This document shows, piece by piece, positions 1 to 64,000 of a stretch of DNA of 64,000 nucleotides. Below the pieces are notes generated by a model. That model saw nothing but the letters and a program-made list of their open reading frames with translations. It was not told the origin of the DNA and did no database searches. Both the position numbers and the translations under genes were made by a program. Each line of letters starts with the position of its first letter. Within the stretch, counting starts at the first letter, position 1. This DNA is from Pomphorhynchus laevis (Eukaryota > Acanthocephala > Palaeacanthocephala > Echinorhynchida > Pomphorhynchidae), in assembly GCA_012934845.2 (NCBI GenBank), contig WNNJ02000211.1, positions 62,001 to 126,000 of the forward strand, written 5' to 3'.

Positions 1-653
1 TTTAATATCATCGTTACATAGTGCTTTCAATTCTTAAATATAATTCAATTTTTTGTCCTAATGCGGTGATAATAATCCTATTATTTCTTTACTTTTAGAA
101 TTATTTAAAAGTCTATCTATACTTATATTATCTATACTTTTATGAATGAAGTTCATGATTAGTGTATACTTTATATTGTTATTATTAACATCTATTGTAC
201 GATTATAGTATTTTATATTACAATAGCTGTCTATTATGCAACTTAATCCATCATAGCCGTTAATTAATCTTTGATTTATTGAACAAATGATATTTTTAGA
301 AAAACTTCTTATATTTACATAAAGATCTTTCAGCTTATTATCTCTTAAAAGTTGTTTTAATATTTCTAATTGTTCATTTATATACATATCTTTTTTAATA
401 TTTTCAAGTCTATTTTTCTTATTCCTTTTATCGCAATGACTTCTTGGCTTGTGTCTAACCGGATTATTATAATATAGTTGTTTATTATGTATTATACTAC
501 TTCTGCCAATTCCTTGTACCACGTCATTCAATCCTAATGGGTACATGGAATTAAGCGTTTTAATCCAAAAATCTTCTTTTTCTAATAGTTTTTGATTTAA
601 TATTGATATGTTTTCTTCGAGAATATGTTCTAAAATAAATAATTTACAGCTTA
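1..653 (-). mobile_element. Naiad-type Penelope-like element copy N1, proximal part
   Basis: The minus-strand frame 684-58 encodes the end of a GIY-YIG nuclease domain (ending LNDVVQGIGRSSI) and then the linker that leads toward the reverse transcriptase. The same protein order appears in copy N5 at 48.7-52 kb, which identifies the family. N1 is cut by the window start, so its RT part is not visible. The upstream half of the nuclease continues at 1647-1900 beyond an inserted LINE. The frame is open through the linker, but the family start is on the far side of the insertion, so this is a broken copy. Confidence 0.85.
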
Positions 654-1656
654 ACTGAGCTATTAATCCCAGAGCATTTGGCAAATCGCTCAGGCACTAG
701 TGACCTTAACTACCGAACGGCGTCAGAGAGTTGGACTACTAAATTCGACCTGACTGTTCCAACGGATACAACCTTGCAAAAACGTTAGACAGCCCCATTG
801 TTTGAGAAGGAATTCCGACACTTGGCAGCTTCATGCGCCTTTCCCAAAGATCAAGCCCGCTTGCTAGCCGCGTCTACCAAATAGTCTGGCGCATTCCTTA
901 ATGCCCTACCGATAGCTTCAATGGGCACAAAACTAGACGACAGTTTAATCTGTATTGCATCAGCCCTCCGCCTCGATATTCTCAACTCGGTTTCATTTAA
1001 GTGTGAGTGCGGCGTCGTATCAGACCCCTCTGGTATTCACGGGCTAGACTGCCCCAGAGTGGTTTCTCGGCACAATCGGCACAGTGCTGTAAACACACTT
1101 ATCCGTAGCGCCCTTGCCACAGCCGGTGTCCCGTCCCGCCTTGAACCAATCGGGCTCTGCAGAAACGACGGAAAGAGACCGGACGGTGCTTCACTAGTCC
1201 CATGGGAAAGGGGACGTCTGCTAGTATGGGACTTCAGTGTCTCAATATTCTTGTCATTTGCCTAGTGCGGTCATTTGCCTAGTGCGGTCTCTGGGGCCCG
1301 GGAGGTTGCTAGATTGGCAGAGGATCGAAAGAAGGCCAAATATACATGTATTGACGAATCGCAATATAAATTTGTGCCGTTGGCGATCGACACAATTGGT
1401 GCTGCCGGGCCGATAACTTCGAATTTTTTGACAAAACTGGGCAATATGTTGGTGGTGGCAACAGATGATCGAAGAGCTGCCAATTTCCTCTTGCAGCGTT
1501 TAAGCTGTGCAGTGCAGCGGGGAAATGCAGCGTGCCTGTTAGAGGTCGCTCGAGACGGAAACCTTCCAACTTAACGATACTGAAATATCACAAACTATAC
1601 AATTTTTTCTGTAATAATTTAATAAAATAAATAATTGTTAAAAAAATTACAGCTTA
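644..1656 (+). mobile_element. 5'-truncated R2-type LINE inserted in PLE N1, with 10 bp target-site duplication
   Basis: The PLE reading is interrupted between 653 and 1647. The 10 bases TTACAGCTTA occur on both sides (644-653 and 1647-1656), as expected for a target-site duplication. The insert is about 1 kb and holds only the C-terminal end of a LINE with a restriction-like endonuclease, on the opposite strand to the PLE. It matches the fragment at 61.7-62.3 kb and is a more distant relative of the long copy at 24.2-27.3 kb. Confidence 0.75.
921..1574 (+). pseudogene. C-terminal restriction-like endonuclease remnant of an R2-type LINE
   Basis: Two open frames, 921-1265 and 1275-1574, together give the end of an R2-type LINE protein. 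Visible are the zinc knuckle (CECG, then GLDC with a HNRH), the endonuclease core with KRPDG and WD in the order expected of the PD-(D/E)XK fold, then the downstream KY and AVQRGNAA segments. A frame break separates the two parts. The break is next to a short direct repeat (tcatttgcctagtgcggt twice near 1254-1290), so a small tandem duplication probably caused it. No RT domain is present, so the piece is inactive. Confidence 0.7.
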
Positions 1657-1900
1657 TAGTATCATGTCCTATTAATCTCATATGCTTATGAAATATAGTT
1701 TGACTATTATGCTGTATATTATATATGTGTTGCCTAAACCTAGTTTTTAAAATTTGATGTTTTTTCATGATTTTTAACGTTGCTTTTTCGGTGTCTTCAC
1801 ATAGTTTAGTTGACTCTGACTAAATTTACAACGGGTTATCCAGCAGCATCTGACAGGTGGTGTCCTGTTAAAGCGACCGCTTTAAGCAAAAATTGTCTGT
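1647..1900 (-). mobile_element. Naiad-type PLE copy N1, distal (5') part
   Basis: The bases that read CATGATTAATAGG on the minus strand and the following GIY-YIG stretch match copy N5 near 51.46-51.56 kb. Beyond 1760 the match continues into the N5 5' untranslated region (AACGTTGCTTTTTCGGTGTC, CCAGCAGCATCT). A degenerate hairpin near 1870-1885 corresponds to the clean hairpin of N5. The middle of the nuclease domain is deleted here. The 5' end of the element is placed at about 1900 because similarity stops there. Confidence 0.75.
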
Positions 1901-3639
1901 GTTAAACTGCGAGGATTGCGGTATATGTACCACGTTCATGGTACATTTTTTGCAAGTAAGTGTAAACGATACCAAAGGTGTTGTCTCAGCAAACTTTGAC
2001 AAGTGATGACCTTTCTTGCGAGAATATAATTTCGCCTGCTACGACAAGTAATGCTGGCTGGATGTAAGTATCTTTAGCATGTCAATCTTGCAGGATAAAT
2101 AAAGTTAATGTTTAGGAGTAGTAAGGTGCAGTTTATGCAATTGAAGGCATTTTTCGAGTAGATTACCTCGTGTAGAATGCATGATTTACCGAGTGTATAA
2201 CTGTTTCTGTTCCATTCGTGTTCAGCACACCATTGAATTTTTTGCACCTTTCTGGTAGGAACTGGCGTATTTGGGCTTAAATGAATGCGACAGAGTATAT
2301 GTTGCAATACTAGCCTATTTCAATTTTCACAAACATCTGGTGATTTATCCAGAGATATCAAACGAAAAGTGCAGTTGACTTTAAACCACGATGTATCGAT
2401 TTTTTAAAAATCTATAATCACAGCGAACTTTGCTATATATTTTATGTATACCACAATTCTGTACCACAATTAGATAAACTGGTCCAGCAGTTCACTTCAT
2501 ATTTCGAGGTTCGATTAATGTTAATTTTATGTATATTATAAAAGACGAGTGAGAGAGTTGAAATTATGAAATGAATACATGTAAAATTAGTTTATTTGTG
2601 ATCAATGATGTATTTAAATGTGATTCTGTGAGTTTGTCGAGTATCCACACTTCGCAAACACGCGCGTTAATTCTTGTGTTCAATTTTTTAATCTTAAAAA
2701 TGGATAAGCAAATAAACTTGTAAAGATTGTCTATATTTTATATTGATAATACGCATTAATATACTGTAAATAGCATATCTACTTTTGTTAAAAGAATATT
2801 AATTAATTTATTTTTGTAATATAATGAAAAGCGTGTATCCATATTAATATATTAATTGATAATTAATTTGAAGCATTATGATAAAATCAAATATAAGCTT
2901 AAAAAGTGACAAAATAAAGATGCTAGTAAAACTGTTATATATTTAGAAAAAATACTTTAAAATAAAGAATTCAACTCTTAATCCGCTCTATTAATAAAAA
3001 ACTAGTAAATCAATGAGTGAAAAATCAATTTATAACATAAAAGAAAAAATTGATTACTTTTGAATCTAACTATTAATATTATAACAGTTCAACCTGAAAT
3101 ATATTCGTTATTCTAGTTATTTAAATAAGCATAAAATATCAACTACATACAGCTATATTTTTATTCTAACAGTTTTATTTCTAGAGTTGTAAAACAACAA
3201 AATTCTTGTTCAGCATGATAACTAAAGAAGACGAATTCGGCACCTACGTCTTTAATGTTGCAACTCTATAAATCGAAACGTACAATAAAAACATTTGCTG
3301 CTTATCGCTGATATTTTTCGCTGTTGATGTAAATCTGTGTATACCTAGTCCATCAAGTAGTATTTTAGCGGGACTTGAAAATCTTAAAACATACATACAA
3401 TTATACACATAATAATAAATATTTTATTAATAAATATAACATGCAAGGATCAAAAAGAATAAAAGAGAGTAAAAATACAAATATGCAGTCTTTACGCAAT
3501 CATCTTTTAAAACTTTATAGTTTTCTTCAAGTCATTGCGAAGGGATCAGGCCAACCAACAAATACAAACACAACGCTTTACAAATGAGCCATTCATGATC
3601 TGCCACACACCTGAGAGCTCAAATAAATTGCACGATGAA
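1901..3639. other. unrecognised AT-rich DNA
   Basis: No coding exon, RNA gene or known repeat was recognised. The open frames here are short and most lack an ATG start or any domain. The stretch 2500-3300 is very AT-rich, with many short A and T runs. It probably represents intergenic DNA or an upstream intron of the RasGEF1-like gene, but nothing in the sequence decides this. Confidence 0.5.
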
Positions 3640-3775
3640 CGGTTGTATCGACATAAGGAGCTTAAGAAATCTTGGTCTTTGCTATGGTGGACGTCCTTTT
3701 AAAAAGACTAATCCCGAGATTGCCCAGGTGCACCACAGGCGCGCCTTGACGCTCCCTTTCAGTGACATGTATAAA
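3640..3775 (-). mobile_element. short relic of the LINE-A family
   Basis: About 135 bp resembles the antisense of the C-terminal part of LINE-A ORF2: the stretch around GGACGTCCTTTTAAAAAG, then GACTAATCCCGAGATTGCCC. It aligns with the minus-strand relative at 47.16-47.29 kb and with LINE-A near 15.28-15.42 kb. Both ends are lost and no frame survives. Confidence 0.65.
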
Positions 3776-5031
3776 GAGTTTGTTTCAGCACCCTCAATTA
3801 TACACGGAAGTATATTTAAACAAAGGAACACTATACCAAAAAATTTGATACTTTAAATAAGCGTGGTATTACAATAACAGCAAAATAACACTATTTGTTT
3901 TGATTATTAATTTCAATAAAAGGATTTGTGTAAACAATGAAAGGATTAGTAAACAAGTGAAATTGGGTGTTTGGGTAAATATGCATTTGCATGTTGTTTG
4001 CATATATTTAAAACTACGATAATACAAAAGTAAACAGCAAAAAATATTGAAGCACAAGTTAGGCATCCGTTAAGAAATACATAATTTGTGTAATAATTCC
4101 AGTATATAGAAATACTGGGTTTGAATTATTATTATTTTGTAGTGGTTGTGATCCATTACAATATATAGCTTACAATGTCATCCATACATCGAATATATTA
4201 TTTATTTTTGCACATGCTAGATTTGAATAAAGGCACATTGTCATTTTTTAATTGAGTTAAAATTCTTGAAGTTAGTTGATTTAAACTTTGCTACTACTAT
4301 AGTATAATAATTAAAAAGATTCAATTTCCTTGTAGATGCGTTAAGAAAGTATATTAAATATTTAAAACTACACCTGTCAAAATTAGGATTATAAAATAAA
4401 CACATAAATTTACTGTTAATAAAATATTAACTAGTAAATCGAGTATAAATCAAGTATATATACATATATATATTTCGATTCTTAAATCGAATGTTTTCCT
4501 ATTACATCAATAATAAGCATTTATGCTAAAATGTTTAATTGGGCTGATCCTCGGATGAATATTTTTTCATTTTTTTAAAGTATCACCGATAACATAAAAA
4601 ATTCAAATGTTTTAGAACGCAAGTTTACAGCGACAGACAAATACAGGATTGCAGTTTAAATTTAACTTTTATCACCGTCTACTACTACTTGCATCACAGC
4701 TACGGATGCGGAAATAACATATGCTTTGAGAAGGAAAATCGCCTATCTTATTCATAACTGCGCTCTTCTTGACGGCAGCAGCTTCCGTAATAACAACAAA
4801 TAGTAACGAAAATAAGGAAAAGTATTCCGCTATTACCCATCCTAAAGGTAGTTAGCAAAAGAGCTTCAATAGTCTACTATTATTACCTGTAAAACGTTCA
4901 CAACCTCTATAAGTTGTCAAACAGCAACGGAAGTCACCACGCACAGACAAATCATACACACAACTACAACATTTTAAACGACAACCACGATTAAATCAGA
5001 CAAGTATGGAATATAATGAACAAAAATAGAA
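3776..5031. other. unrecognised upstream region of the RasGEF1-like gene
   Basis: The first part is AT-rich without recognisable genes. From about 4620 the base composition becomes more balanced and the sequence lacks long frames, which fits a 5' untranslated region or proximal promoter, but no TATA box or initiator stands out. A seven-codon upstream frame (ATG 5006, stop 5027-5029) lies just before the coding start and could dampen translation if it is in the mRNA. Confidence 0.4.
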
Positions 5032-6102
5032 ATGTTCTACAATACTCCAATCAGAAATCACGGTTCATCAAACAATATCTTAAAGAAACATAATCAAGTT
5101 GATGACAGAATTACCACAAAGAAAATCATTACCAATAAGTTAGTTAATAATGTAAATGAAAGTGAACAAGAAGTGTTGCCACCTAATGTTAAAATTATTT
5201 CTAGTAACATAAGTTTTTCGCATGTCACTGAACCAAATTCGATATACGACTTTAGTGATATTATTGACTCTGATGAATTGCCCGGTTTTGAGATGGACCA
5301 TCAAGCCTATTCCGACGAGATACAAAGGAAATTTCTACACAAAAGATCGTACATACTATCGACTCATGCGCCGTCCATTAGAACTTCCCGATCTAGTAAA
5401 TCTATCGATTCTACTACCTTGCCAGCGACAACGATCGCACAACGATCATCTGCCACTAGAAATTCTAGAATCTTAAACGTCGCCCCTGACAATGCACAAA
5501 ATCGAAAAGCCATTGAATCTACATCACTACAATATGTGACAGGTCCAATTCTACAACATCGTAAAAGTAGCATTACCGCAAATCAATTTATTGTCAATAA
5601 TAAGAATTTCCGTGTGACTACGGAAGAAACTACTTTGTCGGCCGCATTCCACGACAAGCAAACCAGCCATTACCAACACGATAAAAATAAAGTGAACTGC
5701 ATGTCCTTAAAAGCTCTACTTGAAAAATTTTTACCTAAGGAAGGATATATTCCGTCTAGAAAGTTTCTATTTGATTTCTTCCTGGTAATTCGACAGTATG
5801 TTATCTTAAGCGACGTGGTCATGCATTTAATAAGGTCGCTAACGAAAATATGCGACGGCAAGCATAAGATGAACAGCGGCAGCTTCAAACATGTACAAAA
5901 TCATTGCAGTAAAAACTGTTCAATGAATGTCTTCGTTCAAAGCATTATCTACCTTATGACATATTGGATTCAAACGATTCCGTATGATTTCCGTTCACCT
6001 AGCGTCATGCAGCGAACAAGAGATTTGTTTGCCCTGTGCTTAATGAAATCTCCGTTAAGCTTTGTTGACGTTAGATCTGCATTACGGATGCTATACGCTA
6101 AG
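5032..6102 (+). CDS. RasGEF1-like guanine nucleotide exchange factor, exon with N-terminal region and REM domain
   Basis: The frame begins at ATG 5032, the first after an in-frame TGA at 5017. Residues 1-223 are hydrophilic, rich in Ser, Thr and Asn, with an acidic patch (DFSDIIDSDELPGFEMD), and match nothing I recognise. Residues 224-357 form the REM (RasGEF N-terminal) domain: SLKALLEKFLPKEGY, FLFDFFLVIRQYV and WIQTIPYDFR are typical of the RASGEF1A/B/C family. RasGEF1 proteins load GTP onto Ras/Rap-type GTPases at membranes, and the REM domain buttresses the catalytic domain. The open frame runs on to 6156, but AAG|GTAAAG at 6100-6108 is a good splice donor. Ending there keeps the family reading and joins in phase to the exon at 15995. 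The N-terminal region is longer than in the vertebrate proteins. Confidence 0.85.
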
Positions 6103-6364
6103 GTAAAGCTTTTGACATTTTACAATGATTCAAAAAAAGATAGAAATCAGAAATAAATACAAATAGGATCAAAGAATTTTCATAAATTAATAAACATAAG
6201 GTCAGTTAGTTAGCAAACGTAATGTTAATGATGGAGAAATTAAAACAATTTTAACATTGACAATAAGAGAAGAATTGGAAATTAAATAAATGCTTATCAT
6301 TGTAAAAAATTACACAAAAATTTTATGTAATTAAGTAGCAATTAGATCGTGTTTAATTTAATTA

Positions 6365-7062
6365 ATCAAATTGTATTTAGACAACAATTTGATAGCTAAA
6401 TCGCAGTTGATTTAATCACTGTGTAGTAGATTGTAACTTCACCTAGAAACATTAAAGAAATGTCAAAATTTAAAAAGGCCAAAATTCGTACTAGTATATG
6501 TTTTAGATGATTATTTATTTTGCGAAAATCAGTTAGAAATGTAACTGCAGTTTTCTAAAAAGAATGTTTATTATAATTTAGATGTTTTAAAAATGTACTA
6601 TGTATATTTGGAAAACAATAATAAATAATATAGGGTTAAAGTTAAGTTACCACCGAACTTAACTTTAACAGTATCTTTAATGTAGCAGTACGCTACATTA
6701 AAGTATTGATAGAGCTCATCAGCTACTGATCCAATATCTACGTTTCACGTTTCGGTTCTTTCAATGTTAGCTGACGATCAGTCGACTCGTCTGTTTATTG
6801 ACAATTAGATTGAATGACATTCTTTATTTCTGCATTTTGCAAATTTAATTGAAATCATTTATGATTTCAAATTAAATCAGCGTTGGTAGAGGAAGGTGCT
6901 ACCTTCAATTTCAAAACCTACCTATTTTTGCAATTAATTTAAATTATTAAAAGTCATCTATTTTAAATAGTTGATACTGATCCATTATTGATAAATAATT
7001 ATTGGAGCTGGATCAAAGGAAAAACGAAATTATTTTCGATCTTTCGCTAACTATTGTTAGCG
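6365..7062. repeat. cluster of perfect short hairpins in the intron
   Basis: At least six inverted repeats lie within 700 bp. Arms are 6365-6374/6384-6393 (10 bp), 6635-6648/6656-6669 (14 bp), 6675-6686/6692-6703 (12 bp), 6842-6858/6861-6877 (imperfect, with a GAAATCAT/ATGATTTC core), 6892-6897/6901-6906 and 7045-7051/7056-7062 (7 bp). Loops are short. No coding frame is shared. The cluster could be a foldback or MITE-like remnant or a structured intronic RNA; nothing identifies it. Confidence 0.5.
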
Positions 7063-7439
7063 TCTTCAGAAAATTACAATATTTTTTAAAATGTAAATGC
7101 TTATATAAAAAAGGTTCAAAACGATCACCGCCATTTGCTATGAGCAGGTGCTGCTGTTACAAGCGATTACCATCTGCTTTCACTGTTGTTTATATTCTTG
7201 ACACGATTTTGGCGATTTTTGAAGGTAACAAAAATAATAACCATAATATTTTTATTCAAAAAAGATAATTAACATATAAAAAATTAATAATTCAAATAAA
7301 AGTCAAGATAGATGATTTGAAAAAATTAGAAAAATATAAAAATCATAATTAAAAGTACTAGAAAAATTAAATAAAGTATAAAAACAAAATAGAAAAATAA
7401 TTTAAACAAAATAATCGTTTACCACATCTTTACAGAATA

Positions 7440-8815
7440 TTTAAAGTTACGTCGGGTTTATTATTCGGCATAATAATATTGGAGTTTTTAATGAATGTCA
7501 TTAGCCTCAAGAATTTTTCTATTAAAACAATTGGTTTCTTTCGCTAAAACAACAGTATCATTATAGTCAATATTGTGATCTAAATTTAAACTATAGTCTA
7601 CAATAGAGCAACTTAGGCCCTTTTTGAATGTCCATTTTTGTTGTTTTGATCTAGTATATAATGGTTAGCCTGTTTAACCCACATATATTTTATCGCATTC
7701 TAAACAAGAAATTTTATAAACAACTCCACTATTATCATGTTTGGGTTTATTTTTTAAGATGTTATGTAATTTCGGTATTTTACTATTATACAAAACAATA
7801 TTTGAAGTATTTAATGTTTCATTGTTTAAAACAAATCTTTTGAAATTAATATTCCAAAAATTATTTATAAATGGTAATCCTATATATTTCTTTTCTCGTT
7901 ATGGGCCAAAGACAATTAGTTTCTCCGTTTTGGTACTTTTGTAGAAAGCCTTTTTAATGGCCCATGATGGAAAACCGTTTTTATCTAATAAAATTCTAAT
8001 TATCTTATTATTTGTTTAAAGCTCATTTATATCGGAAACAATCATCTTACTTCGTAAATCAAAGAATTGACAGCGGATATTTTCCAAGATGTTGGGACAT
8101 TGGTATTCCACGAAACAATATTTAAATTATTTAAATTTTTATAATAAACGGATGTTTTTAAAATATCATTTGATGTTCTACTAACGACGACATCTAAAAA
8201 TGTTAATCTATAATCTAATTCTAATTCTATTGTCAACTGAATATTTTCATCAAAACAATTTATTGATCTTAATATGTCCTGTACATCAATTGTGTTATCA
8301 CAAATAGCAAACGCATCATCGACATATCTAATCCACATAACTGTTCCATCCATCTTGGTGATATTATTTAATTCCCAATTTCTCATATATAATTCACTAA
8401 GAAGGGGTGCTATAGGATTTCCCATTGCGATACAATCGTGTTGTTAATTTACTTCTTCATTAAATGTAAAAATTGTATTATTTGTGCATAAAACAAGCAA
8501 TTATGTCCACTCTTCAAAACAAAGTTTAAAAGAGTCATCCGAATTGTCCTATAATATTTTTGAGGCTAGCTCAATAGCTTTATTTGTGGGCACATTAGTG
8601 AGCATCGAAACGATGTCAAAACTGATCATCGTTTTACACTTTGCATTATAGTTACGGATCGTTTGAGAGAAATAAATTCCATCCTTAACGTGGGAAAAAT
8701 GAGATATCTAATAGTGATTTAATTTTCCTCGCAATTATTTTTGATATGGTATATGAATATGTCATATATGATGCAATAATAGGTCTTGCACAATGTTCCA
8801 TTTATGAATTTTTAA
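7440..8815 (-). mobile_element. C-terminal-endonuclease PLE, minus-strand copy (PLE-B)
   Basis: Reading the minus strand from 8815: a RARP-like RT motif (RPIIASYMT), motif A MISFDIVSMLTNVPTN, motif B MGNPIAPLLSELYM, motif C RYVDDAFAI and FLDVVVSRT, and then, near 7900-7640, a GIY-YIG start (GVVYKISCLECDK). RT followed by GIY-YIG is the order of canonical Penelope/Poseidon/Neptune elements, unlike the Naiad copies. The frame is broken in several places. The 5' end abuts an inverted copy at 8816, a head-to-head arrangement often produced by PLE insertion. Confidence 0.8.
8042..8425 (-). pseudogene. PLE-B reverse transcriptase fragment (motifs B to D)
   Basis: An open frame of 127 codons carries the PLE RT signature. 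It starts at MGNPIAPLLSELYM (motif B), continues with WIRYVDDAFAI (motif C with both catalytic aspartates) and ends with RLTFLDVVVSRTSN, the palm/thumb segment of PLE RTs. Upstream frames (8430-8815) hold motif A in other registers, so the protein is frameshifted. PLE RTs are related to telomerase RT and prime on a target-DNA 3' end. Confidence 0.8.
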
Positions 8816-9120
8816 AAAAGCTTTCTACAAAAGTACCAAGGATAAACAAGTTGTTTTTGGCCCAGAACTAAAAAAGAAATACATAGGATTACCATTTATA
8901 AATAATTTTTGGAATATTGGTATCAAAAGATTTGTTTCGAACAAAACATTAAATACTTCAAATACTGTTTTGTATAATAGTAAAATACCGAAGTTACACA
9001 ACATTTTGAAAAAAAAAACCAAACATGATAATGGTGTTGTTTATAAAATTTCTTGTTTAGAATGCGATAAAAATTTTGTGGGCAAAACAGGCCAACAATT
9101 AGAGCAAACATTAGTCCAAA
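8816..9120 (+). mobile_element. PLE-B fragment with GIY-YIG start, plus strand
   Basis: This stretch repeats, in inverted orientation, the C-terminal PLE-B sequence at 7640-7940. The frame 8970-9194 reads NGVVYKISCLECDKNFVGKT, the beginning of a GIY-YIG nuclease (the second tyrosine is replaced by F in NFVGKT). The similarity to the PLE stops at about 9120, where hammerhead-repeat sequence begins, so the endonuclease is truncated. Confidence 0.75.
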
Positions 9121-9775
9121 CAATACCATTCCGCGCGAATAATGTTAACAGTCGTTTAAGCCCGACGCGAATAGAAAAACGATACCAGTGTTAGATACCT
9201 TTTCGTCATCACAATGACTCATCATTACCAGATTCCTCTAACTGCTGAATGCAGAAGAGGATTAGCGGATGCCCAAAAAAGAATCATATGTATGATGTAC
9301 TAGAAAACCTCTAGTATCATCATAGAGTGCTTAACCAACACAACGACTTCACTAAATAAGATCATTAGCAAAAGCACTGGCAAATACCAACCGGTATCTT
9401 TTATATCGACTCACTTTTCTTAATTATGAATTTCTCCAAACGATACCATTCCGCGTGAATAATGTTAGCAGTCATTTAAGCCCGACGCGAAAGAAAAACG
9501 ATAATAGTATTAGATACTGTTTCGTCATCACAATGACTCATCAGTGCCAGATCCCTCACACTGCTGGATGCAGAGAAAAACTAGCAGACGGCGAAAAACT
9601 CGAATTGTGTGTATGATGTACTAGAAAATATCTAGCAACATCACAGAGTGCTTAACCAGCAGAACCACTTCACCAAATAAGATGATTAGCAAAAGCACTG
9701 GCAAATGCCAGCACATGTATCTTTTATATCGGCTCACTTTTTTAGCGGCGGGCTTAAATGACTTAAATATTTCAG
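9121..9775 (-). repeat. two head-to-tail hammerhead-repeat units (same family as 35981-36810), degenerate
   Basis: Two units of about 318 bp (about 9121-9435 and 9436-9775) share the landmarks CATTCCGCG, TTTCGTCATCACAATGACTCAT, CTAGAAAA and GCAAAAGCACTGGCAAAT. Read on the minus strand, each carries the hammerhead core found in the array at 36 kb. The units sit between the end of one PLE fragment and the N-terminal part of another. Divergence between the units suggests an old insertion. Confidence 0.75.
9514..9593 (-). ncRNA. type III hammerhead ribozyme, partly degenerate
   Basis: On the minus strand the core runs GTC (cleavage) then TGCTAG, a loop, CTGGCA, CTGATGA, GTCAT-TGTG-ATGAC and GAAA. 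Stem I keeps six pairs including one G-U, and stem II is perfect over five pairs. Stem III is weakened because the bases after GAAA read CAGT instead of CGGC. The core nucleotides are all present, so slow self-cleavage is possible. The sister unit at about 9195-9275 has lost the core (ATGATGA in place of CTGATGA). Confidence 0.75.
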
Positions 9776-10335
9776 TGTATTGTACCAAAAGACCACAAAA
9801 AAGATTCAATTAACACATATGGGATAAGCCTCTTCAAGAAAAATGTCGAGGTTAATACTACAGGTCAATACCGAGCACATCAAAATAAAATCTTAGAATC
9901 TTTGAAATTGTTGAGATCGAGAAAGGATTTAGTGTTTAGGAAAGCTGATATGGGCGGCCAAATTGTAGTGTGCAATAAAGATGAATATTTATCAGAAGGA
10001 ATAAGGCAACTTGAATCTTCACCATATGCTGATGCAACTATTGAAGAAGTAAATTTAGCGGTAAATGAACTAGACAATATTTTAGACAAGCATATTCAAC
10101 TGGGAACAATTGATATACCACTAGCAGATTCGCTTAGATCAAAAATGCGAAGTTTGGAAACTTTTACTTACTTCACAAAATGTACAAAAAATAACAACCA
10201 TTTATTAACTGATCAGCCCAAGAGTAAGTTGCTACGTAACAACAACTAGACTTCTGTCCATGCACAAACAAAAGCTACTTCAACCATTAGTAATGGATGT
10301 CAAATTGTACATACAGAGTTCAATAGAATATATAT
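9776..10335 (+). mobile_element. PLE-B N-terminal RT fragment
   Basis: The frame 9902-10249 reads LRSRKDLVFRKADMGGQIVV and then NKDEYLSEGIRQL, the N-terminal RT segment typical of canonical PLEs (usually KPADKGGAIVV and a Y..E..RQL motif). It ends in a stop at 10249 with PLE-like sequence continuing to about 10330. It is separated from the C-terminal pieces by ribozyme repeats, so this is part of a second, rearranged PLE copy. Confidence 0.75.
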
Positions 10336-10898
10336 ACGTAGCGACTTTGAATATTGCGAGAATAATTCGGTTCTATATCTTGGTCGGATAAAGATATATA
10401 GAATGCTGCCTGGTGTTTATGCCTGTTCATGAGGAAAACATGGTGATTCATTTATGAGTACACTATTGGATGTCCCAGTGTGGGTGTAACAACACATTTT
10501 ATTTTATATATTTGTACACTTTAAAGTGTCCCGGTAAAACAGCATTTCTATTAAAAGGAATTTAGTGCCTGATGCATGGTTAAACTGCAATATGCACTGC
10601 AATGCACAGAGCTTATGCTAAATTTCCTCTGGTGGTTCAGATTAAGGGTAGTTCTGTTTTTCGAGCTTTAAACACTGTTAAAGCGTGTGTTAAGGTGCCT
10701 GTGGATAATGATTGAAGTCACGGTACTGATGAGCTCCGTAAAAGCGAAACGCGTCTACCGTTGGTGAAGTTTGTCGTCACACATAGGATAACTGGGCATA
10801 CGTAGCGACTTTGAATATTGCGAGAATAATTCGGTTCTATATCTTGGTCTGATGAAGATATATAGAATGCTGCCTGGTGTTTATGCCTCTTCATGAGG

Positions 10899-10902
<4 letters not shown>
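10336..10902 (+). repeat. tandem unit of the type I hammerhead-repeat family
   Basis: A unit starts at TACGTAGCGACTTTGAATAT (10336) and starts again at 10798 in head-to-tail order, giving a period of about 462 bp. The second unit is cut at 10902 by an (AT)n tract. The same unit recurs inverted at 11386-11660 and degenerate at 62756-63240. It has no open frame. Its hammerhead lies just upstream of the repeat junction, the layout of PLE pseudo-LTRs and of animal retrozymes. Confidence 0.75.
10718..10763 (+). ncRNA. type I hammerhead ribozyme with minimal stem III
   Basis: The order is CACGGTA (stem I), CTGATGA (10726-10732), a short stem II (GCT.../...AGC), GAAA (10746-10749), CGCG, TC and then TACCGT, which closes stem I over six pairs. 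Cleavage is predicted after C10755. Stem III is only A-U plus C-G, as in the schistosome satellite and PLE hammerheads, which usually act as dimers. In the inverted copy stem II is a perfect GCTC/GAGC, which supports the fold. Confidence 0.8.

Positions 10903-10979
<77 letters not shown>
10901..10979. repeat. (AT)n microsatellite, left
   Basis: An almost pure AT dinucleotide run of about 78 bp. With the run at 11317-11388 it brackets the palindrome. It encodes an apparent IYIYIY frame that is not a gene. Confidence 0.95.
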
Positions 10980-10980
<1 letters not shown>

Positions 10981-11032
10981 AATATTATTATCAAATCGAA
11001 CTCGAGAGCCCATTGAGGCTGCTTTCAAATAA

Positions 11033-11314
11033 ATCGTTAAACAAATCAAATCAAGAATCGAGTAACAGCAGCGATTTTTCTTTTATAGCACAATACAAGA
11101 GCTAAGCTTTCGGCGTAAAAGCCTTCTTCAGAGTTGTATGTTATTTTATCTCAAACTTTTTTTAAGCTTAAAACTTTTTTTAAGCTTAAAAAAAGTTTGA
11201 GATAAAATAACATACAACTCTGAAGAAGGCTTTTACGCCGAAAGCTTAGCTCTTGTATTGTGCTATAAAAGAAAAATCGCTGCTGTTACTCGATTCTTGA
11301 TTTGATTTGTTTAA

Positions 11315-11318
<4 letters not shown>
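11033..11318. repeat. perfect palindrome, 137 bp arms, 12 bp spacer
   Basis: Arm 11033-11169 is the reverse complement of arm 11182-11318; I found no mismatch by eye. Each arm carries a CTGAAGA...GAAA motif resembling a hammerhead core and the stretch AAGTTTGAGATAAAATAACA. A 33 bp piece of the same arm recurs at 24262-24296, and a diverged palindrome with the same CTGAAGAAGGCTT core lies at 57511-57679. A perfect palindrome of this size is unstable, which argues for a recent origin or for an assembly fold-back. Confidence 0.85.
11212..11262 (+). ncRNA. hammerhead-like motif in the palindrome arm (weak)
   Basis: CTGAAGA (11219-11225) fits the CUGANGA core. It is followed by a GGC-TTTTAC-GCC hairpin, GAAA, AGC-TTA-GCT (possible stem III) and C. 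The bases after that, TTGTAT, pair with ATACAA upstream, leaving CT unpaired before the core and one extra A before stem II. These two irregularities mean it may be inactive or a look-alike. The left arm carries the same motif on the minus strand. Confidence 0.35.

Positions 11319-11388
<70 letters not shown>
11317..11388. repeat. (AT)n microsatellite, right
   Basis: A second AT dinucleotide run of about 72 bp directly follows the right palindrome arm and precedes the inverted hammerhead unit. Naiad-type PLEs are reported to favour microsatellite targets, but no Naiad sequence adjoins it here. Confidence 0.95.
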
Positions 11389-11391
<3 letters not shown>

Positions 11392-11660
11392 GTTGTTACA
11401 CCTGCCCTGGGACACTCAATGGTGTACTCATAAATAAATCACTGTTTTCCTCATGAAGAGGCATAAACACCAGGCAGCATTCTATATATCTTCATCAGAC
11501 TAAGATATAGAACCGAATTATTCTCGCAATATTCAAAGTCGCTACGTATGCCCAGTCATCCTATGTGTGACGACAAACTTCAACAACGGTAGACGCCTTT
11601 CGCTCTTACGGAGCTCATCAGTACCGTGACTTCAATAATCATCCATAATCACTTTAAATC
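11386..11660 (-). repeat. inverted unit of the type I hammerhead-repeat family
   Basis: Read on the minus strand, this is the same unit as 10700-10902, including CAGGCAGCATTCTATATATC and the hammerhead at 11584-11628. In this copy stem II is GCTC/GAGC, but the base after GAAA is G, so the short stem III is lost. Together with 10700-10902 it makes a large inverted repeat centred on the palindrome. Confidence 0.8.
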
Positions 11661-11857
11661 ATACACATAATTTTGTTTCATCTCCGAAAAATAAATCATA
11701 ACAAAAACGTTACATAAAACTTCTTTTATTAACAAGTAACACTGATTAGTGTTATTAAAACACGTAAGTGCCTTATATAAACAAGTCGCATACTGAAAAA
11801 AAAATTGTAGAAAAATTTACCATCGGTGCTTCAAACAACTTACAAAATCAAGCTAAT

Positions 11858-13054
11858 ATGGAACGGAACTCAGGTATTTCCAATGTAACATCGAATTTTC
11901 AAGCCAAAGAAAACAAGGTTAGTCCTATTTCGTCTAATTTTTTAATCTCAAGCACAGATGGAGAACTCCCTCCTGTGCCTAAAGTGGTGAATCTGGTAAT
12001 AATCAGACTTCTTCAACCATTTGAAAGGAAGAATCTTTTCAATATTTTTCTGAGAGAGTTTACAAGCTCTTATAAGAAGAGAATTCTATTTAATTCGATA
12101 AAATATTTAGATTCCGAAATCAGGGTTTCTTTCAGCTGTCCAGATCTGGCAGCATCGTACCTAGAATTTTTCGAAACACACTTAAAAGAATTTGGGTCAA
12201 CTACTTACAGGCCTATTCAGGCGACTTTGAAAATTAATAATTTTCCGCCATTCGCAACGGAGGAAGATATCATTGCTCTCACATCTGAGTTCAAAATTCA
12301 TAATATTCGCCCAATCCTGGGCAAGAAAGGCCAGGCTATACCAATAGCATTCTGTTCTACCGCAGTCGATCAGGCGGAATGTCTGGCTAAAAGCAAATGT
12401 AACCCCTTTCTGGGGTACAATCTTTCTTTCAATATCGTAGATGCTGATGACTTAACATACCCCCATTGCAATGGGTGCCACCTCTGGGGGCACTGGTCCT
12501 CGAACTGTACTAGGCCCCATACGTGTGGGGTTTGCAGCTCTTCCGAAGTCCATGAGGGGAAATGTTCTCTCCCCCCTCTGTGTTCCAATTGTGGTGGTCA
12601 GCACCCGGCCTGGTCTAGAAGATGTCCTATCTTCAAAGAATACAAATTAAGGCATTGTGGGGCACCGGTCAAACCGGCCCACTTTGCCGCTGCCAGCTTA
12701 TCCAATTCAAACGGTTATGGTATGTCGGACACCGACATTTTCAAAATTGTTGACGCAAGACTACAGACATATAAAGACGAGATTCGAGCCTTAATGAACC
12801 ATCTGATAGCGAAATTCGAGGAGTCCCGTTCTCCTCCATCGACGATTCTTACCTCTTCAAAGAGAGCCCCCCGTTCTAAGAAGAGATCATCTTCTAAACA
12901 AAAGTTGGCTTCCTTGAAGTTGGCAAAGAAAGATGATATATGCTGGGAGTTGTTGGCCTCAGAGGGAGATGAAGATAATGCCGGTGGGCAAGTGTCTTCT
13001 CCTGGTAGGGCTGGGAGTGAGAAGGGCAACTTTCTCTCTCCTAGTTTCTGCTAG
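11858..13054 (+). CDS. LINE-A ORF1, nucleic-acid-binding protein with three zinc knuckles
   Basis: The open frame begins upstream at a GTG (11768); the first ATG is at 11858, which gives about 398 residues and is the better start. The middle resembles the RNA-binding region of Jockey/R1 ORF1 proteins. The C-terminal half has three zinc knuckles in a row: CNGCHLWGHWSSNC (CX2CX4HX4C), CGVCSSSEVHEGKC (CX2CX5HX3C) and CSNCGGQHPAWSRRC (CX2CX3HX6C). The tail is basic and Ser-rich (SSKRAPRSKKRSSSK). It is expected to coat the LINE RNA. The stop lies 34 bp before ORF2. Confidence 0.85.
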   Translation: MERNSGISNVTSNFQAKENKVSPISSNFLISSTDGELPPVPKVVNLVIIRLLQPFERKNLFNIFLREFTSSYKKRILFNSIKYLDSEIRVSFSCPDLAASYLEFFETHLKEFGSTTYRPIQATLKINNFPPFATEEDIIALTSEFKIHNIRPILGKKGQAIPIAFCSTAVDQAECLAKSKCNPFLGYNLSFNIVDADDLTYPHCNGCHLWGHWSSNCTRPHTCGVCSSSEVHEGKCSLPPLCSNCGGQHPAWSRRCPIFKEYKLRHCGAPVKPAHFAAASLSNSNGYGMSDTDIFKIVDARLQTYKDEIRALMNHLIAKFEESRSPPSTILTSSKRAPRSKKRSSSKQKLASLKLAKKDDICWELLASEGDEDNAGGQVSSPGRAGSEKGNFLSPSFC

Positions 13055-13088
13055 GAGGTAGGCATCCCACTCCAGCTGTCGTAACACA

Positions 13089-15548
13089 ATGCAAAGTAGT
13101 CAAGAGCCTTTTTCACTGAATATACTTCAGTGGAATTCGGGAGGTGCTTCTGCTCTTAGCCTTCTATCTGGTAGAGATGCGGATGTTATAGTCCTTCAGG
13201 AGACGCGGTCTATCCGTATCCCCCAGGACATTACTCGATTTATCCCCAAGCATATTTACACCCACTTCACTCCGTACATAACCCCTCCTCACGCCTCTTC
13301 ATCTCAAGGTCTCTTAACCCTAGTTAAATGCTCCTTAAGATCATCCCTTCTTTTAAACTATTCTTGTCCAGCCCTGTCTTGTTTAGCTGTTTCACTTTGT
13401 AAGAATGGTAAACGTATCAGCATAGCCAATATCTATATTAGGCCAGGGGAAATTCACAAGAACCGTGATCTCCTGGACCGTATCTTGGGTAGTGGCTATG
13501 ACATGTTACTCGGTGACTTCAACGACAGAACTGGTCGTTGGATTAATGCAGCACTCCGCAGAGCCAGGAACGATTACCTTATTCACAAACCACCGTCCCC
13601 AACTTTTCATTGCTCAACAACTAATTCTCTCCTCGACATATTACTGCTTCATAAGATGTGGTTGTTGAAACCCATCTGCACTGAGCAGTCGCGCCAAAAA
13701 CAGACCATCTCTCATGACCTAATTCGTTGGCGGATAGAGGAAGATACGTTGCTTAGAAGGAGGTTTCACTTTGATCCCATCAGAGTGGCTTTCTTTCAGG
13801 CGGCTATCCAACTCTTCCCCAGAATTGGTAATGAGAATTTGACCGAATTTAATTCCTTCCTCTCCTCGCAAGCTACCGCGTTTCTTTCGACTACCTATAA
13901 AGGTCATATTTACAATCCCACTCCAACAAAACTCAAGGTTTTGGCTAAAATGCTACGTCTTCCCAATGTCTCTGTTTCCGCCAGGCAGGCCATCTCGAAT
14001 GAATACTGGAGCACTAGATATAGGTTCCAGCTGAGCAGGGATAAGGCGAACATCGCTCACCTTAACCCTTCTCAGTCTTCCTTCTGGAAGATATTCAAGA
14101 AGGAGAAGTTTGTCTGTTGGAAGGATAGAGCTTTGGGTTGGATTGGTAGTATAGGCCTTGATAATGTTTTGAAGGAGTCACTATCCCTACATAATTATGG
14201 AGCCACTCAATCTCCCCAACCAATCCCGCCTTGGGGTGACTTCAGAAGCAGGGACTTATCTGTTACAGATATCCTGAACTCCTGGGGGCCACTTCCGGGC
14301 ACCTCTAAATCCGTCGCTCCACTATCTTCTCGAGTCTGTCAGCTTTTGACAGCCGATCAAAGAAGAGAAGTGGCCGTCACAATGCTTTTAGCCTCACCAT
14401 CCGATGTAGCCGGCATCAATATTAGTCGTAGAATTTTCTTACCAAAGCATAGTCCGGTTTCATGTCCCAAAGATCTGCGTCCCATTTCGATTCAAAACTC
14501 CCTCATCTCCATCTACGAAAAAGCGCTTGCGCGTAGAATCCGCGACCATTTAAGTAGGCGTAATTTGATCCCACCGAGTTTTCACGGGTTTGTCAAGGGA
14601 CGCTCGGTTCATTCAGCAATAGGTGAAGTGCATCAGTTTTGTAGGGATAATAGCCATCAACTAGCTGTGGCTGTTTTCCTTGACTTTTCTGCTGCATTTG
14701 ACCGCATTTCCATTCCCTTTGTTATCTCCTCTCTCAGGTCACTCGGGTTGCCTGCGAGAATTGTTAACAGGGTGGAGATATTACTGTTTACCAAGAGGTT
14801 CTACTATGAAGACGACCCTGATGCGTGTCAGTTCTACCCTATTACAGGTGTGCCCCAAGGATCCCCACTTTCTCCTATCTTATTTCTTGCTGCCTCCATT
14901 GTACTATTCAAGAATTTTAAACGTGATCAACATCTAGTGGTATACGCTGATGATACCACGGCCCTGTTCTCTGGACGCAGGTGCAAAGATGTCGCTTCAG
15001 ACATCAGCCGTTTCTTTTTAAGATTAACAGACCAGCTGACCCTATCCAATCTTATTTTAAATTCATCCAAATCGCAGGTAGTTGTCTTTCATGGCACCCC
15101 TGCGACAAAGAAAAAATTAAAGAGACTAGCACTCTCAGCTCTATCTTCTATATTGACTAATCAACCACTCCCTACCTTCACAAGTCGAGTAAAATACCTG
15201 GGGTTCACTGTTACGGTGAACTGGTCGGCGAAAGCTGACCTGGATAGACTTAAACGTATCCTGAAGAAAGCTAGGTGGGCCCTGAAACGGGCTCAGCATC
15301 TGTCGTTGAATGGGAAAACCCAAGTGCGCCTCTGGGGTACTTGGGCTATCTCGGGATTAGTCTTCTTTTCGAGAGGACGTCCTCCAGAGCAAAGACTAAG
15401 GTTTCTCAAGCTCCTCATCTCGCGATTACCGCGCATAGTCCGCCTAGATTGGATTCTTCGGGGGGTGATAGACCCCGGGTGGTTCAGTCGAAGAGCGGCG
15501 TGTTGGATTAGCTGGAGGGCTCAGATCCCGCTGGACCTGAGGCCGTGA
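13089..15548 (+). CDS. LINE-A ORF2, AP-type endonuclease and reverse transcriptase
   Basis: The 819-residue frame starts at ATG 13089. Residues 10-235 are an exonuclease/endonuclease/phosphatase domain: NILQWN, VLQETRS and LLGDFNDR are visible. The C-terminal catalytic motif reads SHD (residues 208-210) where the family has SDH. The RT follows: RPISIQNSLISIYEK, LDFSAAFDRI (motif A), GVPQGSPLSP (motif B), YADDTT (residues 619-624, motif C) and KYLGFTV. The protein ends in a Trp-rich segment without the zinc knuckle found at the end of R1 ORF2. The RT looks intact; the endonuclease may be altered. Codon use is more GC-rich than in the surrounding DNA. Confidence 0.87.
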   Translation: MQSSQEPFSLNILQWNSGGASALSLLSGRDADVIVLQETRSIRIPQDITRFIPKHIYTHFTPYITPPHASSSQGLLTLVKCSLRSSLLLNYSCPALSCLAVSLCKNGKRISIANIYIRPGEIHKNRDLLDRILGSGYDMLLGDFNDRTGRWINAALRRARNDYLIHKPPSPTFHCSTTNSLLDILLLHKMWLLKPICTEQSRQKQTISHDLIRWRIEEDTLLRRRFHFDPIRVAFFQAAIQLFPRIGNENLTEFNSFLSSQATAFLSTTYKGHIYNPTPTKLKVLAKMLRLPNVSVSARQAISNEYWSTRYRFQLSRDKANIAHLNPSQSSFWKIFKKEKFVCWKDRALGWIGSIGLDNVLKESLSLHNYGATQSPQPIPPWGDFRSRDLSVTDILNSWGPLPGTSKSVAPLSSRVCQLLTADQRREVAVTMLLASPSDVAGINISRRIFLPKHSPVSCPKDLRPISIQNSLISIYEKALARRIRDHLSRRNLIPPSFHGFVKGRSVHSAIGEVHQFCRDNSHQLAVAVFLDFSAAFDRISIPFVISSLRSLGLPARIVNRVEILLFTKRFYYEDDPDACQFYPITGVPQGSPLSPILFLAASIVLFKNFKRDQHLVVYADDTTALFSGRRCKDVASDISRFFLRLTDQLTLSNLILNSSKSQVVVFHGTPATKKKLKRLALSALSSILTNQPLPTFTSRVKYLGFTVTVNWSAKADLDRLKRILKKARWALKRAQHLSLNGKTQVRLWGTWAISGLVFFSRGRPPEQRLRFLKLLISRLPRIVRLDWILRGVIDPGWFSRRAACWISWRAQIPLDLRP

Positions 15549-15676
15549 CATCATTATGAAGACTAAATGCTATTATGAGTTGTCTTATTTGAACTGCATT
15601 TTTTTTTCTCTCTTTTCGTTATTTTTTAGTGGTTGTTAGTTATTTAAGAAATTCCTTATCTTTATAAACAAGTAAC

Positions 15677-15994
15677 TATGTTAGATAAATGAGTAACGTA
15701 AAATATTAACTTTATATTTCATTGAAATTCACTGAATACTTTTGTATTTTTAAACGATCATGATCTGCCAGTGATCACACAAAAGAAAATATTGAAATTA
15801 CAGTGTGTCTCTTGATGTAAAATTAGATTATTTACTACAAGCAATGAATATACAGTATTAGCTAAACAACGATTGTATTAATTTTCAAAATCAGTCTAAA
15901 TTAGTCAATTCTGTTACCCGTTTTATTTCTCTGATTTACGTTTTGTCTAACATTTACGTTTTATTTCTCTAACATTTACGTTTTGTCTAAATAG
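15677..15994 (+). other. 3' end of the intron with repeated acceptor region
   Basis: AT-rich DNA ending in the RasGEF1-like acceptor. The last 60 bases contain an imperfect tandem repeat of AACATTTACGTTTT with two TCTAAC sequences that could serve as branch points, then TTTTGTCTAAATAG|. No other feature is visible. Confidence 0.6.
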
Positions 15995-16939
15995 TTGACG
16001 AGGCTTGAAGTCTTTGAAGATTATCTTGATAGGGAGAATCGGATACCTCATGTAGACATGGATTTGACTATTATGGACATTTGTCGAGATCCAGCAAGGC
16101 TGGCAGAACAACTAGTATTGCTTGAAATTGAACACTTATCGCACATAGGCCCAGAGGAATATGTGCAGTATTTAAATGCCCATCGTCGAATAAGTAGAAA
16201 GAGAAGCAGTCTGATAGATTATGGCAGCGAGGAAACCAAAAGCTTACAAATATCTTTTGATCACGTTATCAATCGATCGAGATCATATTCGATTCATATG
16301 ACAAAAGATGCTCATTCGTCACAGAAATACACATTTAACCTTGAAGCATACATTCGATGGGTAAATCGACTAAGTTATTACGTCACAACCGAAATCGTAA
16401 AACAGCGTAAGAAACGAATTCGAGCTGCTCACATTGAATACTTTATCGAAGTAGCGAAATGTTGCTTAGAACTTAATAATTTCAATTCAACCATTGGAAT
16501 TATCAGTGGACTCGATGATATCGCTGTTAAACGCCTAATTCGAACATGGGATCGTGTTTCGTATAACCATAGAACGAAGTTTCGATATTTCCAGACACTG
16601 ATGAGTGTATCAAACAATTTTGCATCATACAGAGGCGCTGTATCGAATGTGATGAAATCGGACTATAAATTCTACGTACCATTTCTGTGTGTATCTTTGA
16701 AAGATCTTTATTACATAAATGAAGTGATGCCAGACGTTGTGGAAGAGGATCAGATAAATATCGAAAAAATGGAGAAAATGGGCGCGCTTGTTTCCGAGTT
16801 AGTTAGAGTTGGCAATAATTCAGCTCAAGTAAAATTCAGAAGGCTAGATAATGTAATAAGATTTCTTTATACTTGCCCTGTGCTTGATAGTGCAACATCC
16901 ATGCAAATGTCAGTAGAATTGGAAAGTGATTCGGAATAA
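15995..16939 (+). CDS. RasGEF1-like guanine nucleotide exchange factor, catalytic-domain exon
   Basis: The exon begins right after the acceptor AAATAG (its first codon is TTG, not a start) and ends at TAA 16937-16939. It contributes 314 residues, so the joined protein is about 671 residues. The RasGEF (Cdc25) fold is recognised from LAEQLVLLEIEHLSHIGPEE, FNLEAYIRWVNRLSYYV, HIEYFIEVAKCCLELNNFNS, IISGLDD, LKDLYYINE and INIEKM, all closely parallel to RASGEF1A/B/C. A Ser/Arg-rich stretch of about 30 residues (SRKRSSLIDYGSEE onward) is inserted between the first two blocks relative to vertebrate proteins. AATAAA at 16935-16940 overlaps the stop; another lies near 17167. Confidence 0.88.
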   Translation: MTRLEVFEDYLDRENRIPHVDMDLTIMDICRDPARLAEQLVLLEIEHLSHIGPEEYVQYLNAHRRISRKRSSLIDYGSEETKSLQISFDHVINRSRSYSIHMTKDAHSSQKYTFNLEAYIRWVNRLSYYVTTEIVKQRKKRIRAAHIEYFIEVAKCCLELNNFNSTIGIISGLDDIAVKRLIRTWDRVSYNHRTKFRYFQTLMSVSNNFASYRGAVSNVMKSDYKFYVPFLCVSLKDLYYINEVMPDVVEEDQINIEKMEKMGALVSELVRVGNNSAQVKFRRLDNVIRFLYTCPVLDSATSMQMSVELESDSE

Positions 16940-18180
16940 AGTTATATGCAACTTGTAATGTAAAAATATTGTATTATTGTTTTAAATATATTATTTATAA
17001 TTTATAAATATCAATTTACTAATAATTTATTGTTGGAATCATATATTGACTTTGTATCTACTCTTTTAATCCATGATTATGCATATTATCCTCTAATAGA
17101 TAGTGTTGTTTCAAAACAATTTATGTAGTTTCGGTTTCAAATTTTTATAACCAACAAGAAACCTACAATAAAGAAGATATTTCTTAATAATTCGTCCATA
17201 TTTTGATTGTTTTGATTTCTAGAATAAAACTATTGTTCTTGTCCTAAAATTTAATCTTAAATGTAATGTCTTGCCCATCCGTACGAATACGAGAAATTAT
17301 ATGAGTTTTTTGCTGATTTGTAAACATACCGGTTGTTTCTGAAATCGCTTAAAACTGATTTGACTTTGATAAATTCACTACTGTGAATTCATCACCGTCC
17401 TAGGGTCTATTTTAGATCCTAGGCCTAGAATCACCGCTTCCTATGCGATAATATTGCTTGTCTGTCCTATGATCTCTGAGATTTTAGGCCTAGGCGATGA
17501 TCATCATCCAAAAGTCGTCACAACATTCGAATTGATGATAAAAACATATTTTAACTTGATGTTTGAAGACACAATGAATTTGGGCAGTTATTTATATACC
17601 ATCAACCATTAGAACAATAACTTTGAAAGCGAACACAAATTCATTCTAAAAATAGTCATAATTCAATGGATACAGATTCCCCATTGTAATGAATAAAGTG
17701 CTGTCAGATAAAAAACAATGAGTAATTATTTAGTAAACGTGTAGTTTACTGTAGCAACTTCTATTGACTTTTAAATTGAAACCGTATTGTTGATGAGTGA
17801 GCCCTGCAACTTCGGTCTGTATTTTGGAAATACTTAATGAAATGTTATAAGGAATTTATTAAAGAAACAAACAAAGTGTTTTATTTAGCAAAGTATAACA
17901 AAATGAGTAGATTGGAAAGAAAAAATTGACGATAAATGTAACATAGTGACTTAATAAATGTTTCGAAAAATAATATAGATTTTCTATGGCGTCCTGCTTT
18001 TGTGTTCATGATATTGTCCAACTTTTATGCTTTAAAAAAGAGTTGAAAACTTCTGCTCTACTTAGACCTTGATTCTTGGAAGATTTCACCAATGGTGTTG
18101 TTTTACTGTATTAATATCTATTGGATTTATAGACCAGCTCGTATCAATTCCAGTTTGCAAAATTGGCCATAGGATCTTTG
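16940..18180. other. 3' flank of the RasGEF1-like gene
   Basis: AT-rich DNA that begins as the probable 3' untranslated region. Around 17390-17520 a GC-richer stretch has several CCTAGG and AGGCCTAG copies in partly inverted order, possibly a small foldback element. No coding frame was recognised. Confidence 0.45.
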
Positions 18181-20960
18181 GAAATTTATAAATGTATGTC
18201 GCTAAAAACAAACTCAAAGAATTTTGCAGTATCGATTGGATAAAATTTTTGTGAAATGGACTTCATGAGATTTAATTTGTTCTTAAGGAAGGTTTTAATT
18301 AACAGTTCATCTAGGTCTTTTCTGATTCTTCTCCAGTACATGAAAGTGGCTTCTATCACTTGAATAATTACAAGTTCTTCCTTCTTTTCTTTTTTAGTAT
18401 GTTCAAACATGTTAATAGGAAATGTATACGTTGTTTTGGGGGTCTATTCCTAGCGTAGAAAGTAAATGTCGGGAATATAAACGTCTTAGCAATATTAACA
18501 CTCATTAATCTTAGTGTTCCATATGTAGGATTTATTGGCAAATCTGAGAGCTTTTGTTATTAGCTTCTTAGCCAAAGCCAAATCTTTATTAAAGGAGAGA
18601 ATGTTATTGAATTTGCTGCCTAATATTCTTAAATTGTTTTTGCTTGAATCCCTATATTTAGATTATTTAATTTATATATTCTTTTCAATCTGTACGTGAT
18701 ATATCTGGTCTTTTATTCATTTAGTTCTAGGCCCATGCATTTTGCTTTGATTTTGATATTTCCTATGGTTTCTTTGATAAAGTTCTTTTATTTCTTATTA
18801 TTATTTGTACATCTGTGGAAAATAAGCGTAATGTCATCGGCAAATACGCATACATCTACGTGATCATTGTCTTTAATATATTGAAAAGTTGAACAGTAGC
18901 AATATTAAAGAGGATGGGGGAGATGGGTGAACCTTGGGGTACTCCTTTATAATGAATCTAAATTTTTCTCCTGGTTCTACTACAACCGCGCTTCTAGATT
19001 TTAGAATCCAACAAGCTCTATGTAGGATTATATCAGGAGTTCTGAGTTTGATTAGCGCATCGAAAATATAATCATGTTCTATGGAATCGAAAGCTGCTGC
19101 AAAATCCAATGAGTAGATTATTTTGGCGAACGATGATTTTCTTAGACAGTTTTGTATGCAGTTGACTGACATTGTTGAGTGTCCCTCTTTTCTGAAGCTG
19201 AAATTGTAGTCCAGAAAGAAGCCTTTCTCTTCTGCGAACCTGGATAACTGTGATGTTACTGCCTTTTCGAAATCGTTAATAGAGAGTTCGAAATTGTTAT
19301 TAGTCGAACATCTTTCGGCTAACTTATCGTTTTTGTCTTTTGTAAAAAGATATTTTCCCCTGTCCTATTCCTCTCCACTCTTGTGGTTTGCTTTCAATAC
19401 AGGCCTTTGCTGTTAGTAATCTATTTTTTCATCTATCAATTTGTATACAACTGCCGGTGCTGACAATCCATTGTTTGATGTTTTCGCGGCTTTTGGCCAA
19501 GCCTTTAGTATGTCTATATGCTTTAATTGAAATGAATTTTCAGAGTAGTTTTCTTTATAATCAATCCATCTAGATTCATACAGAGAAGGTTCAGGATTTT
19601 CGTCGCCCAGGTTAAATGTGTGCTGTTTTCTGATTTTATCAATCACTACATCCAGTCCTTCCTTCAATATCCAGGATTTTGCCGCCTCTTTCTAATCTTT
19701 ACATCTTACTTCTTTAATTGTCCTCCACCAAGCTTTTGAGTATTTGGTAAGGAGTTGTAATGATTTAGTTTTATGTTCCAGCATTTTTGTGTGATATAAG
19801 TATTCGAGATTCTCCTTCACTTTTTCCTTTCCAATTGTTTTAAGAAGCCATATTTTTATTTTTAATCTGGTAATTGTATTTGGTGTTTTGCTATTGTTGC
19901 TGGCTATTTTGAAGAAGGGTTTACTAAGATCATAGATTGCGTCTAAAATCTCTTTCATCGTTTTGTTCTCATTCTTGCACTCTAGCAGGAAGACCGATAG
20001 TTGTGAACTAAATTTTTCAATTTCTTTGTGATTTGGAAGAAAACGTTGCTTGTAAATCGCCTGTTTTTGTCAACCACAGATAACTGCCTTATGTCCACAA
20101 TCGTGGATTCCTGAATATAGGTTGTTGAGTCATTTTAACTCTATATACCAGTTGATTTATTGAAATATGCCAAATCGACTGAGGAAGTGTGACCCCTGGT
20201 GTTGAAGAAAGTTGGTGTTTCTGGGAGGGTGAGTGTCATATGCGTTTGTAATATGCCTTGTGATACAGCACCTAAATTGTCATTGTAGTCACCTACCAGC
20301 CATGTAGGGAACATGATTATAAGTTTATTTAAGTCTTAGCAGATAACTTTTTTAGATTTCTTTCTTTTTAGTTCGCCAGGTTTATCGTATATGTTCACTA
20401 GCGTACGTCTACTATTGTTGAAAATAATCGAAATACTAAGCATACTACCTCAATCTTCTATTATGTTATTTTCTAGTTTGGGGTACAGACTGTTTACACA
20501 TATAATTGCTAGTGCTTTTTGATTATTTAGACCTTTGTCGAATGTTTGAAATTGATTCATAGGAGCCAAATTTGCTTGATAGAGTATACTTGCCGATCTT
20601 GATTCTTGTAGTAATGTTATTTCATAATTTAGAGGTTCATTAATGTCATTAGGTTCATACATGATCCACAGTTCCAACTGATCATTCTATAATTGATTTG
20701 CCTATTTATTTTAGTATGTTTTGGCGATCTTTGATGTTGTTTTCTTCTGATTATATTCTAATGCTAAGTTCATATCCTTTGTGGAATTCAAGATTGATGT
20801 TTCTTTATCTTTTTTTCCTTGCTTCTGGAAATTCTTGCATACTGTGTGGCGTCATTCTTTAGAGAGTTGTTCATGTTGCTTTAAGTTGAGCAAATTCTTT
20901 GTTCCTAGGGCGAGAATTCTAGTTTTTCCAGTTCTGTTAATTTAGCAATTATCTTTCAAT
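18181..20960 (-). mobile_element. decayed minus-strand LINE (LINE-C), endonuclease and RT remnants
   Basis: Minus-strand frames give an endonuclease remnant (20677-20450), a linker (19958-19413), RT motif A (IIYSLDFAAAFDSIEHDYI, frame 19172-18873) and motif C (VCVFADDITLIF, near 18865-18825). The frame is broken repeatedly and motif B is partly eroded. The order fits an APE-type LINE of the I/Jockey/CR1 assemblage. The ORF1-like piece at 21890-22213 is probably its first ORF. Confidence 0.75.
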
Positions 20961-21214
20961 TGCCCTATGATTTCGTTTTGATTTTTTATGATGTTGTTTA
21001 AATTTTCGTAATTAGTCTCTTCGTGATTCGTGCGGTTCTTTACTTTATCGGGATCTATCTATGTTCTTTTATTCTTGACCGATAATTGTTTCTTTATACC
21101 GTTATTAGTGTCACATGGCTGTAATGTGATTGCAAATAAATGGCGTGGGCAAATATTTTGTGCGGTTACCGAGCTAAATTAAATCTGTTTATATATTTTA
21201 GATATTTGGGACAT

Positions 21215-21245
21215 GTATGGTCAAACGCCTTACGTTTGACCATAC
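21215..21245. repeat. 13 bp inverted repeat at a LINE insertion edge
   Basis: GTATGGTCAAACG (21215-21227) is followed after five bases by its exact reverse complement (21233-21245). It lies just before the truncated LINE-A copy and may mark the target site or a rearrangement. Confidence 0.7.
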
Positions 21246-21261
21246 GTATCAAACGTATCAG

Positions 21262-21887
21262 TAACCCATATCTAATCTTATTTTAAACTCCCCGAAATCG
21301 CAGGTGGTTGTCTTTCATGGCGCTCCAGCGACAAAGAAAAAATTAAAGAGACTAGCACTCTCAGCTCTATCTTCTATATTGACTAATCAACCACTCCCTA
21401 CCTTCACAAGTCGAGTAAAATACCTGGGGTTCACTGTTACGGTGAACTGGTCGGCGAAAGCTGACCTGGATAGACTTAAACGTATCCTGAAGAAAGCTAG
21501 GTGGGCCCTGAAACGGGCTCAGCATCTGTCGTTGAATGGGAAAACCCAAGTGCGCCTCTGGGGTACTTGGGCTATCTCGGGATTAGTCTTCTTTTCGAGA
21601 GGACGTCCTCCAGAGCAAAGACTAAGGTTTCTCAAGCTCCTCATCTCGCGATTACCGCGCATAGTCCGCCTAGATTGGATTCTTCGGGGGGTGATAGACC
21701 CCGGGTGGTTCAGTCGAAGAGCGGCGTGTTGGATTAGCTGGAGGGCTCAGATCCCGCTGGACCTGAGGCCGTGAAGACATTAGAAGATTAAAATAACATC
21801 GTTTCTGAATTTGTTTTCTTTTATTTTTCTGCTGTTTTTTTAGCTTTTTAGTGGCTGTATTTTTATTTAACAAAATCCTTATTATTA
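21262..21887 (+). mobile_element. 5'-truncated LINE-A family copy
   Basis: The last part of ORF2 (open from 21304 to the stop at 21774) and a 3' untranslated region. Bases 21328-21774 appear identical to 15102-15548 of the intronic LINE-A, yet the 60 bp before and the whole 3' untranslated region differ strongly. The 3' region is still recognisably homologous (TTTTTAGTGG and ATCCTTAT landmarks). The copy sits inside LINE-C. Confidence 0.85.
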
Positions 21888-22213
21888 TGTTTTTCGTATT
21901 TTGTTTCGCATTCTACTGATCTGTGACCTCCACTACAGTGAACACACTTTAGGTGTGACCTTTTTACACATAGAAGAGAAGTGGCCCCATTGCTATCATT
22001 GAAAGCACCGGGGATTGCCCAACCATTGCATGCGTCTTTAAATTCATAGATAAATATTTCTTGTCTTCCTAAACCAAACATATTTTTCCTTGGTAGTTCA
22101 AAACTTTCAGGGGATCCCTCAATTATGTACGCTACATCACTGTTAGGTCTTTCTTTGCATTTTCTTATAATTCTAATTTTTCCGCGCAAAAGTCTACAAT
22201 TTCCTGATCTCAA
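21888..22213 (-). pseudogene. LINE ORF1-like protein with zinc knuckle
   Basis: A minus-strand frame of 116 codons ends with CVHCSGGHRSVEC, a CX2CX4HX4C-like knuckle of LINE ORF1 proteins; before it are PRKNMFGLGRQEI and NGATSLLCV. It lacks an N-terminal half and is cut by the LINE-A copy, so it is a fragment, likely the ORF1 of LINE-C. Confidence 0.6.
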
Positions 22214-24164
22214 CTATATTTTGGAATATTTTTAATTATTCCTTTATTTTTAACAGCCTATCGATGATATTCATTCCCTCAACGTTATTCATTTCCATCA
22301 TATATTTTTCCTTAGTTTGAATCTCACTAAATACTATCTTTGTATTATATCTGTTGTTTCTTATATATTTGAATCGAATTTCATATTTTTGTCTCATTCT
22401 TTAATCTTCGTTGGCTTTTTTCTATGCTAGAATGGCCTTATCGTTAGAAAATTTTAATAATAATAAATATTTTTCTTTCTTAATTGGATGCAGATAATTA
22501 TTTTGTGTTTGAGTGAGATACAATCTTTATAACATTAATTCAATTCACCGGGTTGTTTGTTTGCTTTTAAGTTGTCTTTTCGTTTAGGATCCAGTCTTCG
22601 TCTGTATTCATATCCATATCCATCTTTATGCTTTTGTTTTTCTTATTATTGTTGTCGGTACAATCCAATACTTATTATTGTTGTCGGTGCAATCCAATAC
22701 TGCTGATAAACTGCGTTTTGCTGTATGTAATTCTGAAATAAGCTCGATACTCTCTCTTATTTACGAAATAGTACACAAGAATTAAAGACTGGTTGTACCA
22801 CTACGAAATATAATTTGATGAAATGTGTTATTAAAGAACAAGCACTTAATGTATATAATATTATTAGTTTATTTTTCTTGACCAAATACACTCCTATGTT
22901 CTTCCGGTCAATTACGGATTAAATACACTTTTAATCCAATTTATATCTTAATAGTTGGTGTCTTAAGGAAATCCCTCTTTTGCTTAACCAGACAATTATG
23001 GAAAGTTATTTTCTCTTCTATCTGTAATAGTATGTATATGACTTACTTGACTGATACGATAAAAATTGCATTAAGTAATAAAATATTTGTTATCACATAT
23101 CAAAGCTTTGATGGCTGTTTAGGTATGTCAAAAGAAAAACATAAATCTGTTCGTATACTGATTGGACATATATTAACGAAAGGCCTCAACGAGGCTGATC
23201 AATTTAAACTTGTTGAGTTCATTTGAGTTTCAACTATGTCTGATACTAAGTCGATAAAACAAAAGGATTGCAAACTCAACCGTGGTTACGGATTTATATG
23301 AACTATACGAGATGATATCTCATAGTGTTCCATCATCAACCCATCAGTATCCTAGTGCAAATATGTTAATCATGATAACAAAATAAACATCTGAATATAC
23401 ATAAGAAGTGAATATTTGGTGACAACACAGATATCCGTCTTAAGGAAAACAAAAACTGCGACGCCCGATGTCATATTAGAGACAAGTATCATTCCACTAA
23501 TAAATAAATTTTAGAACACGATTCTTTTATTCATCGAACTTTAATTTTCAAGAATATTCCTGAATCCGCATCTAGTCTCCCTCAAAATCGTGTAAACAAC
23601 GACGTTAGCAAATTAAGAGACATAATGTGTTCCATATTCTTACCGAAAAAGGCGGATATTACAAATATCTGTGAAGTGAGTTTTTAGAGTTGGAAGACGG
23701 TATGATAGTGAAAATCATCCACGTCTACTTAAATGTGTGCTTGGAACTAGTAGTTAAGCTCTCGAAATATTACGTTGAAATAAAAATAAATCAATGCGTA
23801 ACCCAGTTAGAACCATAAAGGGCATGTCGTTATCCAACAGAACGTATACATGCAGTTAACAATGAACTTAACTTCAGTATTAATTACAACGAGTCAAACC
23901 TCACTATATCAAATTTTCGTGTAGTTCAAAAAAGTATGGCTCAGATGGGTAACTTACAACCCTACTATACTAGAAACTGTGACGTCGTATCAAAATCCCG
24001 ATCTGAAAGATTGGAATTTTGTAAGTTAGCAAATAGCAAAATGTAACATGTAACTTAGCAAAAGTTATATGTACTCAATCAGATTCGAAACATAAGTACT
24101 AAATATTTTAATTTAAGATATTTTAAATAGAGAAAAATTATTTTAAGATAATAATATTTTAAGA
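22214..24164. other. unrecognised DNA, possibly old transposon
   Basis: AT-rich with no convincing gene. An 18-22 bp tandem duplication (CTTATTATTGTTGTCGGT) occurs at about 22637-22700. The short frame 23032-23226 (64 codons) has an ATG but no recognisable domain. Confidence 0.4.
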
Positions 24165-24239
24165 GAAAAAATTGTAAAGCTTGTGATATTATAAATAATA
24201 ATTGTATTGTAAGTAATACGACAAATAAATGCTTTTCAT
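24165..24239 (+). mobile_element. Naiad-type PLE copy N2, upstream stub
   Basis: ATAATTGTATTGTAAGTAAT and ACGACAAATAAATGC match the antisense of 51.66-51.72 kb in copy N5, the region just before its GIY-YIG motif. The copy resumes at 27309 after the inserted R2-type LINE. Confidence 0.7.
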
Positions 24240-24261
24240 ATAAATAAATACGACAAATAAA

Positions 24262-24296
24262 TGCTTAAAAAAAGTTTGAGATAAAATAACATACAA
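24262..24296 (+). repeat. 33 bp copy of the palindrome arm
   Basis: GCTTAAAAAAAGTTTGAGAT and the following bases are identical to 11184-11216. The short match lies at the 5' end of the R2-type LINE insertion. Confidence 0.75.
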
Positions 24297-24507
24297 TTTA
24301 AATTGTTGATTAAAGTTACTTACAATCTAAAGTAAATACAAGACAGCATTTACAACGATTACTTACAACGATTACTAAAGACAACAATCATTACTGTTGA
24401 ATATTTTGTGAAAAGGAAAAGGCAAATACTTTACAAAGAAGTTATTTCAAGAAGTTATATTATTTCAAGTCACAGACCGCGCAAGTTTGGAAATACCCGC
24501 GTCAGCT

Positions 24508-27255
24508 ATGGAATTATCGCACGACTGCAGCACACTCAAGGCGAATGGCTGTGGCCATTTGCAAGAAAATGCGAACGTAGCGGATACGAGCAGATGCCCA
24601 ATATGCATGAAGATAAATCGGCGTAAGGTCCTGATAGAATGTGATACATGTTCTACGTGGCACCACTTATCTTGTGTTGGCCTGACCAAGAAGCAAGCTG
24701 CAATAATTCCCAAGTGGGTTTGCCGCGCATGTTTGGCTCAAAATGAACAGTGCGTTGAGCCTGAGCATACAATTGGAGCTTCAACACCGGATACTCTTGC
24801 TACCGATTGTCTACATCAGGGATGGAGAAGACAATCAGGCACTGTAGTTCGTTTGCCTACACGAATACGCGGAATGGCAGCACAAATAATGTCAGATTTA
24901 ATAAAGGACGCACTTTCTTTGAATACAGAGGAGTCATGGGTACGTCTACTATTGTTCCCAAAGATATGTTTTGCAACTCATATCGAGAGGTCCTCATCAC
25001 AGCGTGCACAGCGCAATAATGCAAGTCACATGAAAGAAAGCTTGTGCTGGTACACCTCCACACCTTTGGAGCAACTTATTGCCAGTCTCGCCAAAAAAAA
25101 AACGCTTAGACGACTCTGCTCAAAATGTGCATGTCGTAAACTCAGCACAGTCTTTTTGTCAGTGTTGCAACCAACTCAGCTCGGTGTAGCAACTAAAAAC
25201 GGGGCTGATAGCATAATACACATTGTGAGAAATGAACACACTCGACGACGCGATAAGGATGACTGGGTGTGGGCTAAGGTCGATCTCAGGAATGCTTTCA
25301 ATTCTATCAGCCGACATGCCATATTCAGTGTAATTCAACGATCTGTCCCGCAATTAATGCCGTGGTTGAGATACTGCTACTCCGAGCCATCATTGCTTCG
25401 ATTCGGAAATTTGGAGCCCCTTCGATCATGCCAAGGCGTACAACAAGGAGATCCCTTAGGACCGTCTCTATTTTCATTGGCAATTCATGATTGCATCACT
25501 TCGGTTGGTTGCTTACATGGAATACATTTAAACCGCTGGTATTTGGATGACGGCATAATCGGAGGGCATCCCAGAGCAGTGGCTGATGCGCTGGCTTACC
25601 TAGAAAGAGAGTTTGCTATACTCCGTTTGGACCTTAACTGGCAAAAGACCGAGATTATAGGCTCTGCCGTAGCCTTGCAAACTTTCTCAGAGGCATGTGC
25701 ATCTCAACCAATACTTAATGAAAGTAAAAATTTTTGCTTGCTCGGCACACCTATAGGGTGCCAAGATTTCGTTAATGATCAGCTGATGAGAGTAAATTTG
25801 CCAAAATTAAGAAGTCAAATCGATTTGATAACCACCATTCCTGATACACAGGTCGCTTACTTACTACTGCGACATTGCGCCAGTGCCCCGAAAATAAACC
25901 ACCTGATGAGAACGATTGATCCTGACTATGGTAACACGTTTTACAAAAGTTTTGATGATTCGACCATTTCCGCTTTTAGCGAGATGACGTCTGTCCAGCT
26001 AAACCCTCAGATGCGAACCCAAATTACGCTTCCTTTAAGGTTGGGTGGCTTCGGGATCCGCGAAACTGTGAAGCATGCACCTTGTGCGTACATTGCCAGT
26101 GTACAAAGGGTATGTGCCGAATGGGGACTTTCTGTCAATACTTTCCCAGGACTATCTGACTTTATCGAGAGATTATCTTCACTACATGAATCACCACCAA
26201 TAATGCAATCTGACAGTCAACACAAGCTATCAATGCTCCTCGATAATAAAGTTCACGAGCAAATGCTTACGGACGTTCACCACTTCAACAGAGCTCGATT
26301 GCTGGCTGTGTCACGCCCTCACGCCAGTTCCTGGTTACGAGTGGTCCCAAATAAAGCGCTCGGAATGGACATTCCCCCTTCGCAGTTTTGCGCCTTAACT
26401 CGATTTTGGCTTGGTGCGCCTCTATTTTCACCTGGAGAGCGGTGTGAGCGATGCTTTCTCCCCGCTGATTCAGTCGGCCTACATGCGCTGACCTGCCAAT
26501 ATGGGGGTTACCCGGGACTGCGACACAACGGAATTCGCGATGTGGTCTTTCATGCCGCTCAATCTGCAGGAATGCATGTCGCTTTGGAGGTAAGGAACCT
26601 TATACCAGACCTTCGTGAACGAGCTGCAGACGTTTTGATTCTTCGGGACCCTCCTCGTGCAGTTGATTTCGATGTAACACATCCACAACAATCAGCGTAC
26701 ATAGCAAACGCATCGATAACGCCAGGCTATGCAGCGACAATGTATGCAGTCAATGTCAAGGAAAGGAAGTATAGAGCACGTATAAAGTCTGCTGGTTATC
26801 AATTTATACCGGCAGTAGTAGAGACGTATGGGGGCTGGCACGACCAAGGCGAACGCCTCATGCGATCGATAGCAAGACAGATATCCGCTACAACTGGGAT
26901 CGAATATCATAAAACGGTAGATCACCTATTCCAAAGAGCATCGTTGGCCCTCATGCGCGGAAATGCTCGGGCAATCCTAGCGTCGTTGAATGGACGCAAC
27001 CACCCACTATCTGATGCCCCACAGACGATAATGGAAACACCGAAGCGTCGTATGTTCAATACTGAACCATACAATGATATCGCTGGTATATTAACTCGAC
27101 TATCATCAGTCGAAAGCGAATCATGTGGGGTTCCGTTGCAAGCATTGGACGCGCCAACCGAATCAGCTGCAAATACGGCAAAGGAGACAAGCCAGGTAGA
27201 CGCCGGCGGGGAGGATGTGGCGAGCTTGGACACAAGCCGCTCGTGGCGGAACTGA
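24508..27255 (+). CDS. R2-type LINE protein: PHD-like finger, reverse transcriptase, restriction-like endonuclease
   Basis: The frame opens at a TTG (24487); the first ATG is 24508, giving 915 residues. Near residues 25-80 there is a PHD-like zinc finger (CPICMKINRR, CDTCSTWHHLSC, WVCRAC), which in other proteins reads chromatin. RT motifs follow: VWAKVDLRNAFNSI (motif A), GVQQGDPLGP (motif B) and RWYLDDG (residues 343-349, motif C). The C-terminal part has the zinc knuckle CERC...GLHALTC (from residue 646), RHN, then ADVLI and VDFDVTHP, the order of a PD-(D/E)XK nuclease. The RT fingers look shortened: AKKKTLRRLCSKCACRKLS lacks the usual RPIA segment, suggesting an in-frame deletion. The frame is otherwise fully open. 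Confidence 0.8.
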   Translation: MELSHDCSTLKANGCGHLQENANVADTSRCPICMKINRRKVLIECDTCSTWHHLSCVGLTKKQAAIIPKWVCRACLAQNEQCVEPEHTIGASTPDTLATDCLHQGWRRQSGTVVRLPTRIRGMAAQIMSDLIKDALSLNTEESWVRLLLFPKICFATHIERSSSQRAQRNNASHMKESLCWYTSTPLEQLIASLAKKKTLRRLCSKCACRKLSTVFLSVLQPTQLGVATKNGADSIIHIVRNEHTRRRDKDDWVWAKVDLRNAFNSISRHAIFSVIQRSVPQLMPWLRYCYSEPSLLRFGNLEPLRSCQGVQQGDPLGPSLFSLAIHDCITSVGCLHGIHLNRWYLDDGIIGGHPRAVADALAYLEREFAILRLDLNWQKTEIIGSAVALQTFSEACASQPILNESKNFCLLGTPIGCQDFVNDQLMRVNLPKLRSQIDLITTIPDTQVAYLLLRHCASAPKINHLMRTIDPDYGNTFYKSFDDSTISAFSEMTSVQLNPQMRTQITLPLRLGGFGIRETVKHAPCAYIASVQRVCAEWGLSVNTFPGLSDFIERLSSLHESPPIMQSDSQHKLSMLLDNKVHEQMLTDVHHFNRARLLAVSRPHASSWLRVVPNKALGMDIPPSQFCALTRFWLGAPLFSPGERCERCFLPADSVGLHALTCQYGGYPGLRHNGIRDVVFHAAQSAGMHVALEVRNLIPDLRERAADVLILRDPPRAVDFDVTHPQQSAYIANASITPGYAATMYAVNVKERKYRARIKSAGYQFIPAVVETYGGWHDQGERLMRSIARQISATTGIEYHKTVDHLFQRASLALMRGNARAILASLNGRNHPLSDAPQTIMETPKRRMFNTEPYNDIAGILTRLSSVESESCGVPLQALDAPTESAANTAKETSQVDAGGEDVASLDTSRSWRN

Positions 27256-27292
27256 AGAGTTTGTGAAGAGCTCACACTAAATAACTTATATT

Positions 27293-27568
27293 TTGTGTAT
27301 AATTAAAAAATGCTTTTCATTAAATATTAATAATAATTGTAACTGCAATACCGCAGGTGTAGTGTATCTAATACAATGCACATGTGGATTGCAATATATA
27401 GGAAAAACATATCAAATGTTAAAAACTAGGTTTAGGCAACACATATATAATATACAGCATAATAGTCAAACTATATTTCATAAACATATGAGATTAATAG
27501 AACATGATATGGGATACTGTAAATTATTTATTTTAGAACATTTTGTTGAAAAAATAAGACAATATTAA
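27293..27568 (+). pseudogene. GIY-YIG endonuclease fragment of N2
   Basis: The frame carries AGVVYLIQCTCGLQYIGKTY, the GIY-YIG signature (here VVY...YIG), then the helix with RFRQH and the HKHMR/GYC region. This nuclease nicks target DNA for PLE insertion. It lies upstream of the RT, the permuted order of Naiad elements. The reading shifts after residue 90. Confidence 0.8.
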
Positions 27569-30010
27569 ATCGAAAGCTATTAGAAAAAGAAGATTTTTGG
27601 ATTAAAACGCTTAATTCCATTCAAGTCATGGTGATAGAAGGAATGAGAAAAATAGAGTTAAAAATATTAAAAAAAGATATGTATATAAATGAACAATTAG
27701 AAATATTAAAACAACTTTAAATTGATAATAAACAAAAAGATCTTTATGCAAATATAAGAAGTTTTTCTAAAAATATCATTTTTTCAATAAATCAAAGATT
27801 AATTAACGGCTATGATAGATTAAGTTGCATAATAGACAGCTATTGTAATATAAAATACTATAATCGGACAAAATATGTTAATAATAACGATAAAAATATA
27901 CACTGACCATAAAATTCATTAATAAATGTATAGATAACATAAATATAGCAGGACTTTTAAATAATTCTAAAAGTAAAGAAATAATAGGGTCAGATTTAAG
28001 TAAATATATTCCTAAAGTAACGTATAAACTGTTACTGCCGTTAGGATGAAAAATTTGTAATTATAATAAAGAATTTAACTCAATATGTAACGATAATATT
28101 AGAAGCATAATGGAAACATAATGCAATTGTAAAAGTCTTAGTTTTGATAAAATAAATGAACATATATGTACCCATAATCAAGAATTAATTGAAAACAATG
28201 ATTTTAGGAAACTACTATCAAAAGGGTATAAATATAGATTAAATAATAACAATAGAAATAAAATTTGCGATCCGTTATATAATGACTTAAATGCTTACTT
28301 TTATAAGTTGATTAATAATAGATGCTTAAATGCATCAAAGATTAACATTTGGAAAACTTATATATTAGATAAAATTAGAGAGAAAATAAAAATAACAAAC
28401 AATTATAAAAGGAAAGATAAAATTAATAAAGATATGTATACAGAACTTACTAAATTAAATCATAAATATATAATAACAACTATTGATAAAGCTAGTAATA
28501 ACTTTGTCTTCATATGCAAAAAGCTTTATTATGATATACTAATGAAAGAGATTAATTCTAATGATTTAAATGTAAATCCAACATATGAACGTAGTAAGTT
28601 GAGTTTTGAAACAATTATTACAAGTCACTGATCTATAATGGATAAAAAGGGTATAAAGGTTGAATCAGATAATAAAACTATACCTATATTATTTTGGAAT
28701 CCAAAATTACATAAAAATCCAATAAAACCCAGGTTCATATGTAGTGCGTTTAAATGTACATTAAAACCACTTTCTGTCTATATGAATAAAATACTTAAAG
28801 TAATTAAAGCACATTTTAAAAAATATTGCAGAGTAAGCGAAATTAATACTGGTATAAAACACCTTATATTTGGAAATATATACATATGTTAAAATAATTA
28901 TAACGCCTATCTAACAAAAATTAAACACTCAAGCAAATATAAATATATGAATAAAATTGAATTAATCGAATCCTTAAATATTTTGACAAATCAAAATTAT
29001 TGAAAAGTAGGGACATCTATATTTAAACAAGTAAAAGATGTTCCAATGGGTGGTAATAGTAGCTCAATTATAGCTGACTGATCTTTAAGCTTTATAGAAT
29101 ATGAATTTGTTGATAATTGTGTAAAAACTAAATCTAAACAATATAAATATATGAAATATATGTTTCGATACATTGATGATATATGTGTATTTAATTCTAA
29201 TAATTTTTATTCAATTAGTAAACAAATTTATTCAGAAAGCCTCATTCTTAATAAAACCAATATTAACGATAAAGAAGGTGTATATCTAGATATGAACATT
29301 AAATTAACATTAACTAAAACTACTATTAATTTATATCGTAAAGATGACATTAAATAATACATTAAATAATGAAATTTTAGCAATTACCAAAATATGTAAT
29401 GGTATTGACTTTCTTTACGTATGATGTTGTTTGTAATCTGTGAAAATGCTGGTAGTTACAAGAGAAATATCAAAATAAATTTGTTTTTTAATTATACCTG
29501 ATCATTTGTGAATATTTTAAATACAGATCAGGATGGATATATTTCCTTCAAAGTTATCAAAATAATTTAATAGATACATATTTTAAACTAGGTTACTATT
29601 AAAATAAAATAAAACGGAAAATAGCGAGATATAAATCAACACAATATTATAAAATAATTTAAACTCTTAAGCGAGAAATTTTATGGATGAATAATAAACA
29701 ATATGCTTTGTATTAGAATAAGATACTAGATAATAAATGTTATCAAAGGAAATACGAAGTTAGCATGCATTTGACCCCGCTGCTATGCTGGGCCGAGGAA
29801 TAGGTGCCGAAACATGTTAACATAGCAATTCCTCCAGATGACTTCTAATCCTTATTAGAATACATCGTTATTATTAATTAGTCAATTAATAAAAATTGAC
29901 TTTTATTTTAAATTTTAAATTTTAACTTGATATAAGTTATATAATATCTTATATAAAAGTATTTAGTATTTACTATTATTTAATTATTATTTAATTAAAT
30001 ATATGTACAT
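27309..30010 (+). mobile_element. Naiad-type PLE copy N2, main part, degraded
   Basis: The order on the plus strand is GIY-YIG (27340-27570), linker with CNC-type motif, and RT (28630-29350), followed by the family 3' untranslated region with the conserved structured block near 29763-29860. Several frameshifts and stops break it. Compared with N5 it has lost a stretch around RT motif A and part of the C-terminus. It is clearly older than N4-N6. Confidence 0.85.
28308..29357 (+). pseudogene. RT fragments of N2
   Basis: Three separate frames (28308-28631, 28638-28892 and 29151-29357) cover TIDKASNNFVFICKKLYYD (N-terminal RT), FWNPKLHKNPIKPRFICSA and MFRYIDDICVFNSNN (motif C with both aspartates). 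Motif A is deleted around 28864. A TGA replaces a TGT codon of N5 at 28629-28631. Confidence 0.8.
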
Positions 30011-30099
30011 TTAGTTACTTAGTATGATTAATTGTAATGTATTTCATTGTCCGGAGCTTTTATTAAAAATTCGACGATGTTAACGTATAGGATCCTTAA

Positions 30100-32850
30100 A
30101 TTACCCCGACATTATTCCTCGAATTGAAAAATGTCTATATTCAGATATAGACGATGCTCTGGTCTTAATTCTAGAATACCAGTTATTTATAATAGATGGT
30201 AGTAACCGCCGTGGCGGTGGAATGGTCTTTTATGTTCGAGAAAATATGTCGTAATCAACTATTAAACAAATTGACAAACACAGCAGTGTTGAACATTTAC
30301 TGTGCAGACTATAAACGCGATCTGTCTCGAACAGTGCTATTTGTCTAGTCTACGGTGCTACAACGGCACCGTCTTGCATGCTGCTGAAATTCTTAGTCAT
30401 CTTGGTGGAGTCAGAAATTGTTTATCATTAGGATATTTTAATCTCTCCGATACAAATTAAGATGAGTTCATGACAACTTCTACAGATAGGAATGCTCAGG
30501 AATTAATCGAATGCCTTTGTGCTCTGGTTTTAATTCAACATATACGCCAGCCTACAAGATATTCAAAGACGGCGCAATCTCTTCTCGGTGCGGCAATGAC
30601 GTCTCACAATTTCGATAACCAATATCTCTATTTTCCACCTAATATAGGCAGCAGCGATCATTGCGTATTAATTCTAACTCTAGACGCTTAACATGGACGA
30701 ATTGTTCCAAACCCACCAAGCCGCAATGTATGGAAGGCAGACTTTTCTGCTTTAAACGATGGTTTGCGAAGTACTTGTTTCCCTTCACCTAAAGTTGTTA
30801 GTGTATATGCAGCCTGGTCGGTTTTATAAAATCACCAATACAATACTTAATCCTTTGTGCCATTCTAAAAAATTTAGTTCCGTCATGGTTTGGCCAAGAA
30901 TTGATTGGTTTATTAAGATATTGTGACGTAGAGTGGAAAAGTTTTCGCATTACCTCAGCAAACAAAAACACCTTTAAAATACTAAGTAATCTCTGTACTC
31001 ATATTAAGAGTCAGAAACATTGTGAATATGTATGTTCTCAAACATTGTCAAATAAGCAACTATTCGCGTACATAAACAAATCGATGACCATTTGTTTCAA
31101 CCTTCAAGCTTTAATTAATAAGACTGGTGATTAAATCACATTAGATAGAGACAGAGCCACTTTACTAGCCACATTTTTCGATAAAGCTTTCACCAATTAA
31201 GAAAAATTTAAGGTTGATGAAACTGAGGAGCGTAAGCCTACGATAAATTTCTAGGAATACATTTTTCTCACTGCATGACGTTTTATGCGAACTGCTCAGT
31301 TGCTCAGTTTGAAACAATATTCATCCCCAGAACCAGACAATGTTCCTGCATTATTCCTAAAACATAGTGCAACACATTGGCTGAACTATTGTACATTATA
31401 TTTTGTACTTCGCTGTTGTTTGGCGTAGTTCTTACTAATTTGTATATCTCTATAATGAAGATATTATTCAATAAAGAAGATCCGTCTTTATGCAAAGATA
31501 CCGAGCAATTTCCTTAACCAGCATCCCTTGCAAAATATTTAAACGAATTCTAGCTCAACTTATAAAACATGACATAACAAATTAGGCACTACTGAGTGAA
31601 ACACAACATGGTTTTTGATCAAAGTGATAGATTGCGACAATTTACTATCTTTAATGCATTCGTGAGTATGTAGTCAGGATTGTGGTTTGCTGGTCGATGT
31701 AATATTATTTTTTCTCAGCCTTTCGATAAAGTTTGTCATCGCACAATTATTTATAAGCTTCGATATCTTGATATCAACCCTTTAGCCATCCAGTGGATTA
31801 AAGCGTACCCACTCAAAGAGTTTTCTATCTAAGGCTAGGTACCGCTTTCTCATATAAAATATATCTTAGATTTGGTGCAGGACAAAGTTTGGTCCTTAGT
31901 TCTTTACTCGTATAATTGTACAAAAATGGCCTATCGTGTCATATCTGATCAAATTTATTACTTTATGCATATGATGTAAAGATGCCGAGTGAAATTAAAT
32001 CTAAAGGCGTTGTACATATTCATCAGAAGATCATATCTCAATATGTATGTGGGCTGAATCAAAGCATATGTTTGTTAATCCAGCCAAATGTGCACATTTA
32101 TCTATCGTCAAGAATTATGGATAAATGTATGCATTGTTCAAACTGATCTTAAAAGCATTGTTATGCAAATAAAGTTCACACATCTTGTTCGCGTATGATG
32201 GGTATGATTTGAGGTTCTTTCTTGTTGCTAACTCCAATATTTTTAGAAATGTTTACTTACCATACATTCTACCTTGAATCGAATACGCCTATCCTCCTTC
32301 ACAACCGATGACTAAACACGAGATAAACTTACTTGATAGCATTCTAAGAAAAAGTTCTTGACGTGTAACTGGCTTGCGAAATATGTTCTACCAAGAACAA
32401 TAAAGTGTACTCAATCTTCATCCTCTGTTCATTCGAAATAGACGTCTAGATGTCATCACTATTTACAAGATAGTTTAATGGGTTTGGTGAAAGTGATTTT
32501 GTAATGTCTTTTCGATGTATTAACAACAGAACTAATGGTTATCCAATAAAATTATATTAACCTCGCATTAGAACATGAATATCTCAGCAGTCCTTCTTTT
32601 TTGAGCAATTACTGACTGGAATAATATACAATCAGAAATGTTCAAATGTTCAAATATAAAGGCATTCAAAAATCTCATTTTTCATTGCAAGAACTTGTCT
32701 CGTTGATAGACAGCACTTAAATTTGATGTCATTTGATTAGACCCCTAATTGAATTGTATAATGGAATACCGGATACAACCAGAGTACAACTGCCTACCAC
32801 TATCAACAATCCTTTCATAATGAAGACGATTTAATATTTATTTCTTTTTA
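30100..32850 (+). mobile_element. decayed CR1/Jockey-like LINE (LINE-E)
   Basis: Endonuclease remnants: RRGGGMVFYVREN (about 30205-30255) and the frame 30470-30691 with HIRQPTRYS and GSSDHCVL (the SDH motif). RT remnants from 31310: SSPEPDNVPALFLK, RAISLTSIPCKIFKRIL, a motif A with PFDKVCH and a motif C that reads YAYD in place of YADD. Many stops and frameshifts; inactive. Confidence 0.75.
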
Positions 32851-33024
32851 TGGGGCTGCTAGGTGCCAGTCGATTAAGTATTAAGTTGGCACCTATTGCC
32901 AATTAGCCTCTTCGCGAAGCGGCCCAGGCAATGTATGGTCGACATTCGTCAATCAACGGCTAAATAATTGGCCGGCTTGCATCAGCCATAGAGATAGTTC
33001 TTCATAGACTATCTCAGATCCTTC

Positions 33025-33296
33025 CTATGACTCCAACGGCGAATTGGACATTAGATAAAAAGGTGGAAGAGAGTCATGACGGTCTGTTTCCTTACAGTAG
33101 CGATGCTGGATCATCAAAGGATATCGGGAACGGAATATAGCCGAACAAGCAAAATCACTAGAATGACTCCAACGGCATATTGGACAATGGACGAAAAGGC
33201 AGAAGAGTCTCGGAGACCTGTTTCCTTACAGTAGCAATGTTGGATCATCAAATAATATCGGAAACCAAAGATAACCGAACAAACAAAATCAAGATT
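33025..33296. repeat. tandem duplication, about 137 bp period
   Basis: ATGACTCCAACGGC begins two adjacent units (33025-33163 and 33164-33296) that share CTGTTTCCTTACAGTAGC, TGGATCATCAAA and GCCGAACAA/ACCGAACAA landmarks at roughly 80 per cent identity. The repeat lies just past the 3' end of the gypsy element and might be part of its LTR or untranslated region. The preceding 32850-33020 is rich in short inverted repeats such as AGGTGCCA...TGGCACCT. Confidence 0.75.
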
Positions 33297-33479
33297 TGTT
33301 TTCGTAACAATTTGTGCATAACCAACACCATGTGTGAACATAAGGATCCATATATGTACATAACATCAGGATTCTCTCAGTCAAAGATCAATGATCGATT
33401 TTGTAATCTTTTCATCTGATCTGGAACGTTATGTTTTGGATACTCGTGTAAAGAGAGGGACTGAGTAATCTTTTCACGG

Positions 33480-34069
33480 GGCCAGGTGCTCCAGGGACAC
33501 GACAGTCTTTGACCCATCGGATCTTTCTAAACGCGCTGTTTTAGCATTGCTTTCCTCGAGCCTCACAATTTCATTTTTTCATCATATTTGCTCGACGTAT
33601 TGTGTCGCTTCAGCACGGCTAAATCCGGATTCAGAAGCCATTGTGGAACATTGTTATTCGAGCTTGTTCATCTTTCAAACTTGAAGAATCGTTCGTGTAG
33701 CGTGCAATTTGTGGCCACACACAACAATGATCGTATCGAATGAAGAGCAACAGGTTGACATTGCTGCCACCGCGTGATATCGAGCTTTCGTATTGTTACA
33801 GCAAGTTCGATCTTTCTCCAAATAGTATCGTTCGCACGCTCTACTTGAGAATTTCTTGTCGGGTTGTACGGACTCGAATGGCTTAGTGCGATCCCATGTC
33901 GTAAAAGAAAAGACTTAAAATTTCTGGCTATGAAGGCGGCCCCTTGATCGCAATGTTCACACTCCGGAAGACCGAATAAAAAAAGGCTATTCAGACATTG
34001 AATTACCGTGTCGGCAGACATATCACTACATGCGAACGCGAATGAATATCTCGAGAATTCGTCTATCAC
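33480..34069 (-). pseudogene. gypsy integrase catalytic core and C-terminal end
   Basis: The frame 34069-33668 contains IDEFSRYSFAF, HCDQGAAFIAR and NPTRNSQVERAN, carrying the D, D and E catalytic residues of the retroviral-type integrase. In another frame down to 33480 follows LERSDGSKTVVSLEHLAP, the usual gypsy integrase tail. Frameshifts separate the parts. Confidence 0.85.
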
Positions 34070-34623
34070 TGTGAGCAGGTCTCGGTTATTGTTGTGAGTA
34101 GGAAGGGGACCTTAAAAGTCCATGGAAATCCTTTTAAAAGGTCGGGTGGCTTTGATCATATGGGTTGGCTGTATCTTATGATATTGTGGCTTTAGCTTCC
34201 CACACGTTGGACAATTTGAAATAACTTAACGTATCTCGGAGATTGAGAATGGTAAATTCCTTGTTTTTACGAAGTGATACAACCTCGTTACGCCGGGGTG
34301 ACATTATGTATCATGAATTTCTCTCAATCTGATTAGATCGTTGGACGTACAGGCGGAACAGGTTATCCTGGATAACGCATCAGCAGTATGATTTTCGGAG
34401 CATGGACGATAAGCTATATCGATGAGAATGCAGCTAGTTCCATCCTCCACCGAGTTAACTTTTCGTTCTTGAGTTGGCTACGATGGCTCTTCTTGAAAAT
34501 GAAAGAAACGCTACGTGTGCCTGTTATTACACAGAAATGTTTTCTTAAAAGGTAATGTTGCCGTGATTTCAATGATTCGACGATAGCTACTGCTTCCTTT
34601 TCAATCGAAGAATACGTGCGGAC

Positions 34624-35559
34624 TTATGCCTGGAGAGTTTTCGAGGAAAAAGCGACGGGGCGATGCTCTTGTGACAGAACTGCTCCTATCGCGTGATTAG
34701 ATGCATCTGTTTCTACAGTGAGCAACTTGGTAGGATATATTGTTATAAGTACCGCATTCATAACATCACGGCGCATGCCTTGAAAGGTGCTGGCCGCTTC
34801 GCGCTGCAACGGAAACGATTGGCATTCGATTAAGGGTCGGATGCGTTTGGAATAATTCTTTATCCATCTTGAATACTGTGCTAGAATCCCTAACAGTCTT
34901 TTCATCTCTCTTTAACAGGTTGGTTCCGTCATGTCTTGTAGTGGCTTAGTACAGGCTGGATCTGGGCGAAGTTGATTGTGTTCGATTACATAGCCGAGTA
35001 TGCTAAGGCGAAGAACATATTTTTTGCACTTTTCGTCATTCAGAGTTATATTGTATTTCCGGATAGCTTTCGATAGTTTATCCAAGTTATAGTCATGATC
35101 CGAAGCAGAATGGCCGCATACCAGCAAGTCGTTAAGATAGGCAAAAGTAACATCTAGCTTTTCTGTTAGAATAACCTGGTCAATCACACGCTGGAACACA
35201 GCTGGAGCATTCATAAGTCCAAAATGAAGTCGTTTAAACTGATATAATGCTCCATTGGCTTTGAACGCTGTAAATTGGCGATCGGCCGGTTGGAGTCCCA
35301 ATTGATGATATGTCGCTTAAAAGTCGAATTTACTATAGACTCTGTATCGTGCGATTTGCTCTACGATCGTATCGATGCGCTGTAGAGGGTAAGCGTCGAT
35401 CAGCGTAAATTTATTAATGTTTGTGGAGTAATCAACAATTAGCCGCGGCCTGCCGCTATCACTATTGACCACGATGACTTGTGCCCTCCATGGTACCTGA
35501 CACCTCTCAATTATCCCTTCCTTCAACATTCTCAAAATTTCTGATTTAATTATCTTCAT
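34624..35559 (-). pseudogene. gypsy reverse transcriptase and RNase H
   Basis: Three frames: 35559-35317 (EGIIERCQVPWRAQVIVV, PRLIVDYSTNIN, YSKFDF), 35301-34912 (FKRLHFGLMNAPAVFQR and motif C) and 34905-34624 (LLGILAQYSRWIKNYS, VETDASNHAIGAVLSQ of RNase H). Motif C reads FAYLNDLLV; the family has YLDD or YVDD, so a catalytic aspartate is replaced by asparagine. The enzyme would be inactive even if the frame breaks were ignored. Confidence 0.88.
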
Positions 35560-35637
35560 ATGATGCGGTGCATAGCGTATGGACTTTACCGTAACTGCGT
35601 GGCAGTCGGTTGTCAGGGACGAAAACGGAGAAACTGT

Positions 35638-35980
35638 CTAAACCTTGATAGTACAAACAGCTCCTATAGACAGCGGCGGCCTACCTCCGCGAAATTTCAT
35701 AATGGATGATTCATGACTTGAGAGAAATGAATGTCCCAGAATTACGCCACAGCATAAATTAATGAGATACAAAAAGCGGGCCAACTTATATACTGCTTTC
35801 TTGATAGATATATCAGCTACACAGCAGAAACGTATAGCAGATCCGTAGTCACTAGACGCCATATACACTTTATGCGTGTAGGGACATCGTCGTAACTTCA
35901 AGCGTAAAGCCACGGCAGAGTCAATTAAGTTTTTACCGCGCCCCGTATCTATCAATGCCATCACGTGACAATTATTAATG
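35638..35980 (-). pseudogene. gypsy aspartic protease
   Basis: VMALIDTGRGKNLID contains the DTG active site, followed by LGHSFLSS, the second flap-side motif of retropepsins. The N-terminal residues of the open frame (MPFRHHNDSSV) come from the inserted hammerhead repeat, not from the protease. Reading across the insertion, VRIN joins NCHVMALIDTG in frame, which shows where the insertion landed. Confidence 0.8.
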
Positions 35981-36050
35981 CCAGTCCTCCTCTGCATCCA
36001 GTAGTGGGAGGGATCTGGCACTGATGAGTCATTGTGATGACGAAACGGCA
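35979..36050 (+). ncRNA. hammerhead ribozyme, first unit, lacking its 5' stem III strand
   Basis: It begins at TGCCAG, the base after the cleavage site, and contains CTGGCA, CTGATGA (36021-36027), the GTCAT/ATGAC stem and GAAA (36042-36045). The GCCGTC that would precede it is absent because the insertion starts here. It is the expected 5' end of a cleaved transcript. Confidence 0.8.
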
Positions 36051-36275
36051 TTCGTCATTCTTTCGCGTCTGGCTTACATGTTTTACAAGAAATTCACGCG
36101 GAATGGTCTCACTCTCCTTAAATAAAAGTTAGCCGATATTAAAGAGATCTGCGCTGGCATTTGCCAGTGCTTTTGCTAATGATCCTTTTTGGTGAAGTTG
36201 TAGTACTGATTTAGTACACTATGATGTTACTAGAAAATTTTCTAGTACATCATTCACATTGATTCATTCATTGAT

Positions 36276-36353
36276 TGCCGTCTGCCAGTCCTCCTCTGCA
36301 TCCAGTAGTGGGAGGGATCTGGCACTGATGAGTCATTGTGATGACGAAACGGC
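36276..36353 (+). ncRNA. type III hammerhead ribozyme, second unit
   Basis: All elements are visible. GCCG (36276-36279) pairs with CGGC (36349-36352) for stem III; TC ends at the cleavage site, 36281. TGCCAG (36282-36287) pairs with CTGGCA (36318-36323) for stem I; CTGATGA is at 36324-36330; GTCAT-TGTG-ATGAC (36331-36344) is stem II and GAAA is at 36345-36348. Every stem is perfect and the core is consensus, so activity is likely. Confidence 0.92.
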
Positions 36354-36580
36354 ATTCGTCATTCTTTCGCGTCTAGCTTACATGTTTTACAAGAAATTCA
36401 CGCGGAATGGTCTCACTCTCCTTAAATATAAGTTAGCCGATATAAAAGAGACCTGCGCTGACATTTGCCAGTGCTTTTGCTAATGATCCTTTTTGGTGAA
36501 GCTGTAGTACTGATTTAGTACACTATGATGTTACTAGAAAATTTTCTAGTACATCATTCACATTGATTCATTCATTGATT

Positions 36581-36658
36581 GCCGTCTGCCAGTCCTCCTC
36601 TGCATCCAGTAGTGGGAGGGATCTGGCACTGATGAGTCATTGTGATGACGAAACGGCA
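36581..36658 (+). ncRNA. type III hammerhead ribozyme, third unit
   Basis: Same layout: cleavage after 36586, CTGATGA at 36629-36635, GAAA at 36650-36653, and stems I, II and III identical to the second unit. The distance between the second and third cleavage sites is 305 bp, the unit length. Confidence 0.92.
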
Positions 36659-36688
36659 TTTGTCATTCTTTCGATTCATTCATTGATT

Positions 36689-36766
36689 GCCGTCTGCCAG
36701 TCCTCCTCTGCATCCAGTAGTGGGAGGGATCTGGCACTGATGAGTCATTGCGATGACGAAACGGCA
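36689..36766 (+). ncRNA. type III hammerhead ribozyme, fourth unit
   Basis: Cleavage after 36694, CTGATGA at 36737-36743, GAAA at 36758-36761. The stem II loop is TGCG instead of TGTG; all stems are kept. It lies only 108 bp after the third site because about 197 bp of the unit are deleted between them. Confidence 0.92.
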
Positions 36767-36879
36767 TTCGTCATTCTTTCGCGTCTGGCTTACATGTTTT
36801 ACAAAAAAAATATTAATGCGTACTTGAATTTTTGCATGGGCTATATCATCGGATATTGTGGTAGATAATGAGAGCGTAG

Positions 36880-37130
36880 CTACAGATGAAAATTGATCAG
36901 TCGATTCTGTAGTTGTAGCGGCAGAACGAGATAGAGCAGCAGGATCTGACCACCAGACAATCGAAAAATGGCCGATATTATTGCATTTTCGACAGTGTGC
37001 AAGCCTGGCAGGACATTTACTTCGTAAGTGTCTTTCACGATAACAGAAGAAGCATGCTGATTTTGAATACGATACTGCGGCACAGGATGACGAAGCCTCT
37101 CTTGTGACAATTTGATTTGAGAGTGATACA
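36880..37130 (-). pseudogene. gypsy nucleocapsid with two zinc knuckles
   Basis: In one minus-strand frame the sequence reads CFFCYRERHLRSKC, a CX2CX4HX4C knuckle, and then CRKCNNIGHFSIVW, a second knuckle whose last cysteine is tryptophan. The longest open frame over this region (37236-36880) is in a different register, so a frameshift separates it from the upstream gag. Confidence 0.75.
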
Positions 37131-37248
37131 CATGAATATCTGTCATTCGGTATGCTTCCGCGTTCAGCTGAGTCGATTCAAGTGTTCTGGTATTTTCAAC
37201 TGCCGCCAGCAATGTGAGTTGAGGCACTTCAAGCAATCGTTGTCTAAT

Positions 37249-37700
37249 CTAACCAGAACTTAGTCCTGATATTAAAGCGTCGCGGACGCACAAGCAGCGA
37301 TGCTCGTCTGCATTGACCTCTTTGAATTCGCAATTCTTTGCAAGTTGATCTAACGCTCGGACGAAATCGTCTATCGACTGATTCTGTAACTGTTTACAGG
37401 TGCTAAGCTGAAAACGTGCGAATACGTAGTTTCTTGTCTTCAAGTATAGGTCGTAGAGTCGTTTGAGAGCAAGAGCGTAATCATTGATTGTCAAAATGTA
37501 ATTGTAGACGTTAGGAGCAACGTGATTGATCAAGACATCCAGCTTATCGTTTTCCTTTGTCGGGAACCTTTGACAGATACTTTTCGAAACGCCGTTTCCA
37601 ATGTGTCCACGAGTTTTCCGATTCAGCTGTGTTGACTGGCGTTGTAAATATCTCTGGTTTAAAAAGCTTGTCCATGCCTGTCTGAGCTTCCAACAAAAGT
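37249..37700 (-). pseudogene. gypsy gag capsid region
   Basis: VYNYILTINDYALALKRLYD, FARFQLSTCKQLQNQSIDDF and VRDALISGLSS are typical of the capsid C-terminal part in gypsy elements. The open frame extends to 37881, but its first 60 residues are sequence from the neighbouring LINE, not gag. Confidence 0.75.
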
Positions 37701-37814
37701 TAAATAAACTGTAGTAAATGATAGGTCTATAATCTTTATTTAAATATCTAGAAATACATGGAAGTAATATCAAACACAAATATATAGTTATTACGAATAT
37801 AGTTATTTCCTTAT

Positions 37815-39010
37815 ACGGCAGGCTCTGTATAGTGTTCTCATCTCCCTCGACCTCTCCTCCGCCTTCGACATTGTCGATCACTCCGTCCTCCTTTCTAGCC
37901 TTCGTTATGATTACGGTTTTTCTTCCTCCTCCGTAGCATGGTTTGCCTCATATATATCCGACCGTTCTTTTCGCGTCTGTTCTAATCCATCATCCTTCCC
38001 TCCCATCCCTATTTTTTGCGGGGTCACACAATATTCAGTCCTGGGTCCCCTGCTTTTCTCTCTTCTGCTTGGCGATCTCTCTCCGTTTATCAAACCTTAC
38101 TCCTTTAACGTCATGCAATACACCGATGACATCTTCATCTATGATCATGCACCCGCACATCGCATACACGATATCGACATTTCTGCCTCCAATTGTATTT
38201 CTTCTATCTACAAACGTCTCTCCAATCTCCATCTCGTTCTAAACCCCGGCAAGTCCAAAATAATGTAGATCCTCCCCCGTAAACCAAACATACCCCCCCT
38301 GTATCTTTTACCTCATCAATCATCACCATAGTACACAATCTCACCTTCTTAGGCGTCCATTTCGATGATCACCTTTCCCTTAAACCCTTTGTCCGTGACA
38401 AGGTATACTGGTCTAACTTAATTCTCCGTGACATCCACCGTATCCATCCTCTTATCGATTTCCGTTCTTGTATGTCTCTTCTTTCATCGTTTCTCTTCCC
38501 TAAAATCGATTACTGCCTCAGCCTTTTCGCAAATTCTCCAAAATCCATCATCCTAACCCTACAACGAATAATCAACTCCGCCGTTCGAGTGCTCTTTCGT
38601 CTCCGTCGATTCGACCACACATTCACATATCTTGCACAACTCTACTGGCTCACCATCCACATCCGCATCAAACTCCGTCTTCTCGTAACGTCTCGTCTCA
38701 TCGATGTCGTCTCCCATTGTTCATCAACCTTCTTTTCTTAGACGACACTCGGCCCACCTCGCTATCGCTGAGTTCCCGTCATACCCTCTTACTCCACGTT
38801 CCCAATTACTCCAACAACTACGGTCTCCAATCCTTCGTCGCCGCCCCATTTGCATGGAATCAATTCATTCTCGACAACCGCCGCGCTCCCTCCTTTATCA
38901 CATTCAAACACCTCCTCTGTTCACACATTCTCGACACATGATTTACATTTTTGTTTCGTTGTGGTCATGTAAGCGTGCGCTGGCACGCATTTGCCACGTT
39001 AAAATAAATC
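37815..39010 (+). mobile_element. CR1-like LINE fragment (LINE-D), RT and C-terminal region
   Basis: Plus-strand readings: LISLDLSSAFDIVDHSVLLS (motif A), SVLGPLLFSLLLGDL (motif B), MQYTDDIFIY (motif C with the alanine replaced by T), then FPKIDYCLSLFANS, RLRRFDHTF and FAAPFAWNQF of the C-terminal region. It is C-rich on the coding strand. The reading is broken by a few frameshifts. Relatives: 46.1-46.4, 56.7-57.3 and 57.8-58.1 kb. Confidence 0.8.
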
Positions 39011-39502
39011 TTTTTTTTAAATAACATCAAACAGAAAATAGTAAAATATATAAATCAGCACAATAATATTAAAAATAAATTTAAAATCATTAGCGGAAAA
39101 TGTTTATGGATGGATAATAAATAATATACTTTGTATTAGAATAATATACTATATAATCAAATTTAATCAGAGGAAATACGTCCTTAGCACGTAGTTGGCC
39201 CCGCTGCTATGTTGGGTAGAGGAATTAGGGGGCCGAAACCTGATAGCATAGCAGTTCCTCATGATCACCTCTAATTCATAATCCTTATTATGATACAATG
39301 TCTGTTATTTATTAGCCAATTCATAAAAATGACTTTCATTTTAAATTTTAATTTTTTATTTTAACTTGATTTCAATTATAAAAAATCTTAAATTATTTAT
39401 TTTATTATTTAATTATTAAATTTTGATTTAGCATTATTATGTTTTGTCTATTTTATTATTATATTAAATACGTAGACTCAGTTAGCTGATTTGATTTATT
39501 CA
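39011..39502 (+). mobile_element. Naiad-type PLE copy N3, 3' end only
   Basis: AACATCAAACAGAAAATAGT onward matches the last coding codons of N4 and N5; the family 3' untranslated region follows and ends in ACGTAGACTCAGTTAGCTGATTT at 39471-39494. The copy is 5'-truncated to under 500 bp. Confidence 0.8.
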
Positions 39503-39699
39503 AAATGGCAAACTTATATTGTTCTTTACGTATGACTAGAACCGTTTATGGTGAGGAGATGGACTACATGCAATTATATCTTATAAAAATCGATTGTGCA
39601 ATATTAGTCGAACTTCGGAGACAAAGACGAGGATGTAGTACACAAATTCAAACAGTTTCACTGTGACTACTAAATGAATAATAATATAGAATGGTAAAA

Positions 39700-39990
39700 T
39701 TTAAAAAGAACTAATCACAGTCAGTAAAGGTAGATATGTCCTACGATGCCTTACTATCACAAACATAAGCTGCGACAACAACACCGCGTATACAAGATAC
39801 ACGATCGCACCGCAATAGGTAATAATTCGGAACGTGAACACTATCATCAGTAATGTAAGAATGTAACCAAGGCTCAAGGAGACAAAATACATCAAAATGA
39901 TACTTAGCTAAGGGACGTTTGAACATCATTAAAATGCGAATGAACATTCTTGACATTTGAATAAGTAATGAAGTAATTATGTAATTGTTT
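39700..39990 (-). pseudogene. LINE endonuclease N-terminal fragment
   Basis: The minus-strand frame 39956-39741 reads YHFDVFCLLEPWLHS, VPNYYLLRCDRV and RGVVVAAYV, the start of an AP-type LINE endonuclease (the usual pattern is LTETWL, LLRCDR and RGGGVA). The glutamate of the ETW motif is kept. No RT follows. Confidence 0.75.
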
Positions 39991-40259
39991 AATACTTCGC
40001 AAACTGCATCTAATGTTTGAAAATTTATTTTATTTTTACATGAATGTTTTTATTTCTGGTTTTATTTTTTTAAACCATAATTACTATAGCACCTAGTACT
40101 TGGATATTTGCATTTACATAAATATATATACATCATTTTTATTTTTATCTCATGTTTATATCATAAAAGAATTTATCTAAACTATTATTCTTAGACCACC
40201 TTGGAGCTAGTGCTTATACGGTAGCATCACAAAAGAAAACAGAGAAACTAAAATATTAA

Positions 40260-40900
40260 AAGTTGAGATTCACAGTACCTTCTGCATAAACATTAGTTTT
40301 GACTTAGTCCGCACTATTTCCATAGGAAGGTTATTCAATACCGTGGTAACTCTGTCCACCAGGCCTTTGAGTTCTTTCAACCGCCTGCAAACTCGATTAA
40401 TAGTAAATTCATGTTCTCGCGTGCGAGTTTCTGAGTTTCTGTCTGCCAAGGGAAAATAAAATGAATTGGACTTGTAGGATCATTAACAGCCTGTCATGTG
40501 ACAACAAGATCCTTCAATCTTCGTTTAAGAGACGGGCTTCATATTTAAGAGTGATAAACGGTCATAGTAGGGGAGGTCTCGTAAACCTGAAACACATTTG
40601 GTTACTTTTTTGATTACTCTCTATATCTGAAGATCTTCCTTTCTAGTTACTGGAGACGACAAGGAGCAATATATTATTATGTTTCCAGCATAAACGTTGA
40701 ACATGAATGGAAAGTTTTCTACTGTGAGACGGAAAAAGCATCTCATGATAACACCAAATATTCTCAAAGCCTTGGAACAAATCGCGTCAGTGTTCATTTT
40801 TGTTTTCAAGTTATTTGAAAGAATTATTCCCAAATCATTAATGTGGTCAACAAGAGATAATTTTTATACATTAAACAACATACGAGCATTAGCTTAAATA
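40260..40900 (-). mobile_element. CR1-like LINE 3' fragment
   Basis: The minus strand reads LGIILSNNLKTKMN, ALRIFGVIMRCF (RT thumb), GLRDLPYYDRLSLLNM and EFTINRVCRRLKEL, with VTTVLNNLPMEIV near the end. These are C-terminal landmarks of CR1/L2-type ORF2 proteins. The rest is missing. Confidence 0.75.
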
Positions 40901-42840
40901 GCTGGCTTACAATAAGTTCGTAAATAAGTTAATTAGTTATTAAAATAAGGAAATGTAACACGACACATTGCTTGATCCATTCGTAGTGTTCTTTTAAAAG
41001 TACTAAGTGAACTGCATCCAACGGTGTCTGCATCAAGGTTGTTCCAAAGCTCAACAATTCTTCTATCAAATTGCATCGCTCCCAATTTCTGTACACTGTT
41101 TCTTCGAATAGTTAAAGAATGACGTCGAAGAACATTTGAACCACGTAGTTAAACCCTACTCCGAAGAGGGTGATGAGGACGTTGGAATAAATGCCAAACA
41201 AGGCACATATCCATGTACCGACGGGTCCATGTGACGGTCTCAAGTCCTAATGATCTCAGTCTGTCTTCATAAGGCAGCGACGCCAACGTTGGTGCTAGCT
41301 TTGTTGCCCTGCGAAGTACCCTCTCTGATTTCTTATGTTCATGCACAGTACGTGGGTATACAACCGGAGCTGAAGTACAATAGTGTGCCGCAAACTCTTC
41401 AGCTAGGTCATTCGCGGAAATGTCATAGAAGTAGTGACAAATCGAAGAATCAACAGCTCACCTACTTGATAGGTACTGAAAAAGGACCTTTAAATCGTAT
41501 TTACACTGGTTAGCTAATGCATTCTCAAATGCACACCGCTTCTTTCTCTTCAATGAATTAAATAAATTTCTTGTCTGCTTGAAAACATCATAACTACACT
41601 CTCCAACTTTGTAGCGATTGAAGATCAAATTACGAGTCTTCAATGTTGAACGTAACCCAGAATCGAACCAGCGAGAATCTTTTCGACGTGTCCTGTTTCT
41701 AAGTGTAGAGAATAAAAAAAGGAGCGACTCTAAGGTTCTCTGAAAGTAATTCCACGCGCCGTGTACTCCAACAACAGCGGGATCTGGCCAGGAAGCTGTT
41801 GAAAGTATTGACTGAATTGCATCTGTGTTGGTTTTAAAAGCATTAACCACTTGATTTTCACGCAGACCTCGAGTTTTTTTGAAACCTTAACCTAACGATC
41901 ACTACGCAATGATCAGACATACCAATCTGGGCATCATAACGGATAGCGTTAATAATCTCACTGTTCGAAGATAAACATACATCTAATAGAGATCTACTGT
42001 CACTAGCGAAACAAGTGCAATTTTGGACATGTTGAGTTAAACCACAATAGATGATACACTCCAGAAGGTCATAGGAAGCATAGTCACAAGTAGGAAAAGC
42101 CGTATACGAATTCCAATCAACCCAAGGCATATTCAAGTCACCAAGTGTTAAAGCATTGGAGGTACCTTTAGAATAAAGTTCTACTTCCCCAATCAGTCTA
42201 TCTGTGGCGGCCAATGGTGAACGATATACTACCCCCAGAACAAGCGGAGCAGGATGCATGAATTTTACCCGACACCACAAACTTTCGACTTTATCAGAAG
42301 AAGTGCTAAGAACAGTTACTTTCACATCGTTGGTCACATAAAGAATACCACCTCCACCTCTTCCACTTTCACGATCACTGCGGAAAATAAGATAACCGGG
42401 AATGGATACTTCATTATCAACAATATCACCATATAGCTATGATTCTGTGATAGCAAGTAACTTAGGACGAATTAACTGAACTATATATCTCAGTTCATCT
42501 ACCTTCGATATAACATTGCGAACATTACAATGGAGTATTTCACAATGCCCCAACATATCTATGGGAGTACTCCTATCACCCCTTACACATCCTAATAAAC
42601 CGGACGCTAAACCATTTAGACTCTGATAGGCAGAGTAGACGAGCCTGTTTCGATTACAGAATGCACGCGAGGCGACATGACTAGTGGGCTCCAACTCAGC
42701 CGGGTGCGTCGCTTCACAATCTGAAAATTTTTCACATAAAGATTTGTTTCTTCTTTAGCAACACGAGATGCTAGTTCATTTTTTAGCCTTCGATAATTTT
42801 TTTCGTTCCGATACATCAAGATCTTTCAGCAGTCGAATAT
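40901..42840 (-). mobile_element. CR1-like LINE with endonuclease and C-terminus, RT deleted
   Basis: From 42840 down: a short charged segment, the endonuclease start (CEILHCNVRNVISKVDELR, IRPKLLAITES; frame 42694-42437), VYRSPLA, LTLGDLNMPWVDW and GMSDHCVVI (frame 42337-41858), a linker (41850-41458), then directly RRATKLAPTLASLPYEDRLR of the C-terminus (41346-41149). The RT palm is absent, so an internal deletion of over 1 kb is inferred. The catalytic E, D and SDH motifs of the endonuclease remain. Confidence 0.8.
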
Positions 42841-43620
42841 TAGACCCTTTGAGACGGAACGAGTTTCGCAACATTAAGGCAGCATGAAATTGGTTATGGA
42901 GAATCGATAACCAATCGATAACAATATGGATAATTGTTACGACAGAATCGATAAAATAGCCAGGATCGCCGAATTTATGGTCAATGTGCATTGAGGTACA
43001 TTTAGTTATGCTCAATCTTATTTTATTGTCTCGTGCCCAGCTTTAAAAAGTATCCAAATTCGCTTGAAGAAGGGATCTGTCCGGTTGAAATTTATATTCA
43101 GGCCATAATTTAATATCATCGGCATACAAAAGAGAAGGTGACTTAAGAATACTTGGAAGATCATTTATAAAGATGTTGAAAATCAACGGGCTAAGAACCT
43201 CGCGGGACCCCCTCGAAAACCGGCACCCAATCGGAAAGTGTATCTCCATCACGAACTGCAGAGTTTCTATTCCAAAGATAAGATGATATCCAGGACACGA
43301 TGTGTGGGTCAAATCAATAAGCGGTAAGTTTTCCCAACAGTATGCTATAATCTACCGTATCAAACGCTTTGACAAGGTTGATAAGCATGATGTCACTATC
43401 ATAGCCGTTGTCTAACGACTGAAGCCAAGTGTGTAGGGAAACAAGAAGATTTGTGGATGTTGATCTTCGGGAACGAAAACCATTTTGAAACGGATATAAC
43501 AGTAACTTTTCACTTATGTGCACATTCATCCGTCGTAAAATTTATCGTTTGAGAACTTTACAGCAAATACACGTCAGGATTATAGGTCTATAATTGCATA
43601 TCTGTGGACGATCATCTTTT
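42841..43620 (-). mobile_element. CR1-like LINE RT fragment
   Basis: The frame 43529-43314 reads YPFQNGFRSRRSTSTNLLVS and INLVKAFDTVDYSIL (motif A, with D replaced by N in INLVKAFD). The next frame, 43312-43043, has LSPLIFNIFINDLPSIL and LLYADDIKLW (motif C). The following frame down to 42776 holds the start of the thumb. It lies head to tail with the endonuclease-bearing copy below; they may be pieces of one rearranged element. Confidence 0.78.
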
Positions 43621-43742
43621 TTAAATATATAAAATATGTTAATTAAAATTTTAATATTTCAAATGAATTCTTTTTATTGATATCAATTGATTTTTTTATA
43701 AATTTGAGACGTTTGTTAACGGCACGCATGGTAGTTACATAA

Positions 43743-45233
43743 CATTGAATCAGATAATAAAACTATACCTATATTATATTGAAATTCAAAATTACATAAA
43801 AATCCAATAAAACCTAGGTTCATATGTAGTGCGTTTAAATGTACATTAAAACCACTTTATGTCTATATGAATAAAATACTTAAAGTAATTAAAGCACATT
43901 TTAAAAAATATTGCAGAGTAAGCGAAATTAATACTGGCATAAAACACTATTTCAGTATTAATTCTACAAAAGAATTTTTAGAACAGACAAAAGGAATAAA
44001 TTTTCAAAATATAAATACACACGATTTTAGTACGCTTTATACAAATCTAGATTTAGTAGATATTAAAGAAGCGTTAGTAAAATTAATTAATCTTATATTC
44101 GGAAAAATATATACATATATATGTTATAATAATTATAACGCCTATCTAACAAAAATTAAACCATCAAGTAAATATAAATATATGGATAAAATTGAATTAA
44201 TAGAATCCTTAAATATTTTGATAAATCAAAATTATTTAAAAGTAGTGACATCTATGTTTAGACAAGTAAAAGGTGTTCCAATGGGTGGTAATAGTAGCCC
44301 AATTAAAGCTGACTTGTTTTTAAGCTTTATAGAATATGAATTTGTTCATAACTATGTAAAAACTAAATCTAAACAATATAAATATATGAAATATATGTTT
44401 CGATATATTGATGATATATGTGTACTTAATTCTAATAATTTTTATTCAATTAGTGAACACATTTATCCTGAAAGCCTTGTTCTTAACAAAACCAATATTA
44501 ATGATAAATAAGTTGTATATCTAGATATGAACATTAAATTAACATTAACTTAAACTACTATTAATTTATATCGTAAAGATGACATATTTAAATTTACAAG
44601 AAACATATTTTTGCATGAGCATTCATGCATACCATATAATATAAAATATAATACATTAAATAATGAAATTTTAAGAATTGCAACAATATGTAATGATATT
44701 GGCTTTCTTCAAAATCATTTAAATAATTTAATAGATACATATTTTAAACTAGGTTACTATAAAAATAACATCAAGCAGAAAATAGTAAAATATATAAATC
44801 AACACAATAATATAAAGAATAAATTTAAACTCTTAAGTGGCAAATTTTTATGGATGGATAATAAATAATATACTTTGTATTAGAATAAGATACTAGATAG
44901 TTATTTCAGAGAAAATACATCATTAGCATGTATTTGGCCCCGCTGCTATGTTGGGTAGAGGAACTAGGGGCCGAATCCTGATATCATAGCAGTTCCTCCT
45001 GATGACCTATAATTCTTATTCTGATACAACGTCTGTTATTTATATTAGTCAATTCATAAAAACGACGTTTATTTTAAATTTCATTTTTTATTTTAACTTG
45101 ATTTAAATTATAGAAAATCTAAAAACAATTATTAATTTTATTATTTAATTATTAAATTTTGATTTAGCATTATTATGTTTTGTTTATTTTATAATTATAT
45201 TAAATACGTAGACTCAGTTAGCTGATTTGAATT
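43743..45233 (+). mobile_element. Naiad-type PLE copy N4, 5'-truncated
   Basis: It starts inside the RT (ESDNKTIPILY equivalent) and runs through the RT and the 3' untranslated region to the family terminus GTAGACTCAGTTAGCTGATTT near 45210-45230. High similarity to N5 and N6 indicates recent spread. The GIY-YIG part was never copied or was lost. Confidence 0.88.
43867..44868 (+). pseudogene. N4 reverse transcriptase
   Basis: The frame 43867-44511 covers THDFSTLYTNLDLVDIKEAL (motif A), QVKGVPMGGNSSPIKADLFL (motif B) and YMFRYIDDICVLNSN (motif C with both aspartates). A TAA at 44509 and another stop near 44551 interrupt it; the same frame reopens at 44611-44868 for the C-terminus ending LLSGKFLWMDNK. 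Two nonsense changes are the main damage. Confidence 0.85.
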
Positions 45234-46079
45234 ATCAGGTTTATACTACAAAAATTATTAAGTTTATTCTAAAAAAATAAATACTGTCGCGATCGATGCT
45301 TAAACAGATTTTGGTGGGATGCGTTCAAATCTAATGGACATGGGGGCAGGAATATTCGAAATTCTGCAAATTCCTCATGGATTTCATCTTTCACAATTAG
45401 TACGGAGAATATTAAAGATAACAGTATTTACATCAATCATTCAGTTGTCAAGATAGTGACTGTAACATATCATTTTATACTCTGGAGATATATTCATAAA
45501 ATACTTCAAAATATAATAATGATACATGTCACAATGCCCTGTTTTTCATTCATTTGTTATGACTAATATACGTTGCATTTACATTTCAGCCAGAAAACAC
45601 GCTTTTTAGAGGAATCGATTTCGCTACATAATTATAGCACCACCCATTACTCCATTCACTTCGCTTTTTGTATACCTTTATAGACATGCATCTGTATATA
45701 CAAATATTTTACATTTCTGGAGTTCATTACAAAGATCCTCCAAGCTCCATACGCCATCCACTGTTGTCTGTCAATCAAAGCCAACTCAACATAAAAATGC
45801 TTCTACACTCGTCATCTGATATCGTTAACATAAATATACAAAAAATATATTTTTTTATCAAAAGGCACACTGTATTATGTCCTTAGGATCTGGAACCAAT
45901 TTTGATTTATTTATTAAAAGTGGCAAATGTGTCAGCTGCACGCATGCAGGTTCAGTAACAAACAAAAACAGCAAAAGTCGAGCAGATAAATTAGTTAAAT
46001 TTTTAAATGGGATCGGATTTGGCGTTTGAATCACGGTATTGAGATTGATTGGCGTATATGAATAGGCAGATGGTTCCAC
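45234..46079. other. unrecognised AT-rich DNA
   Basis: No gene or repeat family was recognised. The minus-strand frame 46079-45858 and the plus-strand frame 45668-45886 have no known domain. Confidence 0.4.
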
Positions 46080-46400
46080 GAGTGAGGATCAGCAACAAGG
46101 AAGGAGCGGAAGTCAAAGGAGGTGAAGTAGTTTTGGGACATGCAAAAGAAAATAATTACGGGAACGCAAGAAACAGTAAATAAGATGAGAATTATCAAGA
46201 AAAGGAAGAGCTATGAAAAGTTACAAGGCGTAAAGCAATAAGAAGCCAAATTTGAACACGACAATAAATAGTAGGCAAATCGAAAGAAGCAAGATGGTTG
46301 GATATATGATCAAAATGACGAAGACGGAAAGGAATTCGGATGACTGCGTTGATGATGCATTGTAGGGGAATAAGAATGAATTTAGGTGAGTTGGAAAATA
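46080..46400 (-). mobile_element. LINE-D family C-terminal relic
   Basis: The minus strand reads SPKFILIPLQCIINAVIRI and PFRLRHFDHI in one frame, matching the LINE-D C-terminal region at 38.5 kb (SIILTLQRIINSAVRV, RLRRFDHTF). Frame breaks throughout. Confidence 0.65.
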
Positions 46401-46462
46401 TACTAAGACAAATTTAAAATTTATTAATCTCTATCTATGAAAAGCGCTTACACAAAAACCGA

Positions 46463-46657
46463 ATGATCACTTGGTCAGGCGAAGTTGAATCAGGCAAACT
46501 TTGGAGAAGTTGGCGTGATTGTACTACGAATATGATCCAAATGTTCGTCAGCTATATTATTTCGTTCGCCGTAATTATTGTTCTAATAATGATTTTCCTA
46601 ATTACTTTTTATAATACGATAATGACATATTCTTTAAATTTATATCAATTTCTATAA
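46463..46657 (+). CDS. possible small single-pass membrane protein
   Basis: A 64-codon frame with an ATG start: a hydrophilic, Trp-containing N-terminus (TWSGEVESGKLWRSWRDCTT) followed by about 25 hydrophobic residues (MFVSYIISFAVIIVLIMIF) and a short tail. The layout resembles small membrane proteins, but AT-rich DNA often yields such hydrophobic frames by chance. No homologue was recognised and no neighbour supports it. Confidence 0.2.
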   Translation: MITWSGEVESGKLWRSWRDCTTNMIQMFVSYIISFAVIIVLIMIFLITFYNTIMTYSLNLYQFL

Positions 46658-46879
46658 TGGGCATTCCTCTACGAAATTCTTGTTAGCTGTTGCTATTTTA
46701 ACTGACACACCCAAAAACTAGATTCCGTTGTTCATTGACTTATTATTGGTCGATGAACAAATTGTGAATAGATTGCTAGCGAAAATACAGTTGCTAATGA
46801 AACATAAAAGTAATTTTGTTTTGATTAATCCCACTAAAAATACGTATAGTTGCCATTTAAAAAAGTAATGCAAAGCCAA

Positions 46880-48725
46880 ATTGCCTGCTAATCACATCAC
46901 AAATTTTGAAAAGTAATAATAAGATTTTATTAATACAAACACAAATCAGTCAAACATAAATAAGTTTATCTTCTTCATTAATCTTCGAACTAAACTGCTT
47001 GTCTTCGGACTACTACGGTTTTTCGTTCCATTTACGGCCTCAAATCCATAGGGATCTAAGCTCCCCCAACCAGTCCAACACGCTGCCTTGCGACTGAACC
47101 ACCCGGGGTCTTTCACCCCCCCCGAAGAGTCCAGTCGGTGCGGACTATGCTGGGTAAACGCGAGACGAGGAGCTTGAGAAACCTTAGTCTTTGTTTTGGG
47201 GGACGTCCTCTTGAAAAGAAGACTAATCCCGAGATCGCCCAAGTACCCCAGAGGCGCACTTGAGTTTTCTCTTTTAATGACAGATGTTGGGCCCGTTTCA
47301 GGGACCATCTAGCTCTCTTCGGGATACGTTTGAGTCTATCCAGTCAGCTTTCGCTGACCAGCTCACCGTAATGGTAAACCCCAGGTATTTTACTCGATTT
47401 GTGAAGGTAGGGAATGGTTTATTAGTCAGGATGGAAGATAGAGCTGAGATTGCTAATCTCTTAAGTTTTTTTCTTGTCACAGTGGCGCCATGAAAGACAA
47501 CCACCTGCGATTTTGATAGGTTTAAAACAAGGTTGGATATGGGCAGCTGTTCTTTTAATCTTGTAAAGAAACGGCTGATGTCAGAGACTACATCTTTGCA
47601 CCTGCGTCCAGAGAACAGGGCTGTGGTATCACCAGCATATACCACAAGATGTTGATCCCGTTTAAATTTTTTGTACAGTTCAATGGAGGCAGCAAGATAT
47701 AAGATTGGAGAAAGTGGGGAGCTTTGAGGCACACCTGTAATAGGGTAGAACTGACGCGCATCAGGGTCGTCTTCATAGAATAATCGCTTGGTGTACAGCA
47801 ATATGTCTATCCTATTAACAATTCTCGTAGGCAACCCGAGGGACCTGAGAGAAGTGATACAAAATAAATAGAAATGCGGTCAAATGCAGCCGAAAAGTCA
47901 AGAAAGACAGCCACAGCAAGCTGATGACTGTTATCTTGACAAAACTGTTGCACTTGACCTATTGCTGAATGGACCGAGCGATCTTTTACGTACCCACGAA
48001 AACCTGGTGGGATTAAATTTCGCCTACTTAGATGGTCGCGGATTTTACGCGCAAGCGCTTTTTCGTAAATGGAGATGAGACAGTTTTGAATTTAAACTGG
48101 CCGCAGATCTTTAGGACATGTAATCGACTTCTTTTTAGGTAAAAATACTCGACGGCTAATATTGATGTTATCAATGTCGGACGGGGAGGCTAATAGCATT
48201 GTTATAACGACTTTCTTTCTCCGACTGTCTGTCAAAAGCTGACAGACACGAGTGGAGAGTGGCGCATGTGTTCTGGAGGTGCCCGGGAGTTGCTTCCAGG
48301 AGTTTAGAATATCTGTAACAGATAAGTCTCTACTCCTAAAGTTACACCCAGGCAGGATTAGTTGGGGGTGATTAAGTGGCTCCATAATTGTGTAGGGATA
48401 GTGACTCATCCAAAACTTTATCAAGGCCTATTCTACCAATCCAACCTAATGCTCTATGATTCCAACAGACAAACTTGCCCTTCTTGAATATCTTCCAGAA
48501 GGAAGACTGAGAAGGGCTAAGGCGAGAAATGCTTGCCTTATCCCTACTCAGCTGGAACCTATATATGGTGCTCCAGTATTCATTCGAGAGGGCTTGTCTG
48601 GCGGAAACAGAGAGATTAGAAAGGTGTAGCATTTTATCTAGGACATTGAGTTTTGTTGTAGTGGGATTGTATATACGACCTTTATAGGTATTCGATAGTA
48701 TCGCGGTAGCTTGCGAAGAGATCAA
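46880..48725 (-). mobile_element. LINE-A relative, 3' half (split by PLE N5)
   Basis: Minus-strand frames 48725-48372, 48424-48092, 47834-47298 and 47308-46946 match LINE-A ORF2 from the linker through the RT (FYPITGVPQSSPLSP, LVVYAGDTTALFSG) to the Trp-rich end. Motif C reads YAGD in place of YADD and motif B has QSSP in place of QGSP, so the RT is dead. The 5' half continues at 51966 after the inserted PLE. Confidence 0.85.
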
Positions 48726-48899
48726 ATCAGCTAACTGAGTCTACGTATTTAATATAATTATAAAATTAACAAAACATAATAATGCTAAATCAAAATTTAA
48801 TAATTAAATAATAAAATTAATAATTGTTTTTAGATTTTCTATAATTTAAATCAAGTTAAAATAAAAAATTGAAATTTAAAATAAAAGTCATTTTTATGA

Positions 48900-49022
48900 A
48901 TTGACTAATAAATAACAGACGTTGTATCAGAATAAGAATTAGAGGTCATCAGGAGAAACTGCTATGCTATCAGGTTTCGGCCCCTAACTCCTCTACCCAA
49001 CATAGCAGCGGGGCCAAATACA
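48900..49022 (-). ncRNA. conserved structured block in the Naiad 3' untranslated region
   Basis: The block recurs in N2, N3, N4 and N6. In N4 (44936-45005) its arms are GGCCCC/GGGGCC, CTGCTATG/CATAGCAG and GAGGAA/TTCCTC, ordered a-b-c-a'-b'-c', which cannot all form as simple nested hairpins and suggests a pseudoknot or a switch. A GAAA and a CTGATGA occur within it but not at hammerhead spacing. It might be bound by the element's RT or endonuclease. Confidence 0.55.
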
Positions 49023-49082
49023 TGCTAATGATGTATTTCCTCTGAAATAACTATCTAGTATCTTATTCTAATACAAAGTATA

Positions 49083-50228
49083 TTATTTATTATCCATCCA
49101 TAAAAATTTGCCACTTAAGAGTTTAAATTTATTCTTTATATTATTGTGTTGATTTATATATTTTACTATTTTCTGCTTGATGTTATTTTTATAGTAACCT
49201 AGTTTAAAATATGTATCTATTAAATTATTTAAATGATTTTGAAGAAAGCCAATATCATTACATATTGTTGCAATTCTTAAAATTTCATTATTTAATGTAT
49301 TATATTTTATATTATATGGTATGCATGAATGCTCATGCAAAAATATGTTTCTTGTAAATTTAAATATGTCATCTTTACGATATAAATTAATAGTAGTTTT
49401 AGTTAATGCTAATTTAATGTTCATATCTAGATATACACCTTCTTTATCATTAATATTGGTTTTGTTAAGAATGAGGCTACCTGGATAAATTTGTTCACTA
49501 ATTGAATAAAAATTATTAGAATTAAATACACATATATCATCAATATATCGAAACATATATTTCATATATTTATATTGTTTAGATTTAGTTTTTACACAGT
49601 TATGAACAAATTCATATTCTATAAAGCTTAAAAACAAGTCAGCTATAATTGGGCTACTATTACCACCCATTGGAACACCTTTTACTTGTCTAAATATAGA
49701 TGTCCCTACTTTCAAATAATTTTGATTTATCAAAATATTAAAGGATTCGATTAATTCAATTTAATCCATATATTTATATTTACTTGATGGTTTAATTTTT
49801 GTTAGATAGGCGTTATAATTATTATAACATATATATGTATATCTTTTTCCGAATATAAGATTAATTAATTTTACTAACGCTTCTTTAATATCTACTAAAT
49901 CTAGATTTGTATAAAGCGTACTAAAATCGTATGTATTTATATTTTGAAAATTTATTCCTTTTGTCTGTTCTAAAAATTCTTTTGTAGAATTAATACTGAA
50001 ATAGTGTTTTATACCAGTATTAATTTCGATTACTCTGCAATATTTTTTAAAATGTGCTTTAATTACTTTAAGTATTTTATTCATATAGACAGAAAGTGGT
50101 TTTAATGTACATTTAAACGCACTACATATGAACCTAGGTTTTATTGGATTTTTATGTAATTTTGGATTCCAATATAATATAGGTATAGTTTTATTATCTG
50201 ATTCAACCTTTATACCCTTTTTATCCAT
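49083..50228 (-). pseudogene. N5 reverse transcriptase, palm and C-terminal part
   Basis: Frames 50228-49761 and 49733-49083 are in the same register, separated by a TAA (a changed AAA codon near 49759). Visible are YWNPKLHKNPIKPRFICSA, YDFSTLYTNLDLVDIKEAL (motif A), VPMGGNSSPIIADLFLSF (motif B), YMFRYIDDICVFNSN (motif C) and EGVYLDMNIKLAL. The catalytic aspartates are present. PLE RTs are the closest relatives of telomerase RT, and Naiad RTs carry an extra insertion in the fingers. Confidence 0.87.
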
Positions 50229-50255
50229 TATAGAACAGTGACTTGTAATAATTGT

Positions 50256-51191
50256 TTAAAAACTCAACTCACTACGTTCATATGTTGGATTTACATTTAA
50301 ATCATTAGAATTAACCTCTTTCATTAGTATATCATAATAAAGCTTTTTGCATATGAAGACAAAGTTATTACTAGCTTTATCAATAGTTGTTATTATATAG
50401 TTATCCTTTAATTTAGTAAGTTCTTTATACATATCTTTATTAATTTTATCTTTCCTTTTGTAATTGTTTGTTATTTTCATTTTATTTTTAATTTTATCAA
50501 ATATATAATCTTTCCAAATTTTTATCTTAGATATATTCGAGCTTTCACTATTAATCAGCTTACTAAAGTAATCATTTAAGTTATTATATAACGAATTGTA
50601 AATTTTATTTTTGTCGTTGTTATTATTTAATCTATATTTATACCCTTTTGATAGCAGCTTTCTTAATTCACAATTTTCAATTAATTCTAGATTATGGGTA
50701 CATATATGTTCATTTATTTTATCAAAACTAAGACTTTTACAATTGCATTCTGTTTCCATTATGTTTCTAATATTATCGTTACATATTGATTTTAATTCTT
50801 TATTATAATTACAAATTTTTCGTCCTAATGGTGGTAGGAGTTTATACCTTATTTTAGGAATATATTTACTTAAATCTGACCCTATTATTTCTTTACTTTT
50901 AGAATTATTTAAAAGTCCGGCTATATTTATGTTATCTATACATTTATTAATGAAGTTTATGGTTAATGTATATTTTCTATTGTTATTATTTACATTTATT
51001 GTACGATTATAGTATTTTGTATTACAATAACTGTCTATTATACAACTTAGCCTATCATAGTCGTTAATTAATTTTTGATTTATTGAACATATGATATCTT
51101 TAGAAAAACTTCTTATATTTACATAAAGATCTTTTAGCTTATTATCACTTAAAAGTTGTTTTAATATTTCTAATTGTTCATTTATATACAT
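50256..51191 (-). pseudogene. N5 linker with CxC motif and N-terminal RT region
   Basis: 311 open codons link the endonuclease to the RT. Near the middle METECNCKSLSFDKINEH contains the CxC motif that marks the linker of N-terminal-endonuclease PLEs. The end (ITTIDKASNNFVFICKKLYY) is the N-terminal RT block equivalent to the KADKGG segment of canonical PLEs. It stops at a TAA that is GAA in copy N2. Confidence 0.82.
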
Positions 51192-51234
51192 ATCTTTTTT
51201 AATATTTTTAACTCTATTTTTCCTATTCCTTTTA

Positions 51235-51798
51235 TCACCATGACTTCTTGGTTTGCGTTTTAACCGGATTATTATAATATAGTTGTTTATTATGTATTAT
51301 ACTACTTCTGCCAATTCCTTGTACCACGTCATTCAATCCTAATGGGTACATGGAATTAAGCGTTTTAATCCAAAAATCTTCTTTTTCTAATAGTTTTTGA
51401 TTTAATATTGAAATGTTTTCTTCAATAATATGTTCTAAAATAAATAATTTACAGTATCCTATATCATGTCCTATTAATCTCATATGTTTATGAAATATAG
51501 TTTGACTATTATGCTGTATATTATATATGTGTTGCCTAAACCTAGTTTTTAACATTTGATATGTTTTTCCTATATATTGCAATCCACATGTACATTGTAT
51601 TAGATACACTACACCTGCGGTATTGCAGTTACAATTATTATTAATATTTAATGAAAAACATTTGTTTGTCGTATTACTTACAATACAATTATTATTATTT
51701 ATAACATCACAAACTATACAATTTTTTCTGTTACATTTAAAAGATCTAAAATTGAAATCATTAGTACTTACGTATTTTTCCAATATGGTTGAGTACAT
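51235..51798 (-). pseudogene. N5 GIY-YIG endonuclease
   Basis: The frame begins at ATG 51798 (51796-51798 on the minus strand) with 187 codons. A cysteine cluster (CNRKNCIVCD) precedes the signature GVVYLIQCTCGLQYIGKTY; then RTRFRQH-like RFRQHIYNIQHNS, HKHMRLIGHDIGYC and EKEDFWIKTLN, which supply the conserved Arg, His and Glu positions of PLE GIY-YIG nucleases. One extra A in an A-run near 51262 shifts the frame out of the linker. The start codon is likely that of the whole element. Confidence 0.87.
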
Positions 51799-51925
51799 GT
51801 AACTTTTAAGTCATAATTTTTAACGTTGCTTTTTCGGTGTCGCCACCTAGTTTAATTGACTCAGAATAAACTTACAACGGGCCATCCAGCAGCATCTTAC
51901 AGGGGACTGCCCTGCTTAAGGCAGA

Positions 51926-51955
51926 TAGATATTTGCCTTAAGCAGTATCTGACGG
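51926..51955 (-). repeat. hairpin in the Naiad 5' leader
   Basis: CTGCTTAAGGCA and its reverse complement TGCCTTAAGCAG enclose a short A/T loop. A degenerate form (GCTTAAAGCG/CGCTTTAA) is present at the corresponding place of N1 near 1870-1885, so the hairpin belongs to the element. Confidence 0.7.
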
Positions 51956-51965
51956 GAGGTAGTTA

Positions 51966-53800
51966 TTTAATTCGGTCAAACTCTCATTCCCATTTCGGGG
52001 GAAGAGTTGGATAGCTGCCTGAAAGAAGGCTACCCTTATGGGATCAAAGTAGTACTTTTTCCTCAGCAACGTATCTTCCTATAACCGCCAACGAATTAGG
52101 TCATGAGAGGTGGTCTGAAGTCGGCACGACTGCTCAGTACAGATGGATTTCATCAACCACATCTTATGCAGCTGTAATATGTCGAGGAGTGAATTAGTTG
52201 TTGAGCAATGAAAGGTGGGGATGGTAGTTTGTGAATAAGATTGTGGTTCCTGGCTCTGCGGTTTGCTGCATTAATCCAACGACCAGTTCTGTCGTTGAAG
52301 TCACCAAGTAACATTTCATAGCCACTACCCAATATACGATCCAGGAGGTCACGGTTCTAGTGAATTTCCCCTGGCCTAATGCAGATATTGGCTATACTGA
52401 TACGATTCCTGTTCTTACAAAGTGATATAGCTAAACAAGACAGGACTGGACAAGAATAGTTTAGCAAGAGGGATGATTTTAGGGAGCATTTAACTATTGT
52501 AAGAAGACCTTGAGACGAAGAAGAGTGAGGTGCGGTTATGTACGGTATAGTGGGAATAAATGTGCTTGGGGATGAATCGAGTAATGTCCTGGGGGGGAGA
52601 CGGATAGACCGCGTCTCCTGAAGGACTATGACATCTGTATCTCGACCTGATAGAAGTCTAAGGTAGAAGCCCCTCCCGAATTCCATTGAAGGATATTCAG
52701 TGAAAAAGACTAGGGTTTACTTACCATTGTGTTAGATTAGTTGGACGAGGGGAGCCAACCTAGAGAGCTAAGTGCGGGAAGGTTGCTATTCTCACCACTA
52801 GCCCCATCCAGGTCGGAACCCTCAGGGCAATATCTTCATTTCCCAGGTTTGAGGCGCTGCCTTTCTTCATCATTAGTTTTCTGGCTTATAGAGGGGGAAC
52901 TGTCCGAGCTGACGCCTCTCTTTTGGAATGTGGCATAGTAGGTTCTGGCGGCATCGTCTTGGAATTAGAAGATCCCTGAAAAGCCGGTACGCCCTCAAGG
53001 CCGATACCAGAGGCGCAATCACACTCCATTTGCGCTAAAATGAATCTTTTATTGGACTCAATAAGTTGTATTATGTCTTTATCAAACATTCTATCAGACG
53101 ATGAGTCCACAGCAGAAAAACCAGTAGGATGACTCGGAGTTTGTGAAGGATCGGCGAAGGAACGCTGATAAGTTTTAAAATACTTACAACACCTAGACCA
53201 CGCCGGGTGGTCTCCAGAGCAATTGCTGCAGAGTGGGAGAGTCGTGCATTTGGTCCCTACTAGCAGACTATTGCAGGAGTCGGACCCGCACACACTGCAT
53301 ATTCTCTTGGTTGAACAGGACGTTCCCCAATGCCCCCACTCGTGGCATACATTGCAATGGGGGTACGTCCAATTGTCTTGTTTGATTATTGAGAATTTTT
53401 GGTTGTATCCAGAAATGGGTTTAAAAAAGCCGTTTTAGATAGTATAAGTGCCTGATCAATGTTCGTGGTGCTGAACGCATTTGGAATTTCCTCCCCAGAC
53501 TTATACTTGACGGTCCGTACAGATAAAAGTTAAAATGTCTTGTTTAGTGAACACAAATCCTCCTTCTCAAGCATAGGGGGAAATTCGAAATTTTCAGCGT
53601 AGCCTAGATAGGCTTCAATTGTATTGAACCCAAATGGGTTAGATTTTTAGAGAAATACGAGTCATATTCGTTCATGATATCAGAGTTTTCAAAGAAATCT
53701 TGATGGTGGTCTCGTACATTCTTACTGACTTAAATATGACTCTATTACAGTACAGTTTTACAAAATCTCTCAGAAAGTAATTGAACATTTTTTTCTTTCC
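51966..53800 (-). mobile_element. LINE-A relative, 5' half
   Basis: ORF1 remnants (53780-52886) with knuckles around 53300-53340 and CSNCSGDHPAWSRC, then the endonuclease start (52686-52357: LSGRDTDVIVLQETRSIRLP) and its continuation to 51970. Near 52095-52110 the C-terminal catalytic motif again reads TSHDLIRW, as in LINE-A. Many frameshifts. The 3' half is at 46880-48725. Confidence 0.85.
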
Positions 53801-54483
53801 AGACGCATAGTGAATTATATTATAACCAAATTTTGTAGTTTAGGTATGTATGGATTACCCCCGTATCTTTAAAAAAAATTGGTAACAAATCACTTACCTT
53901 AAAGTCTTTATTTACTTTAGAACATGACATTATCATACCTTTTTCAGCATAATTCGCAGCAAAAACGCTATTGTTTGATAGCTCCGACGTTACTTGACCA
54001 CATTTTTTCAAATTTTTGATAAGTGTTGTTTGGGTGTGGATTTAACCTCATTATTATTTTCGTAAATTGGAGTGCAATATGTTATTAGTTCACGCATTCT
54101 AACATACTTATAAACCGTATTTTTATTTATTTAGGTGCAGCTTCGTTAGTTCATTGTAACAGCGTTTTGTAATTTCACTGCGTAATTCGATAGTCAGTAT
54201 TTTCATGGGTTGAAATTAGTTAAAAATGATAAGAAGACTTCTTCACCCATCATTACTTTACCGTTTGCTCTAAAATTGGCTTTATTCATTAGGGTTAAAA
54301 ATATACTTTTATGAACGGAGAAGAAAATGGCGATTGCTGCTAGCAGATCAGCACTGTTCAATGTAAAAGTATTCGCTTATCATTGATACAAAACGCGCAA
54401 CAATGTATATTATTGGTTTGCTAATTAATTATCTTTGTTCAATTTACAGATAGTAAATATTTTCATTTTGTGAGAATAATTTA
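53801..54483. other. flank of LINE-A relative and unrecognised DNA
   Basis: The minus-strand frame 54011-53820 may be the N-terminal end of the LINE ORF1, but no motif confirms it. The remainder is AT-rich without recognisable features. Confidence 0.35.
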
Positions 54484-54616
54484 AATCAGCTAACTGAGTC
54501 TACGTATTGTTATATAATTATAAAATAAACAAAACATAATAATGCTAAATCGAAATTTAATAATTAAATAATAAAATTAATAATTGTTTTTAGATTTTCT
54601 ATAATTTTAATCAAGT

Positions 54617-54647
<31 letters not shown>

Positions 54648-55735
54648 ATTTAAAATAAACGTCATTTTTATGAATTGACTAATAAATAACAGACGTTGTA
54701 TCAGAATAAGAATTAGAGGTCATCAGGAGGAACTGCTATGATATCAGGTTTCGGCCCCTAACTCTTCTACCCAACATAGCAACGAGGCCAAATACATGCT
54801 AATGATGTATTTCCTCTGACAAAACTATCCAGTATCTTATTCTAATGCAAAGTATATTATTTATTATCCATTCATAAAAATTTGCCACTTAGGAGTTTAA
54901 ATTTATTCTTTATATTATTGTGTTGATTTATATATTTTACTATTTTCTGCTTGATGTTATTTTTATAGTAACCTAGTTTAAAATATGTATCTATTAAATT
55001 ATTTAAATGATTTTGAAGAAAGCCAATATCATTACATATTGTTGCAATTCTTAAAATTTCATTATTTAATGTATTATATTTTATATTATATGGTATGCAT
55101 GAATGCTCATGCAAAAATATGTTTCTTGGAAATTTAAATATGCCATCTTTACGATATAAATTAATATTAGTTTTAGTTAATGCTAATTTAAGGTTCATAT
55201 CTAGATATACACCTTCTTTATCATTAATATTGGTTTTGTTAAGAATAAGGCTTTCTGGATAAATGTGCTCACTAATTGAATAAAAATTATTAGAATTCAA
55301 TACACATATATCATCAATATATCGAAACATATATTTCATATATTTATATTGTTTAGATTTAGTTTTTACACAGTTATGAACAAATTCATATTCTATAAAG
55401 CTTAAAAACAAGTCAGCTATAATTGGGATACTATTACCACCCATTGGAACACCTTTTACTTGTCTAAATATAGATGTCCCTACTTTTAAATAATTTTGAT
55501 TTATCAAAATATTAAAGGATTCTATTAATTCAATTTTATCCATATATTTATATTTACTTGATGGTTTAATTTTTGTTAGATAGGCGTTATAATTACTATA
55601 ACATATTACTATGTATATATTTTTTCCGAATATAAGATTAATTAATTTTACTAATGCTTCTTTAATATCTACTAAATCTAGATTTGTATAAAGAGTACTA
55701 AAATCGTGTGTATTTATATTTTGAAAATTTATTCC
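54484..55735 (-). mobile_element. Naiad-type PLE copy N6, 5'-truncated
   Basis: The minus strand reads from GINFQNINTHDFSTLYTNLD (RT motif A) to the C-terminus and the family 3' untranslated region ending at about 54484. The 5' truncation is inside the RT, close to the truncation of N4. Very similar to N4 and N5. Confidence 0.88.
54872..55732 (-). pseudogene. N6 reverse transcriptase, uninterrupted but truncated
   Basis: An unbroken frame covers motif A, motif B (QVKGVPMGGNSIPIIADLFL), motif C (YMFRYIDDICVLNSN) and the C-terminal region to LLSGKFL. The first 25 residues of the open frame (MYCSILFVNTKFFSN...) are flanking DNA. It lacks the endonuclease and the RT fingers, so it cannot act alone. 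Confidence 0.85.
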
Positions 55736-56730
55736 TAAGATTATATAAGAATCACTGTATTTAAAATTACTGAAAAATTTAGTATTTACAAACAAGATTG
55801 AACAATACATGACTTGATACTCGTCAATACTGTTAATCAGCTATGCTGCATATCTGCAAATTAATGAAGATCAACTGCTTTAAAGCTTAATATATTTTTA
55901 ATCTAAAGTACGCATTTGGTACTTAGTTTATAATCAAAATTGTATTCAATGCTACCTACCATTTTATTTGTTGATTTATTGAAAAAAATGTTAGTTGGTT
56001 ATATGATATTTTACCAAATGATTAAGATGCTTCATAACAAAATTAATTACGATTTAATTTTATTAATGTATAAGCGTGTTGAAGCCTCCATGTGATAACT
56101 GAAAATTTTTCAATGGCTTAAAATCATGAAAAAATCATATTTTTATGATTATCGCCGAACGTACTCAATCACCCATAATTTATTACAACTAAACCAAAAC
56201 ATTGTATCGTAAAATTATAGCGTTTTGTTCAATTACATACACTTAATATTCATTCACTTTGCAATTAATTAGATGGTGATTTTTTTTCTTGATTTGATGA
56301 AAAAACTTAAGAAACCTTAATTTTTATTCTGTAAGTCGCTCTCAAAAACAAGGAAGAGTTTTAAGATTGCCAAATAAAAGCAGTTATGTACATTGAATGT
56401 GTATCTAAACTTTATTTTTAAGTGGCCTGTATTGGATGCGATTATTATGCTCTTTAAGGACTTTTACGAAGATATTCAAGAAAAGTCCAAATCATAGAAA
56501 TAATGGAATCTAGTAATTTTATTCTATGAGTGATGTCAATATCGATTGTTTAGTGTGAAGTTAAACAAGTCTGGTTTATTAAAGTGGATAGTAGATATAC
56601 ATATACTTATAAGTCTACTAAAATAAAAAATGAAAAATAACAAGAAACAAATGTATGAACAATGTCAATAGGTAGATGTTGATGTGTGGGAGAGTTTTAA
56701 AGAGATAGAATAATTGAATCAATTATTAAG
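55736..56730. other. unrecognised AT-rich DNA
   Basis: No gene, repeat or structured element was recognised between PLE N6 and the LINE-D relic. Confidence 0.45.
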
Positions 56731-57330
56731 GGACAAAAAATAGAGCGGAGAGTGTGTTTGAAGGATGGAAAAGAGGCAGTTGAACATATGGCAGGAGGTA
56801 ATTTATTTAAGATAATATGAGCGGCAATAAAAATGGAACGCCGACGATAGTTTGAGGAAAATGACGGAACATGTAAAAAAGAGTAACATGAACGAATATT
56901 TATGAAGGTGGGCCGGGATTCGGTAAGTGTAGAAAGCTGCGGATTATAAAGCGACTTTGAAGAAAAGAGTCTAAAAGTGATTCACACGATACTGAATATA
57001 ATGCACTTTTCAATAGTTAGCTAATTGAGCTTAGAAAGGCAAGATGTGATTAAAACAACAGAGGCGAAAAACGATGCGCATGGCGGAATTCACTGAGCGA
57101 TGGAGAGGAATAAGATAAAATTTGGAGGAGAAAGCAAAATAATAGAGGCAATAGTCGATCTTAGTATACAATAGACTGAAAATAAGATAATGACAGGAAT
57201 TAAAATTAACCGAGCTCCTGACACGGCAAAGGTCGCTAAGTAGGAATTGCCACGTACGGTTTTGTCGCGAACGAATTGATCGAAATAAATACAGTTGTCG
57301 AAGTGAACTCATAAGAAAGTAAGATGATCA
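56731..57330 (-). mobile_element. LINE-D family 3' fragment
   Basis: The minus-strand frame 57312-57031 reads YTKIDYCLYYFAFSSKF and RIVFRLCCFNHILPF; further down, IAA.I.LNKLPPAICSTASF and FKHTLRSIF mark the C-terminal end of the LINE-D ORF2. It is inverted relative to the piece at 57.8-58.1 kb. Confidence 0.75.
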
Positions 57331-57510
57331 ACAATATGAAAAACGGTCGAATTCAGAAATACCGAAGGAAGAAAGACAAAGAGGAAAAAGGGTTAACCCA
57401 TAATATGTTAGACTTGAAATGGTGAAGACACGAACGAAGTGAAGAAATATGTTTTGGAGATGGATAAAAGACAATTTGTACAAGAAGCGAAGAGATCATC
57501 ACAAGATGAT

Positions 57511-57679
57511 GGTTATAGCACTTTATTCAACATGTTCGGCCGAAGCCTTCTTCAGAAAAATTATGTAGTTATAAGTAAAGAATTTTTTAACCACTGGTTT
57601 AAAAATTCTCTACTTATAACTACATACAATTTTTCTGAAGAAGGCTTCGGCCAAAACTTTGAAATAAAGTGCCATAACC
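57511..57679. repeat. imperfect palindrome with CTGAAGAAGGCTT core
   Basis: Arms 57511-57590 and 57599-57679 are inverted copies around CCACTGGT. Each arm contains CTGAAGAAGGCTTCGGCC, similar to CTGAAGAAGGCTTTTACGCC in the palindrome at 11.0-11.3 kb. Here the bases after the small hairpin read AAAA or GAAC rather than GAAA. The apparent 84-codon frame over this region is an artefact. Confidence 0.8.
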
Positions 57680-57779
57680 TTTTTGACAGTTAATATTTAA
57701 AATATTTAATATATCTTCATCGCAGTTCTACCCTTCCTTCTTTCCTATATGCTTTCCGCTTCAATCATTCCACCGAACT

Positions 57780-58145
57780 AGATGCCATAAAGTATTTTCT
57801 AACGTGCTCTCTGCTCGTGACAAAGGACTTTGTAGTGTGGTAATATCGCTCGATCTTTCATCTGCATTTGACATTGTCGATCACAAAATCTTTCTTTCTC
57901 GTCTTCACTATCATTATGGCTTCTCTTTGTCTACATTGGCTTGGTTTTCTTCGTATTTCTCCGATCGATCATTTCCCGTCCATTCTAATTAAATGTGTTA
58001 TTTATCTTCTCTCTTTCGGCATACCTTGAGGTTGAGTACTTGGGCCCATTATATTTACGCTTCTTCGAGATTTATCTTTTATAACTAATAAATTCTTCAG
58101 AGTAATGCAGTACGCTGTTGATATACTTCTTTATTCACACTCGTC
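57780..58145 (+). mobile_element. LINE-D family RT fragment
   Basis: VVISLDLSSAFDIVDHKIFL (motif A, frame 57804-57992), then VLGPIIFTLLRDLSFI and MQYAVDILLY (motif C with YAVD instead of YADD) in a second frame. It ends where the LINE-F fragment begins. Confidence 0.78.
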
Positions 58146-58567
58146 TCCTTATTCCCAGAGTCAACTTTTCATCAATTTCCCTTTTGACCCATGACTGTAA
58201 GATTGCGAGAGATCCTGATGAAGTTGTGAGTATGTTGGCAGAGGCCTTTGATCTTATTTGTCCCACTCCAATTACAGATTTTCGTCTAGCGCAAATTCCT
58301 GAGACATTCGTCTCCCATATGCCATTAATTTCTCCAGCAGAGGTATCACGGGAATTGCGTAAATTATCTTGTTACACGTCGGCTGGGCCGGACGACATTC
58401 ATCCTTTTATTCTTCAAAAACTCCATGACCTGCTAGCATTCCCATTATCAGAGATGTTTAACATGTCTCTATGTACATCATACATCCCTGATCAGTTGAA
58501 GCGATCTCACATTACTCCTTTATACAAAAAGAGAACAGAGAACACCCGTCCAATTATCGTCCTGTAA
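58118..58567 (+). pseudogene. LINE-F RT, N-terminal part
   Basis: CYTSAGPDDIHPFILQKLHD and RSHITPLYKKRTENTRP are the first RT blocks of CR1/L2-like LINEs. A frameshift near 58545 separates this from the next frame; the RP.SL block straddles it. The first residues come from LINE-D. Confidence 0.78.
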
Positions 58568-59840
58568 GTCTGACAAGCGTTGTATGTAAATGCCTTGAAA
58601 GGTTCGTGCATAAATACATAACTTCTCATATGGATAGATTTAAACTTCTGCACCCTTCTCAACATGGATTTCGAACTGGTCGATCATGCCTTAGTAATTT
58701 AATTATGGCTCGTGAAAATTGGGCAGATGTAGTAGCGGATGGGTGTGGGGTCGATGTAATTTTTATCGATTTTAGCCGGGCGTTTGACCGAGTACCACAT
58801 GATCCTCTGCTAGTAGTTTTGGCTAAATACGGTATCGATCCCCATGTAGTTCGTTGGATTAGTTCGTTCTTGAAGGGTCGGTCATATCAAGTGAGGCTAG
58901 GCAGTAGTGTTTCTTCACAACGTCATGTTTGTGCCGGAGTGCCTCAAGGTACGGTTCTCGGCCCTTTACTGTTCAACATTTTCCTTCAGGATCTGTTATT
59001 AAGACTGAGATGCAAAATCCTAGCGTTTGCGGATGACCTCAAGTTATGGCGGTGCATTCAATCGTATCATGACTCTTTTCTGCTCCAGGAAGATTTAGAT
59101 AATATTGTTAGGTGGAGTAATGAGACAGGACTGATGTTAAATATATCAAAGTGCTGCCACATGCACTTAGGACATAAGAAATTTCCTTTCAGATATAAAT
59201 TAGGTTCCGAGACAATTACGCAGGTACAATGCACAAGAGATTTGGGAATACTTGTGCACGAGTCATTGAAGAGTCGTCCAAACACGGACAGAATCATCCA
59301 AACGACCAGGAAACTTAGCTATGTGGTCCGGAGGTGTTTTTGTAATCCATCGGCTTCCTGTCTCAAAATAATATACAATTCACTTATTAGTCCTATTATT
59401 GAATAGTGTATCCCTGCAGTATTTCCATGTACACGTGGTGAGATGAATGAGCTTGAAAATGTCCTCCGTAGGTTGACGAGATCGTGCCATTCCATCAGGA
59501 AATTGTCTTATAAGGACCGCTTGCGCAATATAGGAGTTCTATAGTATGCCTTGATATTTTGTTTTAGGGATATATTATTCTAGCGTGACGGATTCCCGGT
59601 GGACTGTATTCAGCAAAGCCAGCGAACTACTAGACGAGGTCACTCTCTTACTGTGAGGACCCTTCATCACGGCAAACTCGGAAGACTATATCGCCTTTCT
59701 CATCGAGCAGTGAGGCTTTGAAACAAACTTCCCGAGAATATCATCAACATATCAAATAGTGTGCATTTCATCAAGAAAACGCTAATTACATGGCTTTGCA
59801 CAGATTCTAATTTCAATATCGTGTATCCGGATTAAGATTT
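58146..59840 (+). mobile_element. CR1-like LINE fragment (LINE-F)
   Basis: The element lacks its endonuclease and begins in the linker before the RT. It holds the RT (two frames) and the C-terminal region down to about 59800 (LENVLRRLTRSCHSIRKLSY, YRLSHRAVRL). The C-terminal part after 59406 has several stops. Confidence 0.82.
58606..59406 (+). pseudogene. LINE-F RT, palm and thumb
   Basis: 266 open codons: LLHPSQHGFRTGRSCLSNL, VIFIDFSRAFDRVPHDPLL (motif A), AGVPQGTVLGPLLFNIFLQD (motif B), ILAFADDLKLW (motif C), LMLNISKCCHMHLG (motif D) and CTRDLGILV. All catalytic residues are present, so the palm decayed little, but the element is truncated on both sides. Confidence 0.85.
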
Positions 59841-60175
59841 TGCTGACATAAAATTGGTTTTACTGTGAGCAGACAAAACAGCTGCATGGCTATATTCTTG
59901 TATGTTATAATAATATATAATATTTATTCCGAATTTACAGAAAATAAGGCTCCCTCAAATGGGCCACTACTGTCATAATTCGTAAATGTACAAAAGTTAT
60001 GAAACATTCCAACGTAGAAACGGGCTCCACGATCACGAATCGGTGAATTTACTCGGCCCATGGGGAACGCGGTGACTGGAATAGCTTCAATTGGATAATA
60101 ATAATAATATCCTCGTCGATAATAATATCCTAGTCGAAAGAGCATCCTCTTTCGACTTCGTTAATACAATCATAT
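59841..60175. other. unrecognised DNA
   Basis: A minus-strand frame (60145-59924) begins with a Tyr-rich run from a TAATAATAT repeat and continues without known domain. A short repeat TCGATAATAATATCCT-like unit occurs twice near 60100-60130. Confidence 0.35.
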
Positions 60176-60490
60176 GTCCTCCCATTATCGAAACTGGGAT
60201 GGCTAAGTATTGAACATTGCGTTCGTTTTGGTCTACTTTGTCTAACTTATCGCCTTCTCCATTGTAATTATCATCTTATTCTATCTGCCAATTCTAAGTA
60301 AATCTTGCTCTCTTTCTACTCACCTACGTTCATGTGCTTCTTTTCTGCTTCACGTACCCCTTCACTCAACTAACTTCGGACGTCGATCTTTACATATCGC
60401 TGCTCCTCTACATTGGGATTCCCTACCCGATCATCTACGATTTTCATACTCACTCTCATTTTTCGAAAAAGCAACTACGTTCAATGCTTC
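60176..60490 (+). mobile_element. LINE C-terminal relic
   Basis: LHWDSLPDHLR and LSFFEKATT near 60410-60480 match the C-terminal end of CR1-like ORF2 proteins (the usual pattern is LWNSLP and FKK). The earlier part is too decayed to read. Confidence 0.5.
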
Positions 60491-60779
60491 TAAACGAGTA
60501 ACTATTGTTTTCAATATGTTTCGCTTTTGTGAGCTTGTAAGCTCCAGGGTTATTTGGGCTGTACATTATATGTAGTACATTCCTTGAAAAATCTAATCAA
60601 TAAGCGAATATGCAAAATTCTTAAACATTGTGGTGGGCTTTCAGGAAATTTCAATCATTGAAGAAGTCCAAATGGATGATCATTCTTGTTTAATGATTTT
60701 TCGCACATTAACTGCCCAATTCAGTATGCTTATCTTGATTTGCGAATACGGTAATCTCAATCGGACCTTCCATGATTGT

Positions 60780-61090
60780 TACTTTCATGTGGTGGTCCGG
60801 ATGATCGACCATGTGAGCTACTACACCGTCTGAAGTTGGTCGTTTTTTGAATATGTCTATGCGTTGATTGTTCGCTCTTATATTATACTGAGTGCTTGTT
60901 TAGCCAAGGTATTGCGCATCACAGTCCAAGCATTCGTCCAGTTAAATCACATTTTTAGATTTACATTTGTATGTGCCGGAAACATCGTATCGAAATTCTG
61001 TTATGCGGCTGGAGAACTGAGTCACGTCGGGAATTTCGGGACAATTTTTACACCGCTTGTCGTTGCAGGGTCTGCTGTTTTTATAAGATT
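60780..61090 (-). pseudogene. PLE-C GIY-YIG endonuclease
   Basis: The minus strand reads CKNCPEIPDVTQFSSRI, SKNVI then a stop, ECLDCDAQYLG, ANNQRIDIFKKRPTSDGVV and HMVDHPDHHMKVTIMEG. This is the PLE nuclease with the preceding CKNC zinc motif. A stop replaces the second Y of the VIY motif and another lies after QYLG. Confidence 0.75.
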
Positions 61091-61383
61091 CTTGGACATT
61101 GGTCTATCTAGATTGTTTCTAAAACATTTGTCGCAGACAAATCCAATTGCTAAATCTAATCAAGGGTTTCAACATTTTCATTTTAGGTATTGAGCACGTC
61201 ATCGATCTCTGATTGCAGTTTTATTATTAGAGAAGAGTATGGTATGACTACATTGAATTTGTTTTTCACATGATCCCATTGTTTTATTTAAAGTAGCTTC
61301 TCCCTTTCCAGATTCCGGGTTGTGTCCACTGCTTGCATGTACGTAGGACTTCAGTCCTTCGAGTTTGTCAAAGCATGTGGTTT

Positions 61384-61740
61384 TTAATGTACCGCAATTT
61401 TTGTAAATAAGGACATCAAGGCAAAAATTCGTTGATCATATGGGCAATCCATCGTAAATCTTAACTCGCAATTCTTGCTCAGCTCAGTAATAAATTTATC
61501 CAATTCCTCTCTTTTGGCATTCCATGCAATAAATATGTCATCAACATATATTTTCCATAAGCCTGGTTTATTGTTGGCATATGATAGGAACGATTGTTCG
61601 ACAAATGACATGTATAGACAGCGTAGGTTAGGCCAACTGAGTGCTCATTGCTGCCCTTTTTTACCTAAGCCGTTGAATTCGAATGTTTATGAAGTCAGTA
61701 CTAATCTAAAGAGTGTACAAATTTTACCGGTCCATCATTT
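61384..61740 (-). pseudogene. PLE-C RT motifs B and C
   Basis: MSFVEQSFLSYANNKPGLWK and IYVDDIFIAWNAKREELDKF are the palm of a canonical PLE RT with intact YVDD. Upstream, FEFNGLGKKGQQ is the motif B lead, followed by a stop. The R2-type LINE insertion is directly upstream. Confidence 0.78.
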
Positions 61741-61744
61741 ATCA

Positions 61745-62335
61745 TAGTTATTGAGCTGCATTATAGATCAAACGGCAAATATTTCATTATTAGGGACACA
61801 CGGTCTCGATTGCTCGAAGACAGTGTCTCGATACAACCGCCACAGTGCAGGCAATGCTCTTATTCGAAGTGCTCGGATGGCGGCCGGTCTCTCGTCTCGC
61901 CTAGAACCAGTTGGACTGTGCAGAGATAACTGGAAAAGACCGGATGGCGCTTCATTGGTCCCATGGGAAAGGGGACGCCTACTTGAATGGAACTTTACCT
62001 GTCCCAACACATTTGCGGCTAGTAATTTGTTCAACGCGGTATGTGCGCCGGGTAAAGTGGCGAGAGTGGCCGAGAATTGGAAACTGGACAAATACAGGGG
62101 CATCGATGCGTTCTAATACACTTTTGTCCTATTTGCGATCGAGACAATAGGGGCAGCCCGGCCGATTACGTCCACCTTCTTGGAATCTCTAGGGAAGAAG
62201 CTAATTGCTGCTACAGGCGATCGGAGAGTAGCGAGATTTCTCTCATAGAGATTGAGCTGTGCGGTGCAACGAGACAACGCGGCCTGTTTTTTGGAGGTCG
62301 CCCAGGGGACTGCAGAAGATTATCAATCTGATTTT
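61745..62335 (+). mobile_element. 5'-truncated R2-type LINE inserted in PLE-C
   Basis: Frames 61751-62116 and 62077-62331 read GTHGLDCSKTVSRYNRHSAG, GLCRDNWKRPDGASLVPWER and then the KY segment. They match the fragment at 921-1574 closely, including KRPDGASLVPWERGRLL. The catalytic-region WD is WN here and stops occur near 62116. The insert replaced the PLE region between RT motifs A and B. Confidence 0.75.
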
Positions 62336-62358
62336 CGTCATAATTTCCCATTTATAAA

Positions 62359-62687
62359 CTCATTGTAATAATTGTGTATTTTGTGAAAAAAAATTAAATT
62401 ATCCATGTCAATAGAATTAAACAGAGACTCGACATCGACTGTCGCTAGAATAAAATCAAAGCAAGTCCTCAGTACTTGCTGAAAAATCGAAGCAAGTCCT
62501 CAGTACTTGATATGAATGAAAGTGTTCTCTCTAGCAGTGGATATAGCTGCTCATGAATCGATCGGGATAATTTTTCTGTTTCCGTGCTAATGTTACTTAT
62601 GAAATGTCTGCTTGGCGACGGAAATATATTTTTATATACCTTCGGCAAAAAATAAAACCTCCCTGGTTTCGGATAAGTTGGTAACAT
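62359..62687 (-). pseudogene. PLE-C RT N-terminal part
   Basis: The frame 62687-62469 reads KPGRFYFLPKVYKN and ISTETEKLSRSIHEQLYPLL with FISSTEDLLRFF, the PLE blocks before motif A; a stop and a 33 bp tandem duplication (GCAAGTCCTCAGTACTTG twice, 62460-62510) follow, then motif A. The reading ends at the LINE insertion. Confidence 0.78.
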
Positions 62688-62755
62688 GCGATTTCTTTGT
62701 TACTCATCGTGGAAGTTAGTCTCTATCATTGCTTGGACTTGTTGGACGAAGCACA

Positions 62756-63240
62756 TACGTATCGACTTTGAATATTGCGAGAATAATTCGGTCATATTTC
62801 TTGATATGATGAAGATATATATAATGCTGCCTGGTGTTCAAGTTGATGCATGGTTAAACTGCAGTACACAGTGCCATTCACTAAGCGCATGCCGAATTAT
62901 CTCTGAAGAATCAGATTAAGGGTAGCTCTACTTTTCGAGCTTTGAACACTGTTTAAGCGTGTGTTAAGGCGCCTATTGATGATTACTGTAGTCACGGTAC
63001 TTATGAGCTTTGTTAGAGTTAAACGCGTCTGCCGTTGTTAAAGTTGTCGTCACGTATAGGATGACTGGGCATATGTAGCGACTTTGAATATTGCTAGAAT
63101 AATTCGGTTCTATTTCTTGTTCTTATTAAAATTTATAGAATGTTGACTAGTGTTTATGCCTCCTAGTGGAGAAAACAGTGATTTATTTATAAGTATACAT
63201 TTGGGTGTCCCATGGAGATGACATGGTAACGGAAAGTCGT
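62756..63240 (+). repeat. degenerate type I hammerhead-repeat units, head to tail
   Basis: Two partial units begin at ACGTATCGACTTTGAATATT (62757) and TATGTAGCGACTTTGAATAT (63073), so the period is about 317 bp, shortened relative to 462 bp at 10.3 kb. The hammerhead between them (62990-63035) has CTTATGA for CTGATGA and TTAAA for CGAAA, so it is dead. It abuts the 5' end of PLE-C. Confidence 0.75.
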
Positions 63241-63371
63241 GAATAAAAGTCCAGTCTATCAAACAACACCAAGAAGTAGGACCGAATTATTCTGTTAATA
63301 ATTTAACAAGTTAATAAGTTAATTATTCGGTTATGGCAAATTTGGCACGGGGTACGTTTATATAACAAATC

Positions 63372-63930
63372 GATTGGAGTAAAGCATTTAAAGTGTGTGG
63401 GAAAGGAAATATAATGAGGAAAGAATGGTTGCAGAGACAGAGGGGACAAATTGGGTACAGGGTACATCTCTATACCTCCTAGAAAGGGGGAATAAAATTG
63501 GAAAATGAATCACTAGGTTTAATTGCTGTGGAGAGAGAGCGAAGAAAAAATATTCAAAACGAGGTTAAATGGACAAATAGGCAAAGGGTGCAAAAGGTGC
63601 AAAGGGAGGACAAGGGGTGCAAAATGGGGCAAAAAAAGGGCAAGATGTATCGATGACTCCACAGCTATTAAACCTAATGATTCATTTTCCATCTTTGCTT
63701 CTTCCATTTTTAGGAGGCATATAGACTTACTCTTTTCCCAATTTGCCAACTTGTTCTCTGCAACCATTCTTTCCTCATCTACTTTCATTTTCCCACTCAC
63801 TTCAAATGATTTTCTCTAACCGCTTTTGCAACTCCGTGCCCAATTTGCCCTCAGCTCTGCAACCATTCCTCCCATCTATTTCCATTTTCACACTTACACC
63901 AAACGATTTTCTCTTTCGCGGTATTATTTT
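63372..63930. repeat. long imperfect inverted repeat
   Basis: GAGGAAAGAATGGTTGCAGA... at 63417-63438 is the exact reverse complement of 63757-63778 (22 bp). GGAAAATGAATCACTAGG... at 63499-63531 pairs with 63658-63690 with two mismatches. Part of the right arm is repeated in tandem (63739-63816 and 63841-63917). The purine-rich centre makes an apparent frame that is not a gene. It could be a foldback transposon or a hairpin-RNA locus. Confidence 0.7.
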
Positions 63931-64000
63931 CCTACTTCGTATTTTCTCGTTCATCTAAGAATCAAGCAAATGCACAACAACAATCACCCAAATTTTGTGT

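Follow-up and report, generated by a model that had tools for sequence, protein, structure and literature searches.

Animal non-LTR retrozymes are described as tandem repeats of about 150–450 bp with low GC content, neither LTRs nor an ORF, and a type I hammerhead ribozyme (PMC7229834). Penelope-like elements (PLEs) have been proposed as their donors (Cervera and de la Pena 2020, PMC7229834), and a 2024 review still names either LINEs or PLEs as the mover of animal retrozymes (PMC11722881). Type III hammerheads are found, in the available parts of the surveys, mostly in plants and their circular RNAs, and plant LTR retrozymes carry them in elements of about 700 nt with LTRs and a target-site duplication (TSD) of 4 bp (PMC7229834, PMC7761336). 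Atypical type III hammerheads have also been described in termite and dipteran genomes and in HDV-like RNAs, the termite copies as isolated motifs (PMC7936874), and insect elements with type III hammerheads are mentioned as work in preparation (PMC7761336); going by the accessible text of these two sources, a type III hammerhead in an animal is therefore not new per se.

The insertion chemistry of PLEs is described for two systems. A purified PLE (Poseidon of Anolis) cuts both target strands and extends them, with starts at two internal positions; the 30–40 bp tail is the segment separating these (PMC11167929). The accessible text of that study reports no start-site difference between the strands, and describes ribozyme mutants that leave insertion unchanged and an absence of reads beginning or ending at the cut. 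Penelope of the rotifer Adineta vaga has a pLTR in inverted orientation, a TSD of 9 bp and, as an option, a 31-bp tail on one inverted pLTR; its TSDs are given as 8–10 bp and as present in some copies only (PMC3846280).

The window, that is, the whole 64,000-nucleotide stretch of Pomphorhynchus laevis DNA analysed here, carries inside a gypsy element an 832-bp array (35979–36810) of 304-nt hammerhead units with TATTAATGC at both borders (Table 1). The array consists of head-to-tail units only, the unit has a GC content of 41% and no LTR, and the longest ATG ORF in a unit trimer is 33 aa, which leaves no RT or GIY-YIG endonuclease ORF. The 304-nt unit thus shows the repeat length, low GC content and absence of LTRs and ORF of the animal non-LTR retrozymes, and shares with them the hammerhead in each unit and, when a TSD is present, a length above 4 bp (9 bp here, 8–14 bp in 29 of the 55 arrays analysed below; PMC7229834). 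It departs from them in its hammerhead, which has a type III layout instead of type I, and the 3' ends across the family do not show the general poly(A) or simple-repeat tail of a LINE-mobilised SINE or pseudogene. With plant LTR retrozymes it has the type III hammerhead in common, and differs from them in lacking LTRs, in its length of about 300 nt and in its 9-bp TSD (PMC7229834, PMC7761336). A long stem I, an internal loop and an extra hairpin are shared with the atypical termite and dipteran motifs and HDV-like RNAs; unlike the isolated termite copies, the present motif is tandem and mobile (PMC7936874). The array architecture, which a sequence-only reading of this DNA had regarded as new, cannot be called so, since tandem arrays are already described for animal retrozymes (PMC7229834).

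Table 1. Features of the retrozyme array and of an older relative in the window (start sites are those of reverse transcription, RT, deduced from insert ends)
Feature	Position	Strand	Remarks
Older, diverged array of the same family	9115..9741	-	Hammerhead cores 9198-9225 and 9517-9544
Left target-site duplication TATTAATGC	35973..35981	+	TGC is also unit positions 1-3; supported by empty sites
Retrozyme unit 1, 304 nt	35979..36282	+	Starts at predicted hammerhead cut; ribozyme without its upstream strand
Possible hairpin, TTTCGCGT with ACGCGGAA	36061..36103	+	Loop contains putative RT start site 1 (unit ~110, ~36088)
Putative RT start site 2 (unit ~146)	about 36124	+	
Complete predicted type III hammerhead spanning units 1 and 2	36276..36354	+	Cut 36282/36283; sequence, core pattern, fold, pairing
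Retrozyme unit 2	36283..36586	+	98% identity to unit 1
Two further predicted hammerheads, same register	36580-36658, 36688-36766	+	Cuts 36586/36587 and 36694/36695
Short unit, 108 nt	36587..36694	+	Without unit positions 88-282; ribozyme retained, both RT start sites gone
Terminal partial unit 1-110, then run of 8 A	36695..36810	+	End is putative RT start site 1 (unit ~110)
Right target-site duplication TATTAATGC	36811..36819	+	Related gypsy copies match from 36811 onward

The borders and the restored empty site seen in the sequence-only reading are both real. Left and right flanks were searched separately in the genome, not joined, and the empty site was found in 12 of 12 related gypsy copies with both flank matches reaching it; 11 of these copies show a 9-bp overlap of the two matches and the other (C408) an 8-bp overlap. 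The array begins with TGCCAG, at the base following GCCGTC, and because the host gypsy sequence also reads TGC at the junction, this 5' end, otherwise correctly placed, is known only to within 3 nt (unit position 1–4). The gypsy host, put forward earlier as a new kind of host element, looks incidental to the insertion; what is unusual is instead the combination of the type III layout with PLE-like ends. Other parts of the window hold two LINE-type ORFs, one with an RVT_1 domain and an Exo_endo_phos match below the cut-off (13089–15548), the other with RVT_1 and a PHD finger (24487–27255), as well as pieces of a host RasGEF gene (5032–6156 and 15995–16939), the second of which has its nearest match (41%) in the acanthocephalan Neoechinorhynchus agilis.

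The ribozyme motif reads GCCGTC/TGCCAG ... CTGGCA CTGATGA GTCA..TGAC GAAA CGGC. Judged from its sequence and the energy of this fold, it has a type III layout, with stem I closed into a hairpin that carries an upper stem, a short stem II and an open stem III. A core pattern allowing up to three mismatches has six matches in the window, four in this array and two in the 9115–9741 array (0.00 expected from shuffles), and with one free base it has 963 exact matches in the 249-Mb genome; the reversed pattern, used as a control, has none there, and the exact core has none in viral_contigs. With Rfam, no match at the gathering score was obtained on the window, the hammerhead matches being weak (20.6 bits against a cut-off of 48.5). 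Furthermore, folding prediction favours another structure over the ribozyme (−39.8 versus −35.9 kcal/mol), and in this most stable fold the core is hidden.

Comparative evidence speaks for the predicted stems. Across 14 diverse copies, standard pairs fill 91% of the cells of the three stems, and five pairs show changes on both sides, a number reached in 2 of 500 shuffles; pairing falls to 32–37% when partners are slid by one or two columns and to 57–62% with three. These values apply to 14 of 22 representatives, the other eight being cut by the array end or out of register, and the 22 were picked with a pattern that itself requires partial stem I pairing. A conserved competing hairpin acting as an off-switch of the ribozyme was considered and rejected: it is energetically favoured in the main family, and its double changes do not go beyond chance in either of the two versions tested, so that the hairpin stands as a prediction only. 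Another tandem hammerhead family, with a unit of about 463 nt, the core CTGATGAGCTCCGTAANAGCGAAAC and 86 genome matches, is present in the window (10334–11657) and at one further locus (L089); in the window it occurs as copies that face each other around AT repeats and an inverted repeat with 145-nt arms.

The family was sampled genome-wide at 80 loci (L009–L088), 40 of them contigs from a similarity search that included the window array, and 40 taken in contig order among the core matches listed. They yielded 83 array clusters of at least 90 nt, the size from which clusters were counted, of which 61 share at least 91% identity with the window unit; the 22 below 91% were set aside. Dropping four flank duplicates (L026, L042, L044, L068) and two clusters at contig ends (L012, L065) left 55 young non-redundant arrays. 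The smallest arrays are partial copies, and the largest (L019) has 10 full units. The sequence-only identification of a retrozyme-like repeat with a target-site duplication is supported. Some flanks recur on different contigs (L015/L026; L039/L042/L044; L061/L068) and represent haplotypes or duplications. Units of 311 nt occur at three loci (L017, L028, L061); at L017, where they are mixed with 304-nt units, a 7-nt insertion lies at unit position 143, adjoining putative start site 2.

The 3' ends of these arrays cluster at two internal positions, separated by about 36 nt, in 51 of 55 cases: 27 at site 1 (unit positions 100–119), 24 at site 2 (138–155) and four elsewhere (51, 68, 96, 126), the two intervals, set after the data had been seen, together covering 38 of 304 positions. 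An A-run is a variable feature of one of these two sites, and the earlier interpretation of the A-run as a tail has to be abandoned. In the window array the run of eight A occupies 36803–36810, a place where units 1 and 2 read ACAAGAAA, which leaves most of the run unexplained by the unit sequence. Among the 21 of 27 site-1 ends in which our script could read the A-run, five have at least five A (L009, L013, L029, L031, L040) and 16 have fewer, and four of 16 site-1 outer ends of inverted heads begin with six T (L018, L046, L074, L077). A general poly(A) tail was likewise rejected, A-runs being exceptional and the ends sitting at unit ~110 and ~146; our guess is that the runs arose by slippage at the start site. 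Within the array, the 108-nt unit (36587–36694) holds a whole ribozyme without either start site, and could, if transcribed, give a mini-circle lacking them.

More than half of the arrays (29/55) carry an inverted copy at their 5' side. The outer ends of these inverted heads lie at site 1 in 16 arrays, at site 2 in 10 and elsewhere in three. Wherever both ends could be classified, the sites are opposite (22/22, none with one site at both ends; Fisher p 5.9e-6); 15 of these arrays have their inverted arm at site 1 and seven at site 2. The other seven of the 29 have one end outside both sites. Older inverted heads, inspected by eye, include five with opposite sites (L052, L066, L069, L078, L081), the rest being unclassifiable save two, and possible exceptions to the opposite use are L071 and an older cluster at L038, whose two arms stop at nearly the same position. 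Of the 129 variants in the inverted arms, 20 recur in the direct arm of the array concerned (mean 4.4 and maximum 12 in 2000 draws of random partners), so both arms probably derive from the same or a sister RNA. TSDs of at least 8 bp (8–14 bp) flank 29 of 55 arrays, against 5.5% in a swapped-flank control, and were not found at the other 26; they accompany 20 of 29 inverted-head and nine of 26 direct-head arrays.

The 5' ends bear directly on the ribozyme. The sequence-only reading had placed the 5' end at the predicted hammerhead cut and had proposed comparing the starts of other copies, with random starts counting against it. This proposal stands in part. Unit position 1 is the exact start of 11 of the 26 direct-headed arrays (0.09 expected, binomial p 3.6e-21), five of which have a TSD of at least 8 bp. 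The other 15 start off position 1, so that the adverse outcome is seen in part; four of them lie at 4–11, which brings the heads within 1–11 to 15 of 26, and the remainder are scattered between 34 and 273. Where the head is inverted, the inner end of the inverted arm falls within 1–11 in 13 arrays out of 29, and so does the first direct piece in 12. Inserts starting at position 1 consist of a partial unit and up to two full ones, joined in the window array by the short unit, and, as far as sequence can tell, they fit RNAs with a ribozyme-made 5' end.

The genome has at least 75 GIY-YIG matches, and one PLE family has GIY-YIG ORFs at two of the loci inspected (L090, L091); the pieces at a third (L092) read like a PLE RT and endonuclease. 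The L090 family has two alternative ends separated by 40 nt, the first of them about 50 nt downstream of a hammerhead-like core motif (CTGATGA...GAAA). Opposite ends are used in all three copies with both ends readable: in L096 and L098 the inverted arm lies at end 1 and the 3' terminus at end 2 (an AT-rich flank blurs end 1 by about 13 nt in L098), and L097 shows the reverse. Further copies end at end 2 (L099, L100) or end 1 (L101), and L091 has its inverted arm at end 1 and an unreadable 3' end. By eye, TSDs are AATTTCATAAGTAT in L096 and TGATAATAT in L097. As read from these copies, the anatomy of the family is that of published PLEs, with two internal sites, a tail and both strands extended.

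The retrozyme ends resemble these and the published PLE ends closely. The pattern of a PLE, with two sites 30–40 nt apart and the tail on one arm only, was found in the 51 of 55 3' ends and 22 of 22 opposite-site arrays given above, and in the three PLE copies. As described for Anolis Poseidon (PMC11167929) and Adineta vaga Penelope (PMC3846280), there are two internal start sites with an optional tail between them, apparent extension of both target strands, an inverted head copy and an AT-rich target; a hammerhead lies nearby as in Poseidon (PMC11167929), and TSDs are comparable to those of Penelope, including copies without any (PMC3846280). Unlike PLEs, the retrozyme has no coding capacity, and more of its inserts than expected begin at the ribozyme cut. 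These position-1 starts and the rule of opposite sites either exceed or depart from what is reported for the Anolis PLE. Comparison of the unit with three PLE/GIY-YIG stretches (L090, L092, L093) gave no convincing sequence similarity, so a common signal would be at most a loose hairpin. Such a hairpin can be drawn around start site 1 in both the retrozyme and the PLE, and one of its pairs is C-G, U-G or U-A across subfamilies; its energy in the retrozyme is no better than that of shuffles (z −0.44). An intact PLE that could act as donor was not identified in the genome.

On the question of what the template was, all 112 counted internal joints (112/112; joints with gaps above 12 nt uncounted) are free of indels, which argues against end-to-end jumping between monomers, and 243 of 265 within-array differences, inverted units left out, are private or rare, so the units were probably alike at insertion. 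Alternating linked variants are seen as ABABAB in L015 and ABAB in L021, and also in L037; this alternation could come from a dimeric circle or from later unequal exchange. Other mixed patterns of variants occur at L016, L017, L019, L023 and L040. Since L015 and L026 share flanks and differ by one unit, later exchange probably acts as well.

Taking these patterns together, we consider it likely that the repeat is a non-autonomous animal retrozyme that relies on PLE machinery to copy its RNA into new sites. Arrays would be transcribed, and the hammerhead would cut between positions 304 and 1 to give RNAs with a 5' end at position 1. A PLE RT/GIY-YIG complex would then cut both strands of an AT-rich target about 8–14 bp apart, as the duplications suggest. 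The pattern of 3' ends indicates that RT starts inside the RNA, at unit ~110 or ~146, rather than at its 3' end. Often a single RNA would template the extension of both target strands, each from a different site, with the inverted arm joined to the direct arm, and the cDNAs would often reach position 1, so that inserts begin at the ribozyme cut or the two arms meet there. For multi-unit arrays the template would be an uncleaved multimer or a circle.

The earlier proposal of insertion by RT at the target agrees with this in its essence, and loses ground as to plain LINE-type priming, since two fixed internal sites and the opposite-site rule fit PLEs. Indeed, TSDs and 5' inversions do occur with LINEs, LINE-type RT ORFs are present in the window, and a LINE protein copying from an A-rich stretch, with a second primer giving the inversions by twin priming, would find some backing in the A-runs of at least five in 5 of 21 readable site-1 3' ends and in the six T at 4 of 16 site-1 outer ends of inverted heads. 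Yet 16 of the 21 readable ends have no such run, the two fixed sites with opposite use (22/22) recur in the PLE copies of this genome, the elements whose ends were compared, and are not known as features of LINEs; we regard LINE-type mobilisation as quite unlikely. Satellite DNA spread by recombination or by reinserted DNA circles, with the ribozyme a mere passenger, would account for the tandem arrays, for the indel-free joints (112/112) and for allelic or duplicated arrays with different unit numbers (L015, L026). It is hard to reconcile with empty sites bearing a single copy of the target, with TSDs, inverted heads and dispersed partial copies (e.g. L051, L054), or with 3' ends at two positions in 51 of 55 arrays, whereas any position of the unit should serve as start or end if DNA circles were inserted, and we judge this origin very improbable.

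The remaining alternative accepts mobilisation by PLEs and attributes the enrichment of position 1 to an RT stop or a processing point apart from ribozyme cutting. The ribozyme is indeed a prediction, and its core is hidden in the most stable fold. Against this, an RT halted by a stable stem I hairpin should stop at the 3' base of that hairpin (~42) rather than at position 1. Position 1, where 11 of 26 direct heads start, is exactly the predicted cut, and inverted-arm inner ends lie within 1–11 in 13 of 29; an RT stop or processing point of this kind has, in our opinion, a small but real chance of being the explanation. Returning to a retrozyme copied by PLE machinery from self-cleaved RNA, a more specific version is quite possible, if short of probable, in which the reaction on the two strands is concerted: a PLE complex with two RT subunits would seat one RNA so that each target strand receives a different start site, and the self-cleaving ribozyme would set the end of the cDNA. 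A type III unit of the plant and viroid kind would thus be a parasite of PLEs, imitating an RNA signal downstream of the PLE's own hammerhead, and the alternating variants (ABABAB, ABAB) would reflect templates that in some cases were dimeric circles read round and round.

A literature search, outside which most subscription papers fell, returned no study reading the ends of retrozyme inserts as PLE ends and no report of a tandem type III retrozyme in an animal. The insert ends in the Pomphorhynchus laevis genome point to PLEs as the movers of a retrozyme, and the use of opposite start sites on the two strands is a rule testable with a purified PLE. Furthermore, they provide natural evidence that the cut of a hammerhead, here a predicted one, fixes the 5' end of many retrotransposed copies, and they add a tandem animal retrozyme to the settings in which a type III hammerhead layout occurs.
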